In this document: positions 1 through 64,000 of the stretch, piece after piece
How positions within the stretch are numbered: the first letter of the stretch is position 1
Layout of the letters: the number at the start of each line of letters is the position of its first letter
Assembly: GCA_017451025.1 (NCBI GenBank)
Contig: JAFSSM010000056.1
Span: 1 to 64,000 of the forward strand
Length of the DNA stretch: 64,000 nucleotides
Direction of reading: 5' to 3'
From: Synergistaceae bacterium
GTDB taxonomy: Bacteria > Synergistota > Synergistia > Synergistales > Aminobacteriaceae
Program-made: the position numbers and the translations under genes
The notes under the pieces: generated by a model
Told to the model about the DNA's origin: nothing
The model's database searches: none
What the model saw: only the letters and a program-made list of their open reading frames with translations

Positions 1-273
1 AATCGTGCAACAGCAATGCACGTCCTCAAGAGCAGGCTGTACGAACTGGCCTTGCAGGAACGTCAGGAGGAGCTGTCCTCAGTTGTCGGAGAGAAGAAGG
101 AGTCAACATGGGGAAGCCAGATACGGAGCTACGTGCTTCATCCCTACACTCTGGTGAAGGACCACAGGACGAATTACGAGAAAGGAAACATACAGGCAGT
201 GCTTGACGGAGACATTAGCGGCTTCATTATGGAATATTTGCGGCAGAGGGCGAAAGGGCAAGTAAATGTGTAG
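1..273 (+). CDS. prfB: Peptide chain release factor 2, C-terminal part (5' end outside window)
   Basis: This is the 3' end of a class I release factor that reads UGA/UAA stop codons and triggers peptide release on the ribosome. The frame is open from base 1, and the visible residues match the conserved RF2 C-terminus: the [15 protein letters not shown] helix, then the [12 protein letters not shown] and VKDHRT motifs. The GGQ catalytic loop lies upstream, outside the window. The stop overlaps the next gene's ATG by 8 nt, suggesting translational coupling. RF1 is unlikely because of the [12 protein letters not shown] signature. Confidence 0.93.
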
Positions 274-2008
274 ACGAATATTGCTGTTTGTGCTGATGCT
301 GTGGTGCGTCCGAGCGGAGGCAGGCTTTGTCCCTGAACAGCCCATAATGCCGGTGAGAGACCTGCGCCCGAACATGACGGGGTACATCTTGACGGTGCTG
401 AAGGGCACAGAACCCGAACGCCTCCCCATAAAGATTGTGAGCATAGCTCCGCAGAAGCCTGGCCGGGAACTCTCCGACGAGATAATCATTCGTTTTACGG
501 GAAGGCACAAGCTCGCGCAGGGAATGAGCGGTTCTCCTGTGTACGTTCAGGGGAAGCTGATAGGTGCGGTCAGGAGCGGATGGGACATGAGCGACCAGAC
601 GCTGGCGTGTGTTGCGCCCATAGAGTCGATGTGCAGGGTGTTCGACGAGGAAGCATCGCAGAAGTCCCTTACCCCTACCCCCTACTCCCTAACCTCTAAC
701 CTCTATATCTCCGGCCTAAACCCTAGCAACTCATCCCTATTAGCACTTGGCCGGACTCTGGGTCTGACCTTCACGCAGGGAGTGTCCTTGAGCGCGCAGG
801 ACCTCACCGTCAGCCCTTACCGCTTCAGGCCCGGCGACGCAGTGAGTGCCATGTTCGTGTGGGGGGACATCGAGGCCGGAGCCGTCGGAACAATCACCGC
901 AACCTCAAAGGACGGACGCTTCCTCGCCTTCGGGCATCCCGTCAACAAAGCAGGCAAAGTCTCCTACCCTGCGGCCAAGACCTACATTCACGAGGTCGTC
1001 AACAGCCTGCAGTTCCCCTTCAAGCTGGCGAGTCCCGCGAGCATTAACGGAGTGTTCACGCACGACCGCGAGGCCGGAGCAGGAGGCAGAAGCGGATTAT
1101 ACCCTCCCTCAATCGGCGCAGAGTTCCGCTTCAAGAACCTCGACACCGGCGCACAGAGCAGCTATAGGTTCCGTGTAATTGCTGACGAGTTCATGAGCCG
1201 CGAGCTTCTGGTCAAAGTGTTCACTGCACTTGCTGAGGAAGCGTGGGGCAGTAAAGGTCAGGGCACAATGATGGTGAACCTTCACATTGACGGCAAGGCA
1301 ATACCTGACGGATGGTCGCGCAGGGACATCTTCTATTCCGACGAGGACATACTCGAAAAAGCCTTCGAGCAGGCGGAACACATCATCGACGCATACCTGA
1401 CTCAGCCGTTCGAGGAGACGATGCCTTCTGGGTTCGTTATGACGGTCGAGGCGACACAGAAGCCGCGCGTCCTGCTGATTGAGGACGTGAAGCTCTCGAA
1501 GGAGACGGCCAAGCCCGGCGAGTCCATCACTGTAACCGTCAAGCTGAGAGGCTGGAGGACTGCCCCCATTGAGCGCAAGTTCACGATGAAGATTCCCGCA
1601 GACGCGAACGACGGAGTATGTATGCTTGTGGTTCGCGGAGGGAGCGTCGAGTCGTCGGAGCAGATTTCCGTCGACGAGGGCTGGAAGTCCATTGACAGCT
1701 TGGGGCGAATGCTGACGGAGTTCAAGGCCGCCGACGCGAACAACGAGCTGATACTCGAGCTGTACGCGGACAGGACAGGCGAGATTATCAATGCGGTGCT
1801 TGACCAGCTGGCGGAGAAGGGCAAGAAGGACAAGAAGACCAAGAAGGACGAGAAGCCCGCCGAACCCGACAGCGGCCTTCTGCCCGAAGAGGAAGAGTAT
1901 CTGAGCGAGACGAAAGCCCGTTACATCGAGGAAGGCACAATGCGGGTGTTCAGCTCGGAGTACTTCATTGACGGAATGATGAAGCGGCTCATCCACGTAG
2001 AGAAATAA
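266..2008 (+). CDS. SpoIVB-type S55 family serine peptidase domain protein, exported
   Basis: A 580-residue exported protein. A signal peptide (about residues 1-19, ending AEA) is followed by an S55 (SpoIVB) peptidase-like domain with the GMSGSP motif at residues 86-91; Ser88 would be the nucleophile by analogy with SpoIVB. Members of this family cleave or signal in the periplasm or intermembrane space. The C-terminus is Lys/Asp/Glu-rich, with a charged stretch near residues 515-535. The ATG at 266 overlaps the prfB stop, and the gene shares one base with tmk. A run of 7-bp repeats (665-706) sits inside the coding region and encodes a Ser/Thr/Pro/Leu-rich insert. The substrate is unknown. This is not the sporulation SpoIVB itself: the protein is longer and no PDZ domain is obvious. 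Confidence 0.75.
665..706 (+). repeat. Heptanucleotide tandem repeat inside the S55 peptidase gene
   Basis: Six degenerate 7-bp units of the type YCCCTAM (TCCCTTA, CCCCTAC, CCCCTAC, TCCCTAA, CCTCTAA, CCTCTAT) lie in tandem. They add a Ser/Thr/Pro/Leu-rich segment to the protein without breaking the frame, since six units make 42 bp. Related 7-bp arrays occur at 45841 and 57410. Confidence 0.7.
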
Positions 2009-2610
2009 TGTTCATCACGATAGAAGGAATTGACGGGAGCGGAAAGTCTACGCAGTCAGCGAGATTAGCCCGCTGGCTCGAGGAACGAACAGGCCACGCT
2101 ACAATCAGGACGTTTGAGCCTGGAGGAAGTCCCGACGGCGGGAAGCTCAGGGAGTTTCTCCTGAACAGCAGGGGATTATCGCCGATGGCCGAACTCCTGC
2201 TGTTTCTGGCAGACCGCGCCGAACACGTCGACAAAGTCATAGCTCCTGCTCTCTCTGCCGGGCACAACGTAATCTGCGAACGCTGGAACGAGTCGACGCT
2301 TGCCTACCAGTCCGGCGGACATGATGCGGACATTTCGCGGGCGCGGGCACTCATTGCTTCGTGTGCCTTCCCCGAACCTGACGTGAAGCTGTTTCTAGAC
2401 GTTGAGCCTGATGTGGCGATGTCGAGGGTACGTTCACGGGAACATGGCGACAAGTTCGAGGACGAGGGACTTTCCCTTATGCTGAGGGTTGCGGAGTTCT
2501 ACAGGACTCTTGCCTCGAAGGGAGAGCTGTTGCGCATAGACTGCGGGAGCCTCGACGAGGACGGAGTATTTTCGGCGATAAAGGGAGCGTACGCATGGCC
2601 ATCCAGATAA
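2008..2610 (+). CDS. tmk: Thymidylate kinase (dTMP kinase)
   Basis: Phosphorylates dTMP to dTDP for DNA synthesis in the cytoplasm. The protein has 200 residues, normal for the family. The P-loop GIDGSGKS is at residues 7-14, and the phosphate-binding motif usually written REPGG appears as FEPGG near residue 37. The LID-like segment SREHGDKFEDEG lies near residues 144-155. The ATG overlaps the preceding TAA by one base (TAATG), and the 3' end overlaps yaaR. The neighbourhood tmk-yaaR-holB-yaaT matches the classic Firmicutes cluster, which strengthens the call. Confidence 0.93.
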   Translation: MFITIEGIDGSGKSTQSARLARWLEERTGHATIRTFEPGGSPDGGKLREFLLNSRGLSPMAELLLFLADRAEHVDKVIAPALSAGHNVICERWNESTLAYQSGGHDADISRARALIASCAFPEPDVKLFLDVEPDVAMSRVRSREHGDKFEDEGLSLMLRVAEFYRTLASKGELLRIDCGSLDEDGVFSAIKGAYAWPSR

Positions 2611-3050
2611 AGCGGGGAGGAGGAGAACCCCCCGCATCCCAGCCCCGCGTCGAATACGGGAGCAGTCATTCCGGCTCACACGCTGCCCCAGCAAACGCAG
2701 TAGCCTCGTCAGCGTTCTCGTTCGATGCGGCGATGGAGTCCACAGAACTTGAGGACCTGCTCGACCAGCTCTACGAACTCTCAGACAGGTTGAGCGTGTT
2801 TCCCGGCGGCCGCCTCATCGAGGAGTACAGGAACGTCTTGACCGAACTCCTCAAGCGCGCAACGAAAGGCCTTCGCATCAAGCGGGACATGCGCTGGCGG
2901 AAGACTGACCGCAAAATGTACGTAACAATTGAGCGTGCAGAAAAGGCAATGGACGAACTGGAGGAAGCCTTCATTTACGAGGGCAACAGGACGAAGGCAC
3001 TTGCGCTTATGGAGGAGATAAAGGGTTGTCTGATCTCGCTTCTAATGTAG
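2595..3050 (+). CDS. yaaR: YaaR family (DUF327) protein
   Basis: A 151-residue protein of the YaaR/DUF327 family. It has a disordered, polar N-terminus (residues 1-40) followed by an all-helical domain containing ELEDLLDQLYEL and KRDMRWRKTDRKMYV, which resemble YaaR. The function is not established. In Bacillus the gene lies between tmk and holB, exactly as here, except that yaaQ is missing. The start overlaps tmk by 16 nt and the end overlaps holB by 25 nt, so the genes are almost certainly co-translated. Confidence 0.75.
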   Translation: MAIQIKRGGGEPPASQPRVEYGSSHSGSHAAPANAVASSAFSFDAAMESTELEDLLDQLYELSDRLSVFPGGRLIEEYRNVLTELLKRATKGLRIKRDMRWRKTDRKMYVTIERAEKAMDELEEAFIYEGNRTKALALMEEIKGCLISLLM

Positions 3051-3733
3051 TCTGGCAGGAAATACTGCGTGAGACCGATCCTCATTGCCGGGCAGTCGCT
3101 GCTCCCGCAAAATGGCATCAGGAAATCACGGAAGCACTCGCCCGCAAAATTCTGGGGAGCTTCAGGCCGAATCACCCTGACCTGATTATCGCCGGAACAA
3201 CGGACACTGCCCCGAACATTGACGTGTGCAGACAGCTCATCGGCGATATTGCCCTGATGCCTCTGGAAGCACCCCGACGCTTGGCAGTAATCATGAGCGC
3301 GGACAAGCTGCTTCTTCCTGCGGCGAACAGCCTCCTCAAGCTCGCGGAGGAGCCTCCATCACACGCACTTCTCCTGTTCCTGATGGAGGACGGACGGTTA
3401 TTCCTGCCGACGCTGAGGAGCCGGTCGCGCTTCAGCGTAATCACCGACGACCAGACAGCAGAAGCCCGCCCCTTCCCGCAGAGTGATTCTGACTGGGTGA
3501 AGTGGCTTGCGTCCTCCCGAAAGTCCGACGCTGACTCAATGACCACTGAGCTTGAGGCTTGGGCGAACTACGCAGGAAGTGCCGGGAACTTCGCTATTGC
3601 CGGAAAAATCGAGAGGCTGAGACTGATTGCGGGCAGGAAGAATCTTTCTGTTCCCATGTTATGCGACCTGATACTACTTACACTAAGAGAGGACACCACA
3701 AAATATGAGCATATACTTGACGATTTTCGGTAA
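3026..3733 (+). CDS. holB: DNA polymerase III delta'-like subunit, short and without Walker A
   Basis: Clamp-loader delta'-like protein that would act with DnaX at the replication fork. The start is TTG at 3026, preceded by GGAGGAG at 3011-3017. Recognisable features are the HPDL segment, the 'SADKLLLPAANSLLKLAEEPP' region shared by delta' and DnaX proteins, and a Thr-Leu-Arg-Ser-Arg sensor-like motif. Residues 20-45, where a P-loop would sit, contain no GxxxxGK(S/T). At 235 residues it is about 100 shorter than the usual protein, so the collar domain is reduced or absent. Position between yaaR and yaaT supports the name. Confidence 0.75.
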   Translation: MSDLASNVVWQEILRETDPHCRAVAAPAKWHQEITEALARKILGSFRPNHPDLIIAGTTDTAPNIDVCRQLIGDIALMPLEAPRRLAVIMSADKLLLPAANSLLKLAEEPPSHALLLFLMEDGRLFLPTLRSRSRFSVITDDQTAEARPFPQSDSDWVKWLASSRKSDADSMTTELEAWANYAGSAGNFAIAGKIERLRLIAGRKNLSVPMLCDLILLTLREDTTKYEHILDDFR

Positions 3734-4877
3734 GCCGAGATATTTGGGGCTTGCCCGGATTCGGGACAACATAGAGACAACACGTTTGGGCTGGATGGTG
3801 GTTAGGACATCACGCGGCTATGAGATGGGGCTTCCCGGCGGAACACTCACTGAGGAACAGCAGGCCAAGTACAGGACTGCGGCTTCACGTTACGAGGACC
3901 CGAGCGAGGCGATGCTCCAGAACGTGGACTTTATACGTTACGCGGACGACGAGGACATCGAGAACTACTACGACTGCCGCGAAGAGGAGAACGAGGCATT
4001 GTGGCGCGCGCGGGACATCCTGAAGGCTCACCACCTCGATATGAAGCTGGTTGATGTGGAATACATGCTTGACCGCAAAAAGTTCTTCCTGTACTTCACG
4101 TCGGAGCAGAGGGTAGATTTCCGGTCATACGTGCGGGACTTGGCGCACGAGTTCAGGACGAGAATAGAGATGCGGCAGATAGGCACGCGCGACGAAGCAA
4201 GACTCGTTAAGGGGATGGCTTCATGCGGAAGACCGTGCTGCTGCGGGTACTGGCTTCGGGGCTTCACTCCGATCAGCATAAAGATCGTGAAGGAGCAGCG
4301 TTCGGCCCTGAACCCTACGAAAATTTCGGGCATCTGCGGAAGGTTAATGTGCTGCATGTCCTACGAGCAGGAGTCATATTCTGAGCTTTGGGCGAAACTT
4401 CCTGGTCCAGGAGCGAAGATTAAGACCGAGCAGGGATTCTATGTGCTCGAGAGCTTGGACATTGGGCACGAACAGGTGAATGTGCGCTGTCCGTCGAACC
4501 GGCTTGTTCCCGTGAAGATTGACGAGTTCGAGACATTCCGTGAGGCAATTATGCGGGGTGAAGAATGGGGCGAGGATAAAGAGCTTGTCGCGAAGAAGAA
4601 GGCGATGCAGGAACGTGCGGCGATGCTGGAGAAGCGGCGGGAACGCCAGAAGATGATAGCGACGGCGAAGGTAGCTCGTCTGCGTCGTGATAGGATAGCG
4701 CGTGCGGAGAAGAGGCAGGAGGAACACAAGGCCAAGCCCAAGAACGTGAAGCCTGGACAGGGACAGGGACAGCCCGCACAGTCAGGGCAGACATCACAGG
4801 CCGGACAGGCGAACGCTCCCTCGAAGCGGAGGAGGAACAGGAAGCCGAAGCCCAATCCTGAACAGCGCGAGAACTGA
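3705..4877 (+). CDS. yaaT: PSP1 domain protein, YaaT/stage 0 sporulation family
   Basis: A 390-residue PSP1-domain protein. The Cys-rich signatures CGRPCCCGYWL and GICGRLMCCMSYE in the middle of the protein are diagnostic of this family. In Bacillus subtilis YaaT works with RicA/RicF in RNA processing and development. The last ~100 residues are low complexity: a Lys/Arg-rich helix (about 285-345) and a Gly/Gln/Ser-rich, basic tail that may bind nucleic acid (inference). The ATG at 3705 lies inside the holB end, and a terminator hairpin follows directly, closing the operon. Confidence 0.87.
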   Translation: MSIYLTIFGKPRYLGLARIRDNIETTRLGWMVVRTSRGYEMGLPGGTLTEEQQAKYRTAASRYEDPSEAMLQNVDFIRYADDEDIENYYDCREEENEALWRARDILKAHHLDMKLVDVEYMLDRKKFFLYFTSEQRVDFRSYVRDLAHEFRTRIEMRQIGTRDEARLVKGMASCGRPCCCGYWLRGFTPISIKIVKEQRSALNPTKISGICGRLMCCMSYEQESYSELWAKLPGPGAKIKTEQGFYVLESLDIGHEQVNVRCPSNRLVPVKIDEFETFREAIMRGEEWGEDKELVAKKKAMQERAAMLEKRRERQKMIATAKVARLRRDRIARAEKRQEEHKAKPKNVKPGQGQGQPAQSGQTSQAGQANAPSKRRRNRKPKPNPEQREN

Positions 4878-4888
4878 GACAACAAAAA

Positions 4889-4920
4889 GCACCCGCCGAG
4901 AGATCGCGACGGGTGTTTAT
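4889..4920. terminator. Bidirectional intrinsic terminator after yaaT
   Basis: The stem gcacccg (4889-4895) pairs with cgggtgt (4910-4916). A weak T-run follows on the + strand, and CTTTTTGTTGT follows on the - strand. It separates the yaaT operon from the convergent porin gene. Confidence 0.6.
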
Positions 4921-4934
4921 GATTCTTGGGACAC

Positions 4935-4973
4935 GAAAAAGCGGAGCCTCCTCACACTCGAGGAAACTCCGCT
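4935..4973 (-). terminator. Intrinsic terminator of porin gene 1
   Basis: On the minus strand, the stem agcggag/ctccgct (4940-4946 with 4967-4973) is followed by five T residues (4936-4940). It lies about 125 nt beyond the porin 1 stop codon. Confidence 0.65.
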
Positions 4974-5098
4974 CGTTATTGCTTATTCCTGATGAAGTCC
5001 TGCTCCGTTTCTCCGGCTCTTCCCCCGAAGATTCCATCAAAACCTGCCGGAAGCCTCAGCTCAGAACCTCAAAACTTTGCCTGCTTTGCCTGTCCAGA

Positions 5099-6676
5099 CT
5101 AGAAGGTTACACTCGTCCTGAACCTTACGACGTTGTCCTTGCGGCTGTCGTCGCCGTTCTGGTCGTTCTCGGCGTGCATGAAGTTCAGGCCCATCGTCGT
5201 GTAGTCGTTGAGGTGATACTGAACACCTACGCCGTATTCCTTCGGCTTCGCGTCGCTGCCAGCACCCCTGCCGTTAGCTACGTTGTAGCCATAGTAGAAC
5301 AGGTAGGTTGACCACTGCTCGTTCCAATCCTGGCCGAGACCGACTCTCCAGTACTTCGTCTTTTCAGCCACATAGCCTGCAAGGTACTCTTCCTGAAGGA
5401 GTGCGCCGTAGAACAGGATTCCGTCGTTCATACCGGTGAAGCCCTGATCGAACTGGCCGTACTCGAGCCATACGCTGGTGTACTTGAGAGCTTCCTGCTT
5501 TACGTCGATGATTGCTGCCCAGTGGTTCGCGTCGTCGACCATGTTAGCACCGCCGCCGAAGTAACCGCCATCTCTCCAAGCAAGTCTGCCGTTGTTGTTG
5601 AAGACTTCCTCTGTATCGATCTTCTGGTGATAGAACACACCCTTCAGGCCGATGTTGTCATTGAAGTTGAAGCGGAGGCCTGCGTAGACTGTCCAGAGGT
5701 TCTTGAACGACTTATCACCCTCAACATGCTTTGACCCCTCACCCTGGCTGTACTCTTCTGCGTTATCGCCGAAGAATGCCTGTCCGCCGAGATCGAAGCC
5801 GATCTGCTCAGTGAACTGGAACGTACCGCGTGCCATGAGCATCCAGTCTTCCCAGCCGAACTTGTTGGGGTGCGCTCCAACTGCCTGCACTGTGCCCATT
5901 CCGAAGTTCTTTGTCAGGCCGAAACCTGTCCATGTCCAGTCTGTAAGGATCTGGTCGCCGTCCCACACACCAGTGCCAGGAAGGGAAATCTTGTAGTCGC
6001 CTTCCCATGCCCAGTTCTGGCGGCCAACGAGAAGCCTGCTGTCCATGAAGAACGGCATCTCAACATAGAACCTGTCAAGGTACGCGCTCTGAGTATGCGC
6101 GTTTGAACCAGCGGTATCGCCCTCATTCCTGAGTCTTGCGCGGAAGAAGTACTCATCGTTCTCGCCCCATGTGCGCTCGAAGAACAGACGTGCTTCGTCG
6201 AACTTTACGGACCCCTTGCCGTCAGTGGTGAAAGCGTCTCCGGCCTTGTTCCTGCTCTCGTTCATGACATCAAGCACGAGCGTGCCGTGAATGTGCCATC
6301 CGCCGAGCCTGTCCTCAAGAACTGCGACTCTCTCGTCAAGCTCATCTACCCTTACGCCGAGTGCCTCGAGCTCGTCCTTGAACTCAACAACGAGTCTCTT
6401 GAGCATCTCTACGTCCTGCTTGCTGGCCTTCGTCATGTCGACTACTGCGAGTGCTCTGGCGAGTGCTGATGCAAGCTCGTAACGGGTCGTCTGCTGCTGG
6501 CCCTTGTAGGTGCCGTCAGGATAGCCTGACAGGATTCCGTGTGCTGCTAACTGACCGATTGCGTCATAAGCCCAGTGGTTCATCGGCACATCCATGAACG
6601 GGTTGGTCGCTGAAAACGCGGGTGCCGCAAGTGCTGCTACTGCTACAATAGCTGCGATTACTGCATATTTCTTCAT
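5099..6676 (-). CDS. SLH-domain outer-membrane porin 1 (expressed copy)
   Basis: A 525-residue outer-membrane protein. A signal peptide (about 1-22, ending AFSA) is followed by an SLH domain (about 24-85, with NHWAYDAIGQLAAHGILSGYPDG) that would grip the cell wall or periplasmic polymer, a coiled coil (about 90-135) and a beta-barrel whose last residue is Phe after alternating hydrophobics (RFRTSVTF), a typical porin end signal. Such SLH porins are abundant surface proteins in Synergistota and some other diderms. The start has a good AAGGGGG Shine-Dalgarno, and a 17-bp-spaced promoter lies about 290 bp upstream. The gene is divergent from porin 2, with the recombinase between them. From FSATNPF onward it matches porin 2 at 116 of 117 residues; the barrels have diverged. 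Confidence 0.88.
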   Translation of the reverse strand: MKKYAVIAAIVAVAALAAPAFSATNPFMDVPMNHWAYDAIGQLAAHGILSGYPDGTYKGQQQTTRYELASALARALAVVDMTKASKQDVEMLKRLVVEFKDELEALGVRVDELDERVAVLEDRLGGWHIHGTLVLDVMNESRNKAGDAFTTDGKGSVKFDEARLFFERTWGENDEYFFRARLRNEGDTAGSNAHTQSAYLDRFYVEMPFFMDSRLLVGRQNWAWEGDYKISLPGTGVWDGDQILTDWTWTGFGLTKNFGMGTVQAVGAHPNKFGWEDWMLMARGTFQFTEQIGFDLGGQAFFGDNAEEYSQGEGSKHVEGDKSFKNLWTVYAGLRFNFNDNIGLKGVFYHQKIDTEEVFNNNGRLAWRDGGYFGGGANMVDDANHWAAIIDVKQEALKYTSVWLEYGQFDQGFTGMNDGILFYGALLQEEYLAGYVAEKTKYWRVGLGQDWNEQWSTYLFYYGYNVANGRGAGSDAKPKEYGVGVQYHLNDYTTMGLNFMHAENDQNGDDSRKDNVVRFRTSVTF

Positions 6677-7019
6677 TATGAATAAACCCCCTTATGAAAT
6701 TGTCAAACAACTATCGTCTTCACGCACTCAGTCTTAATACTGCCCTGAGTCTGATGGGGGTGCGGAAAGTTACCTTGTTTCCTTTCTGTCCCTCTGACAG
6801 TTCGAGAAGCTGTATTCCCGACCTCCTGCGCCCTCTGCATGAACTCTTTCCTTAATGCCTGAACGGGGATCGTTGCATCTCCTTTCTGCGGCTTCTGGCT
6901 TTTTGAAGTTAATGCGTCGGTTTGACGATCTTTCGCTACGTATTTCCCGTAGCACGGCGCATATATTACTACACACTTTTGAAAAATGCAAGCGAATCTG
7001 TAATTTCGCGTATAAAGTT
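6677..7019 (-). promoter_or_regulatory. Long leader of porin 1
   Basis: This 343-bp gap between the recombinase stop and porin 1 holds the porin promoter (6963-6991) and a 5' untranslated leader of about 280 nt. The leader contains an ACTCAG/CTGAGT inverted repeat (6726-6731 with 6745-6750, 13-nt loop) and ends with AAGGGGG before the ATG. A 111-codon minus-strand ORF across it has no convincing ribosome site and no recognisable domain, so I treat the stretch as leader. A long structured leader is consistent with post-transcriptional control, but no known riboswitch class was recognised. Confidence 0.5.
6963..6991 (-). promoter_or_regulatory. Sigma-70-type promoter of porin 1, inside the candidate invertible segment
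   Basis: On the minus strand, -35 TTGCAT (6986-6991) and -10 TAATAT (6963-6968) are separated by exactly 17 bp. Transcription would start near 6956 and run through the ~280-nt leader into porin 1. The promoter begins just after the recombinase stop codon. Confidence 0.6.
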
Positions 7020-7904
7020 TCAGAAAATGGCCTCGCATATAGCATCCTCGCAGGGACTCTTCAGGCGGTCAACGTGGTGCGCATAAACCATCGTTGTAGT
7101 TATGGACTTGTGTCGTGCGAAGGCTTGAACGTCAGAGAGTGATATTCCGGCCATAAGAGACAGAGTTATTGCCGAGTGCCTGAGAGAATGCGCAGTGAGG
7201 CGGCTGGAAGTGAAGCCGTTTTCCCGCATTGCCGACTTGCAGATGAACGAGATGCTTCGAGTTGAGAGTCTGGAGTTCATGTTCCGAAAACTCATTGACA
7301 CAAAAAGAGGAGAGTCTTTGCTGGTGTGGCCTCTATCCGCCAAATATTCACGAACTGCTCTCAAAACTGGAGCAGGCAATTTCACGAACTCAGCCTTAGA
7401 GTTTCTGCCCTTGCCCTGAACAAACAGGCATGTATGGTTGCCGATTCTACGCAAGTCCTCAATATTTGCTCTGACCACTTCGATTGTCCGCAAGCCGCCT
7501 ACTGACATTAGGGCAAGGATGGCAAAATTTCTGCGGCCTATTGGAGTTTTGCGGTCTATGCTGTTAAGGATTGTACGCAGCTGTTCAACGCCTAAGCAGT
7601 CTCTTTTGTGGCCGGGTTCTTGTTTGGGAGTTTTGATGCCGAAAGCAATATTCGGGTAAAGTCCGGAGTGTTCAGTCCAAGCGAAGAAGCGTCTGCAAGC
7701 GGCCAAGTAGAGAGCTATGGTACTGGGCTTGCGTTTGAGGTGTTCGAGGTGTTTGCGGAAGCTGAGGATGTCGTTGCGTGAGGGCTGGGAGATTGAGCGT
7801 TCGGAGAAGTAGCGGAAGAGTTGGCGTAATGCGCGTCTGTAAGTAGCTTCAGTGTTTTCTGAGACATCGATAAACTGGAAAAATGCGTCTATTACGTTAT
7901 TCAT
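7020..7904 (-). CDS. Tyrosine recombinase (XerC/D-like) between the two porin genes
   Basis: A 294-residue site-specific recombinase with an N-terminal SAM-like core-binding domain (about 1-90) and a C-terminal catalytic domain. The full catalytic set is visible: Arg139 (GGLRT), Lys165 (GKGR), His239 and Arg242 (HSLRHS), His265 (ARHKS) and the nucleophile Tyr274 (VYAHH). The ATG at 7904 has an excellent AAGGAGG site (7912-7918). The gene is isolated between two divergent, paralogous surface-protein genes, the arrangement expected of a dedicated DNA invertase (as in Mycoplasma Xer1/vpma or Bacteroides Mpi systems). A chromosome-dimer XerC/D role is less likely given the context. No other phage or integron genes are nearby. 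Confidence 0.9.
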   Translation of the reverse strand: MNNVIDAFFQFIDVSENTEATYRRALRQLFRYFSERSISQPSRNDILSFRKHLEHLKRKPSTIALYLAACRRFFAWTEHSGLYPNIAFGIKTPKQEPGHKRDCLGVEQLRTILNSIDRKTPIGRRNFAILALMSVGGLRTIEVVRANIEDLRRIGNHTCLFVQGKGRNSKAEFVKLPAPVLRAVREYLADRGHTSKDSPLFVSMSFRNMNSRLSTRSISFICKSAMRENGFTSSRLTAHSLRHSAITLSLMAGISLSDVQAFARHKSITTTMVYAHHVDRLKSPCEDAICEAIF

Positions 7905-7907
7905 GGA

Positions 7908-9536
7908 TTGTCCTCCTTAATAGGCAGTAATTGTACGGTAAAGAAATTTACAGCGATACTTTTGGGTGCAGCACTCGCAGTGAGCTTTGTTGTTCCCGCG
8001 TTTTCGGCAACGAATCCGTTTATGGACGTTCCCATGAATCATTGGGCGTATGATGCGATAGGACAGCTCGCGGCTCACGGAATCCTCTCGGGTTACCCGG
8101 ACGGCATGTATAAAGGCCAGCAGCAAACTACGCGCTATGAGTTAGCTTCGGCTCTGGCTAGGGCGTTGGCGGTAGTGGACATGACCAAAGCGAGCAAGCA
8201 GGATGTGGAAATGCTGAAGCGTCTTGTGGTGGAGTTCAAGGACGAACTGGAAGCTCTGGGAGTCAGGGTTGATGAACTGGACGAGCGTGTTGCAGTTCTG
8301 GAGGATCGTCTTGGTGGATGGCATATTCATGGAACGTTAGTGCTTGACGTCGTAAACAGGAGCGCAAACGATGCCGGTGACTCTTTCGGACCAGATGGAG
8401 ACGGCTCAATCGGATTTGATGAGGCTAGGCTGTTCTTTGAGCGTACATTCGGAGAAAACGACGAGTACTTCTTCAGAGCCAGACTGCGCAACGAAGAAGA
8501 AAAGAAGACGAATGCTGATGATGACGTGGTGAACGGAGCTTACTTCGACAGATTTTATGTAGAAATGCCCTTCTTCTTCGACTCAAGGCTTATGGTCGGC
8601 CGCAACAATTGGGCTTGGGAAGGTGATTACAAGATCAGTCTGCCAGAAACCGGAGGATGGACAGGCGGACAGCTGCTCACCGATTGGACTTGGACAGGAT
8701 TCGGACTCACCAAGAATTTTGGGCTGGGGACAGTTCAGGCAGCATTTGCACATCCCAACAAGAACTTCGGCATGGCTGGAGACGGCGAGACTCTGAGCGA
8801 CTGGATGGTTATGGCGAGAGGCAGCTTCCAGTTCACGGAACAGATTGGCTTCGATATTGGAGGCCAGGCGTTCGTGGGCGACAATGCGGAAGAAAGATAC
8901 AAAGACGATGCCGGAGTGTGGCAGGGAATGTCCTTCAATAATTTGTGGACAGCATTTGCGGGAGTGCGTTTCAACTTTAACGACAATATTGCGTTCAAGG
9001 GAACGTTCTATCACCAGCAGATGGACAGCGAATTTATCGGTAATTCCAACGGGCGCAGGACATGGCTCGATCGCGGTTATGGTCTCAGGAACGCTGCAGG
9101 CAACTATATTGATGTTGATGATGCCAATCACTGGGCCGCGATTATCGATGTCAAACAGGCTGCCCTCAAGTACACGAGTGTGTGGCTTGAATACGGACAG
9201 TATGACCAGGGCTTCAGAGTCTTAAACAGCGACGGAATATTCTACAGCGATCTTCTGAAGAGGTCTCAGGCAGCAGAGGATATCAAGTACTGGAGAGTTG
9301 GACTTGGCCAAGAGTGGAATGATAAGTGGGCTACATATTTGTTCTACTACGGCTACAACAGGGATATTCCAGGCGGGGATAACATCAAGCCTGCGGAGTA
9401 TGGAGTTGGCGTTCAGTATAAGCTCAATGATGCTACAACGATGGGCTTGAACTATATGCATGCTGACAACGATCAGGACGGCAATAACAGCCGTGAGGAT
9501 AACGTTGTGAGGTTCAGAACCAGCGTAACATTCTAA
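7908..9536 (+). CDS. SLH-domain outer-membrane porin 2 (apparently lacking its own start signals)
   Basis: A paralogue of porin 1: signal-peptide-like segment (KKFTAILLGAALAV...AFSA), SLH domain, coiled coil, then a diverged beta-barrel ending RFRTSVTF. Homology to the 'MKK' signal peptide begins at the AAG codon at 7941. The codon before it is GTA, not ATG, and no in-frame ATG or GTG lies upstream. The coordinates given use the only upstream candidate, TTG at 7908, which has no Shine-Dalgarno and would put 10 extra residues before the signal peptide. The nearby tcctcctta is the recombinase's own ribosome site on the opposite strand. The gene is otherwise intact over 530 codons and looks like a silent but maintained copy that needs inversion to be translated. 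A strong terminator follows. Confidence 0.85.
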   Translation: MSSLIGSNCTVKKFTAILLGAALAVSFVVPAFSATNPFMDVPMNHWAYDAIGQLAAHGILSGYPDGMYKGQQQTTRYELASALARALAVVDMTKASKQDVEMLKRLVVEFKDELEALGVRVDELDERVAVLEDRLGGWHIHGTLVLDVVNRSANDAGDSFGPDGDGSIGFDEARLFFERTFGENDEYFFRARLRNEEEKKTNADDDVVNGAYFDRFYVEMPFFFDSRLMVGRNNWAWEGDYKISLPETGGWTGGQLLTDWTWTGFGLTKNFGLGTVQAAFAHPNKNFGMAGDGETLSDWMVMARGSFQFTEQIGFDIGGQAFVGDNAEERYKDDAGVWQGMSFNNLWTAFAGVRFNFNDNIAFKGTFYHQQMDSEFIGNSNGRRTWLDRGYGLRNAAGNYIDVDDANHWAAIIDVKQAALKYTSVWLEYGQYDQGFRVLNSDGIFYSDLLKRSQAAEDIKYWRVGLGQEWNDKWATYLFYYGYNRDIPGGDNIKPAEYGVGVQYKLNDATTMGLNYMHADNDQDGNNSREDNVVRFRTSVTF

Positions 9537-9565
9537 TGCTGGAAGTCTAGGGCGAAGGATAAATT

Positions 9566-9601
9566 CGGAGGGGTTGTGAAAAACAGCTCCTCCGTTTTTT
9601 T
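9566..9601 (+). terminator. Intrinsic terminator of porin 2
   Basis: The stem cggagg (9566-9571) pairs with cctccg (9589-9594), followed by seven T residues (9595-9601). It lies 30 bp after the porin 2 stop. Its presence suggests this gene is transcribed at times. Confidence 0.8.
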
Positions 9602-9606
9602 GTCTC

Positions 9607-10053
9607 CTAAGCAAATGCCCGCTTCAATGCTTCAAGTCCCTCTTCTGCCCGCGTCTTGCTCACTATGCATATCGCACTCTCAATCGTTGAGTTGATTATC
9701 TCTATGTTCACCTTCACTGACGCTAAAGCCTCGAAAATCTTCGACAATGTACCAGCCGCATCAGCCCCCAAACTCACGCTTATAGCCGCTACCTCAGTCG
9801 CAAAAGATACCCCCTGACCGCCAACTCTCTCCGCAGCTTCCCGGCAGACAGGAATAACATCATCCAGCTTGTCCTTGCTGATCAGGAACGACAGGTCTGA
9901 ACGACCGCCGCGCATTGTGTTCTGAGTCACCATGCTGACGCTGACCCCGTGCGCAGACAAAGCCCCGAAAATCTCAGAAGCTACTCCTGGAACGTTAGGG
10001 ACTCCCAGAAACACAACGTGAACGCACTCATCATTAAAGGTTATGTTAGTCAT
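9607..10053 (-). CDS. Stand-alone tandem ACT-domain protein, aspartokinase regulatory-like
   Basis: A 148-residue protein that resembles the C-terminal regulatory half of aspartate kinase. Two ACT repeats are visible: VVFLGVPNVPGVASEIFGALSAHGVSVSMVTQN (about 13-45) and a second centred on ISVSLGADAAGTLSKIFEALASVKVNIEIIN (about 90-121). ACT pairs bind amino acids such as lysine or threonine. No kinase domain is present, so it could be a regulatory subunit or a sensor acting on another protein. It has its own GAGAGGAG site and lies between convergent porin 2 and the divergent Mrp operon. The ligand cannot be read from the sequence. Confidence 0.75.
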   Translation of the reverse strand: MTNITFNDECVHVVFLGVPNVPGVASEIFGALSAHGVSVSMVTQNTMRGGRSDLSFLISKDKLDDVIPVCREAAERVGGQGVSFATEVAAISVSLGADAAGTLSKIFEALASVKVNIEIINSTIESAICIVSKTRAEEGLEALKRAFA

Positions 10054-10103
10054 GAATTATGCTCCTCTCCATGTTATGGCAGGGTAAATTTTACAACGCC
10101 CTG

Positions 10104-10112
10104 TGCTAAAAT
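10104..10112 (+). promoter_or_regulatory. Extended -10 promoter of the Mrp operon
   Basis: TGCTAAAAT fits the extended -10 pattern TGnTAnAAT. It lies about 57 bp upstream of the mrpE TTG start. No good -35 box is present. Confidence 0.45.
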
Positions 10113-10168
10113 TTAAACTATCCTTATTCTCCAATAAATAATCATTTCTCATTAAGGGAGGTAATCTG

Positions 10169-10645
10169 TTGAGCCTCGTATATTTTGCTTTGTGGGTAAT
10201 CTTCAACGGCCGTGTTACCCGCGAGATTCTCATAGCCGGAGTCATAATCTCGCTGATGCTGGATCTGTTCGTGAAACATGTCATGAAAATACGGCTGACT
10301 GGTGCAACTTTCTGGAAGGCACTAAAACTTCTTCCTGACGCTCTGTTCTACGGAATCGTCCTTCTCATTGAGATAGTCAAGGCCAATTTCACGATTATTC
10401 GGCTGGTTCTTGCGCCGAGCATTCAGGTTGAGCCGTGCCTGGTTAAGTTCAATACTCCACTGAAGACCAATGCCGCAAGAGTCGCCCTCGCAAATTCCAT
10501 CACTCTCACTCCCGGAACAATTACGGTCTCTCTTGAGGGAAATGAACTGCTGGTGCACGCGTTGGACAAGGGAATAGCTGAAGGACTGCAGGGAAGTATT
10601 TTTGAGCGGCTGCTTGCCAGAATGGAGAGAAGAGCAAATGCCTGA
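10169..10645 (+). CDS. mrpE: Na+/H+ antiporter subunit MrpE (MnhE/MbhA-like)
   Basis: A 158-residue membrane subunit of the multi-subunit cation/proton antiporter. The first ~65 residues contain two hydrophobic segments, and the C-terminal half carries the family hallmark VALANSITLTPGTITV. The start is TTG at 10169, with an AAGGGAGG site 8 nt upstream. It opens an operon ordered E-F-G-MbhD-B-C-D-D, the same order as the membrane arm of archaeal Mbh complexes. Overlaps with mrpF suggest coupled translation. Confidence 0.88.
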   Translation: MSLVYFALWVIFNGRVTREILIAGVIISLMLDLFVKHVMKIRLTGATFWKALKLLPDALFYGIVLLIEIVKANFTIIRLVLAPSIQVEPCLVKFNTPLKTNAARVALANSITLTPGTITVSLEGNELLVHALDKGIAEGLQGSIFERLLARMERRANA

Positions 10646-10934
10646 CGTTATGACCATGAGAAATATTGTGCTTGCCGTCGCCGGAGCGTTTTTGTCGGTG
10701 AGCGTGTTTGTGTGCCTGTTCAGGGCATCGCTTGGCCCGAGATACACCGACAGAATTATTGCCTCAAGCATGATCGGGACAAAAATTATCCTGTTAATCG
10801 CGGTGCTGGCTATGGCTGTCGGGAATGACTATCTTGTTGATATATGCCTGATCTACGCGATAATCAATTTTCTGTCGGTTGTGGTTCTTGCGCGGTCGGT
10901 GCTGGAGCGGAAGGAAGGGGAAAAAGAAATATGA
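10638..10934 (+). CDS. mrpF: Na+/H+ antiporter subunit MrpF (MnhF/MbhB-like)
   Basis: A 98-residue protein with three predicted membrane helices and the family motif RASLGPRYTDRIIASSMIGTK split around residues 25-45. I chose the ATG at 10638 rather than the longer upstream frame: it has a GGAGAGAAGAG site and overlaps mrpE by 8 nt, and its size is normal for MrpF. The stop overlaps mrpG (ATGA). Confidence 0.87.
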   Translation: MPDVMTMRNIVLAVAGAFLSVSVFVCLFRASLGPRYTDRIIASSMIGTKIILLIAVLAMAVGNDYLVDICLIYAIINFLSVVVLARSVLERKEGEKEI

Positions 10935-11275
10935 TCCGGGTAATTATCGGAGGTCTGCTGATATTTGGAGGACTGTGTGTTCTGGGAATTGCGACTGTAG
11001 GGATATTCAGGTTCTCGCACATGCTGAACAGGATACACATTGCGGCCAAGTGCGACACGATGGGTGCGCTGCTGGTGATTTCAGGGTTAATGGTGCTGTC
11101 GGGGTGGACGGTGTTTTCGCTGAAATTAGGACTGGTGATCGTGTTTTTGTGGCTGTGCAACCCTGCGGCGAGTCATCTTGTTGCGCGAGCTGAGGTGAAG
11201 ACTAATCCGGAGATAGAGCAGATATGTGATTATGTTGACCTGACGGAAGGGGAGAAGCCTAATGATCGTGATTGA
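10931..11275 (+). CDS. mrpG: Na+/H+ antiporter subunit MrpG (MnhG/MbhC-like)
   Basis: A 114-residue subunit with three membrane helices. The sequence VGIFRFSHMLNRIHIAAKCDTMGALLV matches the MrpG signature (normally Pxxxx-R-HaatkadTlG). The ATG at 10931 overlaps the mrpF stop as ATGA. The C-terminus is acidic and overlaps the next gene by 14 nt. Confidence 0.87.
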   Translation: MIRVIIGGLLIFGGLCVLGIATVGIFRFSHMLNRIHIAAKCDTMGALLVISGLMVLSGWTVFSLKLGLVIVFLWLCNPAASHLVARAEVKTNPEIEQICDYVDLTEGEKPNDRD

Positions 11276-11534
11276 GTGGCTGCTGCTAATATTCCTGATT
11301 GTGTGCGCAATAGCTGTGTCGATCTCGAACAACCTGCTGAACTCGATAATAATCTTCATGAGCTACAGTCTTGTGATGGCGGTGATATGGGTGTTATTGA
11401 GGTCTCCGGACTTGGCGATAACGGAAGCGGCGGTAGGAGCAGGAGTAACGAGTGTGCTGTTCTTTCTGGCGTTGAGGAAGATCGGTCAGATGGGGCACAA
11501 GGACGATGGTGAGAATGAAGGAGGAAGAAGATAG
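11262..11534 (+). CDS. MbhD-like membrane subunit (DUF4040, MrpA C-terminal region)
   Basis: A 90-residue protein with three hydrophobic helices. The segment SPDLAITEAAVGAGVTSVLFFLALRKI corresponds to the part of MrpA called MbhD when split. In Mrp complexes this part is fused to the end of the large MrpA subunit; here it is a separate gene, as in archaeal Mbh/Mbx operons. The conserved acidic residues (Asp50, Glu55) in that helix are likely in the ion path (inference from family). Confidence 0.8.
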   Translation: MIVIEWLLLIFLIVCAIAVSISNNLLNSIIIFMSYSLVMAVIWVLLRSPDLAITEAAVGAGVTSVLFFLALRKIGQMGHKDDGENEGGRR

Positions 11535-11535
11535 C

Positions 11536-11661
11536 ATGCAGACAATTGAAAGTATAGGTGTTATGCAGGACGACAAGCTAACAGTTCCCATAGAAATAAG
11601 CGAGAAATTCTCCTTTTCCGATGGCTGCAAGGTAATGAAGATGCGCAGAGGCCATAAATGA
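11536..11661 (+). CDS. Small antitoxin-like ORF (VapB-type candidate)
   Basis: A 41-codon ORF (MQTIESIGVMQDDKLTVPIE...) with an upstream GGAGGAAGAA site and an ATGA overlap with the following PIN-like start. The 'DDKLTVPIEI' strand pattern is reminiscent of AbrB/VapB-type DNA-binding antitoxins. Its stop-start coupling to a PIN start is the classic toxin-antitoxin layout. It is too short for any firm family call. With the toxin truncated, it may be an orphan. Confidence 0.5.
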   Translation: MQTIESIGVMQDDKLTVPIEISEKFSFSDGCKVMKMRRGHK

Positions 11662-11850
11662 AGATATTTATTGACACAAATATTCTCGTTTCGTTTGCGT
11701 TATGACCGTGCAGTGTACCGTCAAGGACATTTGAAAAGGCATCTTTACCATTTAATGGAAATTTTCTGACAGAATCTCTACGCTGTACGATTTTCTGTCA
11801 AAAGCTATCCACGCATCATGAACGCGTCAGAATTTCTCGAACTCGATTAA
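11658..11850 (+). pseudogene. Truncated PIN-domain (VapC-type) toxin remnant
   Basis: The ORF starts MKIFIDTNILVSFAL, a clear PIN-domain N-terminus with the first catalytic Asp, then hits TGA at 11703-11705. The same frame continues open past the stop with residues resembling a PIN sequence (SVPSRTFEKA) before similarity fades, so the gene has a nonsense mutation and has probably lost most of its 3' part. Intact VapC proteins have about 130-140 residues. The remnant fills the gap between the MbhD-like gene and the mrpB-like gene, which otherwise form one operon. Confidence 0.6.
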
Positions 11851-11875
11851 TCACACGAAAGGAGCATCTAAAACC

Positions 11876-12829
11876 TTGAACGAAGAATTACGCAACATCT
11901 GGACTCAATTCTTCAACTGGGTCATGGGCAACGGCCCCCGCCCCGAAAACGAAGTCATCCCCCCCGAACCTCCTCCTGCCCTGCCCTTCACGCAGAAACC
12001 GGAGGACAAATATTCCCGCTTCCACGAGGCCACCCTCAAAGAACGCTATAACCAGTGGCTCGAACTTCACGGTCTTCACATATTCTCGTCCCTCTACTCC
12101 GGCCTGAGCGTCCTAACCTGCATCGTGATCGTCTGCCTCCTACTCGCAACTGTTGCAGAACTCCCGCCCTTCGGCCACGAGCGCAACCCCGCCAACAACG
12201 AGGTCATACGCCGCTACGTACAATACGGCTGGCACGAAACAGGCGCACAGAATATCGTTGCTGGTCTGATTCTGGATTACCGCGCATTCGACACGTTCGG
12301 CGAGTCGTCCGTGCTGTTCACCGCCGCGTGCAGTGTCCTAATGATTCTCAGTGCCACGCGCAGCAACAAGCCCGACAAGAAATCTCCGCTTATGCGTCAT
12401 CACGTATTTCGGAAGGACGACGCAATCCTTCAAGGTATTGCTTCACTTTCAATACCCGTGATTCTTATGATGGGATGTGTCGTAGTCATAAACGGCCATC
12501 TTTCGCCCGGCGGAGGCTTTTCCGGAGGAGCTATCCTCAGCACAGCGTTAATCCTTGCCGCAAACGCTTACGGCTTCGAGCGAGTTCACGAGTTCTTCAG
12601 CGAGCGCACATTCATCGTATCCAGCTCAACAGCTCTCATGATTTATGCTCTCTCGAAGGGTTATTCGTTCTTCACCGGAGCTAATCACCTGCACTCGATT
12701 ATCCCTAAGGGCACAGTCGGCGATATACTCAGTGCTGGGCTGATACTTCCGCTCGATATTTGCGTGGGGCTAATCGTTGCAGGAACACTTTACGGATTTT
12801 ATGCGTTATTCAGCGAGGGGGAAATGTAG
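11876..12829 (+). CDS. mrpB: MrpB-like subunit fused to an MbhE-like N-terminal domain
   Basis: A 317-residue membrane protein. The N-terminal ~55 residues are cytosolic and Pro-rich. Residues about 75-155 carry the MbhE/MrpA-tail motif (TGAQNIVAGLILDYRAFDTFGE). Residues about 180-310 form an MnhB domain with the signature NGHLSPGGGFSGGAIL. In Mrp operons the first part belongs to MrpA, and in Mbh operons the two parts are separate genes, so this is a fusion. The start is TTG at 11876 with AAAGGAG 11 nt upstream, slightly far. Confidence 0.82.
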   Translation: MNEELRNIWTQFFNWVMGNGPRPENEVIPPEPPPALPFTQKPEDKYSRFHEATLKERYNQWLELHGLHIFSSLYSGLSVLTCIVIVCLLLATVAELPPFGHERNPANNEVIRRYVQYGWHETGAQNIVAGLILDYRAFDTFGESSVLFTAACSVLMILSATRSNKPDKKSPLMRHHVFRKDDAILQGIASLSIPVILMMGCVVVINGHLSPGGGFSGGAILSTALILAANAYGFERVHEFFSERTFIVSSSTALMIYALSKGYSFFTGANHLHSIIPKGTVGDILSAGLILPLDICVGLIVAGTLYGFYALFSEGEM

Positions 12830-12832
12830 ACC

Positions 12833-13264
12833 ATGCTGGAAAAATTATTGCTCAATCATTACGAGGCCGCCGCAGTCATTCTCTCTGGGATAGGTCTCAC
12901 AAATTTGCTCCTTCAGCGCAACCTCATTAAGAAAATTATCGGCCTTAACATCATGGATACAGCGGTCTATCTGTTCTTGGCCGCTAAGGGTTATGTTGCT
13001 GGCAGAGCCGCTCCGATTCTCTTCGAGGAGGGTGGAAAGTGGGTAACTAACCCCGACGTATACGTAAATCCTGTTCCGGCGGGACTGGTGCTCACCGGAA
13101 TTGTGGTCAGCGTCAGCGTTACGGCGTTTGCACTCGCGTTGACACTGAGACTCTACGAACATTACGGGACTCTGAACATTGACGAGGCACTGCTCAAGAT
13201 GACCGAACAGCAGGAAGACATAGAGGCCAAAGTTTCGCAGGCAGAAGAGGATGTGCTGGCATGA
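12833..13264 (+). CDS. mrpC: Na+/H+ antiporter subunit MrpC (NuoK-like)
   Basis: A 143-residue NuoK-like protein with three membrane helices. The segment RNLIKKIIGLNIMDTAVYLFL (about 30-50) and the PVPAGLVLTGIVV helix (about 81-95) are typical of MrpC/MnhC. A cytoplasmic Glu/Gln-rich tail follows. The stop overlaps the next ATG (ATGA). Confidence 0.87.
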   Translation: MLEKLLLNHYEAAAVILSGIGLTNLLLQRNLIKKIIGLNIMDTAVYLFLAAKGYVAGRAAPILFEEGGKWVTNPDVYVNPVPAGLVLTGIVVSVSVTAFALALTLRLYEHYGTLNIDEALLKMTEQQEDIEAKVSQAEEDVLA

Positions 13265-14772
13265 ATGAAATAAGCATGTTTGCGTTCAACATTCCGTTCG
13301 TCAGCATTTTCCTGATGATGATTTCCGCGATAATTACACCGCTTATCCCCAACAGAAACAGGCTTCCGGAAAAATTATCCTGCTGGGTCATCAGCATCGT
13401 GGGCGTTCTGTCTGCCTACCTGCTCTATGCGCTCACCAATTCCGGACAGAGTATAACCTTCAACTTCGCGATGGGACATTTTCCCGCCCCTTGGGGAAAT
13501 GAGCTTAGGGCCGGACCTCTCGAGGCTGTGTTGTCTCTGGTCTTCTGCATAGCAATGCTCCTGTCCCTGCTCGGAAATTTTTCGTCTACTCAGGAAGATA
13601 TTGCTCCTGCCCGGCGAAACATCTTCTGCGTGCTCGTCAACTTGCTGACCGCCTCACTCTTGGCCCTGACCTACACCAACGACCTGTTCACCGCCTACGT
13701 ATTCATCGAGATAAACACAATTGCGGCTTGCTCGATCGTTGCGGTGAAGGAAGGCGCGGAAACTGTGAGAGCCGCGTTGCGTTACCTGGTGATGAGCCTT
13801 GTGGGGTCAGGACTGGTTATGATTTCCATTTGCCTGCTGTACGGATTGACAGGGCACCTTCTTATGCAGAACATGCACGGAGCAATTCAGGTCCTCGTTA
13901 CCACACAAAACTACATGATGCCTCTGACCGTATCGCTGGCGTTAATCACCGTAGGTCTCGCCATCAAGAGCGCGCTTTACCCGTTTGCGGCGTGGCTGCC
14001 TGATGCACACGGAAGCTCGACCAATGCCTCAAGCGCAATTCTCTCGGGATTGGTGCTGAAGGGTCATATTTTTATCCTCATCAAGATATTTTGCCGGGTG
14101 TTCGGTCTGGATGTGATACATGCCCTCAGAATGGACACAGTGATATTCATTCTGGGTGTAGTGGCTATGATTATTGGTTCAGTCCACGCGCTCAGGCAGA
14201 AGAACGTCAAGCGAATGATTGCGTGGTCGAGCGTTGCGCAGGTAGGGTATATTTTTTTGGGTGTCGGCCTGAACACGATAGCAGGGATTGCCGCCGCATG
14301 TCTCCACATAATCGTTCACGCAACAGTTAAGCCGATGCTGTTCACCGCTGCCGGAGGACTCAGCAGTGCCGCCGGACACAAGAAGGGACTTCATGCATTG
14401 ATGGGAACGTTCTACGTGAATCGTTGGGCGGGACTTGGACTGATAGCCGGAGCCTGCTCAATGATGGGTGTACCTGCATTTGCAGGGTTTGCGTCGAAAT
14501 TGAGCCTTATGCTCGCGTCGTTCGATTCTCCGTTTGTGGCGTGGTCATTGGCGGCACTGGCGGCAAGCTCAGTCTTGAACGCGCTGTACTATGTTCCGGC
14601 GGTGATAGTGATAATGACTCACAGCAAGGATGCGCAGAAAAACTTCACCGCTCCTCCTCCCACGAAACTGTATAACTTCTCAATGCTGGCGTTCCTGATC
14701 CTGAACTTTTATCTGGGGCTGTTCTGTATGCCATTGCTCAGACTCATAACGAGAGGGGTGAACGTGCTGTGA
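13261..14772 (+). CDS. mrpD: Proton-conducting antiporter subunit MrpD-like (first copy)
   Basis: A 503-residue, roughly 14-helix member of the NuoL/M/N antiporter family. Typical ion-path features are visible: the acidic residue in FIEINTIAACSIV, the Lys in LAIKSALYPFAAWLPDAHG (broken-helix TM7 region), and Lys-Arg in KNVKRMIAWSSVAQVGY. It pumps or exchanges H+ for Na+ together with the other subunits. The start overlaps mrpC and the stop overlaps the second copy (GTGA). Confidence 0.87.
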   Translation: MNEISMFAFNIPFVSIFLMMISAIITPLIPNRNRLPEKLSCWVISIVGVLSAYLLYALTNSGQSITFNFAMGHFPAPWGNELRAGPLEAVLSLVFCIAMLLSLLGNFSSTQEDIAPARRNIFCVLVNLLTASLLALTYTNDLFTAYVFIEINTIAACSIVAVKEGAETVRAALRYLVMSLVGSGLVMISICLLYGLTGHLLMQNMHGAIQVLVTTQNYMMPLTVSLALITVGLAIKSALYPFAAWLPDAHGSSTNASSAILSGLVLKGHIFILIKIFCRVFGLDVIHALRMDTVIFILGVVAMIIGSVHALRQKNVKRMIAWSSVAQVGYIFLGVGLNTIAGIAAACLHIIVHATVKPMLFTAAGGLSSAAGHKKGLHALMGTFYVNRWAGLGLIAGACSMMGVPAFAGFASKLSLMLASFDSPFVAWSLAALAASSVLNALYYVPAVIVIMTHSKDAQKNFTAPPPTKLYNFSMLAFLILNFYLGLFCMPLLRLITRGVNVL

Positions 14773-16256
14773 GCAATACATACCTTACGTTAATTCCGAT
14801 ACTGTTTCCGATATTGACGGGATTTGCGCTCTTTTCGCGGCCAATCTTCGAGGACAGGCATGTTTACGTCGGAGTGATGACGTTCATAACTGCCGGAGTA
14901 ACTTTTGCGTCCGCATTCATCACCAATGAGGAGCTGATAGTTCTCTGGCGAGTAACCTCAACACTGTCAATTGCCTTCAGATTCGATTATCCGGCACGTG
15001 CTTTTGCGTGTCTGGTGTCGTTTGTTTGGCCGCTGGTTACTCTGTATGCGTTCGAGTACCTGAGAAAACGGCCTCCGGTGGACAGGTTTTACTGCTTTTT
15101 CCTCGCGACGTACGGAATATTAATCGGCGTTGCATGTGCGGCAAATCTGCTCACTCTCTACCTGTTCTACGAGCTGATGACGTTTATGACTCTGCCTCTG
15201 GTTATGCACTCGCAGCAGCGTGAAGCGATAAGGGCAACAATTTCGTACCTGCTGTATTCGCTGGCTGGTGCGGCACTTGCGCTAGGAGGGTTTTTCTTCT
15301 TTCAGGTGTACGGTGTCTCTATGGAGTTCACGCCAGGCGGAGTTCTCGATATGGCGCGGATAACTGCGGAGCACAACGAAGGAATGCTGTTGACCGTAAC
15401 GTTCCTGACTCTCGTGGGTTTCGGTGCGAAGGCAGGACTTGTTCCGCTTCATGCATGGCTCCCGACTGCGCACCCTGTTGCTCCGACTCCGGCAAGTGCA
15501 GTTCTCTCCGGCCTAATCACGAAGGCAGGAGTTATCGCGATGTTCCGGGTAATCTACTACGTTGTGGGTGATGACTTTCTGCGCGGGACTTGGGTGCAGA
15601 GCGCGATATTGTGCATGGCGATGCTGACGATATTTACCGGCTCAATGATGGCCTATGCGGAAAAGCACCTGAAGAAGCGCATAGCGTGGTCGAGCGTGAG
15701 TCAGGTCTCGTATGTGGTGTTTGCGATGATGCTGCTGAATGCTGACGGGATTCGCGGGGCGGTCTTGCAGATAGCGGCTCATGCGATGGCGAAGAGCTGC
15801 CTGTTCTTGAGCGCTGGAGTAGTGATTTACTTCACGCTTGAAGGGGCAAATTACCATTATGCAGACCAGCTTCGAGGAGTGGGTAAGGAACTGCCAATAA
15901 CTATGACGTGTTTTGCGCTGGCTTCCGTTTCATTAATCGGTCTTCCTGTAACTGGCGGGTTTGTGGCCAAGTGGTACATGGCTTCTGGTGCGCTGGGCTT
16001 GGGCAGTCTGGGAATGATTGGGATTGCTGTGCTGATGGTGAGTGCATTGCTGACGGCGGGGTATCTTCTGCCGATAGTAACTGATGCGTTTTTCCCAGGT
16101 GCGGATTACGATTACACTAGGCTTGTGCCGTTAAGGCTGTCGTGGAACATGAAGATACCGTTATTGCTTCTGAGTGCCGGAGCAGTATTGACGGGATTAT
16201 TCGGCGGCTACATCATGGAATTTGCGGGCAGTAAGATAATTTCTGTCCTGCTCTAA
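14769..16256 (+). CDS. Proton-conducting antiporter subunit, NuoL/M/N family (second copy)
   Basis: A 495-residue multi-pass paralogue of the preceding gene, starting GTG at 14769. It keeps the key motifs: LYELMTFMTLPLV with the conserved Glu, GAKAGLVPLHAWLPTAHP with the conserved Lys, and KKRIAWSSVSQVSY. Classic Mrp has MrpA and MrpD as the two large subunits. Here the MrpA tail domains are on other genes, so this protein may replace the MrpA core (inference). It ends the operon. Confidence 0.83.
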   Translation: MSNTYLTLIPILFPILTGFALFSRPIFEDRHVYVGVMTFITAGVTFASAFITNEELIVLWRVTSTLSIAFRFDYPARAFACLVSFVWPLVTLYAFEYLRKRPPVDRFYCFFLATYGILIGVACAANLLTLYLFYELMTFMTLPLVMHSQQREAIRATISYLLYSLAGAALALGGFFFFQVYGVSMEFTPGGVLDMARITAEHNEGMLLTVTFLTLVGFGAKAGLVPLHAWLPTAHPVAPTPASAVLSGLITKAGVIAMFRVIYYVVGDDFLRGTWVQSAILCMAMLTIFTGSMMAYAEKHLKKRIAWSSVSQVSYVVFAMMLLNADGIRGAVLQIAAHAMAKSCLFLSAGVVIYFTLEGANYHYADQLRGVGKELPITMTCFALASVSLIGLPVTGGFVAKWYMASGALGLGSLGMIGIAVLMVSALLTAGYLLPIVTDAFFPGADYDYTRLVPLRLSWNMKIPLLLLSAGAVLTGLFGGYIMEFAGSKIISVLL

Positions 16257-16276
16257 AACTTCCTGCAGGGCGTTTT

Positions 16277-16306
16277 CACCCCTCCAGGCTAATGCTTGGA
16301 AGGGTG
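16277..16306 (+). terminator. Hairpin at the convergent end of the Mrp operon
   Basis: An imperfect stem (caccc-ctcca with ttgga-agggtg) is followed by a short ATATTTT. It overlaps the 3' end of the opposing glycosyltransferase gene. The T-run is weak. Confidence 0.4.
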
Positions 16307-17092
16307 ATATTTTCCCATAAAGTTACGTGCTAAAATCTTCAGCAGTTCCAGATTGCCGCCCAACGCGCTAATTTTCGTCGGAGTTCTCCCTTGCTTCGGA
16401 TACACCCTGCTCACAGGAATTTCACACACTCTCATTCCAAGCTGTGATGCCCTGACCGAAAGATACGCCAGCAGCTCATACGACACAAATACATCACGCA
16501 ACGGTTTTACTCGTTCGTCGGTGAGATAACGCCGTGAATATCCCCTGAAGGCATTTGTTGTGTCCGTAAAATGATAACGGGCCGTAATCGATATTACTGG
16601 AGCGTGTATCAGCTTCACAGACAGAAGACGTATTAACGGAGTGTTCTCCGCATAACCTCCATCGATGAACCTTGAGCCTTGCACAAAATCGTAGCCTTCC
16701 TTGAGTTTAGCTATAAATCTCGGAACGTCCTCTATGCTGTCCTTATTGTTGCCGTCAATCGTAATGAAACCGCGATAACCCCTCTCTATTCCCCAATGAA
16801 TGCCGGTCCTTAGCTGTGCTCCCTGCCTGCCCGGTCCCGTCTTGATTAAGAGGCTGTTCACTCCGTATCCTTCAAGCATCTGAATATCAAGGCTTCCGTC
16901 CTGCGAATTTCCGTCGCATATCGCAATGTCAGCTTCTTCATGAATCCCGGCGGCAAATGCACGGCTAAGTTCTGCCCTTATGCGTTCGCCTTCATTCAGA
17001 ACTGGGATCAACACGCAATAATCCGACAGCTTAGGCTTCAGTTCCCCGCAATCGTAATCAGGTACTCCCTCAATTTTCGTGAAATGCCTCAT
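16289..17092 (-). CDS. Glycosyltransferase family 2
   Basis: A 267-residue cytoplasmic or membrane-associated GT2 enzyme. The GT-A fold begins with YCVLIPVLNEGERI (about 25-38); the metal-binding region is ICDGNSQDGS, followed by a second acidic motif in TIDGNNKDS. It would transfer a sugar to a lipid or glycan acceptor. The ATG at 17092 overlaps the upstream stop (ATGA), so I prefer it to a longer frame starting at 17149. It is the last gene of the glycan operon. Donor and acceptor are not predictable. Confidence 0.85.
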   Translation of the reverse strand: MRHFTKIEGVPDYDCGELKPKLSDYCVLIPVLNEGERIRAELSRAFAAGIHEEADIAICDGNSQDGSLDIQMLEGYGVNSLLIKTGPGRQGAQLRTGIHWGIERGYRGFITIDGNNKDSIEDVPRFIAKLKEGYDFVQGSRFIDGGYAENTPLIRLLSVKLIHAPVISITARYHFTDTTNAFRGYSRRYLTDERVKPLRDVFVSYELLAYLSVRASQLGMRVCEIPVSRVYPKQGRTPTKISALGGNLELLKILARNFMGKYHPSKH

Positions 17093-17877
17093 GCAAATAT
17101 CCTCCTCACGTGGTTTATTGCCCTTTCCAGTTCTGAGAGGCTTTCGCACTTTCGCATCTCGATAGACACAAATCCATCATAGCCCGACTCTTTCAGAAGC
17201 CTTGAGAGTATTTCGTGTTCCTTATGCGGTTTCACTGCAGCAAGTTCCGGTTCGCTTATGTGCACATGATTTATTGCGGATACTTTTTCTGCCAGAGTGT
17301 CGGGGTTTTCGCGATTCGCCAGCATCGTACCTACATCAAGATTAACCTTCAGGAATGGATGATTTATCCGCGTAACCAGAGCTATAGCCTCAGAAGTAGT
17401 GTTCACAAAATTAGTGCCGTAAATTTCGGGGTTGGCTTCCAGTGCAATAACAATCCCGAATTTCCCGGCTTCTTCTGCAATTTTGGCGATGAACTCCTCA
17501 ACAATTGATACATCTTCCGGACGCTCAAGCCGTCTGTTCTTTGGACAGCCGAAGACTATATTTCTGCAATCCAGAGCATCAGCAAAATGCAATGCCTTAA
17601 CCGTATATTCCAGCAGCTCCGAACGTTCGCGCTGGGTGCCCGCAATTCGCTGAGGCATTCCGTACCACAAAGACTGCATTGACGCTACAGTCAGGCCGTA
17701 AACTTTCCTCACATACTCCGCAAATTCTGCCGCATCACTAAGGTGGTCATAAGGTTTGTCCGGGAAAAGCCTCGACGGAGCAATCTCCAGCCCCTCAAAT
17801 CCTGATGCATTCATGAGCTGATAAACTGCTTCGTCTTGTTCCGATGTCCACGCTATATTTGACGCGCAAAGCCTCAT
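17089..17877 (-). CDS. Sugar phosphate isomerase/epimerase-type TIM-barrel protein
   Basis: A 262-residue xylose-isomerase-like TIM barrel (AP endonuclease 2 superfamily). Visible landmarks are FEGLEIAPSRLF near residue 27, IALEANPEIYGTNFVN near 145, the metal-site region LKVNLDVGTM near 175, and the late HVHISEP and VSIEMR strands with likely metal ligands. It probably isomerises a sugar precursor for the neighbouring transferases. Both ends overlap neighbours by 4 nt. Confidence 0.8.
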   Translation of the reverse strand: MRLCASNIAWTSEQDEAVYQLMNASGFEGLEIAPSRLFPDKPYDHLSDAAEFAEYVRKVYGLTVASMQSLWYGMPQRIAGTQRERSELLEYTVKALHFADALDCRNIVFGCPKNRRLERPEDVSIVEEFIAKIAEEAGKFGIVIALEANPEIYGTNFVNTTSEAIALVTRINHPFLKVNLDVGTMLANRENPDTLAEKVSAINHVHISEPELAAVKPHKEHEILSRLLKESGYDGFVSIEMRKCESLSELERAINHVRRIFA

Positions 17878-18803
17878 AGCATATTCTCCTTCACAAAATC
17901 CCTTATGTCCGACAATTCCTGTTCAAGGCTCATGATGTACCCCTCACTGCCGCCAAAAAACTCTGCGTACTTCGTGCGAGTATCATAGCTGTACGGTTTC
18001 CGGCCAAGCTCATTGACGAAATCCCTGCCTGTCAGGAATTTGTGGAGTTCTCCTGCATTGACTGGGGGCGTTGCCAGATTCAAAAGTCTCAATCCGTGAG
18101 AGAGTGCGGTTACTATGTCCTGCCACAAGCGGCCAAGTGAGTAGAACTGATACACCGAACGGCTGTCCGTGAAGTTCAGGGCGGTGAAGCCAAGTTTGCG
18201 GAAGGTATTTTTGAGAGTTGCGGTCTCTTGGCCGGAAAGTGCCCTGCATTTCAGGAAGCCGTTATCCTGTGGAACGTAATATCCCTTGAGTTCTGGAGCT
18301 TTTGCCGATAATTCCGCGAACTTTGCTTCGGTCAGCAGTGAGGGTATCTCGTGGATTAGGTCATAGATGAAGTTTTTGCGAAGGTTTTTCCCGAAGATTG
18401 CCGGCAGCCTCACGATTAAGGGGGCAGTCTGTGTGTTCTCGGTCCATTTTTCAAGCGCATAGCGATTAGCACCGTAAGGAGGCAGGCAGGAAATATCTAT
18501 ATCCGTATCCTCGTCGCATTTGTCAGGATTTGGGTAAACTGCTGCAGTTGAAATTAGTACGGTCTTTTTGGCATTGATGCGCGAGATATTTTCTTCTGCT
18601 GAAGCGATAATTTGTCTGTCCTGCTCCGGATATTTGTTTGCGATGAACATTTCCGAACGTACTCCCGCGTAAACCAAAAGGTCAGGTTTTGCGCCCCAAG
18701 CCTCAGAGATATTTGCGGAAGAGAACAGGCCGTCAAAGCTGTGCTGTTCCGCTAAATTAGACCCCACAAAGCCGGTATATCCCACAAGAAAATCAACAGA
18801 CAT
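17874..18803 (-). CDS. NAD-dependent epimerase/dehydratase-like (SDR) protein
   Basis: A 309-residue extended SDR-like protein beginning MSVDFLVGYTGFVGSNLA, with a nucleotide-binding GYTGFVG in place of the usual GxxGxxG. A Tyr-x-x-x-Lys-like pair appears in YGANRYALEKW (about 133-143). It likely modifies a nucleotide sugar. The ATG at 18803 has a GGGAGG site; an upstream TTG in frame is not needed. The unusual first Gly motif makes cofactor preference uncertain. Confidence 0.75.
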   Translation of the reverse strand: MSVDFLVGYTGFVGSNLAEQHSFDGLFSSANISEAWGAKPDLLVYAGVRSEMFIANKYPEQDRQIIASAEENISRINAKKTVLISTAAVYPNPDKCDEDTDIDISCLPPYGANRYALEKWTENTQTAPLIVRLPAIFGKNLRKNFIYDLIHEIPSLLTEAKFAELSAKAPELKGYYVPQDNGFLKCRALSGQETATLKNTFRKLGFTALNFTDSRSVYQFYSLGRLWQDIVTALSHGLRLLNLATPPVNAGELHKFLTGRDFVNELGRKPYSYDTRTKYAEFFGGSEGYIMSLEQELSDIRDFVKENML

Positions 18804-19866
18804 TAACTTTCCTCCCAATCATAGCTGTAATTTCTCCGAGCAAAATGCTCAAAACGATAACACCGATAGTTCTCGACAATAAATACGCATAACATCCTGC
18901 CGCGCTTGTCAGGCAGTGTCCGTCCATAAATACCCTGAGCACAACATATTCGAGCGGATCATGGAACAGGTAGACAGCGAACAGATTTCTCCTGATAACT
19001 TTCCACGCTGAGGTATCGATTATTTTCGGAAAAGTCCTCGCCAGAATAACAGACAGCAAATATGTGCACAGGCTTCCGCACAAAATATTGACCCGACCAG
19101 CAAAGTTGAACTTGGTATTTGCCGCGCATATCGCTAGCATAGCAGCAAACGACAAGGCAACTCGTTTAGTGCTCCATGAAGCATAATTTTTCCGCCTGGC
19201 CTCAAATGCGTAGCCTACAGCGAACCAAAGCATATAACCTAGTCCGGTTTTCAGTCCGAACATGTCGGAGGTCATATACTTACACAAATAACTTATCCCC
19301 CCCCCCCCCCCCCCCAGTATTAACAGGTATACGCTCTGAATATTGAGCCTGAGAAATATTCCGCGCATAACCTCAAACACCATCATGCACCAGAACAGTG
19401 CAGGCAGAAACCACAGATGTCCGCTTTCTCCGCCCTCCACCTTCAGAAAGCTCTTGATGATTTCCGCAAAATTATCCGCGTTGTAGAAATTCCCCAAGCA
19501 TTTAACCGGAAGCATAAATCCAAGACCGTACAGAAAATAAGGAATAATAAGCCGCTTGAACTTGGCCTCTGCAAATGTATCGAAAGTCCTGTAGTCCTTC
19601 AGTGCGAGGACAGCACCGGACAGCATGAAAAACAGCGGCATGTGAAAACTGGACACAAATCCCACAATTTTCCTGATAATCCGGAAAAGCAGCGAGTAAT
19701 ATACCGGGTGAATATCCTCAGGCAGAATATAATCTACCCCTCCCAAATGAGAATGAATGCTCAGGTAGGAACTATGACCTATCACCACAAACAATGTTGC
19801 TATCAGTCTCAGCCAGTCGTATGCTGTATCTCTGGCCTGTCCAGCACCAAGAGAAACCTTCTTCAT
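18793..19866 (-). CDS. Acyltransferase 3 family membrane protein with a 19-bp G tract (phase-variable candidate)
   Basis: A 357-residue, roughly 10-helix integral membrane O-acyltransferase. The N-terminus has the family pattern YDWLRLIATLFVVIGHSSY with the conserved His, and FHMPLFFMLSGAVLALK follows. It would O-acetylate a surface glycan. A run of 19 G residues in the coding strand (19297-19315) encodes six consecutive Gly codons at about residues 185-190, between two membrane helices. At 19 the frame is open; any change not divisible by three would truncate the protein by about 170 residues. The stop-start ATGA overlap with the upstream gene shows operon coupling. Confidence 0.87.
   Translation of the reverse strand: MKKVSLGAGQARDTAYDWLRLIATLFVVIGHSSYLSIHSHLGGVDYILPEDIHPVYYSLLFRIIRKIVGFVSSFHMPLFFMLSGAVLALKDYRTFDTFAEAKFKRLIIPYFLYGLGFMLPVKCLGNFYNADNFAEIIKSFLKVEGGESGHLWFLPALFWCMMVFEVMRGIFLRLNIQSVYLLILGGGGGGISYLCKYMTSDMFGLKTGLGYMLWFAVGYAFEARRKNYASWSTKRVALSFAAMLAICAANTKFNFAGRVNILCGSLCTYLLSVILARTFPKIIDTSAWKVIRRNLFAVYLFHDPLEYVVLRVFMDGHCLTSAAGCYAYLLSRTIGVIVLSILLGEITAMIGRKVNVC
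19297..19315. repeat. Homopolymer C19/G19 inside the acyltransferase gene
   Basis: Nineteen consecutive C residues on the + strand (G on the coding strand). This is the longest homopolymer in the window and long enough to slip during replication. Exact length may vary within a population or be mis-called by sequencing. Confidence 0.9.
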
Positions 19867-21446
19867 AAATATCCTCCTATTTCTTCTGGGGTAACCTCGA
19901 ATGAATTTTTGTCGATAGCGTCATAAATTTTGACGACATCATAGATTTTTGCTCCAGATATTTCCGTCATTGACCAGTTCGGCCTTGACTGAACGCTGGC
20001 AGATTTAATGAGAACTATATAGTGCTTGTCCTTTTGCCTGCATATTTCGGTTAGGCTCGCTATATCCTTCCACTCATAGATACCACGCTGGAACAAAAGG
20101 TTCATGTAGCCCCGTACACTTACACCGTCCAAAGCTAGAATGCTGTTGTCGCGATCGTAATTCGCATTGATGTATTTCGCGACAGCGCGATTCTGTTTTC
20201 TGTAGTATGCAGGCCAGATGTATGATCTGCTGTTCACGTAAAACGCATAATTGGCACAGCAGGCAGATATGACCACCAGAACCGCAAACACACGGCCTGC
20301 TCTCTTGAAGCCTGTCCTTCGCAGAAACACGAGGCATAAATCGCAAAGAATGAACGACACGGGAAATATCAGCTTCATCCGGTCAAAAGTGTAGGATATG
20401 GCGTGCTGTTTCATGATGACATTTTCCAGGAGCGGGAAAAGAAGCACGATTAACAGCCATTTGTTTTTGGCAGAATATGTATCCTTCAGCCATGACAAGG
20501 ATTTATGCGTTACGCAGACCGCGACAAACATAATCACTATTGCAGGCCAGACAAACAGCAGGGACTTAGCATAACCCTTCAGCAATGCGAAAAGGGGAAC
20601 ACTGCTTGCGAAGTTACGGGCCATGAATCTCTGCAGCAGAGCCTTGAAGAATTTGAACACCCCCACAACAGAAAGATAATGCGCACAGAACAAAACTCCC
20701 GAAAGAACGGTAAGCCCTCCTATCATTGCGGAGAACTTCAACGCTTGCTGTTTGTTCTTTCTCAGTCCGAAGAGAAGCTCCGAAACTATGAACCCAATAT
20801 TGGCAGTATATCCGCTCCACTCTATATAGGGATTGAGCAGGCACATCACGAAAAATACTACTCCTGCTGTCCGCTTGCCCTCAGTCCTGAAGATGAAGTA
20901 CGAGTATGCTTGAACAATGAGCGTAACCTGCATAACTGAATGATGCCAATATGCTAACCCCATGCCGTGCATTATTTCGGGTGTGAAGATATAGACGGCA
21001 GAAGCGATCAACGATACGAGGCTGTTGCGGAACACCCTGCAGATGAACATTCCCCACAAGGCAGAGGATAAAGCGTAGAGAATGCTGTTGATGATGTAGA
21101 TGCTGCTTTCCTCGACAGGAAGGCGCAAAATCTTCATGGCCAAATACGGAACGATATACCCTGCAGGGGAAAATGAAGTGTAGTAGTAGTTTCCGTGCTT
21201 GTCTGGTATTGTTGCGCCCCACAAAATATTTTTGTCTTCAGGCTGTCCGAGCGAGACTATCGGCAGGAATTTATGGATGCCCGAAGGTGTCTCATGGTAA
21301 GCCTGTACCGTCAGCAATGTGTGCCAGGCAGCATCGGAATTTCTGTAGTTAATATCTCCAGACCTATACTTCATGAATGCAGAGGCCAGGCTTAACATCA
21401 CAGCCAGTGCGAACAGCAAAAGTTGTTGTCTATTTAAAAAAATCAT
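19863..21446 (-). CDS. Polytopic membrane protein, GT-C glycosyltransferase-like
   Basis: A 527-residue protein with about ten membrane helices, a large early loop (residues 25-90, containing NSDAAWH and acidic residues) and a soluble C-terminal domain (about 430-527). This layout is typical of lipid-phospho-sugar-dependent GT-C transferases (ArnT/PMT type), but no signature is conclusive. A GGAGAG site precedes the ATG at 21446. It lies between a GT2-like gene and the acyltransferase in the glycan operon. Specific function unknown. Confidence 0.65.
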   Translation of the reverse strand: MIFLNRQQLLLFALAVMLSLASAFMKYRSGDINYRNSDAAWHTLLTVQAYHETPSGIHKFLPIVSLGQPEDKNILWGATIPDKHGNYYYTSFSPAGYIVPYLAMKILRLPVEESSIYIINSILYALSSALWGMFICRVFRNSLVSLIASAVYIFTPEIMHGMGLAYWHHSVMQVTLIVQAYSYFIFRTEGKRTAGVVFFVMCLLNPYIEWSGYTANIGFIVSELLFGLRKNKQQALKFSAMIGGLTVLSGVLFCAHYLSVVGVFKFFKALLQRFMARNFASSVPLFALLKGYAKSLLFVWPAIVIMFVAVCVTHKSLSWLKDTYSAKNKWLLIVLLFPLLENVIMKQHAISYTFDRMKLIFPVSFILCDLCLVFLRRTGFKRAGRVFAVLVVISACCANYAFYVNSRSYIWPAYYRKQNRAVAKYINANYDRDNSILALDGVSVRGYMNLLFQRGIYEWKDIASLTEICRQKDKHYIVLIKSASVQSRPNWSMTEISGAKIYDVVKIYDAIDKNSFEVTPEEIGGYL

Positions 21447-21460
21447 AGTGCACTCTCCAG

Positions 21461-22366
21461 TTATAGTTTCTCTATGCTCTCAATCAAATAGTTCTGCCGG
21501 TTCATCAACAGCTTCACTATCAGCGCAAGATACTTCAACGTTACCGCAAGTATCCCGAACATTCCGGTCAGTCCCAGCGTCATAACAAACATCATCGTTG
21601 TCCACCCGGAAACCGGCCGCCCGATAACCCACACCACAACCGTGTAAACCAGTTCCGCAAGCGTAATCAGCATCATCACAGCCGCAAATCTCAGGCTGAA
21701 CCTGTAACCGAACGCCGTATACAGCACCAGACTATCAACCGCAAGATTCACTTTATCCGGAGCATTATTCATGACTGTACCGTCAAAATATATCTCCGCC
21801 ATCTTCAGCCCAATCGATGCATAAACTGCCTTACGGTACGCAAGATTGACGTTCAAGGCATGTGCACGGTTCAGCGCACGCCGCGATACCAGCCTGAACG
21901 CGTTAGTCCTTAGAGGATAAATTGATCCGCTGTGTGCGTTGAACACCCGGTAGAACATCCTGCTCATTATGTTTTCCTTGCGCGGACAAACACTCACTAT
22001 GTCGTTCCCGCGCTGTGCCTCCTCGTAGGCTTCCCATATCAGCCCGAAATCATACCCGCCTTCCGCAGAATCAAACTCGTACACGTAATCGCCTATCGAC
22101 ATATCAAGCCCGGCATTCATGCACTGTTCTTTTGACTGCTCCAGCGGCATGTTGACCACGCTGACCGGAAAAGAAATCCCGCCTCCTTTCTTCATAGTTA
22201 TCAACTCTTCGTGCAAGTCAGGTTCTGTGCCGCTGATGATAACTATGATTTCATAGTGCATAAAGTGTTCCTCAAGGCAGGAAGCTATTTTCCCGACAAA
22301 CTCTACATTTGCGGGGCTGTACTTGTCCGAATAAACGACTGCTGAAATAAAATTCTGCTCCTTCAT
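21461..22366 (-). CDS. GT2-like (dolichol-phosphate-mannose-synthase-type) glycosyltransferase with C-terminal membrane helices
   Basis: A 301-residue protein. The first ~200 residues resemble a GT-A domain: EIIVIISGTEPDL, an acidic YEFDSAEGGYD motif at the DxD position, then RTNAFRLVSRRALNRA. Two or three membrane helices follow (about 225-290). Such enzymes charge polyprenyl phosphate with a sugar for GT-C enzymes, and two GT-C-like genes are close by. The catalytic acidic motif is divergent, so activity is uncertain. The start overlaps the upstream stop (ATGA). Confidence 0.68.
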   Translation of the reverse strand: MKEQNFISAVVYSDKYSPANVEFVGKIASCLEEHFMHYEIIVIISGTEPDLHEELITMKKGGGISFPVSVVNMPLEQSKEQCMNAGLDMSIGDYVYEFDSAEGGYDFGLIWEAYEEAQRGNDIVSVCPRKENIMSRMFYRVFNAHSGSIYPLRTNAFRLVSRRALNRAHALNVNLAYRKAVYASIGLKMAEIYFDGTVMNNAPDKVNLAVDSLVLYTAFGYRFSLRFAAVMMLITLAELVYTVVVWVIGRPVSGWTTMMFVMTLGLTGMFGILAVTLKYLALIVKLLMNRQNYLIESIEKL

Positions 22367-23487
22367 AGGTCTAACACCTCGTCAAGATCGTAAACTGTGT
22401 TGATTTTTCCGGATAACACGCTGAAAAATGCCGGGTCTTTGCTGTACTGGCGGATAACTGTAGGACGAGAGTCGTCTATCTCGCTGGCCTTGAGAATAGG
22501 CTTCATGCTGTAGAGACTCTTGACATAACTGAACTCGTATTCAGGCTTCATATACTTTCGTGCAAGCTGGCTCATGTACGGCCAAGCACTCGCTGGTTTT
22601 GCAGGACATTCGTTGCAGTTGAAGAGGCTGCCGGGAAAACACTTTTTATCGGAACGTTTTTGACATGGAAAATCCGCAACTGTGCTGTACGAAGTTTCGT
22701 GAGGAGTAAACGTTACTGACGTTAGGGAGTGCAAACCTGTTTTGCCGAAGGGCATAATCGAGAAGAACGGCCCGTCCATTACAGTTAGCCCGATATTGCG
22801 GAGATTATCGCTCACATGGCAGAGGATTATCTCGCAAAGTTCATACTTGATTCCGAACGGCTCGAAGCCAAGCAGATTGTGAATGTCATTTACGCTAGCG
22901 TATGAGGCATTCAGGATAAACGGAGCTTGTGCCAGAATATCGTCTGCCTTTACGTTCCAGAGCCTTCCGGTCCGGGTTATGGCCTCCACTCTGTGAGAGC
23001 AGGCTATTTTCACCGACGGCAATTCCGCAAGCTGTTCCAGAAACCACGCCTTGAGAATCATTGCATCGTAGGTGTATTCCTTCGTGATGAATGCCCCGTC
23101 GCACATACCGTCCTGAAAATATTTGCCGGGCATAATCTGCTCACATGGTATATTTGCGGCACGACAGAACTTCATGAACTCTGCGGAGTTTGTCCAGCTC
23201 AAGCATGAACTTGTTGCGTAGACTTGGGTGAACTCGGTGAGATTGCAGAAGCCGAAATCCTCACAGAAACGCTCGAAATAGTATGCGCTCTTCATTGCGG
23301 TGGAGAGACTGCGCGGATAATGGTAGCCCATGTGAACGCGAGCCTGATTGATGTATGTTGCGCGGGAGAACGGTGAACTGTCGCGCTCAAGGACCAAAAC
23401 GTTCTGGCCCTTTCTGCCGCATAACAGGGCAGCGTATAGGCCGTAGAGTCCGGCACCGATGATGATGCGGTCATATTTTGCGGTCAT
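22363..23487 (-). CDS. FAD-dependent oxidoreductase (DAO-like)
   Basis: A 374-residue flavoprotein starting with a Rossmann dinucleotide motif, IIIGAGLYGLYAAL (about 8-21), and the acidic strand end VLVLERD. The rest is consistent with amine or amino-acid oxidase-like FAD enzymes. Within a glycan cluster it may oxidise a sugar or act like a mutase. The Cys-rich segment CPGSLFNCNECPAKP region near residue 290 is unusual and might bind metal (inference). Both ends overlap neighbouring genes by 4 nt. Confidence 0.75.
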   Translation of the reverse strand: MTAKYDRIIIGAGLYGLYAALLCGRKGQNVLVLERDSSPFSRATYINQARVHMGYHYPRSLSTAMKSAYYFERFCEDFGFCNLTEFTQVYATSSCLSWTNSAEFMKFCRAANIPCEQIMPGKYFQDGMCDGAFITKEYTYDAMILKAWFLEQLAELPSVKIACSHRVEAITRTGRLWNVKADDILAQAPFILNASYASVNDIHNLLGFEPFGIKYELCEIILCHVSDNLRNIGLTVMDGPFFSIMPFGKTGLHSLTSVTFTPHETSYSTVADFPCQKRSDKKCFPGSLFNCNECPAKPASAWPYMSQLARKYMKPEYEFSYVKSLYSMKPILKASEIDDSRPTVIRQYSKDPAFFSVLSGKINTVYDLDEVLDL

Positions 23488-24917
23488 TGCGGCTCCCCTG
23501 TTTGTGCCAACTTAAAGTGCTGTCTGATGATAGCTATATCTTCGTCAATTGCCTGAATGTTTACTTCTACATTATTTGTGTAAGGTTTCGCATAATGATT
23601 GACACGAGTTGCTCCTCCCAATATGCAGTTTCCGCTCTTCGAGGATGTTCTTACGTCCCGCCACTGAAGGGGCAAAGGCGAAAAAGTGTATCTGCTCTCA
23701 TAGAGGAATAAGGGTATCCCTAAACTGCCAACGTATATTACGTCGTCAGAAGTGAGATTCGCTCTGAGGTAACGTACATTTTCTGCAGCCTCTGTTCCTG
23801 GCATGTACACGTGGGACGGCCGTATGCTGTTCAGGGTTTTCATGAACGGCACGAACAAAAACACGAACATGATTAGGGTGAATATTTTCCTGCTGCCAGT
23901 GTCGCCGTCGAATGCATCAAATCCCGCTGAGGCAAAAATCAGGAGCACTATAGCGACAAACTGCACGAGCCTGGCACTTATCGGGTAGAACCCCATTCTG
24001 GAGGCTATGCACATCATGAGCATACTTCCAGCAGTGGCTACGGATATTGTCCTGCTCTCCCTTCTCTTGAAGACTCTTACTATTCCTGCAGCGGCAAGAA
24101 CTATTATTGCGGCGGCGAACGTTTTATCGATTGACAGGACAGGAGCCAGCAGTTCCTTCATCATTTTGTACAGAGTTTTTATGTCCTCAAGCGATGAAGG
24201 CACAAATATAAATTTCAGGTGTGCCCAAAATTCAGGAGCACCTGCGTTTGCACTCGAAGCTGAAAGCCATAATTTATAGTTGAGCCAGAAACTCAGGGCA
24301 ACTATCATGCATTCGGCTATGCTCAATGAAAATGGTGATTTGTTTTTGGCGGTGAACATGCCGTAAAGAAATCCTGCAACAATTACTATCATTGCTGAGG
24401 ATATGAAGAAGACGGGCGCGAACGAGAACCAAATTATCGCCGAGTAAGCGCAGACTATAACGTGAAGGCTGATTTTCCCTGCGGTGTACAGTCCGAAAAG
24501 AAGCATCGACAGAACTACGAACATGTTATCCGACATATAAGGCTTGAACTCGTTGCTGTAGCGCACATAAAACGGCAGAAGCATGATGATTGTCATGAAT
24601 ACTTCAGGGTACTTGACGCGTAACAGCGACTTCATTATGAGATATGCCAGGTACACCATGCAAATAAAGCTCAGCAATGACCAGGCACGCAGCACATATT
24701 CTTCACTGCCGAAAACTGCTGTCAATGACTTAACGATGTACAGCCAGCCTATAGGTGCACTTTGCCCCCAGTCCAGAGGATTCGACACAAGATCGCTGAA
24801 ACCGCGTGTAAATATGGAACTGGCAAGCATAGCCTCGTCAATCCATAAAGACCTGTTCCAGAGGTAAGGGACTGCATGAACAATAAACCCAGTTGTGATA
24901 AGCAAAAATACTGTCAT
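23484..24917 (-). CDS. Polytopic membrane protein, glycosyltransferase 39-like
   Basis: A 477-residue protein with roughly ten membrane helices. The first loop contains NRSLWIDEAMLASSIFTRGFSDL (about 17-39); an acidic Asp-Glu in the first outer loop is the catalytic hallmark of GT-C (PMT/ArnT-like) transferases. The C-terminal ~100 residues are soluble. It would use a lipid-linked sugar in the periplasm. The donor is unknown. Confidence 0.7.
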   Translation of the reverse strand: MTVFLLITTGFIVHAVPYLWNRSLWIDEAMLASSIFTRGFSDLVSNPLDWGQSAPIGWLYIVKSLTAVFGSEEYVLRAWSLLSFICMVYLAYLIMKSLLRVKYPEVFMTIIMLLPFYVRYSNEFKPYMSDNMFVVLSMLLFGLYTAGKISLHVIVCAYSAIIWFSFAPVFFISSAMIVIVAGFLYGMFTAKNKSPFSLSIAECMIVALSFWLNYKLWLSASSANAGAPEFWAHLKFIFVPSSLEDIKTLYKMMKELLAPVLSIDKTFAAAIIVLAAAGIVRVFKRRESRTISVATAGSMLMMCIASRMGFYPISARLVQFVAIVLLIFASAGFDAFDGDTGSRKIFTLIMFVFLFVPFMKTLNSIRPSHVYMPGTEAAENVRYLRANLTSDDVIYVGSLGIPLFLYESRYTFSPLPLQWRDVRTSSKSGNCILGGATRVNHYAKPYTNNVEVNIQAIDEDIAIIRQHFKLAQTGEPQ

Positions 24918-24923
24918 GGTTAC

Positions 24924-26258
24924 TTAAGCACTCCTCATGAAGAATATACGCCCAATGAACCGCAAAGCCTCGTCATAGTGTTTTTCCAGACCAGGCGCAA
25001 TGACAGAAATGCGCTGTCTCAGGAAAATATACGAGGCTGCAGGGATAAACGGCATCTGCCACAGGACAAAATTCATGTGAACGTGAATATAGCTGTGGCT
25101 CTTGGCCAGGACGAACCACGATATGCTCGACAGGAAAGACATCACAAAAAGAGAGACATCATGCCGTATACGAATGTGATGCTTTGCCTTCGCCGAATAA
25201 CTGGACGCAGAGACAAGCACGCACAAAACAAGAGCCAGCCACATTGAACTTCTGGAGAAGAGATATTTGGCCAGGACCTTCAGGATTGATGCATTGAGGG
25301 AGTCTGTGTAGACAGAAGGGAAGTCTTCAGGAGAACCGAACGTCCTGCGCAGAACATCAGCATGGTATATCTCATTCAATCCCTGAAGAATGCTTCCGTC
25401 GCCGCGTATATATGCATGGAAGGTAATTGCGGTGATGAACCCTGCCAAAGCCGACAGCCCGACTCCCAGAGTAATGCGGAACATGAGTTTTTTGCGCGGC
25501 AGGTCGTCCGAAGTGCAGGCGAAGTATTCAGCGGCGGAGAACACAACCGCACACATCATCACGTTCGTAATATATTCATAGCCGCAAAGACACTTAAGCA
25601 CTATGCTCAAAAATACCAGAGGATATATCCAGCGTCTATGTTCGGGGTAATTCATGCACATAAGTCCGAACAGCATCGGCATAAACCACGTGAACGGTAC
25701 CCAGTAGAGATTTGGTGCAAAGTTGGTGAGCCATACGGACAGCGAGCACATGCAGTAGAAGCACAACGCGAAGAGTGCATCATATGCTTTGCGGAGCTGG
25801 AAACTGATACCAACAAGAATTAGCGCAAGAAGGAGAGTGTTGAGCATTCTCAAACCGTGATAGAAATATTTGGGGTCTAACCTCACGATTTGGTGAACTC
25901 GGCTCAAGAAATAGACTCCCCATCCCTGAATGCCTAACTGCTGTTTTCTGGTTCCGGCTACTTTCAGCTGACTGCTGTCCAGTTCGCGGCTGTGCCGTAC
26001 AAGATACAGTACTTCACATTTGTCCGCGCTTTCCTTGCCGAAACCGTGATTGTTGAACTTCACGTCCTCATACGATAGCACGGGCATTCCGAACTTAACG
26101 CCAGACATATCCATATCTGCGATTGACGCGGCAATCATGCTGTTCACGTAGTCTTCAGAGTCGAGCTGAAAAGAAGGGTCAGCCAGCAAAAAGAAGCGTA
26201 TTGCCATAAATCCGGCGAGCCCAAAAAACACAGCTATACTTGCACAAAGTTTACGCAT
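24924..26258 (-). CDS. Polytopic membrane protein of the glycan cluster, unknown
   Basis: A 444-residue protein with about ten membrane helices. A signal-anchor-like first helix is followed by a long outer loop (about 28-125) holding the RLDPKYFYHGLRMLN region. The topology resembles GT-C transferases or a flippase partner, but no signature is firm. It is the first gene after a leader carrying a promoter, a G12 tract and a terminator-like hairpin (26283-26461). Confidence 0.55.
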   Translation of the reverse strand: MRKLCASIAVFFGLAGFMAIRFFLLADPSFQLDSEDYVNSMIAASIADMDMSGVKFGMPVLSYEDVKFNNHGFGKESADKCEVLYLVRHSRELDSSQLKVAGTRKQQLGIQGWGVYFLSRVHQIVRLDPKYFYHGLRMLNTLLLALILVGISFQLRKAYDALFALCFYCMCSLSVWLTNFAPNLYWVPFTWFMPMLFGLMCMNYPEHRRWIYPLVFLSIVLKCLCGYEYITNVMMCAVVFSAAEYFACTSDDLPRKKLMFRITLGVGLSALAGFITAITFHAYIRGDGSILQGLNEIYHADVLRRTFGSPEDFPSVYTDSLNASILKVLAKYLFSRSSMWLALVLCVLVSASSYSAKAKHHIRIRHDVSLFVMSFLSSISWFVLAKSHSYIHVHMNFVLWQMPFIPAASYIFLRQRISVIAPGLEKHYDEALRFIGRIFFMRSA

Positions 26259-26285
26259 TACTCAGCACGACCTTTCCTGACGCAC

Positions 26286-26384
26286 AAAAAACCGTGAGGC
26301 TCTCACAGTCATAAAGACCGCAAGAACTTCACGGCTACATGTATCAAAAATCACACTACGTAAATTACTTACGGGGGGGGGGGG
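26286..26384 (-). promoter_or_regulatory. Structured leader element, copy A (homopolymer + hairpin + T-run)
   Basis: Read on the minus strand: 12 C residues (26373-26384), a short palindromic CGTAA/TTACG stretch, a two-level hairpin (outer CCGTGA/TCACGG, inner GCGGTC/GACTGT) and TTTTTT (26286-26291). The element is homologous to copy B at 29091-29194. The hairpin plus T-run can act as terminator or attenuator in front of the 444-residue membrane-protein gene. Confidence 0.6.
26373..26384. repeat. Homopolymer G12, intergenic
   Basis: Twelve G residues on the + strand, between the epimerase stop and the next gene, inside leader element A. Confidence 0.9.
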
Positions 26385-26452
26385 TAAAAATACGCACCTA
26401 CAGGACATTATCGACAGCCTCTTTCAGAAAATGATATACCTCTAGTTTTGGG

Positions 26453-26461
26453 ATTATAGCA
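26453..26461 (-). promoter_or_regulatory. Extended -10 promoter upstream of leader element A
   Basis: TGCTATAAT on the minus strand overlaps the stop codon of the epimerase gene. Transcription from here would pass through the C12 tract and hairpin before reaching the downstream membrane-protein gene. Confidence 0.5.
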
Positions 26462-27533
26462 TACTCCGAAGTATCTCCACCGTATGCTCAAGGCCAGTTC
26501 GTGCATCAAAAAGACTCCTCCAGCCCAAAGCCTCGAGCTTCCTTCCGTCCACAGAAGAATTGTTCATCGGGTTAAAGGCTTTCAGCTCACTCTGAGATGC
26601 CCCCTCTCGCAATACCTTAACGCCGCCAAATTCCGCAAGCAGTTCCGTCATCTGCCGGATAGTCAAAATTTCGCCTGGCACGTTGTAGGCGTTGGCCCTC
26701 CCGCCGCGCAATAGCACCTTCAGGATTGCGGAGGCACAGTCCAAACAGTAGCACCAGCTCCTCAGCTGGACTCCCTCAGTCTTCATGACTATATCCTCAC
26801 CCTTCGCGGCCAAGTACGCAAACGCAGAAGATACCTTCGAGTCGTCCGTTCTGGCTGTAGGGCCGTAAATATGTCCGGGCCTCACGATCACGGAATCTAC
26901 TCCGTACTCTTCAGCGTAACATGCACACAGTGTTTCGGCGGCACGCTTGCTTATCGGGTAACAGCTTCTCGGGCTGAGCAGGTCTACATACCCGTAATCG
27001 TTCTCGCTGAATGGCTGTGAATTATCCGCTGACCTTTTGCCGTAGACCTCACTGCTGGAAAGGTAGAGCAGTCTTTTTATGCCCCCCCCCCCCCCTACAT
27101 CAATTGCTGAGTTGAGGAAAGTATTTATACCGAGAAAATTGCTCTGCATGGTCTCGACCGGCTCGGCACTCATCGCCGCAGGATGTGCGTTGCCCGCTCC
27201 GTGAATAATGTAGTCTGCGTGTACTGCCATAGGCTCCGGGCGAGATGCATCATACTGCACAAACCTGAAGTAATCCTTGTCGCAGAATTTCCCGAAACGC
27301 TCGCTGATTCTCGCGGGACTCCTTCCTGCCGCAATTATGCCTATGCTTTCTGAGTGAGACTCGTTGTACCTGAGTAACACATCAATCACAGCAGAACATA
27401 TCATTCCGCCTGCACCAGTAACCAGCACGGATTTTCCCGCAAGTTCTCCAAGTTCTGGAAGGGAAGCCGCGATTTTGTCAGCATCCTCAAGCCATAAATT
27501 ACTGCCGTAAATTGCTCCTAATCTTTCAGCCAT
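26454..27533 (-). CDS. NAD-dependent nucleotide-sugar epimerase/dehydratase with a 14-bp G tract
   Basis: A 359-residue extended SDR enzyme. The NAD-binding motif is VLVTGAGGMICSAV (about 35-48), the catalytic Ser region is YLSSSEVYG, and the Tyr-x-x-x-Lys pair is YPISKRAAE. It likely epimerises or dehydrates a nucleotide sugar for the glycan operon. A run of 14 G residues in the coding strand (27082-27095) encodes the Gly run just before the IKRLLYLSS strand. At 14 the frame is open; slippage would truncate the enzyme before its catalytic residues. It overlaps the upstream cytidylyltransferase by 16 nt. Confidence 0.87.
   Translation of the reverse strand: MAERLGAIYGSNLWLEDADKIAASLPELGELAGKSVLVTGAGGMICSAVIDVLLRYNESHSESIGIIAAGRSPARISERFGKFCDKDYFRFVQYDASRPEPMAVHADYIIHGAGNAHPAAMSAEPVETMQSNFLGINTFLNSAIDVGGGGGIKRLLYLSSSEVYGKRSADNSQPFSENDYGYVDLLSPRSCYPISKRAAETLCACYAEEYGVDSVIVRPGHIYGPTARTDDSKVSSAFAYLAAKGEDIVMKTEGVQLRSWCYCLDCASAILKVLLRGGRANAYNVPGEILTIRQMTELLAEFGGVKVLREGASQSELKAFNPMNNSSVDGRKLEALGWRSLFDARTGLEHTVEILRSML
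27082..27095. repeat. Homopolymer C14/G14 inside the epimerase gene
   Basis: Fourteen C residues on the + strand (G on the coding strand) within the NAD-dependent epimerase coding region. Confidence 0.9.
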
Positions 27534-28234
27534 GATGACCTCTCCGTCTTCAATAATGCTTTGAATATGTCTATGTCCTCAATCGTTGTGAGCTTTATGT
27601 TCTTCTCACTGCCCGCAGAAAAATACACCTGCCCGCCAAGTTCAAGCAGAAGTGTGCACGATGTCTCAGAATTGGTGATGCCCGCAGAGATTGCCCTACG
27701 GTGAAGATCGCACAGTTCACCCAGACGATACGCCTGCGGTGCCTGAGCGCGCCTGACGTTCGCCTTGTTGAGAGCACCCGTTGCCATAAATCCGTCCTGA
27801 GTCTCGAGCATTGCCTCTGAATACCCGAACACCGGCGTAGCATTCCCGTAAATCGTGGCAACTCGTATTGCGTCAGAGATTACTTCGGGCGACACCATCG
27901 GGCGGATTGCGTCGTGAATGAGCACAATATCTTTCGGGTCAAAGTGTTTTTCAAGCTCAAATATCCCGTTCTGGATTGACTGGTAGCCGGTTTCTCCGCC
28001 CTGCACTACATATTTCAGCTTGGTGATGTTGAACTGCCTGGCATAGGCCCATAACACCCGCTCCCATCCCTCAAGACATGACACCCCTATAGCATCTATT
28101 TCTGGATGACGCTCGAATGCTTCCAGTGTGTAGACGATTACGGGACGTTCATCTACGGTCAGGAATTGCTTGGGGATGTCCTGATGCATACGATTTCCGG
28201 ACCCTCCGGCAATAATCAGCACGACATTGGCCAT
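27518..28234 (-). CDS. IspD/TarI-family cytidylyltransferase, copy 1
   Basis: A 238-residue nucleotidyltransferase. It has the CTP-binding loop AGGSGNRMHQDIPKQFL (about 9-25) and the HDAIRPM motif (about 104-110), close to the VHDAARP of IspD. It transfers CMP to a sugar- or polyol-phosphate. In a glycan cluster beside an SDR gene, a TarI-like role (CDP-ribitol or similar) is more likely than isoprenoid synthesis. The ATG at 28234 has a GGAGG site; an upstream in-frame ATG at 28279 is not needed. It has an extended -10 promoter at 28324. Confidence 0.85.
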   Translation of the reverse strand: MANVVLIIAGGSGNRMHQDIPKQFLTVDERPVIVYTLEAFERHPEIDAIGVSCLEGWERVLWAYARQFNITKLKYVVQGGETGYQSIQNGIFELEKHFDPKDIVLIHDAIRPMVSPEVISDAIRVATIYGNATPVFGYSEAMLETQDGFMATGALNKANVRRAQAPQAYRLGELCDLHRRAISAGITNSETSCTLLLELGGQVYFSAGSEKNIKLTTIEDIDIFKALLKTERSSWLKD

Positions 28235-28323
28235 AATTTTCCTCCCTGTTAATACAAATAATGCCCGGCAGATTTTCACCGCCAGGCCGTTAATTATCCT
28301 GTGCTTCTGCGTTAATGACCGGG

Positions 28324-28332
28324 ATTATATCA
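28324..28332 (-). promoter_or_regulatory. Extended -10 promoter upstream of cytidylyltransferase copy 1
   Basis: TGATATAAT on the minus strand, about 90 bp upstream of the ATG. A cccgg/ccggg inverted repeat lies in the leader (28262-28323). Confidence 0.5.
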
Positions 28333-28340
28333 CAGTGGAG

Positions 28341-29057
28341 CTAGGATTTTAGCCAGTCTGCCCGTTCCGTCTTCAACAGAGCCTTGAAGATGTCAATATC
28401 GTCAAGCGTGGTGAGCTTGAGATTTTTCTCGGAGCCTACAGAGAAATATACATGCTCTCCTAATTCCTCCATCATCTGGCACGAGGCCGCACAATTCTTT
28501 ATACCTGCATCGTCCGCTTTTCTGTAGAGGGCGCATATATCACTCAAACGGAAGCTGTGCGGTGTCTGAGTTCTTCTGAGAGTTTCGCGGCGGTGGGTCC
28601 TAGTTGAGATTAGTCCGTCCTCAGTCTCCATTATGACTTCTGCGCAAGGAATAGCAGCTACAGCATTACCGTTCTTATTCACGACCCGCAGACTGTCAGA
28701 GATTACTTCAGGGGGCAGCATTGGACGATTGCCGTCATGAATCATGACTATATCATTAGGAGCAAAATGCTTCTCCAGCTCAAAGAGGCCGTTCTTTATG
28801 GATTCCTGTCCTGTTTCGCCGCCGGGCACTATGTATTTCAGCTTTGTTATGTTGAACTGTTGAGCATATGCCTCTAAAACATTCTCCCAGCTTTCGAGAC
28901 AAGCTACAGCTATAGCATCGATTTCTGGATGCCGTTCGAACACCTCAAGCGTATAGACTATTACGGGTCTCTCATTGACTGTGAGGAACTGCTTAGGGAT
29001 ATTCTGGTGCATCCTGCTCCCGGAACCTCCTGCTGTAATCATCGCTACTACTGCCAT
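28341..29057 (-). CDS. IspD/TarI-family cytidylyltransferase, copy 2
   Basis: A 238-residue paralogue of the next gene downstream, of identical length. The N-terminal (1-100) and C-terminal (205-238) parts are nearly the same, while residues 105-200 differ strongly. The loop AGGSGSRMHQNIPKQFL is intact, but HDAIRPM is replaced by HDGNRPM, so substrate choice may differ. It is preceded by leader element B with a G12 tract and hairpin. Either copy could be the cellular IspD, but context suggests surface glycan synthesis. Confidence 0.83.
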   Translation of the reverse strand: MAVVAMITAGGSGSRMHQNIPKQFLTVNERPVIVYTLEVFERHPEIDAIAVACLESWENVLEAYAQQFNITKLKYIVPGGETGQESIKNGLFELEKHFAPNDIVMIHDGNRPMLPPEVISDSLRVVNKNGNAVAAIPCAEVIMETEDGLISTRTHRRETLRRTQTPHSFRLSDICALYRKADDAGIKNCAASCQMMEELGEHVYFSVGSEKNLKLTTLDDIDIFKALLKTERADWLKS

Positions 29058-29090
29058 AAAAACCTATACCTCCTCCGAAATTTCGGGCAC

Positions 29091-29194
29091 AAAAAAACCG
29101 CGAAGGCCAGCAGTCATTAAAGACCGCCAAACCTTCACGGCGATATGCTCTATTGCTATTATCTCTAAGTAAGTCTTACGTAGGGGGGGGGGGG
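29091..29194 (-). promoter_or_regulatory. Structured leader element, copy B (homopolymer + hairpin + T-run)
   Basis: Read on the minus strand: 12 C residues (29183-29194), a GTAAG-A-CTTAC palindrome, a two-level hairpin (outer CCGTGAAGG with CCTTCGCGG at 29098-29140, inner GCGGTC with GACTGC) and TTTTTTT (29091-29097). It is homologous to copy A at 26286-26384. Stem differences between copies mostly keep pairing through G-T wobbles. It could terminate ldh transcripts or attenuate cytidylyltransferase copy 2. Confidence 0.6.
29183..29194. repeat. Homopolymer G12, intergenic
   Basis: Twelve G residues on the + strand, 9 bp after the ldh stop codon, inside leader element B. Confidence 0.9.
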
Positions 29195-29203
29195 ACTAAT
29201 ATT

Positions 29204-30151
29204 TTACAGAACATCGCTGATTACCTCGCGGAGAACTTGGGCACTCTCCCTAAGTTTTCTCTGTTCAGCAACGTCAAGCCTAACAGGCATCAAGTCCTCT
29301 ATCCCGTCCTTCCCGACAATCGAGGGCATACTCAGAGCAACATCTTCAACTCCGTAAACGTCCTTCATGATGCTGGAGACAGCCAGAACGGATTTCTCGT
29401 CCCTGATTATTGCCTCGCATATGCGCCTGACAGCCATTGCTATACCGTAATACGTAGCGTGCTTGCGACGAATTATCTCGTAGGCACTGTTTCTGACGCT
29501 GTCCTCAATTTCACGCGAGGCTTCCTCAAAATGCGTATGTCCCCTCATCTTGCAGAAATCGTACAGCGGAACTCCTGAGACATTTGCGCTCGACCAGGCC
29601 GCAAATTCACTGTCCCCGTGTTCACCGATTATGTAGGCATGAATGCTTCTGCTGTCCACACCGAGATGCTCGCTCAGAAGATATTTCAGGCGTGCGGTGT
29701 CGAGTACAGTCCCGGAACCGATGACTCTTTTTGTGGGAAGGCCGCTGTACTTGGCCGCAACGTATGTGAGAATGTCCACCGGATTGGCAACAACAAGCAT
29801 TATTCCCTTGCACTGACGCTTCGCGAACTCTGGCATTATTGACTTGAAGATGTCTACGTTCTTCCTCACGAGGTCAAGGCGAGTCTCTCCGGGCTTCTGG
29901 TTTGCTCCGGCGGTAACGACGATTATTGCGGCATCGTGTGCGTCGTCGTAATCTCCGGCGTATATCTGCATCGGCTTGGCGAGAGGCATTCCGTGTCCGA
30001 TGTCGAGGGCCTCTCCTTCTGCGCGTTCACGGTCAACGTCAACAAGTACCATCTCGGAGAACAGTCCGCTCTGCATCAGTGCGAAAGCACTTGCACTACC
30101 GACGAAGCCGCAGCCGATTATCGCTACCTTGCGCAAATTTACGCCGGGCAT
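29204..30151 (-). CDS. ldh: L-lactate dehydrogenase
   Basis: A 315-residue cytoplasmic enzyme that interconverts pyruvate and L-lactate with NADH. The NAD motif is IGCGFVGSASA (about 11-21). The substrate loop reads GANQKPGETRLDL, with Gln (not Arg) at the lactate/malate discriminating position, favouring LDH over malate dehydrogenase. The catalytic GEHGDSE His and the LDTARLK motif are present. The ATG overlaps the pepA stop by 13 nt, so it is translationally coupled to rpmB-pepA. Confidence 0.88.
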   Translation of the reverse strand: MPGVNLRKVAIIGCGFVGSASAFALMQSGLFSEMVLVDVDRERAEGEALDIGHGMPLAKPMQIYAGDYDDAHDAAIIVVTAGANQKPGETRLDLVRKNVDIFKSIMPEFAKRQCKGIMLVVANPVDILTYVAAKYSGLPTKRVIGSGTVLDTARLKYLLSEHLGVDSRSIHAYIIGEHGDSEFAAWSSANVSGVPLYDFCKMRGHTHFEEASREIEDSVRNSAYEIIRRKHATYYGIAMAVRRICEAIIRDEKSVLAVSSIMKDVYGVEDVALSMPSIVGKDGIEDLMPVRLDVAEQRKLRESAQVLREVISDVL

Positions 30152-31614
30152 TCCGCAAACCTCTCCGCAACTTCAAGGCACGTCCTCACTCCGAAAGCAC
30201 TTGCTCCCTTTGCGTAAACTCCGTATTCCTTGTCGTTGAAGTCCGTACCCGCAATGTCCATGTGTGCCCACGCAATATTTTCACCTACAAACTCCTTCAG
30301 GAAAAGTGCCGCAAATATCGCGCCGCCGTACCGGTTTCCGCTGTTCACCAGGTCAGCATACGGAGACTTCAGGGATTCAGAGATGTGCTCGTCTTCAAGC
30401 GGGAGCCTCCAGAACGGCTCGCCCCTCTTCTCCGAAGCAGCAAGAACTTTAGCCGCAAGTTCGTCGTCGTTCGAGAAGAGTCCTGCACGGTATTTACCGA
30501 GAGCTACCATACATGCACCGGTAAGCGTTGCCATGTCGATAATCGCGTCTGGTTTAAGCTCGCTCGCAACACACAGCGCATCCGCAAGTACTAATCTTCC
30601 TTCAGCGTCGGTGTTGTTGATCTCGATGGTCTTTCCGTTGCGCGCGGTGATTATGTCGTCGGGCCTGTAGGCACTCCCTGAAGGCATATTCTCAGCACAC
30701 GACATAATGCCGTGAACTTCAACGTTCAGGCCAAGTTCCGCAACGCCCTTCATGATTCCCAGAACATTGCACGCTCCGGTCTTGTCGCCCTTCATCGTGA
30801 GCATAAAGTTATCAGGCTTGATGTTGAGGCCGCCGCTGTCGAAAGTTATTCCCTTTCCCACAAAAACAATTTTCTTTGTCTTTGCGGGATTCGCTGGCTT
30901 ATAGGCCAAGTGAATCAGTCTCGGGGGATTCTTTGAGCCGCTTCCGACTGCGAGAAGTGCTCCGGCCTTTTCTGCCTTGAGTCTCTCTTCGTCCCAAACC
31001 TCACACGATAGTCCGTATTCTTTCGCCAGAGATTCGGCCTTCTCCGCCATAGTCTGCGGACATATTGCACAGCCCGGCTCGTTGGCGATGTCACGCGAAT
31101 ACTTCTGTGCTTCCGCAAAAATTAAGCCCTTCGCAAAATCACCGTCGATGTCCGTGAAAACTTCTTTTAGCGCAAAAGGCTCGTAATCTTCCTTCTTGGC
31201 CTTGTACTTGTCGAAAACGTAACCGCATAATCCTGCAGCCTCGCCAAGCGCGAAAGCTAAGTCCTCACGTTCAAGATGACCGAGCGGAACTAACACGGAT
31301 TTAGCGCGGTTCTTTCCTGCAGACCTGAGACCTCGCGAAAGTGCATCGCGTATACGGCTCAGTGTCGGTTTTTCGCCAAGTCCGCCGAGATACAGCGTAC
31401 CTTCAACCATAGGAACACGCAGAAGACTCCCGGTTTTGCCGGTGAAGTCCTTGCGTGAAATTAGCGAGGCTATGGTTTCCTTGAGGCCCTCTATCTCTGA
31501 AACTAGATTATCCAGACTTTCGGGAAGAAGAGGAGATTTTTTGCAATAATCTTCTCCAAGAAGAATTAGAACTCCATCAGCTGGAGTATCTTTCTCCCAA
31601 CGCTTAATTTGCAT
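30139..31614 (-). CDS. pepA: Leucyl aminopeptidase (M17 family)
   Basis: A 491-residue cytoplasmic metalloaminopeptidase that trims N-terminal residues from peptides, fitting a peptide-using anaerobe that also has an Opp system here. The signature NTDAEGRLVLADAL (about 330-343) carries metal ligands and catalytic Arg, and GKGITFDSGGLNIKP (about 250-264) supplies catalytic Lys and metal-binding Asp. The ATG lies inside the end of rpmB, and the end overlaps ldh. Confidence 0.93.
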   Translation of the reverse strand: MQIKRWEKDTPADGVLILLGEDYCKKSPLLPESLDNLVSEIEGLKETIASLISRKDFTGKTGSLLRVPMVEGTLYLGGLGEKPTLSRIRDALSRGLRSAGKNRAKSVLVPLGHLEREDLAFALGEAAGLCGYVFDKYKAKKEDYEPFALKEVFTDIDGDFAKGLIFAEAQKYSRDIANEPGCAICPQTMAEKAESLAKEYGLSCEVWDEERLKAEKAGALLAVGSGSKNPPRLIHLAYKPANPAKTKKIVFVGKGITFDSGGLNIKPDNFMLTMKGDKTGACNVLGIMKGVAELGLNVEVHGIMSCAENMPSGSAYRPDDIITARNGKTIEINNTDAEGRLVLADALCVASELKPDAIIDMATLTGACMVALGKYRAGLFSNDDELAAKVLAASEKRGEPFWRLPLEDEHISESLKSPYADLVNSGNRYGGAIFAALFLKEFVGENIAWAHMDIAGTDFNDKEYGVYAKGASAFGVRTCLEVAERFAECPA

Positions 31615-31807
31615 TTACAGCACGCTTCACGTAGCCGGACTTGAGGCACTTGGTGCAAACGCGTACCTTCATGGTTGTTCCGTCTCCGCAGTCAACTTTG
31701 ACGCTCTGAAGGTTGATCATCCAGCGGCGGCGTGTATGACGGTTTGAGTGACTCACAGCATTTCCGGCTACAGGCCCGCGCCCGCAGCATTCACAAAATT
31801 TAGCCAT
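31604..31807 (-). CDS. rpmB: 50S ribosomal protein L28
   Basis: A 67-residue L28 with the family pattern (HSNRHTRRRWMINLQSVKV). Two CxxC pairs (CECC near residues 5-8 and CTKC near 52-56) form a zinc ribbon, so this is the zinc-binding form. A GGAGGATTAATATATT leader precedes the ATG. It starts a compact rpmB-pepA-ldh operon with overlapping genes. Confidence 0.95.
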   Translation of the reverse strand: MAKFCECCGRGPVAGNAVSHSNRHTRRRWMINLQSVKVDCGDGTTMKVRVCTKCLKSGYVKRAVNAN

Positions 31808-31852
31808 AATATATTAATCCTCCTGTATATGTGAAAAATTTATGATTGGGTA

Positions 31853-31861
31853 ATTATAGCA
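31853..31861 (-). promoter_or_regulatory. Extended -10 promoter of rpmB-pepA-ldh
   Basis: TGCTATAAT on the minus strand, about 46 bp upstream of the rpmB ATG and directly after the ilvD terminator hairpin. Confidence 0.6.
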
Positions 31862-31892
31862 AATACCCTCCTGAATAGCTCAGAAGGGTATT
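31862..31892 (-). terminator. Hairpin downstream of ilvD
   Basis: A 13-bp stem with one mismatch (31862-31874 with 31880-31892) and a 5-nt loop, starting 4 bp after the ilvD stop. The T-run is short (ATTTGCT), so termination may be partial. Confidence 0.6.
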
Positions 31893-31896
31893 ATGT

Positions 31897-33564
31897 TTAT
31901 TCGAGGATTGCTCCTTTGTCTGCACTGGTTACCAGTTTGGCGTAACGTGCAAGGTACCCCGTCTTAATCTTAGGCTCATTCGGCACCCAGCCTTCACGCC
32001 TTCTCGCAAGCTCCTCATCTGAAACTTTCAGCGTTATGCTGTAATTGTTAATGTCGATTGCGATGATGTCTCCCTCGTGCACAAGCCCGATGTTGCCGCC
32101 GCTCGCCGCCTCTGGTGAGACATGCCCGATACTCGCACCCCTAGTTGCTCCCGAGAACCTTCCGTCAGTAATGAGTGCAACGCTCGTATCAAGTCCCATT
32201 CCGCAGATCGCGCTGGTCGGGTTGAGCATCTCCCGCATACCCGGCCCGCCCTTCGGACCTTCATAGCGAATCACTACTACATCACCCGGATTAATCTTCT
32301 GTGCGTAGATTGCCGCAATTGCCTCGTCCTCAGAGTCAAACACTCTCGCCGGGCCTTCATGCTTCATCATTTCGGGAGCTACTGCCGAACGTTTAACCAC
32401 GCACCCGTCCGGCGCAAGGTTGCCCTTCAGCACAGCTATTCCGCCGGTCTGCGAATATGGGTTGTCGATGGGACGGATTATCTCTGTGTCCAGAATCTCA
32501 CAGCCCGCAATGTTCTCCGCTACCGTCTTTCCTGTCGCAGTGAGAAGCGTAGTGTTGATGAGTCCCTTCTTGGCCAGCTCGTTCATCACGGCGTAAACTC
32601 CGCCAGCACGGTCGAGGTCCTCCATGAAGGTATCTCCTGCAGGGGCTAAGTGGCAGAGGTTCGGTGTGCGCTCGCTGATTGCGTTTGCGTGTGAGAGGTC
32701 AATAGTTACGCCCGCTTCATGTGCGATTGCGGGAAGGTGAAGCATTGTGTTAGTTGAGCAGCCCAACGCCATATCTACGGCCTCTGCGTTGTTGAAGGCT
32801 TCGGCGGTCATTATGTCGCGCGGACGTATGTTCTTCTTCACCAGCTCCATAATCTTCATGCCCGTCAACTTCGCCAGACGAATACGTGCAGACAGAGGAG
32901 CAGGAATTGTTCCGTTTCCGCGAAGGGACATTCCAATTGCTTCGGTCAGGCAGTTCATGGAGTTGGCTGTGTACATTCCAGAACACGAACCGCACGACGG
33001 ACATGCATTCTCCGTGTAATCGTCAACCCCTGCTTCGTCGAGCTTCCCTGCATGGTACGCACCGACTGCCTCGAACATGTGGCTTAGGCACGTTCTGCGT
33101 CCGTCCTTGAGGTGTCCCGCGAGCATCGGTCCTCCAGCACAGAAGATAGCCGGAATGTTCAGCCTTGCCGCCGCCATCAAGAGACCTGGAACGTTCTTAT
33201 CACAGTTGGGAATCATTACGAGGCCGTCGAACTGATGCGCAATAGCCATAGCCTCAGTTGAGTCCGCCACCAAATCGCGCGACACGAGAGAGTACTTCAT
33301 TCCGACATGGCCCATCGCTATACCGTCGCACACAGCAATTGCCGGGAACATCATCGGCGTTCCGCCCGCCGCGTAAATCCCTTCCTTGACGGCCTGAGCG
33401 ATTTTGTCCAGATGCATGTGGCCGGGCACTACCTCGCTGAAGGAACTAACAACGCCGATTATCGGACGCTCTATCTCCTCTTTCGTGAGGCCAAGTGCAT
33501 AAAGCAGGCTGACGTTCGGAGTGCGTTCAACACCGGCCTTGATGTTATCACTTCGACACGTCAT
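31897..33564 (-). CDS. ilvD: Dihydroxy-acid dehydratase
   Basis: A 555-residue Fe-S dehydratase that makes 2-oxoacids for valine, isoleucine and pantothenate. Cluster ligands are visible in [11 protein letters not shown] (about 117-127) and [18 protein letters not shown] (about 188-205), and the late [19 protein letters not shown] motif is intact. The start overlaps the ilvC stop by 17 nt, so the two genes are co-translated. Confidence 0.95.
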
Positions 33565-34567
33565 CGAGGCCGCCGCCGTCCTTCCACAGCATTTGTTCGC
33601 GTAACTCCTTGCCGATTACTTCCATCGGGTGCTTCGCAAGCTGGTCGCGCTTCGAGTTGAAGAATGTCCTGCCGTTCTTGTTCTCGGCTATCCAGCGTCC
33701 CGCAAACGTTCCGTCCTGAATGTCCTGAAGCACCTTGCGCATATTCGCCTTGATTTCGTCGTGAGGAAGTACGCGAGGACCTGAAACGTATTCGCCGAAC
33801 TCTGCCGTGTCGGAGATTGAGTAGTTCATCGCGGCAACTCCGCCCCTGTTCACCAGGTCGATGATTAACTTCATCTCATGGATGCACTCGAAGTATGCGT
33901 TGACGGGGTCATATCCTGCCTCACAGAGAACCTCAAACCCGCACTGCATAAGGTCAACGACTCCTCCGCAAAGAACGGTCTGTTCGCCGAAGAGGTCGGT
34001 CTCTGTCTCCTGCTGCATTGTTGTCTCGAGGACACCTGCACGTGCTCCGCCGATGCCCGCAATGTACGCTAAGGCTGTGTCTAAGCACTTGCCCGAAGCA
34101 TCCTGCTCGACAGCAACAAGGCACGGAACACCCTTACCCGCAACGTACTGTGAACGAACTGTGTGGCCGGGACCTTTGGGAGCTGCCATGAACACATCAA
34201 CGCCCTTCGGTGCAACTATCTGCTTGTAGCGGATGTTGAAGCCGTGCGCAAATGCTATCGTCTTGCCTTCGGTGAGGTAGGGGAGCATTTCGGTACGGTA
34301 CATGTCCGCCTGCTTCTCGTCGTTGATGAGGATCATGATGATGTCGGCGGCCTTCGTTGCCTCGCTGACGGTCATAACCGTAAATCCGTCCTTCTCGGCG
34401 ACTGGCCAGGACTTTCCGCCCTTGTACAGTCCGACGATTACATCACAGCCCGAATCTCTGAGGTTCATTGCGTGGGCGTGGCCCTGTGAACCGTAACCGA
34501 TAATAGCAATTTTTCTGCCGGTGAGTTTGCCTAGATCGCAGTCCTTCTCGTAATAAACGCGTGCCAT
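33548..34567 (-). CDS. ilvC: Ketol-acid reductoisomerase
   Basis: A 339-residue class I enzyme for branched-chain amino-acid synthesis. The Rossmann motif [14 protein letters not shown] is at about 19-32. The catalytic acidic residues lie in the [13 protein letters not shown] and ECIHEMKLI segments. A ribosome site (AAAGGAGA) precedes the ATG at 34567, and a short leader with an extended -10 promoter lies upstream. No T-box or leader peptide was seen. Confidence 0.95.
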
Positions 34568-34612
34568 AAAAAATTATGTCTCCTTTGTTGTGAAAAGTTT
34601 CAAGATTTGCTT

Positions 34613-34621
34613 ATTGTAGCA
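34613..34621 (-). promoter_or_regulatory. Extended -10 promoter of ilvC-ilvD
   Basis: TGCTACAAT on the minus strand, about 46 bp upstream of the ilvC ATG, with no clear -35 box. Confidence 0.55.
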
Positions 34622-34692
34622 GAGTTTAGAATTTGTGAGTGTACCTTATGTTTCAGCAGGGCAGTAATATACTTACACAAGGAGGCGGAAAA

Positions 34693-35424
34693 ATGAACAC
34701 TAGCGGCTTATTGAGCAGGATTGCAGAAATTTGCGCAGAAATACGCACCAGCACAGGATAAAACCTTTAACATCTTCAGGATTCTCAACGTAGAGACAGA
34801 CGAGAGGAAAATCTGCAGAGTTGATATTTCGTTCCGGAAACTTTTTGTGCGAGACGTGCTGAAGGCAGCCATACCTGACTAGAACGGGAACAATGCCGTC
34901 CGACGATAGCCTTGCGGACATGGACAGAGGGAAAATAGCCTGCCTGTCGTTCCATGAGGACATAATTACGTGGCTTGAGGAGTGCGCTAAAATTTCCAGC
35001 AATGGCAGAGTGAGCGGAGTACTTGAGCAGTTAGCGGAGACGATCGGGAAAATCACGACAGCTCACATTATGGAGGGACAGGAGATTATGGACACAGCAA
35101 AGGAAATAGTCAGCTCTACGGAGAACAGAACGGGATATGAACCTTACGATATAGCGAAAGGGGATGGAAAAGCCTGACATATAGACATCCACGATGTAAC
35201 GGCCTCGACATTATAATTGGTGACGCAGAAATTGACGGAGTATATGTCTCGTACTGTCCGGCTGAAGGCTACAATGGTGAAGATTTTGCGGCCGAAATGG
35301 AGAAGGCAGAAATTCAGCGCAACAGCCTTGACGCAGGAAAGCTACAGCCGGATTTCCCTTACTGAGAGACTTTGCGGAACTTTGCGCGGACAAGATAGAG
35401 GCTTTCCTCAACATGAAATTCTAG
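34693..35424 (+). pseudogene. Decayed PD-(D/E)XK-nuclease-like gene
   Basis: Starts with a strong AAGGAGG site and MNTSGLLSRIAEICAEIR, then meets stops. Pieces in shifted frames continue as FNIFRILNVETDERK, then a 94-codon fragment at 34893-35177 containing PSDDSLADMDRGKIACLSFHEDIITWLEE, and finally RDFAELCADKIEAFLNMKF ending at 35424. The FNIF-ILN start and the 'isy-ediikWLee' segment are typical of the PDDEXK_4-type nuclease family often found in defence islands or as orphan genes. At least three frame changes are needed, so it is not functional. It fills the gap between ilvC and opp. Confidence 0.6.
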
Positions 35425-35438
35425 AAATTTTCTGACAG

Positions 35439-35447
35439 TGTTAAAAT
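35439..35447 (+). promoter_or_regulatory. Extended -10 promoter of the opp operon
   Basis: TGTTAAAAT, 38 bp upstream of the proposed ATT start of oppB. Confidence 0.45.
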
Positions 35448-35484
35448 TTTCCCATCATTAATTTTCGCAATGAGGTGATCCAAA

Positions 35485-36402
35485 ATTCGCAGATACATTT
35501 TCAGGAGAGTAGTATCAAGTCTGCTCACCCTCTTTGTCGTAATTACGTTGACTTTTTTCATGATGCACATGATTCCGGGCGGACCGTTCACCGACGAAAA
35601 AGCTATCCCTTCCTTCGTCCTCGAAAAGATGAACGACCGTTACGGCCTCAACGATCCCCTTCACACTCAATACTTCCGTTATTTGTTCAACGTTCTGCAT
35701 ATGGATTTAGGGCCTTCGTACAGATATGAAGGCTTAAGCGTCAACGAGCTTATTGCGCAGAATTTCCCTGTCTCCGCAATGGTTGGAGGAATTGCGTTAG
35801 TGCTGGCCCTGCTCGTCGGAATACCTACAGGAATAATTTCTGCACTGAAGCGCGGGCATTGGCAGGACAGGCTCGCAATGATCCTCGCGACTCTCGGCGT
35901 AACTGTCCCCAGCTTCGTGATTGCTGCACTGTTCGTGTACGTCTTCGCGTGGCGGCTCGGCTGGGTTACTGTCGGCTTCTGGGAGGGAACATCGACGGCA
36001 ATTCTCCCGGCGATAACTCTTGCGGGGTATCCTGCGGCGTTCATCTCGAGGCTTGTGCGTTCGGGAATGCTTGAAGTACTTGGTCAGGATTACATCAGGA
36101 CTGCACGCGCAAAAGGATTACGTGAGCGTTCGGTGGTGTATGTTCACGCGCTGAAGAACGCGATAATTCCCGTAATAACCTATCTCGGACCGCTGACCGC
36201 CGGAATCTTGACGGGAAGTTTCGTCGTTGAACAGGTCTTCGGTGTGCCGGGACTGGGTACGTTTTTCGTTACGAGCATAACGAACCGCGATTACACAACC
36301 ATAATGGGCGTAACTATCTTCTACAGCGCGCTATTGGTCGGCTTCAACCTGCTGGCTGATGTCTGCCTGGCAATAGCAGACCCGCGAATTAAGCTGAGGT
36401 GA
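35485..36402 (+). CDS. oppB: Oligopeptide ABC transporter permease OppB, probable ATT start
   Basis: Inner-membrane permease, 305 residues if started at ATT (35485), the normal OppB length. It has six membrane helices and the binding-protein-dependent permease motif (GQDYIRTARAKGL, about 203-215). The reading frame opens after TGA at 35476 and contains no ATG, GTG or TTG before TTG at 35548, which would delete the first membrane helix (IRRYIFRRVVSSLLTLFVV). The ATT follows GAGGTGAT by about 7 nt, so initiation at ATT, as in infC, is the best reading. Confidence 0.85.
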   Translation: MRRYIFRRVVSSLLTLFVVITLTFFMMHMIPGGPFTDEKAIPSFVLEKMNDRYGLNDPLHTQYFRYLFNVLHMDLGPSYRYEGLSVNELIAQNFPVSAMVGGIALVLALLVGIPTGIISALKRGHWQDRLAMILATLGVTVPSFVIAALFVYVFAWRLGWVTVGFWEGTSTAILPAITLAGYPAAFISRLVRSGMLEVLGQDYIRTARAKGLRERSVVYVHALKNAIIPVITYLGPLTAGILTGSFVVEQVFGVPGLGTFFVTSITNRDYTTIMGVTIFYSALLVGFNLLADVCLAIADPRIKLR

Positions 36403-36408
36403 TTCACT

Positions 36409-37320
36409 ATGTATGACCCTGAATTATTTATGCCCCTGCCCGCTGAGGAAAAATCCTCTGCGGAAATCCCGAGACCTTCAAGAACTTATTGGCAGGATGT
36501 GCGCGCCAGGCTCATGAAAGACCCGCTCGCTGTGCTTGGCCTGATTGTGATAGTGATTATTCTGGCTATGGCAATTTTCGGGCCGGTGTTTTCGCAGTAT
36601 GAGTATGATGCTCAGGACTTCATGGTGAGCAATGAACCGCCGAGCTTTGAGCACTGGTTCGGTACGGACATGTTCGGACGGGACTTGTTCGTGCGCGTGA
36701 TGTACGGAGCGAGAATTTCTCTTGCTGTCGGATTCCTGGCAAGCATGATAAGCCTGTGCATAGGGGTAATTTACGGCGGAATTTCTGGCTTCGCTGGCGG
36801 AAAGATAGATAACGTCATGATGAGCATCGTCGATGTGATTTACAGCGTCCCGACGATGATTTACGTGATTCTGTTGATGGTTGTGGTCGGTCCGGGACTG
36901 AAGAGCATATTCATCACGCTTGGCATATCTTACTGGGCACCGATGGCCAGAATTATCCGCGCGGAAGTTCTCAGGCTGAAGAGTGAGGAGTTTATTTTGG
37001 CGGCAAGGGTGCTCGGAGCTTCGCCCTCACGGATTCTTTTCCGCCATCTTATCCCAAATGCAATGGGTCCTGTACTGGTTACTCTGACGTTCTCAATTCC
37101 CGGTGCGATATTCACGGAAGCGTTCTTGTCGTTCGTGGGCTTGGGAGTCAGTGCACCAATGGCTAGCTGGGGAGTGTTAAGCTCTGACTCTGTGGGGTCT
37201 CTGCCGGTTTATCCGTGGCAGTTGTTCTTTCCTGCGGGTGCAATATCAATCACGATACTGGCCTTCAACTTTCTGGGCGACGGCCTGAGAGATGCACTAG
37301 ACCCGAAACTGAGGAAGTGA
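36409..37320 (+). CDS. oppC: Oligopeptide ABC transporter permease OppC
   Basis: A 303-residue partner permease. It has an N-terminal OppC-type segment (ARLMKDPLAVLGLIVIVIIL), a FGTDMFGRDLFVRVMYGARISL motif in the first periplasmic region, and the cytoplasmic ATPase-coupling loop ILAARVLGASPSRILFRHLIPN. It forms the membrane channel with OppB. Confidence 0.93.
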   Translation: MYDPELFMPLPAEEKSSAEIPRPSRTYWQDVRARLMKDPLAVLGLIVIVIILAMAIFGPVFSQYEYDAQDFMVSNEPPSFEHWFGTDMFGRDLFVRVMYGARISLAVGFLASMISLCIGVIYGGISGFAGGKIDNVMMSIVDVIYSVPTMIYVILLMVVVGPGLKSIFITLGISYWAPMARIIRAEVLRLKSEEFILAARVLGASPSRILFRHLIPNAMGPVLVTLTFSIPGAIFTEAFLSFVGLGVSAPMASWGVLSSDSVGSLPVYPWQLFFPAGAISITILAFNFLGDGLRDALDPKLRK

Positions 37321-37325
37321 TTAGC

Positions 37326-38282
37326 ATGAATGACGAAATACTTACCGTAAAAAATCTGCACACTTCGTTCATGACTGGAGCAGGAGAAGTTAAGGCGGTT
37401 GACGGAGTGAGTTTTAGTGTTAAGCGCGGCGAGGTTCTCGGAATTGTCGGAGAGTCCGGGAGCGGGAAGAGTGCGTCGATGTTGTCAGTGATGGGGCTTG
37501 CTGGAGAAAATGCCAGAGTTTGGGCTGAACGCACAGCCTTCAAGGGTAAGGAGCTTACTCCTGAGACTGTGAAGGCTCTGCGCGGAAAGAATATCGCTAT
37601 GATCTTCCAGGACCCGATGACCAGTTTGAACCCCGTGCTTACCGTTGGCTACCAGCTCAGAGAATCACTTCGCCGCCACAACTGGCAGGGAGATATTCAC
37701 GCACGCTGTGTTGATGTGCTTGAACGGGTAGGGATTGTCCCGGCGGAGGAGAGGCTGAAGCAATATCCTCACGAGTTCAGCGGCGGACAGCGTCAGCGCA
37801 TAATGATAGCGATGGCGATAATCTGCAATCCCGACCTGCTTATCGCGGACGAACCGACAACTGCTCTTGATGTTACTGTTCAGGCACAAATTCTCGGACT
37901 TCTCACAGAACTGCGGAAGGCTTCGGGAATGTCGATGATACTTATCACGCACGACTTGGGGGTAATTGCCGGAGAGGCTGACCGTGTGCTGGTGATGTAT
38001 GGCGGCAAAATTATGGAGGAAGGAACGAGAAGGGAGATATTCTACGCTCCTGCTCACCCCTACACGAAGGGACTGTTGCGATCTGTGCCGAATCCGGAGC
38101 GGCCAAGTGAGAGGCTGATACCGATTGAGGGACAGCCGCCGGACCTGCTGAATCCACCGAAGGGATGTCCTTACGTCAAGAGATGTCCGCAGGCAATGAG
38201 GATATGCCTTGAGCACAAGCCTGAAGCAAAAGTTCTTAGCGGTACGCACAAAACTTCATGTTTCTTGGAGGTGAAAGAATGA
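37326..38282 (+). CDS. oppD: Oligopeptide ABC transporter ATPase OppD
   Basis: A 318-residue ATPase. Walker A GESGSGKS (about 41-48), Q-loop, signature FSGGQRQR (about 152-159), Walker B LLIADEPT and the C-terminal OppD/F Cys-rich tail with CPYVKRCPQAMRIC, which binds an Fe-S cluster in some homologues. The ATG at 37326 is 5 bp after oppC; the stop overlaps oppF as ATGA. Confidence 0.94.
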   Translation: MNDEILTVKNLHTSFMTGAGEVKAVDGVSFSVKRGEVLGIVGESGSGKSASMLSVMGLAGENARVWAERTAFKGKELTPETVKALRGKNIAMIFQDPMTSLNPVLTVGYQLRESLRRHNWQGDIHARCVDVLERVGIVPAEERLKQYPHEFSGGQRQRIMIAMAIICNPDLLIADEPTTALDVTVQAQILGLLTELRKASGMSMILITHDLGVIAGEADRVLVMYGGKIMEEGTRREIFYAPAHPYTKGLLRSVPNPERPSERLIPIEGQPPDLLNPPKGCPYVKRCPQAMRICLEHKPEAKVLSGTHKTSCFLEVKE

Positions 38283-39220
38283 CCATGCTCGAAGTACAGA
38301 ACCTCTCGAAGTATTTTGCTGTTCCTGCGGGAGTCGTTCACTCGGTTGAAGATGTGAGCTTCTCGGTTGAACGCGGAGAGACTCTCGGTCTTGTCGGAGA
38401 GTCCGGGTGCGGAAAGACCACAACGGGCCGCACGATAATCCGCATTTACGAGCCTACAGCCGGAAAAATAATCTTTGACGGTCAGGACATCACGAGCCTT
38501 ACCCCGAGAGAGATGCTGCCTTTCAGGAAACGTATGCAGATGATCTTTCAGGACCCTTACGCTTCACTGAACCCCAGAATGACAGTCGGGGATATTGTCC
38601 GTGAACCGATGGTAATTCACGGCATCCCTAAAGACGAACACTCAGACAGAGTCGCGCACCTTTTGCGGCTTGTAGGTCTCAATTCGGAACAGGCAGGGCG
38701 TTATCCCCACGAGTTCAGCGGCGGACAAAGACAGAGGATCGGAATTGCGCGTGCACTTGCGGTTGAACCGGAGCTGATAATCTGCGATGAACCGATTTCT
38801 GCTCTGGACGTGTCGATTCAGGCTCAAATCGTGAATATGCTCGAGGACCTGCAGAAGTCTCTGGGCTTGACTTACATATTCATTGCGCATGATTTGTCGA
38901 TGGTTCGGCACATCAGCTCGCGCGTCGCAGTAATGTATCTTGGCCGTATAGTCGAGCTTGCGGAGAGCGGGGAACTCTACACTAACCCCAAGCACCCCTA
39001 CACGGTCTCTCTGCTGTCGTCGATACCGATACCAGATCCCGACAAGTCAGACTCTCGTGAGCACATACCGTTGCAGGGCGAAATTCCGAGTGCTCTTAAC
39101 CCGCCGTCAGGGTGTGCGTTCAGGACGAGATGCCCGAAGGCGCGGCCTGAGTGTGCGGCTCTTAACGCAGTATTACGGGACACAGGGAACGGGCATTTAT
39201 GCGCTTGTCCGTTTGTGTAA
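38279..39220 (+). CDS. oppF: Oligopeptide ABC transporter ATPase OppF
   Basis: A 313-residue ATPase with Walker A GESGCGKT, signature FSGGQRQR, Walker B LIICDEPI and a Cys-containing C-terminal tail (CAFRTRCPKARPEC). The ATG at 38279 has a GGAGGTG site and overlaps the oppD stop. It pairs with OppD to drive peptide import. Confidence 0.94.
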   Translation: MTMLEVQNLSKYFAVPAGVVHSVEDVSFSVERGETLGLVGESGCGKTTTGRTIIRIYEPTAGKIIFDGQDITSLTPREMLPFRKRMQMIFQDPYASLNPRMTVGDIVREPMVIHGIPKDEHSDRVAHLLRLVGLNSEQAGRYPHEFSGGQRQRIGIARALAVEPELIICDEPISALDVSIQAQIVNMLEDLQKSLGLTYIFIAHDLSMVRHISSRVAVMYLGRIVELAESGELYTNPKHPYTVSLLSSIPIPDPDKSDSREHIPLQGEIPSALNPPSGCAFRTRCPKARPECAALNAVLRDTGNGHLCACPFV

Positions 39221-39240
39221 AAATAAAGGAGGAATTTATT

Positions 39241-40827
39241 ATGATGCGCAAAATCTTTCTGGCAGTACTTGCTGTTGCGGCGTGGGCTTGTGCCTCGTTC
39301 GCAAGCGAGATAGTCTACAACTTAGGGGCTGACCCCCGAACGATTGACCCCGCCCTCAACAACGCACTCGACGGTGCAAACGTCATCGTGAATATCTTTG
39401 ACGGACTTGTACGCTTAGGCCAAGACGACAAGCCCGAACCAGCCTGTGCGGAATCGTGGAAAGTCTCGGACGACGGAATGACCTGGACGTTTTACCTCCG
39501 CGACAGCCTGAAGTGGGCTGACGGTGAACCGCTTACCGCTTCGCAGTTCAAGGACGGATTTCTTCGCGCGGTCAACCCCGAAACAGGTTCGCCCTATGCG
39601 TACTATGGATTCTTCATCAAAAACGCTGAGGCATTCTACAACGGCACGGCTAAGTCCGAAGACGTGGGACTCTCTGCTCCTGACGACAAGACATTCGTGA
39701 TTCAGCTTGAGCACAAAAATCCGCTGATGCTCGAGTATATGGCCTTCCCGCTGTTCCTGCCCTCAAGAATGGACATCATCAGCGAATCCCCCAGAGCTTG
39801 GGCGGCACGTCCCGATACCCTCATCTCAAACGGAGCCTTCAAGCTGGAGAGCTGGAGGCACGGCGACGGAGGCGAAATGATTCTCGTCAAGAATCCCCAC
39901 TACTGGGACGCGGAGAACGTCAAGGCTGACCGTCTGCGCTTCGTGTTCATCAACGACGAAAACACATCTTACGCGGCATTCAAGGCCGGACGCATCGACT
40001 ACATGGGCAACATTCCCTCACAGCTCCTGCCGATGCTCCTCCAGAGGGGCGAGGCTAAATCATTCCCTGCTCTCGGAACCGGCTACTGCGACTTCAACGT
40101 TACACGCAAACCTTTCGATGACCCGAGAGTCAGACGTGCTTTCACGCTGGCGATTGACCGCAGAATTATAGTCGAGAAGATTACGCGCGGAGGACAGAAA
40201 CCAGCAACAGGCTTTGTGTGCGACGCTGTGCCAGGAACTTCGGACGCTAAGGATTTTCGTGATGAGGGCGGAGCATTTCTGCCGGAGAGGGCTGACATTG
40301 ATGAGGCACGGAAACTTCTCGCTGAAGCAGGGTACCCGGACGGAAAAGGCTTCCCGAAAGTCAGCTACAAGTACAACTCAAACGCTGGCAACAAGCAAAT
40401 GGCCGAAGCCCTTCAAGGAATGTGGAAACAGGTGCTCGGCGTTGAAGTGGAACTGCTCAATGAGGAGTGGAAGGTGTTTATCGAGACGCGTAACAGGATG
40501 GATTACGACATTGCCCGCGACGCGTGGATAATGGACTTCTTTGACGCTGGGAGCATTCTTGAGCTGTGCATAACCGGTTCAGCGCAGAACAACACGGGCT
40601 ACAGCAACCCGAAGTTCGACGAGGCGATGAGGAATGCCGCCGGAGAATCCGACAGGGTGAAGCGCATAAACTTCATGCACGAGGCCGAAAAGATTCTCAT
40701 GGAGGACTTGCCGGTTGCGCCGATATACTTCTACACTTCGGCGGTGCTGCAGAGCAAAAGAGTTACGGGCATACATCGTTCACCGCTTGGGTACGTGTTC
40801 TTCAGGAACGCGGAAATAGCGCAGTAA
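39241..40827 (+). CDS. oppA: Oligopeptide-binding protein OppA (SBP family 5)
   Basis: A 528-residue periplasmic binding protein. A signal peptide (about 1-21, ending ASFAS) leads into a family 5 fold with the usual ADPRTIDPALNNALDGANV start and the FDDPRVRRAFTLAIDR motif. The AAAGGAGG site is 9 nt before ATG ATG. Placed last in oppBCDFA, it captures peptides that PepA and other peptidases then degrade. Confidence 0.94.
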   Translation: MMRKIFLAVLAVAAWACASFASEIVYNLGADPRTIDPALNNALDGANVIVNIFDGLVRLGQDDKPEPACAESWKVSDDGMTWTFYLRDSLKWADGEPLTASQFKDGFLRAVNPETGSPYAYYGFFIKNAEAFYNGTAKSEDVGLSAPDDKTFVIQLEHKNPLMLEYMAFPLFLPSRMDIISESPRAWAARPDTLISNGAFKLESWRHGDGGEMILVKNPHYWDAENVKADRLRFVFINDENTSYAAFKAGRIDYMGNIPSQLLPMLLQRGEAKSFPALGTGYCDFNVTRKPFDDPRVRRAFTLAIDRRIIVEKITRGGQKPATGFVCDAVPGTSDAKDFRDEGGAFLPERADIDEARKLLAEAGYPDGKGFPKVSYKYNSNAGNKQMAEALQGMWKQVLGVEVELLNEEWKVFIETRNRMDYDIARDAWIMDFFDAGSILELCITGSAQNNTGYSNPKFDEAMRNAAGESDRVKRINFMHEAEKILMEDLPVAPIYFYTSAVLQSKRVTGIHRSPLGYVFFRNAEIAQ

Positions 40828-40829
40828 AC

Positions 40830-40858
40830 TTTACATGCCCTCAAAGATAACGTAAAAT
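40830..40858 (+). promoter_or_regulatory. Promoter of the amino-acid ABC operon
   Basis: TTTACA (40830-40835), 17-bp spacer, TAAAAT (40853-40858). It begins right after the oppA stop. Confidence 0.5.
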
Positions 40859-40910
40859 TTTGACGCTTCATTATCCCAATAATCTTAATATTCAGGAGAT
40901 GTTATTTTCC

Positions 40911-41678
40911 ATGAAGAAACTGTTAGTAGTTGCTGTTATGCTTCTCGCCGTTTGTTCCTGCGCTTTCGCCGAAACTGACTCCGAATACGTCAAGGCTAAG
41001 GGCGTTCTCGTTGTCGGCATCACCGACTTCAAACCTATGGACTACAAGAACGAAGCGGGCGAGTGGATCGGTTTCGACGCGGACCTTGCGAGGGCATTCG
41101 CTGAGAGTCTGGGCGTAAAGGTAGAGTTCCAGGAGATCGAGTGGAACAACAAGATTCTCGAGCTTGACGGCAAAAATATTGATTGCGTGTGGAACGGAAT
41201 GACCCTCACCCCCGAAGTGAAGGAGTCAATGCTCTGCTCCAACCCTTACTGCAACAACGCGCAGATCGTAGTCGTCCCGCTCGTGAAGGCTGACGAATAC
41301 TCAAACGTTGACGCGATAAAGGAGCTGAACTTCGCAGTTGAGCACGGCAGTGCAGGCAACGAGCAGGCCACAGCATACGGCTTCAAGACGACTGAAGTTC
41401 AGGACCAGGCCAGCGCACTCATGGAGGTAGCTTCCGGCACGGCGGACGCGGCAATCATCGACTCACTGATGGCGGCGGCAATGGTCGGCAAGGGCACGGG
41501 CTATGAAGCTCTGACTTATACGGTAGCACTCAACAGCGAGGAATACGGTGTAGGCTTCAGGAAGGGATCAGACCTTGCGTACATGCTCAACGCATTTTTC
41601 GAGGCCGGGTATGCTGACGGAAGCATTCAGAACACTGCGATGAAGTACGGCATCCAGGCAGCACTTATCACGAAATAA
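40911..41678 (+). CDS. Polar amino-acid ABC transporter, substrate-binding protein
   Basis: A 255-residue periplasmic SBP family 3 protein. A signal peptide (about 1-20, ending AFA) is followed by VLVVGITDFKPMDYKNEAGEWIGFDADLARAFAE, the standard start of glutamine/cystine/arginine-type binders. The ATG at 40911 is chosen because it opens the signal peptide; the GGAG is 12 nt upstream. The substrate is not clear. Confidence 0.9.
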   Translation: MKKLLVVAVMLLAVCSCAFAETDSEYVKAKGVLVVGITDFKPMDYKNEAGEWIGFDADLARAFAESLGVKVEFQEIEWNNKILELDGKNIDCVWNGMTLTPEVKESMLCSNPYCNNAQIVVVPLVKADEYSNVDAIKELNFAVEHGSAGNEQATAYGFKTTEVQDQASALMEVASGTADAAIIDSLMAAAMVGKGTGYEALTYTVALNSEEYGVGFRKGSDLAYMLNAFFEAGYADGSIQNTAMKYGIQAALITK

Positions 41679-41682
41679 CTTG

Positions 41683-42369
41683 ATGGAGACATTTCTTCAC
41701 CAGCTCCCTATAGTCGTAAACGCATTGAACGTAGGGTTTGTTCAGACCTTGAAGCTCTTTGCGGTTACGCTTCTGGGAGCTTTTCCTTTGGGGCTGTTAA
41801 TTGCGTTCGGGTCTCTCTCGAAAATCCGGGCGGTTAGTATGTTCACGAGCTTCATCATCTGGATAATTCGCGGGACTCCTCTGATGATTCAGCTGTTGAT
41901 CGTCTACTACTTTCCTGGCTTAGTCCTGCATAATCCCATTTGGGGCGGCGGAGAACAGGGAAGGTTTCTCGCGGCATCGCTGGCATTCATCATCAACTAC
42001 TCGTGCTACTTTTCGGAGATATACAGGGGCGGAATTTTGAGTGTGCCTGTCGGACAGACTGAGGCCGGACTTGTTCTCGGAATGACGAAGCGGCAGATAT
42101 TCTTCAACGTTACGCTGCTGCAGATGATAAAGCGCATAGTTCCGCCGATCTCGAACGAGATTATCACCCTCGTGAAGGATACAGCACTTGCGAGAATAAT
42201 AGCACTGCAGGAAATTATCTGGGCAGGGCAGGCGTTCATGAAGGGGTCTCACGGAATTTCCGGAGCAATCTGGCCGCTGTTTTTCACGGCGTTCTACTAT
42301 CTGGTGTTCAACGGGATAGTTACGGTGCTATTGGCCAGGCTAGAGAGAAAGCTCGACTATTTCCGCTAG
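41683..42369 (+). CDS. Polar amino-acid ABC transporter, permease
   Basis: A 228-residue inner-membrane permease of the HisM/GlnP type, with RGTPLMIQLLIVYY and the coupling motif EAGLVLGMTKRQIFF. It starts 5 bp after the binding-protein gene. No Shine-Dalgarno is obvious before the ATG (or the TTG at 41680), so translation may depend on coupling. Confidence 0.9.
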   Translation: METFLHQLPIVVNALNVGFVQTLKLFAVTLLGAFPLGLLIAFGSLSKIRAVSMFTSFIIWIIRGTPLMIQLLIVYYFPGLVLHNPIWGGGEQGRFLAASLAFIINYSCYFSEIYRGGILSVPVGQTEAGLVLGMTKRQIFFNVTLLQMIKRIVPPISNEIITLVKDTALARIIALQEIIWAGQAFMKGSHGISGAIWPLFFTAFYYLVFNGIVTVLLARLERKLDYFR

Positions 42370-42387
42370 AGAGGAGAGGAATCAATT

Positions 42388-43161
42388 ATGCCAGTTCTTG
42401 AAGTCAGGAATATACGCAAGACTTTCGGAAGGACGGAAGTCCTCAAGGGTATAGATTTCTCGCTCGACAAGGGAGAAGCACTTTCCGTGATAGGTTCATC
42501 GGGTAGCGGAAAGACTACGCTTTTGCGGTGCCTGAATTTCCTTGAGCGGCCTGATGCCGGAAGTATTACGGTGAACGGAGAAGTATTGCTTGACTGTGCT
42601 GATGCTTCGACGCTGAGGGAGTCTGAGATTCGGAGGAAGAGGCTGCATTTCGGGCTGGTGTTCCAGTCGTTCAACTTGTTTCCGCAGTACACGGCACTGG
42701 AGAATGTGCTTCTTGCGCCGAGACTTCTGGCGAAGGAGAATCACGAACAGTTTGCGGACAAGGAGAGGCTTAACGCTGAGGCTAGGGAGCTTTTTGCGGA
42801 TATAGGGCTGTCTGACAGGATGAATAATTATCCGCACCAGTTATCCGGCGGCCAGCAGCAGAGGGTAGCGATTGCGCGGGCGTTAATCATGCACCCGGAC
42901 ATTCTGTGCTTTGACGAGCCGACGAGTGCGCTTGATCCGGAACTTACGGGTGAAGTCCTGAAGGTGATACGGAAGCTGTCTGAACAGAACACGACGATGA
43001 TAATCGTGACTCACGAGATGGAGTTTGCGCGGGATGTTGCGGACAAAGTCATCTTTATGGACGGCGGGGTAATCTGTGAGCAAGGTAATCCTCGTGAGGT
43101 GTTTTCTCACCCGAAGGAAGAGCGCACGAAGCAATTTTTGTCGCGTTACAGCCAGAATTAG
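42388..43161 (+). CDS. Polar amino-acid ABC transporter, ATPase
   Basis: A 257-residue GlnQ/HisP-type ATPase: Walker A GSSGSGKT, signature LSGGQQQR, Walker [16 protein letters not shown], and the H-loop [20 protein letters not shown] site precedes the ATG. A strong terminator ends the operon. Confidence 0.93.
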
Positions 43162-43168
43162 GATTAGT

Positions 43169-43199
43169 AACGACCTACGGAAAACCGCGGGTCGTTTTT
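43169..43199 (+). terminator. Intrinsic terminator of the amino-acid ABC operon
   Basis: The stem aacgacc (43169-43175) pairs with ggtcgtt (43190-43196), with an inner cgg/ccg pairing, and ends in five T residues. Confidence 0.8.
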
Positions 43200-43348
43200 G
43201 TCGATTTATATCTTTTTACACAAACGGATGTACAAGCGTTTTGCAAAAGGGTATATACATGAAGGTATGACCGTAGGAGCAATTGAATGAGGCCCGTCGA
43301 TGATTTCCAGCACAAATGGGCTGAAAATTGACCTGAATAGTTTGGATC

Positions 43349-43780
43349 TCACCAGTGAAGAAAGACGTGAAAAACTCTGCCATTTTTCTCCTGACACAGC
43401 TTAGGAAGGTATTCGATGTTTGTGGTGTTCATGACTTTTTCCTGAAAATTGCTGCCAATAAGCCCTGAATTGTTCTCAACTTCATTAAGCAGCTCCAGCA
43501 TGTATTGAGTCTTCACAATCATATGCTCGGTTACGAATGATTTATTCATCATTTTGCGTGTATTCGGCAGGATTCTCGTTATAGTGTCGAAGTATTCATG
43601 GTGAAAGTTGTTTTTCATGTCGAATATGGGCTTTGAAGAAGCGTCATCAAAAAGTTTAATGGTTTTCAACGGAATAGTGTTGCTGTCCCAGATAAGATAA
43701 TATTCATCGTCCGTGAACCTCACGAATAGCATCTTTATGAACTGCTGGACATACCACCCGGCACGGTTCGGATTTTATCT
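43349..43780 (-). pseudogene. Fragment of a DUF6492-like (glycosyltransferase-type) gene
   Basis: A 127-codon minus-strand ORF (ATG at 43732) contains RFTDDEYYLIWDSNTIPLK and HHEYFDTITRILP, resembling the central part of DUF6492 glycosyltransferase-like proteins. The same frame extends upstream of the ATG with NRAGWYVQQFIK until a TAA, so the N-terminus has been lost, and the C-terminus stops early. Full-length homologues are about 250-300 residues. The flanking stretches (43200-43348 and 43781-43905) show nothing else I can support. Confidence 0.5.
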
Positions 43781-43905
43781 GTTCGCAGAGAGTAAAGTTC
43801 CCTAAATCACTTAATTCAGAGCATGAGGTGGTGTGCTTGCCGTGTCAATTATGGGCTCATTTCCCATTTTGTCAAGACTCCTTTCATGGATGTTTAGTGA
43901 TTATA

Positions 43906-44598
43906 TCACAACATCGCATACCTCAAAGGCAACTCAAGACCATTAGCCTCCAGAATTTCCCTGTCAGTAAATAGATCAGGTAGTTTACCTTCAGCCGCAA
44001 CAACTCCGTCACTCAAAATAACTGCCCTCGTGCAAATATCTAGTGCCATATCCAAATCATGAGTCGCAAGCAGAATTGTCCTCTCAGTCTCACGCAAAAA
44101 GTTTATCACCCGTCTCCTCGCTCTAGGGTCTAATCCAGCAGAAGGTTCATCCAGTGCCAGAATTTCCGGCTCACGCACAAGTACCCCCGCGAACGACACT
44201 ATGCGCTTCTCCCCCCCCGAAAGCCTGTGCGGAGGCCTCTGCGCAAGATGAGCTATCCCCAAACTCTCAAGCATTCTCACCGCACGTTCATGTGCCTTAC
44301 TCACGCTCATTCCCCCTGCTACAAGTGAAAACGCCACATCTTCAAGCACACTCGGCATCAGCAATTCATCGTCCGCATCCTGAAACGTCAACCCTACATT
44401 CGCCGCCTTCCCCCCGAAAGTTATTCCTCCCTCCTTAACTTCAAGAGCACCAGCAATCAGCAGAAGCAATGTCGATTTCCCTGAACCGTTCGCTCCGACA
44501 AGCGCAACCTTCTCGCCGTCATTCACTCTGAACGTTACGCCACGAAGTGCCTCGTGCCCGTCGGGATACCTGTAGCGCAAATCCTTGACTTCTAGCAA
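43906..44598 (-). CDS. cbiO: ECF transporter ATPase, nickel/cobalt type
   Basis: A 230-residue ABC ATPase: Walker A GANGSGKS (about 35-42), signature LSGGEKR, Walker B ILALDEPSAGLDPRA. With CbiQ and CbiM upstream it energises nickel or cobalt import. The start is a TTG inside the end of the cbiQ gene, so it is coupled. Confidence 0.9.
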   Translation of the reverse strand: MLEVKDLRYRYPDGHEALRGVTFRVNDGEKVALVGANGSGKSTLLLLIAGALEVKEGGITFGGKAANVGLTFQDADDELLMPSVLEDVAFSLVAGGMSVSKAHERAVRMLESLGIAHLAQRPPHRLSGGEKRIVSFAGVLVREPEILALDEPSAGLDPRARRRVINFLRETERTILLATHDLDMALDICTRAVILSDGVVAAEGKLPDLFTDREILEANGLELPLRYAML

Positions 44599-45158
44599 GC
44601 AGCCTCACCCTTTCTGTCCTGCATAAATCCCTTAAACCCTCCGCGCAGCTCTACAGCCTGTGTCATCCGCTCTGACCGGTTAGCACTCCGGATAAGCACC
44701 GAGCCGAGAACATACGCAAAAATCTTCAGCCTCATCATCAGTCCGGCATCAGGTGCCCGCAATTTCGCGGAGACCAGCGCGCTATCCAGACTGTCGCGCA
44801 GGATAAATATCCCCCTGACCGTCAGGATAACCAGCACACGGAATTTCTCAGGCATAGCCAGCGAATACACAGCACCCAGCCCAAGCGGAAATACCAGTGC
44901 CGCAAACACAACGTATATTATGTTCACGCGCCAAGCTATCACCATCCCCATCATGAGCCCTTCACGTAAATCCGGCCAAGTCAGCGCAAGGGTGATAACC
45001 ATCAATGCGTTAATGACGTTCAGCTTCAGTATGTACGGGAGCGGAAATTTCTTCCGGCAGAGCAAAATCACGGGCAGTATCGACTCTGCAAGAAGAACAT
45101 AAAGCGAACTGCTCACCGAAACAGCAAAAGCGTAGCACAGTGCACAGAAAATCATCAT
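44592..45158 (-). CDS. cbiQ: ECF transporter transmembrane subunit, CbiQ/NikQ
   Basis: A 188-residue membrane protein with about five helices and the C-terminal coupling region containing SALVSAKLRAPDAG and RSERMTQAVELRGG, corresponding to the two Ala-Arg-Gly-type motifs. I use the ATG at 45158, which overlaps the CbiM stop (ATGA), rather than a longer frame. Confidence 0.88.
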   Translation of the reverse strand: MMIFCALCYAFAVSVSSSLYVLLAESILPVILLCRKKFPLPYILKLNVINALMVITLALTWPDLREGLMMGMVIAWRVNIIYVVFAALVFPLGLGAVYSLAMPEKFRVLVILTVRGIFILRDSLDSALVSAKLRAPDAGLMMRLKIFAYVLGSVLIRSANRSERMTQAVELRGGFKGFMQDRKGEAAC

Positions 45159-45742
45159 GACAGAAACTCCGGAGCGGCCTTCTTCAGCCACGCAACAAGG
45201 AATGCCGTAACAGCCCCCTCAATTAGCGCAACAGGTATGTGTGCAACAGCGAGAATTTTTGCGGCATTCACGAACCCCGAATCACTCAACGCTAGGCATA
45301 TTCCCGCAAAAACTGCCGCAAGCATTACTCCGGAAACTCCGGCGATGAACGCCATCGCCAGACTTCCGCGTTCACGTACAGCCCGCCCGAAAACACCATA
45401 GACCGCCAGCGCAGAACCCGCCATCACCATAGTGTTCACACCCAGAACGAGAAGCCCTCCGAACCCGAACAGCAGGGCCTGAAGCATCAGAGCAGCGAGC
45501 ACAGCCGGAAACACAGCCCAGCCCAGAATAATACCCATAGGCGCAATCAGGAGCAGGTGAGCAGAGCCCGGCCCGATCTTCACGTGAACCAGCGAAGCCA
45601 GAAAGAACGCCGACGCAAGCAGAGCAGTCCTCACGATTTTTGCGGGGTCAGTGCGTTTAAGCCCGACTCCGACTCCCGCGCAAGTTACCGCCCATCCAGC
45701 AATCAGGACTCCGCCGGACAAAATTCCTTCACTTATGTGCAT
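45155..45742 (-). CDS. cbiM: Nickel/cobalt ECF substrate-binding membrane subunit, CbiM/NikM
   Basis: A 195-residue membrane protein. The N-terminus MHISEGILSG carries the metal-binding Met1-His2 pair diagnostic of CbiM/NikM, and SLVHVKIGPGSAHLLL supplies further His ligands. It binds Ni2+ or Co2+ outside the cell. NikK- and NikL-like genes upstream favour nickel. Confidence 0.93.
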   Translation of the reverse strand: MHISEGILSGGVLIAGWAVTCAGVGVGLKRTDPAKIVRTALLASAFFLASLVHVKIGPGSAHLLLIAPMGIILGWAVFPAVLAALMLQALLFGFGGLLVLGVNTMVMAGSALAVYGVFGRAVRERGSLAMAFIAGVSGVMLAAVFAGICLALSDSGFVNAAKILAVAHIPVALIEGAVTAFLVAWLKKAAPEFLS

Positions 45743-46172
45743 TGTGCTTCACCCTCACTATCATTGCTATGTTGAAGAGCAGGCTCACACCCAGAATTGC
45801 ACGTATGAGCATCTCAGGCCGTGCGTCATCTTTCCTAGCTAACCCCTCACCCCTAGCCCCTAACCCCTCATCCCTAACCCCTACGCTCGCCGTGCACTGG
45901 TGGCCTTCCTCGTCGCGCACAATTACTCTCCATTCGCCCGGACAGTCCGGCACAAACGCAAAGCGTCCCTCTTCGTCCGTCCTGCCTGTCTGAACCGCAA
46001 ACTTTTCATCGCGGGGCGAGAACACTCGCGCTTCACGGTAGCTCATCTTTTCGCCGTCAGAGTAGAAGAACTCCAGAGCAACAGCCTTCAAGCCAGAATG
46101 ACGGTAGCCCGTGCCGTGAGCGTAAGCCTGACACGCACACAGCACGAGCATTAACGCTAGAAATTTCCTCAT
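45729..46172 (-). CDS. NikL-like accessory protein of the nickel ECF transporter, with repeat insertion
   Basis: A 147-residue exported protein: signal peptide (about 1-18), a beta-sandwich segment with His-rich start (HGTGYRHSG), and one C-terminal membrane helix (about 122-140). The layout fits NikL, which assists NikM. Residues about 98-112 (VRDEGLGARGEGLARKD) are encoded by a 42-bp heptanucleotide array (45841-45882), an insertion absent from the usual domain. Both ends overlap neighbours. Confidence 0.72.
   Translation of the reverse strand: MRKFLALMLVLCACQAYAHGTGYRHSGLKAVALEFFYSDGEKMSYREARVFSPRDEKFAVQTGRTDEEGRFAFVPDCPGEWRVIVRDEEGHQCTASVGVRDEGLGARGEGLARKDDARPEMLIRAILGVSLLFNIAMIVRVKHNAHK
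45841..45882. repeat. Heptanucleotide tandem repeat inside the nikL-like gene
   Basis: Six 7-bp units on the + strand: AACCCCT, CACCCCT, AGCCCCT, AACCCCT, CATCCCT, AACCCCT. The length (42 bp) keeps the frame. Confidence 0.85.
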
Positions 46173-46945
46173 TTGACCTCGAACAGCAGGAACGCACGCA
46201 GATTCAGGTGGTCATAGTCGCCTTCGACTCCTGGAAGTCCTGCCTGAACTGCCCTTATCCCCCACCAGCCCGGAGCAGTAATTTTCACGTGAGCAAGTCC
46301 GTTCTCCGCTTCGGTGTAATACGCATAAGTGTTCTCGTACTCCGTAACGAATCCGTCATACGTTGCCCAGACAGGACCGGTGTATGGCTGGCCGTTGAGG
46401 AGTATCTTTACGTCGAAGTAGCTTCCTGTTTTTGCGCCGGCGGGGTTAGTGACGGGGATAATCTCCAGCGGATGGCCGAGTACCTGCGCAAATTCTGTGT
46501 CTTTACTTGATGTGTTGAAGATAGCTTTGGCGTATTTGTCGTACTTGTTTGCGGAAATTACCTTGAGGCCCTTAGCTTCTAGGTCTTTGCGTGAGCCGGA
46601 CTTTCCGCCTTCGTTCGTAACACACCACGATTCTCCGTCCTTAGTCGCAACGAGCATAATTGAGTGCGATAAATCCTTCGGGGTAACGGTGAAATCGATG
46701 CACAGCTCCGAATCGTTGCCGGTGAGTTCGGACGTGATGAGCTTTCCGTCCTCAATGATACCGGCCTTTACGCGCGAGAGTATCTCTACTTCTTCGGGCA
46801 CTATGAATTTGTGCGCAGACTGAACCGTAACGTGGAAGGGTTCTCCGGACTTCATTGCTTTGTCTCTGGCCTTAATGGTCAGTTCATGGGAAAAAGCCGG
46901 TGTGATGAACGCAAAGAATATTGCGAGAGCGATTATGCGTCTCAT
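46169..46945 (-). CDS. NikK-like (DUF4198) periplasmic protein
   Basis: A 258-residue exported protein: signal peptide (about 1-19, ending AFS) then HELTIKARDKAMKSGEPFHV, the start of the DUF4198 domain, whose first His is usually a metal ligand. Such proteins sit at the head of nickel or cobalt ECF operons (nikKLMQO). The ATG at 46945 has a GAGGGGG site; I reject the longer frame to 47005. Confidence 0.8.
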   Translation of the reverse strand: MRRIIALAIFFAFITPAFSHELTIKARDKAMKSGEPFHVTVQSAHKFIVPEEVEILSRVKAGIIEDGKLITSELTGNDSELCIDFTVTPKDLSHSIMLVATKDGESWCVTNEGGKSGSRKDLEAKGLKVISANKYDKYAKAIFNTSSKDTEFAQVLGHPLEIIPVTNPAGAKTGSYFDVKILLNGQPYTGPVWATYDGFVTEYENTYAYYTEAENGLAHVKITAPGWWGIRAVQAGLPGVEGDYDHLNLRAFLLFEVK

Positions 46946-46989
46946 GAAAAAAATTCCCCCTCGAAAAAATTTGTGGACGGGAGGAATAA

Positions 46990-47015
46990 TAACACTCTTA
47001 ATCACGAAAATGTTA
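46990..47015 (-). promoter_or_regulatory. Possible metal-regulator operator upstream of the nik operon
   Basis: The inverted repeat TAACA-N16-TGTTA overlaps a TATTAT -10-like box (46986-46991). It could be a repressor site such as NikR's, but the half-sites do not match a published consensus exactly, and no regulator gene is in the window. Confidence 0.3.
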
Positions 47016-47116
47016 CGCGCTAATTACACATTAAGCCCCACAAAAAATAAGCGCATACTTACTAAAAATTTCAGCCGCGTAAAAATAGATGCCGCAAAGA
47101 TTTAGAGGTGATTTCT

Positions 47117-47140
47117 GTAGTTGTAAAAGTAGTTGTAAAA
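47117..47140. repeat. 12-bp direct tandem duplication
   Basis: Two perfect copies of gtagttgtaaaa, 20 bp beyond the lpxB stop. Nothing else is seen between 47016 and 47161. Confidence 0.8.
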
Positions 47141-47161
47141 ATCGTCTGTGCTGCCATTTTT

Positions 47162-48298
47162 TCAAGCCTGCTGCTCCGTTATAGCGGTCATTACACACTC
47201 AGCCCAAAACTTCGCCGCGTGTTCCTGTCCCATCGAACTGCGAGCCTCGTGTAATGATGAATCTATCTCGTTCCTTCTGGTTTCGTCAGCAAGGTAGCGT
47301 TCAAGTTCAGACACTATGCGCTCAGGATTAGCAGCATCACACAAGAGCTCGGGGTACACCTGCTTTCCGGTCAGCATGTTCGGAATCGAAATGTGCTTAA
47401 CGTGAACAAGACGTTTAAGGATTGCGTAAGTGAGTCTCTTCATGTTGTAGATGACGACCATGTACCGGCCAAGAAGCATTGCCTCAACCGCAACAGTACC
47501 TGACACTCCCGCAACAGCGCGTGAGCCGAGCATAAGCTCCCTGCCCTCGCCCTCCCACAGATCAAAGCCTGAAGAGATTACACGTTCACGCAAAATTTCA
47601 GCAAGTTCCGCGCTAAGTCCTGGTGCAGATGAAAACACCGGACGATAACCCTTTCTCCTGAGCATCCCTGCAGTTCCCAGCAGAATATCAAGGTGATAGT
47701 TTATGTCGTAGCGTCTGCTTCCTGGCATGAGCGCAATAACTTTATCCTGCCCGAAGCGTTCGCGGAATGTTTCAGGGACTTTCACGCCCGACAGTTCATG
47801 AACGAGAGGGTGTGCCTTCCAGAATGAATTAACTCCGTGCTCTATGAGGAATTTGTGTTCGAACGAGAACAGCGGCAGGCACAAATCATAGTCCCTCTTG
47901 AGATTCTTGACCCTTCCTGCACGCCAAGCCCACACTGTCGGCGGAATAAGGGATATTATCTTGCCGGTGTAGCCTGCTTTTCTGAGGGAACGGGCAAGCA
48001 CCAGGTGAAAGTCGGGGCTGTCGATCAGGACTGCGGCATCAGGATTGACGCGCATAAGTTCACGGGTAATTTCGTCCTTCAGCCTGAAGATTCGCGGCAG
48101 GGCAGGAATAACTTCAACTATGCCCATCAATTTTAGCTGTTCATAGCTCCACTTGGCCGAACCTCCGGCATTTTCTCCGTTAGGGCCGAGCATTCCCCAC
48201 ACATGGATATTCCCGTCAATCCTGAGAAGCTCCCTCACAAAATCTCCGGCGTAAATATCTCCGCTGACCTCTCCGCACGACACAAATACATTCTTCAT
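47162..48298 (-). CDS. lpxB: Lipid-A-disaccharide synthase
   Basis: A 378-residue peripheral membrane glycosyltransferase that joins UDP-diacylglucosamine and lipid X into the lipid A disaccharide. Hallmarks are CGEVSGDIYAGDF (about 8-20), the IDSPDFHLVLA and ISLIPPTVWAWR segments, and MPGSRRYDI in the UDP-binding half. It shows that the cell makes LPS. The start is slightly shorter than the usual N-terminus but intact. Confidence 0.93.
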   Translation of the reverse strand: MKNVFVSCGEVSGDIYAGDFVRELLRIDGNIHVWGMLGPNGENAGGSAKWSYEQLKLMGIVEVIPALPRIFRLKDEITRELMRVNPDAAVLIDSPDFHLVLARSLRKAGYTGKIISLIPPTVWAWRAGRVKNLKRDYDLCLPLFSFEHKFLIEHGVNSFWKAHPLVHELSGVKVPETFRERFGQDKVIALMPGSRRYDINYHLDILLGTAGMLRRKGYRPVFSSAPGLSAELAEILRERVISSGFDLWEGEGRELMLGSRAVAGVSGTVAVEAMLLGRYMVVIYNMKRLTYAILKRLVHVKHISIPNMLTGKQVYPELLCDAANPERIVSELERYLADETRRNEIDSSLHEARSSMGQEHAAKFWAECVMTAITEQQA

Positions 48299-48362
48299 TG
48301 CTGGTTATACTTTCCTAATGTCTAAACTCTTTGATTGAAACGTAGTCAATATACGCTGAAAG

Positions 48363-48368
48363 ATTATA
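48363..48368 (-). promoter_or_regulatory. -10 box of a possible lpxB promoter
   Basis: TATAAT on the minus strand, 65 bp upstream of lpxB. No convincing -35. Confidence 0.35.
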
Positions 48369-48408
48369 GCTTATCACCGGTAAAAAATACGTTTAAGACT
48401 CCCTGAAG

Positions 48409-48441
48409 AAAAAATCAGCCCCCCAGCAGCGGCCGGAGGGC
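48409..48441 (-). terminator. Intrinsic terminator after glucarate dehydratase
   Basis: Minus-strand stem GCCCTCC with GGGGGGC (48435-48441 with 48418-48424) followed by TTTTTT (48409-48414). It closes the long tct-gudD operon. Confidence 0.7.
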
Positions 48442-48451
48442 AAACATTCAG

Positions 48452-49792
48452 CTACCTGACTAAACACGGTTTCTTGCTGTCGAACTTCCAGTTGGGAATG
48501 AGATACTGCATCGCCTCCGCGTCGTTCCTGTCGTGAGAAGGCAGCTTGTTGTAGAGCGCATTAGCTTCCTCGAGACGCTTCATGTTCAGCGTAACTCCGA
48601 GACCAGGCTTCTCCGGAACTTCAAGATACCCGCCAGCGATTCTCGGGGCATCCTCAAGCAAATTCTGCCCGTCCTGCCAAATCCAATGTGTATCGAGTGC
48701 CGTCGGGTGTCCCGGTGCCGCCGCTCCTACCTGTGCGAACGCCGCAAGGGTGATGTCGAAGTGGTTGTTGCTGTGGCTTCCCCACGTAAGGCCCCAGTCG
48801 TTGAGGAGCTGTGCGATTCTGATAGAGCCGCCGAAGCCCCAGAAGTGCGGGTCAGCCAGAACAATATCCACCGCCTTCAACGCCGCCGAGTGGTAGAACT
48901 GCCGCCAGTCTGTAGCGATCATGTTCGTAGCAACGGGAAGGTGCACGGCATTCTTGAACTCCGCCATGATTTCGCGGCTGGAATACCCTGCTTCAGGCCC
49001 GCAGGGGTCCTCAATGTACGTCAGGACATCCTCGAGAGGCTTGCACAGTTCTATTGCTTCAGCGAGACTCCACGCACCATTAGGGTCAATGTTTATGCGT
49101 CCGTTCGGAAATGCCTTCTTGAGTGCACACACTGCCTTCATCTCTTCGCTCCCTGTTAGAACTCCGCCCTTGAGCTTGAAATTCCTGAAGCCGTATTTTT
49201 CGTGAAGGCACTGTGCCTGTGCAACGATTGCGTCAGGCGTGAGCATCTCCTTTCTGCGCATTCTGAACCACGCATCGGAGCTTGATGATTCGTCGAGGTA
49301 GGGTAGAGCTTTTGCCTTCTCCTTGTCGCTGACGTAGAACAGGTAGCCGAGAGTCTCTACCTTGTCGCGCTGTTTGCCGTCGCCCAGAAGGTCGCACATC
49401 TGCAGTCCCATGAACTGCCCCAGCAAATCCAGCAGTGCACACTCAATCGCCCATTCAGCTTTGACGACAAATTTCAGCTTGGAGATGTCGAGGGTCTGGA
49501 TGCCTTCGCCGTCATCCTCTTTTGCCCTCTTCGTGTGCTTGTGGATTGAGTCCAGAATGCCCCTGTACTTACCGACGGGCTGCCCCACTACGAGAGACTC
49601 GCACGCTCTCAGTGCCTCGCAGGTGTAATCCCCGCCGTGAATTTCGCCTATTCCCTGATGGCCTGCATTGTCCTCGAGAATAACTATGTTGCGCGTGAAG
49701 AACGGTGCGTGTGCTCCGCTCAGGGTCATTAACATTGAGTCATACCCCGCAACGGGAACGACCTTCATACTTGTTACTGTTGGTGTTGACAT
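48452..49792 (-). CDS. gudD: Glucarate dehydratase
   Basis: A 446-residue enolase-superfamily enzyme that dehydrates D-glucarate to 5-keto-4-deoxyglucarate. The KLKGG motif with the catalytic Lys pair (FKLKGGVLTG, about 208-217), the metal ligands in NIDPNGAW and YIEDPCGPE, and the late GSHSNNHFDI His are all present. The ATG at 49792 follows GAGGTG. It is the last gene after a tripartite transporter, which may import this acid sugar. Confidence 0.9.
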   Translation of the reverse strand: MSTPTVTSMKVVPVAGYDSMLMTLSGAHAPFFTRNIVILEDNAGHQGIGEIHGGDYTCEALRACESLVVGQPVGKYRGILDSIHKHTKRAKEDDGEGIQTLDISKLKFVVKAEWAIECALLDLLGQFMGLQMCDLLGDGKQRDKVETLGYLFYVSDKEKAKALPYLDESSSSDAWFRMRRKEMLTPDAIVAQAQCLHEKYGFRNFKLKGGVLTGSEEMKAVCALKKAFPNGRINIDPNGAWSLAEAIELCKPLEDVLTYIEDPCGPEAGYSSREIMAEFKNAVHLPVATNMIATDWRQFYHSAALKAVDIVLADPHFWGFGGSIRIAQLLNDWGLTWGSHSNNHFDITLAAFAQVGAAAPGHPTALDTHWIWQDGQNLLEDAPRIAGGYLEVPEKPGLGVTLNMKRLEEANALYNKLPSHDRNDAEAMQYLIPNWKFDSKKPCLVR

Positions 49793-49816
49793 TATTATTT
49801 TCACCTCACTGATTTA

Positions 49817-50998
49817 TTACCACTTAATGCTCATAAGTTCGTCATAGTGCGACAACACTTCATTGCGGACTCTTGCGGCGTAAGCAGCGTGATACTCTTT
49901 CGGCAGAAGAGGGTGTGCCATCGATACATTAAGGTACATTAGCCTTGCGTAGCCGGCAATCTTTGACTCCAGACTCTCAGCCTTCGCGGTGTCGCCGCCG
50001 TAATACGCATCAATCATGAATTTCCAGAACTCCCGCATTTCCCGGTAGGTCAGGCCGACGAAGCCCATATCGTCGTCAGAATGCTTTGTGCTCTCGCCGA
50101 CAAGGTTCAGGACAAAATATGTGTGTATCAGGTCAAGCAACGGGTTTCCGCGTCCGGAGTCCCCTAAATCTATAAGCATAAGCTCACCATTGGACTCCAT
50201 AATGTTCTTAGGGTGATAGTCGCCGTGAATAAAATGATTCTGTTCGGGGATCGCGTTATAGAGTGCGTGCATCTTCGCGATCTCGTCGGGAGTGAAGTCG
50301 TCCGCAAGTTTGTCGACTATCTCGTGCAGTTTTGGCGAGACTCTGGGCATAACTATTTCAGGTACATCGATAGAATGAAGCTGTTTCAGGAGAAGCCCTG
50401 CACCCTTCGCGAGTTCCGGCAGTCTTTCGGGATTTGCCCTTATGCGTTCGGAAAGCGTCCCGGCGTTCAGTATCTCGCAAACAGTTCCGTAGTTCTCTCC
50501 GCACTTCACTGTGTTAAACGCAATCGCGCAAGGTATGCCCAACAGAAAGGCTTTACGGTTTGCTTCACGTTCTGCTTCGATTGTCTCAAGCGTAACGCCG
50601 TGCCTGAAGACCTTTATCATCTCGTCTTGGGTCAGACGGTAAACTTTTCCGTTGGCACCTTCGCCCAAGAGTTCACAGCCTTCTACTGATACTTCGCGCA
50701 GTTTCTTGTGAACATCGAGCAGTTCAGTGAAACCCGTTACGCTGAAAATATCGTAGACTTCGCTCGAGACATTCAGCACGGGTAAGGGCCTGTTGATTTT
50801 CTTGCGCACCTTCAGGAGAACGCGAAGCCCCGCCGATGAGATGTAGCCTAACTTGTCTGCGTCAAACTGCACTTTTGCGGCTTCGGGATTCTGCAACAGC
50901 GCATCCATAATCTGAGTCTCGGTTTCACCTGCACTGTTTGAGTCTATTTTTCCCTCCAGAAAGATTGTCAGGGTATCATCATTAAGTTCTGTCCTCAT
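49817..50998 (-). CDS. STAS domain-phosphotransferase (APH-like kinase) fusion
   Basis: A 393-residue cytoplasmic protein with two parts. Residues about 1-105 form a STAS domain of the anti-sigma-antagonist type, with the phosphorylatable serine pair in YISSAGLRVLL (Ser54/Ser55). Residues about 108-390 form an aminoglycoside-phosphotransferase-like kinase: glycine loop LGEGANGKVYRL, catalytic HGDYHPKNIM and metal-binding LIDLGDSGRG. It could phosphorylate a small molecule or a protein under STAS control. It starts 3 bp after the phosphatase gene, so the two probably work together. Substrate unknown. Confidence 0.83.
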   Translation of the reverse strand: MRTELNDDTLTIFLEGKIDSNSAGETETQIMDALLQNPEAAKVQFDADKLGYISSAGLRVLLKVRKKINRPLPVLNVSSEVYDIFSVTGFTELLDVHKKLREVSVEGCELLGEGANGKVYRLTQDEMIKVFRHGVTLETIEAEREANRKAFLLGIPCAIAFNTVKCGENYGTVCEILNAGTLSERIRANPERLPELAKGAGLLLKQLHSIDVPEIVMPRVSPKLHEIVDKLADDFTPDEIAKMHALYNAIPEQNHFIHGDYHPKNIMESNGELMLIDLGDSGRGNPLLDLIHTYFVLNLVGESTKHSDDDMGFVGLTYREMREFWKFMIDAYYGGDTAKAESLESKIAGYARLMYLNVSMAHPLLPKEYHAAYAARVRNEVLSHYDELMSIKW

Positions 50999-51001
50999 CG
51001 C

Positions 51002-51889
51002 TCACCTCTCGAGAAATTTTGCCTTCAGGGACTCGATATCGCCTTCGGTGATGCCAAGATCCTTAACGATATACCCCACTGGTGAGCCGTAATTCTCCTT
51101 GAGCCAAGATAGCACTGTGTTCATTGTCTTGGGTGTTACCTCGTCGAGAACGAGCATGTACTTTTCCATGTCCGACTCAGGTATGCCGTAAGACTGCAGC
51201 ATTTTGCGCTGTTGGGCTATCAGGTCTGCGTTGAACGTGTTAGTCAGCATGTAATCGTTCAAGATAGTATCCTCACTCACACCGAGAGCTGAGAGTATCA
51301 GCATGGCCGCGCATCCTGTACGGTCTTTGCCCTGCGTGCAGTGGAACAGCAGAGAACGTCCCTCCGGCAAATCCAGAAGTTCACCGAAAAATTCACGGTA
51401 TGCCTTCTTGCCGTAATCATCAGCGAGAAAATTAACGTACATATCATATGAGACAAGCCCGCTGTCAGCAATCTGCATCATTCTTTCCGCCGCAGTACCC
51501 TCCATCGCCAATTTCTGCTCAAGTTCACGCTCGAACAGCTCCTCGTTGATTACGCGGAGGTTGACATACTTCACTCCCTCAATAACCGGGTCAGGTTTGG
51601 GTGCAATTTCGTAACTCATCCGGAAGTCTGCGATAACGGCCAAGTGATAATCTCGTGTCAGCTTGTTCACGTCCTCGCTGGAAATTGTGTTGAGGGCCGC
51701 CGTACGAAGCAGGACTCCGTGCTTCACCGTCCGGCCGTCTGATGCGGTGTAGCCTCCAAGTTCACGGGCATTGCCCACGCTGTCAAGGCCGATGCTCTGG
51801 TTTGCTGGCGACGAATCAGAATCCGCACCGCACCCTGAAAGGCCGACCAGACACAACAACAGCGACAATATTATTGTGATGTACTTCAA
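51002..51889 (-). CDS. Lipoprotein tyrosine/dual-specificity phosphatase
   Basis: A 295-residue lipoprotein: signal with lipobox LSGC (Cys20), then a phosphatase domain containing GNARELGGY (about 39-47) and the P-loop FHCTQGKDRTG (Cys about 183), as in the bacterial Tyr_phosphatase3 family. It is exported and membrane-anchored, so it would act on an extracytoplasmic phosphoester. The start is TTG at 51889 with AAGGAG 9 nt upstream. The neighbour is a STAS-kinase fusion in the cytoplasm, an odd pairing across the membrane. Confidence 0.83.
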   Translation of the reverse strand: MKYITIILSLLLCLVGLSGCGADSDSSPANQSIGLDSVGNARELGGYTASDGRTVKHGVLLRTAALNTISSEDVNKLTRDYHLAVIADFRMSYEIAPKPDPVIEGVKYVNLRVINEELFERELEQKLAMEGTAAERMMQIADSGLVSYDMYVNFLADDYGKKAYREFFGELLDLPEGRSLLFHCTQGKDRTGCAAMLILSALGVSEDTILNDYMLTNTFNADLIAQQRKMLQSYGIPESDMEKYMLVLDEVTPKTMNTVLSWLKENYGSPVGYIVKDLGITEGDIESLKAKFLER

Positions 51890-51912
51890 GAATTTGTACT
51901 CCTTAAAAGATT

Positions 51913-51959
51913 ACCCCCCTTTGCTTCTCCCCTAAGTTAGGGGGGATTGTGAGGGGGGT
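51913..51959 (-). terminator. G/C-rich hairpin between tctC and the phosphatase gene
   Basis: The outer stem acccccc (51913-51919) pairs with ggggggt (51953-51959), with an inner palindrome cccctaa-g-ttagggg (51929-51943). On the minus strand it is followed by AATCTTTTAA, so it may terminate or attenuate. Its units resemble the window's C-rich heptamers. Confidence 0.5.
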
Positions 51960-51980
51960 CTTAACTTAAACTAAGTTCCC

Positions 51981-52922
51981 TTACTCCGCGAACTGGTCGG
52001 CTATCGTCTTGAACGTGTTGAAGTATTCGGCATCATGCTTCTCGCTGTCCGCCGCGCTCAGGTAATACGGCATCATCTCTACCTTCCTGATTGCCTCGAG
52101 GCACTCCGGCTTCTTGTGCATCTCCTGAACGATATTCTCATACCACGCGATTACTTCATCAGGAGTTTCTTTCGGGAAATAGAACGAGAAATCGCAGTCA
52201 GGATATACGAGGTCGATTCCCTGCTCCCTGAATGTAGGAATGTCCTTGATGAGCTCGTATCTCTCTGCGCTTGGAACTCCGAGTGCGATGAACTGTCCGC
52301 TCTCCAGATAGTCCTTGCAGTTGATGTACGCGCCGGGCATCATGTCTACCTGTCCTGAGAGCATTCCGACAATCTTATCTGAGTTCGAGCCGTAGTCCAC
52401 AAGGTCAAGCTGAATCCCCGCAAGCTCCTGGAACTTCAGAATCTCGTAGTATGTGTACGCTCCGACTTCTGTGCAGGCTACAAGTTCGCCGGGCTTCTCC
52501 TTAGCGGCCTTGATGAACTCCTCGAGGTTCTTGTACTTCTTGGGGTTCACGTAGAACTGCTGTGCAGGGTCCTTCGCGAACGTCGGGCCAAGTTTGAACG
52601 CCGTGTAGTTGTAGTCCGTAATTCCGGCTACGTTTGCGACGTTGACGAGGTTGTGGCCGTACAGGAACGTGTGGCCGTCCGGAGCAGCACTCCTCACCTG
52701 GTCGGCGGCGATTGATCCGGCTGCACCGTTGGCGTTCACGACGATGAAGTCGCAACCTGAAAGTTCCTTCGCGTACTGTGCGAAAACGCGCGCGCTAAGG
52801 TCTGTGTTTCCGCCTGCACCGGCAGGAACGATGATTGATACTGTGGTAGTGGGCTTCCACTCCGCGAATGCACACGACACAACCGCGAGCACAACTGCTA
52901 CTGCTAATAATACTTTCTTCAT
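51981..52922 (-). CDS. tctC: Tripartite tricarboxylate transporter, substrate-binding protein TctC
   Basis: A 313-residue periplasmic binding protein of the Bug/TctC family. Signal peptide (about 1-20, ending AFA), then VSIIVPAGAGGNTDLSARVFA, the diagnostic first strand and loop, and NVNGAAG-like segment VNANGAAGSIAADQV. It binds an organic acid for TctAB. Confidence 0.92.
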   Translation of the reverse strand: MKKVLLAVAVVLAVVSCAFAEWKPTTTVSIIVPAGAGGNTDLSARVFAQYAKELSGCDFIVVNANGAAGSIAADQVRSAAPDGHTFLYGHNLVNVANVAGITDYNYTAFKLGPTFAKDPAQQFYVNPKKYKNLEEFIKAAKEKPGELVACTEVGAYTYYEILKFQELAGIQLDLVDYGSNSDKIVGMLSGQVDMMPGAYINCKDYLESGQFIALGVPSAERYELIKDIPTFREQGIDLVYPDCDFSFYFPKETPDEVIAWYENIVQEMHKKPECLEAIRKVEMMPYYLSAADSEKHDAEYFNTFKTIADQFAE

Positions 52923-52965
52923 TGTTACAGCTCCTTACTGTATATTTTTCCCCGCGAACGGGTTT

Positions 52966-53358
52966 TTACTCATAATCTATGCGCTCAATCTTGAAGATTA
53001 CAGGCCGCGTTCCGTCTGAACAGCACGTTATCATGACGTTTTCGTCCCTCATCCAGCCCTTCATGATTGAGCCTCCCTGAAGCCCCGTGTAGATATACCG
53101 CGAAAATGCGTCCCACGCCTCCGAACAATGCGGCATCTTCGGTCCGCCCGCTACTGTGTCAGGGTCAGCATCCGTATGAACGAGACTCCCAAGCCCCATG
53201 TGCCAGAAGTGATCTTGTTCATCATCACGGTAAAACTCAAACTCGTCGCCGACATTGTAGCACGGGCATTCGCCGGACTCCGGGTCTGCGCAGTACCTGG
53301 CCTGAAGGTCAGGGTACAGCTTCTTATCTATCACAGTCAGCTTCACCTTATGCTTCAT
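52966..53358 (-). CDS. TIGR04076 family protein
   Basis: A 130-residue small protein with conserved Cys pairs: CPCY near residue 31 and VMITCCSDGTRPVIFKIERI at the C-terminus. These match the TIGR04076 family, whose function is unknown; the paired Cys residues suggest metal or redox chemistry (inference). It lies between tctA and tctC in the same operon. Confidence 0.75.
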   Translation of the reverse strand: MKHKVKLTVIDKKLYPDLQARYCADPESGECPCYNVGDEFEFYRDDEQDHFWHMGLGSLVHTDADPDTVAGGPKMPHCSEAWDAFSRYIYTGLQGGSIMKGWMRDENVMITCCSDGTRPVIFKIERIDYE

Positions 53359-53363
53359 GATAA

Positions 53364-54863
53364 TTACGCCTTCTTTTCCGCGCGTGAAGCCTTAAATTCC
53401 TTGTAGACCGACCACAGAATTACCGCAACAGCTATCCCGAAGAACACACAGAAGATAGGACGCTGGAAGAATGCTCCGAACGTCTTGAACCTCTGAAGTC
53501 CTCTGCGCAGGTATTCTTCTGTCATTCTGCCAATCAGGAAGCACAGAACGAACGGTGTCGTCGGCAGCCTGAACTTGTGGTAAAGATAGCCTATCACTCC
53601 GAACACAACGATTGACTGCACGTCGAATATCCTGTTGTTGGTGGCGTAAGCTCCCACTGCGCACAGAACAAGTATCAACGGAAGAAGAATGTGCTTCGGT
53701 ACTTTGAGAACCTGGACGAACGCCTTGATGCACGTCCACTCGACGATAAGCATGATTAACGCGCAGATCATACATGCCGCAAAAATTCCGTACACGACAT
53801 CAGCATTCTTGACGAAGAGCAGAGGTCCGGCACTCAGTCCGTGAATCAGGAACCCGCCGAGCATCATTGCGGTAACTCCGTCGCCGGGAATGCCCAGAAC
53901 CAGAAGAGGGATTAACGCTCCGCCGATTGTTGCGTTGTTTGCGCACTCGGTCGCTACGATGCCTTCAGGGTCTCCCTGCCCGAATGTCTCAGGGTGTTTG
54001 CTCATGTTCTTGGCCGTAACATAAGCGAGCATTCCCGAAGTTGAACCGCCTATGCCTGGCAGAATGCCTATTCCTGTTCCGATTAACGCCGCCCTGATTG
54101 CTCCGGGTGTCCACTTGAACAGTTCCGCAATGCTGAAGCCGAATCCCTTAACCTTCTTGACGGGAATGGTCTTCACTCCTCCGCCGATGGTCTCCGCGCT
54201 CACCAGAATATCAGCTACCGCGAAAATTCCGATTAACGTTGTGAGGGTGTTGAAGCCTCCGCGCATTTCAGGGATGCCGAAAGTGAAGCGTGCAGTTCCG
54301 TCAATCGGAGCAAGTCCCACGAGCGCGAACACCAGTCCGAGCATTCCTGCAAGAAGTCCCTTGACCATATTTCCGGCAGAGAGAATTGCTACCATCGTCA
54401 ACGCGAAGAAGCATATTCCGAAGTTGTCGGGGAACGAGAATTTGAGTGCAACGTCAGCAAGCCACGGTGCAAAGAACGTAAGGATGATGAACGAGAATAT
54501 TGACCCCAAGAACGAGAACACTATACCTACACCCAACGCGCGCATAGCTTCGCCCTTCTGCGCCATAGGGTAGCCGTCGAAGGTTGTTGCGATTGACGAT
54601 GCAGTGCCGGGCATGTTGAGGAGGATTGCGGAGATTAGACCGCCGGAAATTCCGCCGATATACACCGCAACAAGCACATTCATTCCGAGCGACGAACTCA
54701 TGCTGAACGTGAGGGGCAGGAACAGCGCGACGGCCATTGAGGCACTGAGTCCGGGAATTGACCCGAAGATTATTCCGACAGCAACTCCGGCAATCATGAG
54801 GAGAAGGGAAGTCGGTTCGCAGACACGTAACGCGGCAGCACCGAGCTGTGATAATGCGTCCAT
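53364..54863 (-). CDS. tctA: Tripartite tricarboxylate transporter, large membrane subunit TctA
   Basis: A 499-residue, about 12-helix protein with the TctA repeats GIIFGSIPGLSASMAVALFLPLTF and GIGIGILPGIGGSTSGMLAYV. The ATG at 54863 sits 9 nt after GGAGG; an in-frame GTG at 54872 overlaps that ribosome site and is less likely. It carries the transport path together with TctB. Confidence 0.93.
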   Translation of the reverse strand: MDALSQLGAAALRVCEPTSLLLMIAGVAVGIIFGSIPGLSASMAVALFLPLTFSMSSSLGMNVLVAVYIGGISGGLISAILLNMPGTASSIATTFDGYPMAQKGEAMRALGVGIVFSFLGSIFSFIILTFFAPWLADVALKFSFPDNFGICFFALTMVAILSAGNMVKGLLAGMLGLVFALVGLAPIDGTARFTFGIPEMRGGFNTLTTLIGIFAVADILVSAETIGGGVKTIPVKKVKGFGFSIAELFKWTPGAIRAALIGTGIGILPGIGGSTSGMLAYVTAKNMSKHPETFGQGDPEGIVATECANNATIGGALIPLLVLGIPGDGVTAMMLGGFLIHGLSAGPLLFVKNADVVYGIFAACMICALIMLIVEWTCIKAFVQVLKVPKHILLPLILVLCAVGAYATNNRIFDVQSIVVFGVIGYLYHKFRLPTTPFVLCFLIGRMTEEYLRRGLQRFKTFGAFFQRPIFCVFFGIAVAVILWSVYKEFKASRAEKKA

Positions 54864-54875
54864 TATGTGCACCTC

Positions 54876-55367
54876 CTAGAGCGTAAACATTCCTGCGGGC
54901 AGGACTATCTTGAAGCCGTACCTGAACAGGAAGAAGACTATGAACACGAAAAGCACGTCGATAACTGCGTAGAGCAGGATATTTTTTGCCGAGCGTCTGT
55001 CGTCGGGAGCGAGCACCACAATCTGGAGGAACAGGTAGCCCAGCGTTGAGAGTATGAACCCGACGGGAGCGAGGATGTTCACGTAAATAACGACGAGCAC
55101 GAGCGAGGCCAGGACTCTCTTGTAGTCCGATGTGTCGGCGGGCATGGCTTCGGCTTTTGCAGCGTTGGCTTTGAAGTTCTTTAGCGCGGAAAACAACAGC
55201 ATTAGCGCGAGAACGACAATGAGGGTCCCGATGACCATAGGCATAAAGTCCGGGCCGATTTTCATTACGCGGGACTTTGGGAGCTGCTTGGCGAGATAAA
55301 TAGTTAAGCCTCCGAGAGCTGTGTAGAAGAGGCCGACTATTATGTCGCCGTATTTCCTGAAGAACAA
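54876..55367 (-). CDS. tctB: Tripartite tricarboxylate transporter, small membrane subunit TctB
   Basis: A 163-residue protein with four membrane helices, matching TctB. It starts TTG at 55367, with a GGAAGGAAG site somewhat far upstream, and is the first gene of the operon. An extended -10 promoter lies about 60 bp upstream. Confidence 0.85.
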   Translation of the reverse strand: MFFRKYGDIIVGLFYTALGGLTIYLAKQLPKSRVMKIGPDFMPMVIGTLIVVLALMLLFSALKNFKANAAKAEAMPADTSDYKRVLASLVLVVIYVNILAPVGFILSTLGYLFLQIVVLAPDDRRSAKNILLYAVIDVLFVFIVFFLFRYGFKIVLPAGMFTL

Positions 55368-55430
55368 GGTTACAGCACTTCCTTCCTGAAAATATTATGT
55401 TTGTGATTGGGAAAAATGGAATTGGGAATT

Positions 55431-55439
55431 ATTATAACA
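55431..55439 (-). promoter_or_regulatory. Extended -10 promoter of the tct operon
   Basis: TGTTATAAT on the minus strand, in the 110-bp gap between the PLP-enzyme stop and tctB. Confidence 0.5.
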
Positions 55440-55477
55440 GGTTGAAAAATATCACGTGTCCGTAAAACTTTTGACGC

Positions 55478-56404
55478 TCAAGTAATATCTATGATGCTGT
55501 CAAAAAATAGCGGTGTACCTCCTGTGTGAATGAACAATATATTTTTGCCGGAAATATCATGCTCTTCAATGTAACTGCACATTCCAGTAAATGCTTTGCC
55601 GGTGTATGTTGGGTCTAGGGGTATACCGTTGAGCCTGAGCATTATCTTTATTGTGTTGAGCACTTCCTCGTCGTAGAGGCCGTAACCTCCGCGCAAATAT
55701 TTTCCTGTAATGTCAAGCTCATCAACATTAATTTCCCCAAAAGCTGCCAGATACCTGCAGGCTGACTCTACAGCCGAAAGTTCGGGGCGAGCTATGCTTA
55801 TGCCCGTAATGTTTTCCTCACCGCAAAGTTCATGTTTACCGGCAATCAGTCCCGCAATAGTCATTCCGGTGCCGACCGGCAGAAAGATATGCTGAAACTT
55901 TATCCCTGTCTCCTCCTGCCAGCCAGCTATCTCATGATATGCCCGGTAATATGCACAAACAGGTACAGCCTCATTCCCGCGTCCGTACTTGTCGCCGTTG
56001 ACGTAATAGGGCTTCAACCCTTCCGCCTCGCACCGGCGCATTACTCCTTCAACGGTTTCGGCGACATTTTCGCGCGTGCAGTAGGTGAACTTTGCCCCGC
56101 ATATTCCGGCTATAGTTCTGTTGAAGGTGTGAGGTCTGCTTCCGTCAGCTTCGGACGGTGAAACAATATGCACTCTTCCTTCAGGCAGGAACATACCGGC
56201 CAAGTTCGCAATTGCCCGCACAAGATTCGACCGTGCACTCCCGTAGCCTATTATGCAGCCCCTGCCTTTTGCCTTCATGTCCCTGAAAAACTCTAAGGCT
56301 ATGCGTACTTTGTTCCCGCCGAACGAAAACGGCAGGAGATCTTCGCGCATAATGTAGAGGCTGTTGCGGCAAGGATATTTGAGCTTGTGGATTACGCTTT
56401 TCAT
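55478..56404 (-). CDS. PLP-dependent enzyme of the ACC deaminase/D-cysteine desulfhydrase type
   Basis: A 308-residue fold-type II PLP enzyme. The PLP Lys is in FSFGGNKVRIA (about 27-37), the phosphate-binding glycine loop is PVGTGMTIAGLIAG (about 187-200), and the late HTGGTPLFF motif is typical. It probably performs a beta-elimination or related reaction on an amino acid. The start overlaps the ATP-grasp stop (ATGA), so the two act together; an amino-acid or peptide-like metabolite is plausible. Confidence 0.8.
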   Translation of the reverse strand: MKSVIHKLKYPCRNSLYIMREDLLPFSFGGNKVRIALEFFRDMKAKGRGCIIGYGSARSNLVRAIANLAGMFLPEGRVHIVSPSEADGSRPHTFNRTIAGICGAKFTYCTRENVAETVEGVMRRCEAEGLKPYYVNGDKYGRGNEAVPVCAYYRAYHEIAGWQEETGIKFQHIFLPVGTGMTIAGLIAGKHELCGEENITGISIARPELSAVESACRYLAAFGEINVDELDITGKYLRGGYGLYDEEVLNTIKIMLRLNGIPLDPTYTGKAFTGMCSYIEEHDISGKNILFIHTGGTPLFFDSIIDIT

Positions 56405-57447
56405 TTTTGGACACTAAGCGTTGTGATAGCAATATCCTTCTGCGCAATAACTCCCGGCTTCGCAGTAAAAAGCTCATCCCTGACAGATTCGCCCCGCATC
56501 CACTTCACAATTGCAAGCGGAAAATTCACACCCGCCGCGTGGCTGAAAGGATAGCCTCCTCCAAACCGCGCATTCATCTCCAGAATGTACACGTCCTCAC
56601 CCGACAGGAAAATATCTACGTCGAGATTGCCTATGTGCCCGGTTATTGCCGATAACTTCATGAGAGCTTCACGTATAACCGGCTCGTCAACAATTTCTGC
56701 ACAGTCGGTCTCCCCCGAACGCATAGCCAGTTTCTTGCGAATAACGAGGCCCTTGTGATTGCCGTCAAAGTCGTGGTAAATATCCGCCCCGTACTCCTGT
56801 CCCTCTATACATTCCTGAATCAATATGCTGTGCTCGATGTCTGAGGCTGATTCGTATTTCAGGTAGGAACACGAAATTTCCCGCTTTGCCTTCTGGAACA
56901 GCACATGCAGTTCTTCAGGAGTATCTGCCCTGTAGATTGAGAGGGAACCCATCCCCCAGCGGGGCTTGATGACCACCGGACAGGTTATGTCGGGCGCGTC
57001 AGGGTCAAGCCATGTCCTCGCAACAGGAAAACCATGCTCCTTGAGGAAGGAGTATGCGGCCAGTTTGTCGTTGCATGTCCTGACGAACGCAGAATCAGAG
57101 ACCAGCAGCTTTGTACCTATTGCCTCAAATTTTGCGCGGTTGTCGGCCAGAACCGGAATATCTATATCGAACAGTGGAATGATTAGGGAAATGTGATTTG
57201 CCTTGCAGTAATTGAGGAGGAAGGGGATGTATTCGTCGCTGTAGATTAATGGTGTAACTATGGATTTGTCGGCGGCCTGAAGTGCCGGAGAAAGAGGAGT
57301 ACTGTTTGCGGCATGAACTTCTCCGCGACCGTTGAGTGCCTGCTGGAAATACTTTACGAGGTACGTTCTGCGTCCTGCCGAAGTAAGAAGAATATTAAGG
57401 GCACAATTCGGGCTGAGGGCTGAGGGCTGAGGGCTGATTATAACCAA
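56401..57447 (-). CDS. ATP-grasp ligase-like protein with repeat-disrupted 5' end
   Basis: About 330-348 residues. The fold starts at NILLTSAGRRTYLVKYF, followed by ATP-grasp elements CPVVIKPRWGMGS (about 135-147), QECIEGQEYGAD and DIFLSGEDVYILEMNARFGGGYP with metal ligands. It resembles CarB-type ligases, which join a carboxylate to an amine. The expected ATG before NILL is CTT, and four GGGCTGA repeats lie immediately upstream. The coordinates use TTG at 57447, but a good promoter -10 overlaps that codon, so the true start is unresolved (ATT at the Ile codon is possible). Co-transcribed with the PLP enzyme. Confidence 0.8.
   Translation of the reverse strand: MVIISPQPSALSPNCALNILLTSAGRRTYLVKYFQQALNGRGEVHAANSTPLSPALQAADKSIVTPLIYSDEYIPFLLNYCKANHISLIIPLFDIDIPVLADNRAKFEAIGTKLLVSDSAFVRTCNDKLAAYSFLKEHGFPVARTWLDPDAPDITCPVVIKPRWGMGSLSIYRADTPEELHVLFQKAKREISCSYLKYESASDIEHSILIQECIEGQEYGADIYHDFDGNHKGLVIRKKLAMRSGETDCAEIVDEPVIREALMKLSAITGHIGNLDVDIFLSGEDVYILEMNARFGGGYPFSHAAGVNFPLAIVKWMRGESVRDELFTAKPGVIAQKDIAITTLSVQK
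57410..57437. repeat. Heptanucleotide tandem repeat at the 5' end of the ATP-grasp gene
   Basis: Four perfect copies of GGGCTGA on the + strand (TCAGCCC on the coding strand), directly downstream of the -10 box of the gene's promoter. Confidence 0.9.
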
Positions 57448-57466
57448 ATTCTTGCATTTCTGTCAA
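57437..57466 (-). promoter_or_regulatory. Promoter P1 of the ATP-grasp/PLP-enzyme operon
   Basis: Minus strand: consensus -35 TTGACA (57461-57466), 18-bp spacer, consensus -10 TATAAT (57437-57442). Transcription would begin inside the heptamer array. It is the strongest promoter match in the window. Confidence 0.65.
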
Positions 57467-57496
57467 GCTCCATTCTTCAAAATGATTATGCTCTGA

Positions 57497-57505
57497 ATTA
57501 TAGCA
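57497..57505 (-). promoter_or_regulatory. Promoter P2 (extended -10) of the ATP-grasp operon
   Basis: TGCTATAAT on the minus strand, 31 bp upstream of P1's -35. Confidence 0.4.
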
Positions 57506-57511
57506 TAAGCC

Positions 57512-57541
57512 GCCCGGTTCAGACTTAAGCCGGGCAGTTTT
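57512..57541 (-). terminator. Hairpin after the flavoprotein gene
   Basis: The stem gcccgg (57512-57517) pairs with ccgggc (57530-57535), just beyond the flavoprotein stop. The T-run is better on the + strand (gtttt) than on the minus, so function is uncertain. Confidence 0.4.
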
Positions 57542-57547
57542 GCATCA

Positions 57548-58168
57548 CTAGCGTATGAAGTTCGTGAACACTATCTCCTCGTGCACAGGCTCAGGCACTC
57601 CCGCCTTCTTCCCTGCCTCAAAGCATTTCAGCATATACGCCATGTTCTCACCCAGCGTTCTCATCGTCTGCATACCCTCCAAGTCCTTGCGCACATCTTC
57701 CGGCGTAAATCCGTGAACCTGATTCCAGTACTGCGACGAAACTACCGGCATGTTCATTATCGTGAAATACTTGTTGAGACGGTCAAAAGCAGCAGTTGCT
57801 CCCGCTCTTCTGCACGACACCACACACGCCGCAGGTTTCCCCTGCAATTTCTCACCGCCAGAGAAAAACAGCCTGTCCAAAAATGCACACAGACTCCCTG
57901 CAGGCCCGGCATAATACACCGGCGAACCGACTACCAGCCCGTCAAATTCATCAAGCCGTCCCGTAAGCTCGCGCACACTGTCGTTGAACACACAATGCCC
58001 AAGCTGCTGGCACTTGAAACACGCAATACATCCCTGCATGGCCTTCTTGCCTATCCAGAATATCTCCGTCTCGATGCCGTTCTTGTTGAGAGTCGTAGCA
58101 ACTTCACTTAGGGCCGTAAACGTACAACCTTTTTCGTTCGGACTGCCATTAATCAGCAAAACTTTCAT
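57548..58168 (-). CDS. Flavodoxin-fold NAD(P)H-dependent FMN reductase with Cys motif
   Basis: A 206-residue flavoprotein. The FMN phosphate loop is INGSPNEKGCTF (about 6-17), and VVGSPVYYAGPAG (about 79-91) binds the isoalloxazine ring. CIACFKC plus C at residue 59 gives a Cys cluster as in iron-sulfur flavoproteins of anaerobes. It probably shuttles electrons or detoxifies quinones or oxygen. A GAGGGG site precedes the ATG. It lies alone, divergent from the threonine ammonia-lyase gene. Confidence 0.82.
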   Translation of the reverse strand: MKVLLINGSPNEKGCTFTALSEVATTLNKNGIETEIFWIGKKAMQGCIACFKCQQLGHCVFNDSVRELTGRLDEFDGLVVGSPVYYAGPAGSLCAFLDRLFFSGGEKLQGKPAACVVSCRRAGATAAFDRLNKYFTIMNMPVVSSQYWNQVHGFTPEDVRKDLEGMQTMRTLGENMAYMLKCFEAGKKAGVPEPVHEEIVFTNFIR

Positions 58169-58219
58169 TGATTTTTTACCCCTCTTTGTGATTCTGAATG
58201 CCTATATTTTAGCGCGGGT

Positions 58220-58228
58220 TGCTATAAT
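58220..58228 (+). promoter_or_regulatory. Extended -10 promoter of threonine ammonia-lyase
   Basis: TGCTATAAT, about 58 bp upstream of the coding start. Confidence 0.55.
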
Positions 58229-58259
58229 ATGCCCATTATCAGAATTGGAGATGGTTATT

Positions 58260-58292
58260 ATGAATAAGTTTGACAGGGGTCAATTATGCTGA
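58260..58292 (+). CDS. Possible 10-codon leader ORF overlapping the threonine ammonia-lyase start
   Basis: ATG at 58260 with a good TTGGAG site encodes MNKFDRGQLC and stops at TGA overlapping the next gene's ATG. It contains no run of threonine or isoleucine codons, so classic attenuation is unlikely. It may couple translation or be a chance ORF. Confidence 0.3.
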   Translation: MNKFDRGQLC

Positions 58293-59491
58293 CCCTCGAT
58301 AAAGTTTATACTGCCGCATATATCCTCAGAGAGTGTGCGCGCAAAACTGATTTGATTGCTGCCCCAAACCTCAGCGAAAATCACAACCTATACCTCAAAA
58401 CCGAGAACTTGCAGGTTACGGGGAGCTTCAAGCTCAGAGGCGCATACTACAAGATTTCACAGCTGACAGACGAGGAAAAATCGCGCGGCATAGTTGCATG
58501 TTCCGCCGGCAATCACGCTCAGGGAGTCGCGATGTCGGCATCACGCAGGGGCACCACCGCAACAATCTGTATGCCCGATTCCGCGCCGGTCATGAAGGTT
58601 GACAGCACACGCAGGCTCGGCGCAAACGTTGAACTGGTCAAGGGCGCATACGATGATGCTCATGACAGGGCGGTCCAGCTCGTCGAGGAGACTGGTGCAA
58701 CGTTCATTCACCCGTACGATGATGATTACGTCATTGCGGGCCAGGCAACGATAGGACTGGAGATTCTCGACCAGCTGGAGGACGTTGAAGCAATTATCGT
58801 CCCGATTGGCGGCGGCGGACTCATTTCGGGGATAGCTTTTGCCGTGAAGAGCCTCAAGCCCGGCGTAAAAGTCTATGGCGTTCAGGCCGCAGGTGCTCCG
58901 TCAATGTTCAACTCCTTCAAGGCAGGACAGAGACAGACTCTCGAAAGCGTCTCGACGTTCGCCGACGGAATAGCGGTCAAGAATCCCGGCGAGAACACCT
59001 ACGAGATAATCAGCAAATACGTGGACGATATTGTGTGCGTCTCGGAGGACGAGATAGCCGCCGCAATTCTGGCACTCATCGAAAAGCAAAAACTCATTGC
59101 TGAAGGTGCAGGTGCTGTTCCTGTGGCCGCCGCAATGTTCCACAAGCTCCCGATCGAGGGGAAAAAGGCAGTGTGCGTAGTTTCTGGAGGAAACATCGAC
59201 GTAAACATACTCTCGCGCGTAATCACCAGAGGACTCATGATGACCGGGCGCAACGTCAACCTGACGATTGAGCTTGTCGATAAGCCCGGACAGCTCCAGC
59301 AGGTCAGCGAGATTATTGCGTCTTGCGGTGCTAACGTCGTGTCGGTCTACTACGATCACGGAGATACAAACATGGCGATTAATTCATGCTTCCTGAAGCT
59401 GGCACTTGAAACGCTGAATGCTTCACAGATAGACACAATCAAGAGTGAGCTTGCGAAGGCGGGCTTCAGAATCGTAACGGAAAGGGTGTAA
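58286..59491 (+). CDS. Threonine ammonia-lyase (catabolic type with C-terminal ACT domain)
   Basis: A 401-residue PLP enzyme that deaminates threonine to 2-oxobutyrate and ammonia. The PLP Lys is in TGSFKLRGAYYK (about 46-57), the glycine loop PIGGGGLISG (about 174-183). An ACT-like domain (about 325-401, LTIELVDKPGQLQQVSEIIAS) regulates it. It can feed isoleucine synthesis with IlvC and IlvD (in this window) or serve threonine fermentation. The ATG at 58286 has AGGGG 6 nt upstream. Confidence 0.9.
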   Translation: MLTLDKVYTAAYILRECARKTDLIAAPNLSENHNLYLKTENLQVTGSFKLRGAYYKISQLTDEEKSRGIVACSAGNHAQGVAMSASRRGTTATICMPDSAPVMKVDSTRRLGANVELVKGAYDDAHDRAVQLVEETGATFIHPYDDDYVIAGQATIGLEILDQLEDVEAIIVPIGGGGLISGIAFAVKSLKPGVKVYGVQAAGAPSMFNSFKAGQRQTLESVSTFADGIAVKNPGENTYEIISKYVDDIVCVSEDEIAAAILALIEKQKLIAEGAGAVPVAAAMFHKLPIEGKKAVCVVSGGNIDVNILSRVITRGLMMTGRNVNLTIELVDKPGQLQQVSEIIASCGANVVSVYYDHGDTNMAINSCFLKLALETLNASQIDTIKSELAKAGFRIVTERV

Positions 59492-59503
59492 GGGAGAAGA
59501 GAT

Positions 59504-60892
59504 ATGCGTAAAATCATAACGGCAATTATATTTATGCTGGCGTTGTCGGCTTCGGCACTGGCAGCAAATGCGAAATGGGAAACTATGAGCTTTACTGATG
59601 ATATTTCTGCGGGGATCGAGGCATTGAACAAATATTGCCTGACCCACGACGTGAAACTTGAGGATGTTCTTTGGGCGAACCAGACGGAAGAATCTGCGCT
59701 CAAGTCTGGAATGACGATACTGCTTCCCAAGAATCAGGCGGATATGCTCGCAATCTGGCAGCATTCGGGTGCGTGGAAACCTACTGCTCTTGTGCCGGTA
59801 ACGTCAGAGGCGGCGGCGAAACGCGCGATGAACTCGGGTAAATCTGAGCCTGAGGCCAAGCCTGCACCAATTTCGTTGACCGCGATTGCCAAGACCGAAG
59901 CGGCGGCTAAACCCGCAGAGACTCCGGCTCCGGCGGTGAAGGCATCATCAGCAGCGGAAGCACCGGCCCCTGCCAAAAAACAGCAGGCTTCTCCTTCACA
60001 GGCTATTGCACAGATGACCAATGAGAAGCCCGAAATTCAGGCTGCATCTGACTCCGCGAAAAAAGCACAGCCCCAAACTCAGCCGGTAAAGATTACGAAT
60101 ATTCCCCAGAATCAAAAGGCGAAATCCTCTGCGAAAAAACAGCAGGCTTCCCCCGCAAAAGTTATCGCACAGACGGCCAAGCCCGACAAGATTCTTACGG
60201 CCAAGAAGAAATCACCTCAGCAGGAGATTCCCGGCCTGATGGATCCGATAATCATTCTTTCGCCCAATGGAGACCCCACCAACGGACCGATGAGGCTGAT
60301 AATTTCCGGCGACAAGGTTGAAGTCGTGAAGCTCCCCCAGAATGCCGTACCCAAGAAGCCCAGCATCGCAGACGCAAGCGAACCCTTCACTTCCAGTTAC
60401 AGCTATCTGCCTTACTATAATTTGACGGGTAAACAGCGCAGTAATATCTTGACCAACCTCAATAATTTCACGTCCCTCAACGGAAAAATGATGTGGCCGG
60501 TTGACGGCAAAATCTCCTCGCCGTTCGGAAAATGGCGCGGCAAACACAAGCATGAAGGAATTGATATTCCCATGCCTGCCGGAACTCCGATAAGAGCCGC
60601 CAAAAATGGAGTAGTGGCAAGGACCGGCAATAACTCAACAATGGGATTCAGAGGCTACGGAAATTTCGTCATGCTGGATCACGGCGGCGGAGTCAGGACT
60701 TTCTATGCGCACTGCTCGAGCGTTGCAGTCCAGCAGGGACAGAGAATTATGCAGGGACAGATTATCGGTTACGTCGGCAGTACCGGACGTTCAACGGCGA
60801 ATCACCTGCACTTCGAGGTCAGAATCAACGACGCAAAGGTAAATCCTGTCCCGTATCTGGCAGGAAATACACACCTTGCATCCCACAAGTAG
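59504..60892 (+). CDS. Exported M23 (LytM/peptidoglycan endopeptidase-like) protein
   Basis: A 462-residue secreted protein. Signal peptide (about 1-20, ending ALA), a short LysM-like segment (about 25-80, [11 protein letters not shown]), a long Ala/Pro/Lys/Gln-rich linker (about 105-245) with a repeated KKQQASP motif, and a C-terminal M23 domain. The zinc motif is complete: HKHEGID (about 348-354) and HLHFEV (about 440-445). It likely cleaves peptidoglycan crosslinks or activates an amidase. It starts 12 bp after the lyase and ends 14 bp before glyQ. Confidence 0.88.
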
Positions 60893-60906
60893 GAAGGAGA
60901 AATACT

Positions 60907-61806
60907 GTGAACTTTCAGGAAATATACTTCAGGCTCCAGAATTTCTGGGCAAGGCATGACTGCGTAATACAGCAGCCTTACGATATAGAGGTAGGCGCGG
61001 GAACAATGAACCCCGCAACTGCTCTCCGTGTGCTTGGCCCGGAGCCGTGGAGAGTTGCTTACGTTGAGCCGTCAAGGAGACCGTCGGACGGACGTTACGG
61101 CAAAAATCCCAACAGGCTGCAGCATTATTACCAGTATCAGGTAATCATAAAGCCCGCTCCGGCGAATATTCAGGAGCTTTACATTGAGAGCCTTGCTTCG
61201 CTGGGAATTGACCCGATGGAGCACGATATTCGCTTCGTCGAGGACGACTGGGAGAACCCTTCAACTGGTGCTTGGGGCTTGGGCTGGGAAGTGTGGCTTG
61301 ACGGAATGGAGATTACGCAGTTCACATATTTCCAGCAGCTCGGAGGTATCGACATGGAGAGTGTCCCTGCGGAAATAACCTACGGCCTCGAGCGAATCGC
61401 AATGTACGTCCAGAAAGTTGATAACGTCTACTCTTTGAAGTGGGCGGGCAATGTAACGTACGGCGATGTGCATCTTCAGGGAGAAATCGAGCACTCATTC
61501 TACAACTTCGAGGACGCTGATACGGATATGCTGTTCCAGTTATTTGCGATGTACGAGGCAGAGGCAGGACGCATTCTCGACAAGGGGCGCGTACTTCCTG
61601 CGTATGATTATGTCCTGAAGAGTTCCCACACGTTCAACCTTCTGGATGCCAGAAACGCAATCAGCGTAACCGAACGCACAGGGTATATTTCCCGAGTGAG
61701 AGCATTGGCGTGCAGATGTGCGGCGGCTTACCGTGCACAACGCGAGGCAATGAACTTCCCGTTAATGCCGAAGTTCGACACAACCACAGGAAAATATTTC
61801 GACTAG
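60907..61806 (+). CDS. glyQ: Glycyl-tRNA synthetase alpha chain
   Basis: A 299-residue catalytic subunit of the bacterial alpha2beta2 GlyRS. Start GTG at 60907 with GGAAGGAG upstream. It has the family N-terminus [24 protein letters not shown], and the [22 protein letters not shown] active-site region. No T-box leader was found upstream; only 14 bp separate it from the M23 gene. Confidence 0.96.
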
Positions 61807-61818
61807 GAGGTAATCGTT

Positions 61819-63897
61819 ATGCCAATAAAGAACGTATTGCTTGAGATAGGCACAGAGGAGATACCTTCGAGATTTATTCCTGATGCCATGAAGTCCCTGA
61901 AGGAACGCGCAGAAGCATCGTTGTCATCGAACAGGCTGGCTTTCACCGAAGTGAAGACTTACGCAACGCCCCGAAGATTTGCAGTGATTATTACGAACGT
62001 AAGCGACACCCAGACGGAACAGATCGAGGAGTTCAAGGGGCCTGCACTGGCCGCAGCATATGATCAGAACGGACTACCGACGAAGGCAGCACTTGGCTTT
62101 GCGAAGAGCAGGGGAATCGACGTGAAGGACCTCACCGAGACTGAGGTTAAGGGCGTGAAATATTTGGCGGCAGTTATCCGTCACGAGAGCAAGCCCGCGC
62201 TGGAAGTCCTGCCCGAAATTCTCGAAGGGCTGATTGCTGGCCTGACTTTCCCGAAGAGCATGTACTGGGATAATTCGGGAGTAAGATTTGCGCGCCCTGT
62301 GCGCTGGATAGTGGCACTCGCGGACAAAAAAGTTATTCCGCTGACGTTCGGGACTGTTGCCAGCGGAAGGATGACCTCCGGACATCGCTTTATGGGCCGG
62401 AAGGAAATCGAGATAGCTGATGCGGAGGAATACCTTGACCGTCTCTACGATAACAACGTAATTCTTGACCAGGAGAAACGTCTTCAGAAGATGCGCACAT
62501 CAATAGCGAATCTCCAGAAGGATTTTGACGGCAACTATGAGGTCGAAATGGACGCGGGCATTCTTGAGGAGAATCTTTACCTCGTGGAGTATCCTGTGCC
62601 GTTTATCGGGAGCTTCGAGAAGAAATATCTAGAGATACCCGAAGAAGTGCTCACCACCTCGATGAAGAAGAACCAGAAATATTTAGCAGTCAGGAACCGC
62701 GACAAAAAAGGAAGGCTCGCGAATTACTTTGTGGGAGTAAGCAATAATCTTGTTGCCAACATGGGAATTATCCGTGAGGGCAACGAGCGCGTGCTCAAAG
62801 CGAGACTTGAGGATGCGGCGTTTTTCTGGGAAGAGGACAGGAAGATTCCGCTTGCATCGTTCGTTGAACGGTTGAAGGCTGTAACTTACCAGGAGAAGCT
62901 GGGCAGTGTTTACGATAAGGTTATGCTGACGCGAAAACTTGCTCTCTGGCTGTGCAGAACTTACGGCGAGGACGATATAGCGTCGCTTGTGGACAGAGCT
63001 GCATATTTGTCGAAGGCAGACCTGGTTACATCGATGGTGTTCGAGTTCCCGGAGCTTCAGGGAGTTATGGGCAGGGAATACGCGAAATGCTCTGACGAAG
63101 ACCCGCGCGTGGCTCTTGCGCTTCACGAACAGTACCTGCCTGCGTTTGCGGGCGACAAGATTCCGACGGACGACGTAGGGGCGATTCTCGGAATAGCCGA
63201 GCGTGTGCACATAATCACTGCCTGCCACAAAGTCGGGCTTGAGCCTACAGGATCACAAGACCCTTATGCGCTGAGGCGTGCGGCAAGGTGCATCAACGAG
63301 ATACTTTTTGCCCGCAAGTACAACTTCGACATATCGGCAGCTGTCGGTGAATCCTGCAAGATTAATGAAATTGGCGAGGATATCAAGGCAAAGATACTAG
63401 AGTTCATTCGTCAGAGATTGTTGATCCAGCTCAAGGAACGCGGCTTCTCGCACGAACTTGCTACTCTCGGCGTAAATGTCTCTGCGGGAGTACCGTACCA
63501 GGCATTGCGTCTGATTGAGACGCTTAACGGCGTAAAGACTGAGGAGTGGTTCGGTGCGCTGGCGAACTCTGCGGTGAGGGTCAAGAACATTCTGGCCAAG
63601 AACGCAAAGGATGTTCCTGCTTCTGAGCCAGACGAAGCAATTATGGCCGTAGATGCAGAGCGCGAGCTTTTGGCGGAAGTTAAGAGGCTCGGTCCTGCGG
63701 TGAACGAGGCGGTCAAAGTTTACGACTGGGCAGGTCTGGCAAAGATGCTTGCGGAACTGTCGCCGGTTATCGGGAAATTCTTTGACGGAGTTATGGTAAT
63801 GGACAAGGACGAAGCAGTCAGGAACAACAGGCTTGCGCTTCTGGGTAAGTGCAACGCTCTGCTGATGACCGCCGGAGACTTGAGCATAATGGCATAA
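61819..63897 (+). CDS. glyS: Glycyl-tRNA synthetase beta chain
   Basis: A 692-residue tRNA-binding subunit, full length. The N-terminus LLEIGTEEIPSRFIPDAM and the internal RARLEDAAFFWEEDRK-type segment (about 330-345) are diagnostic. An AGGAGG site precedes the ATG by 7 nt. Confidence 0.96.
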   Translation: MPIKNVLLEIGTEEIPSRFIPDAMKSLKERAEASLSSNRLAFTEVKTYATPRRFAVIITNVSDTQTEQIEEFKGPALAAAYDQNGLPTKAALGFAKSRGIDVKDLTETEVKGVKYLAAVIRHESKPALEVLPEILEGLIAGLTFPKSMYWDNSGVRFARPVRWIVALADKKVIPLTFGTVASGRMTSGHRFMGRKEIEIADAEEYLDRLYDNNVILDQEKRLQKMRTSIANLQKDFDGNYEVEMDAGILEENLYLVEYPVPFIGSFEKKYLEIPEEVLTTSMKKNQKYLAVRNRDKKGRLANYFVGVSNNLVANMGIIREGNERVLKARLEDAAFFWEEDRKIPLASFVERLKAVTYQEKLGSVYDKVMLTRKLALWLCRTYGEDDIASLVDRAAYLSKADLVTSMVFEFPELQGVMGREYAKCSDEDPRVALALHEQYLPAFAGDKIPTDDVGAILGIAERVHIITACHKVGLEPTGSQDPYALRRAARCINEILFARKYNFDISAAVGESCKINEIGEDIKAKILEFIRQRLLIQLKERGFSHELATLGVNVSAGVPYQALRLIETLNGVKTEEWFGALANSAVRVKNILAKNAKDVPASEPDEAIMAVDAERELLAEVKRLGPAVNEAVKVYDWAGLAKMLAELSPVIGKFFDGVMVMDKDEAVRNNRLALLGKCNALLMTAGDLSIMA

Positions 63898-63947
63898 GCT
63901 GTGAGAAAAACTGTCTGAGAGCGGACTAATATGCTCCGGACAAATTA

Positions 63948-63980
63948 AGCCCCGCGCAGTCTAACACGCAGGGCTTTTTT
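63948..63980 (+). terminator. Intrinsic terminator after glyS
   Basis: The stem agccccgcg (63948-63956) pairs with cgcagggct (63967-63975) with one mismatch, followed by six T residues. The last 20 bp of the window show nothing more. Confidence 0.85.
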
Positions 63981-64000
63981 GTATGGCTAATGCTTTCGCG

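Follow-up and report, generated by a model that had tools for sequence, protein, structure and literature searches.

The window analysed here, 64,000 nucleotides from a rumen Synergistaceae bacterium (contig C42 in a draft assembly of 2.3 Mb), contains a complete tyrosine recombinase gene between two divergent porin genes, and an SLH domain was detected in both porins. The features of the locus are collected in Table 1. This gene arrangement had been claimed by a first-pass annotation of the DNA and was confirmed at sequence level, as were its other readings of the letters. Porin 1 has a leader, a Shine-Dalgarno sequence and an ATG (AAGGGGG...ATG) at the coordinates it gave, and porin 2 is start-less, with a GTA codon at the Met position and no in-frame ATG or GTG upstream. 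The inverted pair atttctt (6667-6673) and aagaaat (7941-7947) consists of exact reverse complements 1267 bases apart. When 6674-7940 is inverted in silico, porin 2 reads ...AAGGGGGTTTATTCATA ATG AAG AAA TTT ACA with an in-frame MKK start, and becomes an ORF of 532 aa. The ends of the segment are ambiguous inside the 7-bp repeat. By the logic of the sequence, its orientation would determine which porin can be expressed, as silent copies are start-less and inversion restores the start.

Table 1. Features of the porin-recombinase locus, in positions of the window
Feature	Position	Strand	Remarks
Porin 1, OmpM homologue, PSP1 side	5099..6676	-	ON here; 525 aa; SLH, stalk and beta-barrel; ATG with Shine-Dalgarno sequence
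Putative crossover site 1	6657..6673	-	Porin 1 codons 2-7, AAGAAATATGCAGTAAT; core AAGAAAT at 6667-6673
Proposed invertible segment	6674..7940	.	1267 bp; start codon, Shine-Dalgarno sequence, leader and recombinase gene
ATG given by the segment to the porin it faces	6674..6676	-	From sequence and in-silico inversion
Conserved porin leader	6677..6962	-	About 280 nt; candidate structured RNA
AAGGGGG, segment-borne Shine-Dalgarno sequence	6687..6693	-	From sequence
Promoter-like TTGCAT-17-TAATAT	6963..6991	-	Just 3' of the recombinase stop; same in three species
Tyrosine recombinase	7020..7904	-	294 aa; R139, K165, H239, R242, H265 and Y274 present
AAGGAGG, recombinase Shine-Dalgarno sequence	7912..7918	-	
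Porin 2, OmpM homologue, ACT side	7941..9536	+	Start-less (OFF) here; homology from codon 2 (Lys, 7941)
Putative crossover site 2	7941..7957	+	Porin 2 codons 2-7, AAGAAATTTACAGCGAT; core AAGAAAT at 7941-7947

The recombinase has the complete catalytic set R-K-H-R-H-Y and matches Pfam PF00589 (1.2e-21). Its gene is co-oriented with the promoter-like site, leader, Shine-Dalgarno sequence and ATG inside the segment, and therefore always lies directly upstream of the leader of the ON porin. The promoter-like site is weak relative to the consensus and scored under the threshold of the promoter scan. The ATG of the recombinase is only 36 bp from the crossover, so that whatever promoter elements lie past this point would be part of the silent porin. 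Recombinase bound in the first codons of the silent porin could in this way repress its own gene.

By sequence, both porins are homologues of OmpM, which serves as outer-membrane tether and channel. Porin 1 matches Veillonella OmpM1 (8bys_A, E=1.2e-26), V. parvula OmpM is also hit as 8bym_A (E=9.8e-25), and in a fold comparison the barrel of porin 1 resembles porins including OmpM1, the model being of moderate confidence (mean pLDDT 69.5) with a poorly modelled SLH part. The OmpM architecture of signal peptide, SLH domain, coiled-coil stalk and beta-barrel is present, and Veillonella parvula OmpM has the same SLH-stalk-barrel build as the window porins. In V. parvula OmpM tethers the outer membrane to the wall peptidoglycan, and OmpM proteins provide the general porins in diderm Firmicutes and are likely to do so in other diderm Terrabacteria (PMC10628300). 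A cell cannot easily switch off a protein that is both wall tether and general porin. Porins 1 and 2 are identical at 103 of 104 positions of the SLH and stalk anchor, while the identity falls to 80% in the barrel strands and 47% in the long loops, which were called extracellular from the topology.

The SLH search of the whole assembly matched these two porins only. The first-pass annotation had proposed a search of the genome for more start-less SLH porin cassettes; none were found, and the assembly yielded no further SLH genes and no near-perfect sites at porins. With two copies and no extra start-less cassettes, the switch would be a two-state one, unlike the vsa and vpma type, where a genome holds several silent cassettes. 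A protein search additionally found a truncated porin at the end of contig C2 (L043, 1-5038), the contig breaking within the gene. The first 237 bp of this porin are 98% identical to porin 1, and it adjoins TmK, delta' and PSP1 genes of its own with 73-80% protein identity to the window copies. This second gene set probably means that C2 or C42 comes from another, co-binned species, and the C2 porin was dropped as a third cassette for this reason.

Our comparison covers 43 genomes of the genus, all of them draft assemblies. A close recombinase (71-100% identity) was found in three, in each case between two divergent porins. The cassette is thus known from one genome per species (n=3), namely the window species and two congeners, G022 and G005, the latter a goat-rumen MAG ('Synergistaceae bacterium RGIG3476') close to the window genome. 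The reverse orientation was sought among these related genomes, as the first-pass annotation had proposed, and G022 has it, with the expected breakpoints and the same flanking genes as the window (TmK, delta' and PSP1 on one side; ACT, MrpE and MrpB on the other). Leader and recombinase are reversed there, the PSP1-side porin is start-less, and the ACT-side porin, the positional counterpart of porin 2, carries leader and ATG and is ON. Comparison of the two assembled loci indicates that the segment occurs in nature in either orientation, in different species and with precise breakpoints, the flipped state being that of one of the three cassette species. G005 has the window orientation relative to ACT and a rearranged opposite flank, in which an RtcB-like gene takes the place of PSP1 through rearrangement or misassembly (L034, 12355-14893). 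Seven members of the genus (G004, G028, G010, G031, G024, G030 and G033) have a single porin between PSP1 and ACT, pointing at PSP1. This is likely the ancestral state, and window porin 1 fits it.

It can be asked whether the missing ATG of porin 2 matters at all. Both porins might be expressed together, porin 2 being translated from an internal start or from TTG 7908, the sole in-frame start codon that follows the upstream TGA and precedes the region of homology. The frame is open, and a TTG start could in principle serve the window copy. However, TTG 7908 is antisense to the Shine-Dalgarno and start region of the recombinase and has no Shine-Dalgarno sequence of its own. The silent copies of the other two species, whose upstream frames read TAA...AAA AAG AAA (G005) and TGA AAA AAG AAA (G022), have an in-frame stop before codon 2 and no start codon between. 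Each cassette genome moreover has a single leader, which always sits on the non-silent gene. We therefore regard joint expression with an incidental loss of the ATG as very unlikely.

The site string common to both porins is AAGAAAT in the window, AAGAAATTAGCAGTA in G005 (15 bp) and AAGAAATTAGCAGTAAT in G022 (17 bp). The window repeat is exact over 7 bp and matches at 13 of 17 positions of the longer site. The 7-mer alone is weak evidence, since both genes begin with Met-Lys-Lys and AAGAAAT also opens 5 of 13 further porins from the genus, and it was dropped as a proof of inversion. A degenerate 17-mer with three mismatches occurs at chance frequency within the window. The arrangement as a whole is not due to chance, because two further species show it too, their paired sites agreeing over 15 and 17 bp. 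A clean 11-6-11 recombinase site was sought as well and did not emerge: the inner arms differ across the six sites and could not be defined, and the plasmid relatives gave no shared motif.

The exchange is limited to the first codons. Had the whole cassette or the N-termini of the porins turned round, the signal peptides would have moved together with the leader, and this is not what we see. On the PSP1 side, the window gene (ON) and its G022 counterpart (OFF) are 89% identical in the signal peptide and 88% in SLH and stalk, and on the ACT side (window OFF, G022 ON) the values are 65% and 85%. The cross pairs between window and G022 reach 53-59% in the signal peptide and 75-76% in SLH and stalk. 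When a tree is built from the DNA of the signal peptide and the SLH/stalk codons, the three ACT-side genes form one clade (100/100), and the three leader-bearing genes do so in 0% of bootstraps. The N-terminal DNA thus follows position and the leader moves, which places the breakpoints at codons 2-4. The same tree and the signal peptides rule out inversion of the whole cassette and homologous exchange or crossover inside the porins.

The barrels, on the other hand, do not track locus position as the N-termini do (L034, 7773-12355; L035, 7680-12224; window, 5099-9536), which suggests occasional barrel exchange or gene conversion between the two copies. A full-length porin tree was for this reason dropped for orthology, and only the N-termini were used. 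Such exchange within lineages would also suit a different history, in which inversion took place once or on a few occasions within the genus, whether through the recombinase or through a rare illegitimate event at the short repeat. Each species would now be fixed for its orientation, and the silent porin would serve as a reservoir for gene conversion instead of being switched on. The single orientation in each assembly agrees with this as well. Barrel conversion alone would not, however, preserve what we find in the silent genes, which keep full-length frames, signal peptides and constrained SLH codons. Between the ON and the OFF copy of the window there are 70 synonymous against 7.5 nonsynonymous changes over 108 SLH/stalk codons, and in the G022 pair the figures are 71 and 9.2. 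This synonymous excess means that the start-less genes are not decaying. The recombinase, too, is intact in the three species (dN/dS 0.13-0.19). Judged from these codon comparisons, the start-less porins and the recombinase are under purifying selection, and a switch that is now only a fossil seems unlikely.

We consider it probable that the locus is a self-contained, site-specific inversion switch of the either/or kind between two OmpM porins, with the barrel type changing. The opposite orientation in G022, the start-less copies and the purifying selection support the first-pass reading of a porin switch that carries its own recombinase. In the proposed mechanism the embedded recombinase would exchange strands at codons 2-4 (to about 7) of the two divergent OmpM genes and so invert the 1267-bp segment with its promoter-like site, leader, Shine-Dalgarno sequence and ATG. 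The OmpM gene facing the leader would be translated and the other, start-less, would be silent. One OmpM would always be ON, with a constant SLH/stalk anchor and a variable barrel with its extracellular loops. For a protein as hard to switch off as OmpM, inverting the DNA so that the loops vary while the anchor stays constant would be a neat solution. We infer that the embedded recombinase is the agent, that switching is reversible and ongoing within populations, and that the benefit may lie in variation of the exposed loops under selection by phages, protozoa, hosts or solutes.

The recombinase itself seems to have come from plasmids. The switch recombinases of the three species group together as one clade (100/100), nested in a group of small-plasmid recombinases. 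Those more distant copies from relatives (45-57% identity) that were inspected sit for the most part on short contigs, together with replication genes. At seven such loci (L036, L037, L038, L039 and L045-L047) the recombinases are accompanied by DnaB-like or primase proteins and replication initiators, and these are probably small plasmids; the 11.3-kb contig of L036 repeats itself, as a circle of about 7 kb would if unrolled. The next relatives found outside the phylum, at about 50% identity, belong to small Streptococcus and Staphylococcus plasmids, and a search of IMG/VR found no relatives. A truncated chromosomal copy of the family in G023 (L041, 9787-10362), whose frame ends near residue 180, has a 5'-nucleotidase-like gene next to it and a TnpB-like gene not far off, but no porin in its neighbourhood.

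This nesting among small-plasmid recombinases raises the question whether the locus is just the scar of an integrated small plasmid that left its recombinase behind, the second porin and the differences in orientation being by-products without regulatory role. No other plasmid gene is left, though, and three species share the same layout, its boundaries falling precisely at codon 2 and all three genes being under selection, so that we hold this explanation to be very improbable. Plasmid integration serves better to explain where the switch came from than to replace it, and the case suggests a route from a plasmid recombinase to a switch for surface variation. It appears reasonably likely to us that the main outer-membrane tether and channel of a Synergistota lineage is a two-state switch, in which a small-plasmid recombinase captured at the porin gene passes leader and start codon, by inversion, from one OmpM gene to the other. 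Such a switch would ensure the constant presence of one tether and vary the exposed surface.

The logic of such an inversion is already known from vsa, Hin, sap and Omp1. Salmonella Hin is a serine recombinase whose gene lies inside the inverting segment and which serves two alternative surface proteins; there the promoter alone is moved, and a repressor mediates control of the second flagellin. The proposed OmpM switch resembles it in that the recombinase rides in the segment and two surface proteins would alternate, but the window enzyme is a tyrosine recombinase and so is no serine invertase. Campylobacter fetus sap and Dichelobacter nodosus omp1 use one expression signal for surface-protein genes with conserved N-termini. 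The OmpM switch would share these two traits with them, although their proteins are unrelated and their loci multi-gene.

Inversion at vsa of Mycoplasma pulmonis (HvsR) and at mba/UU172 of Ureaplasma places a silent surface-protein gene behind a promoter and a ribosome-binding site and supplies it with the 5' end of an ORF (PMC3047005). Here, too, expression signals and a start would be moved to a silent surface gene. The vsa and mba/UU172 cassettes are truncated 3' cassettes, and a recombinase within their inverting segment is not described, whereas the OmpM genes are complete save for the start codon, the choice would be a reciprocal either/or, the recombinase is in the segment and the target is an outer-membrane porin. 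At vpma of Mycoplasma agalactiae an Xer-like tyrosine recombinase (Xer1) is encoded at the locus, one promoter serves several surface genes, and the sites are found in the 5' UTR, within the stretch from -72 to the start codon (PMC2268961). The OmpM site, in contrast, lies within codons 2-4, so that the start codon itself would move.

For the OmpM paralogues of V. parvula, inversion switching is not described (PMC10628300). Inversion signatures have been reported in one of two Synergistetes species, with the target unnamed in the sections covered, and in Providencia a recombinase putatively encoded inside the segment has been reported close to a fimbrial locus (PMC5903667). As far as our limited literature search goes, an inversion switch of OmpM is unreported, and so is such a switch in detail for Synergistota. 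What would be new is the OmpM target, the phylum, the in-segment tyrosine recombinase of plasmid origin, and the start codon swapped reciprocally between two otherwise complete genes.

The porin leader is more widespread than the cassette and is recognisable in at least 29 of the 43 genus genomes. A known riboswitch was considered and dropped, as comparison of the leader with Rfam returned no matching family. The predicted fold has several stems, one of them formed by CTCAG...CTGAG, and includes the stretch GGAAACAAGGTAACTTTCC, which hardly varies (alignment A4); covariation is weak in an alignment of eight sequences. We suggest the porin leader as a candidate new leader RNA.
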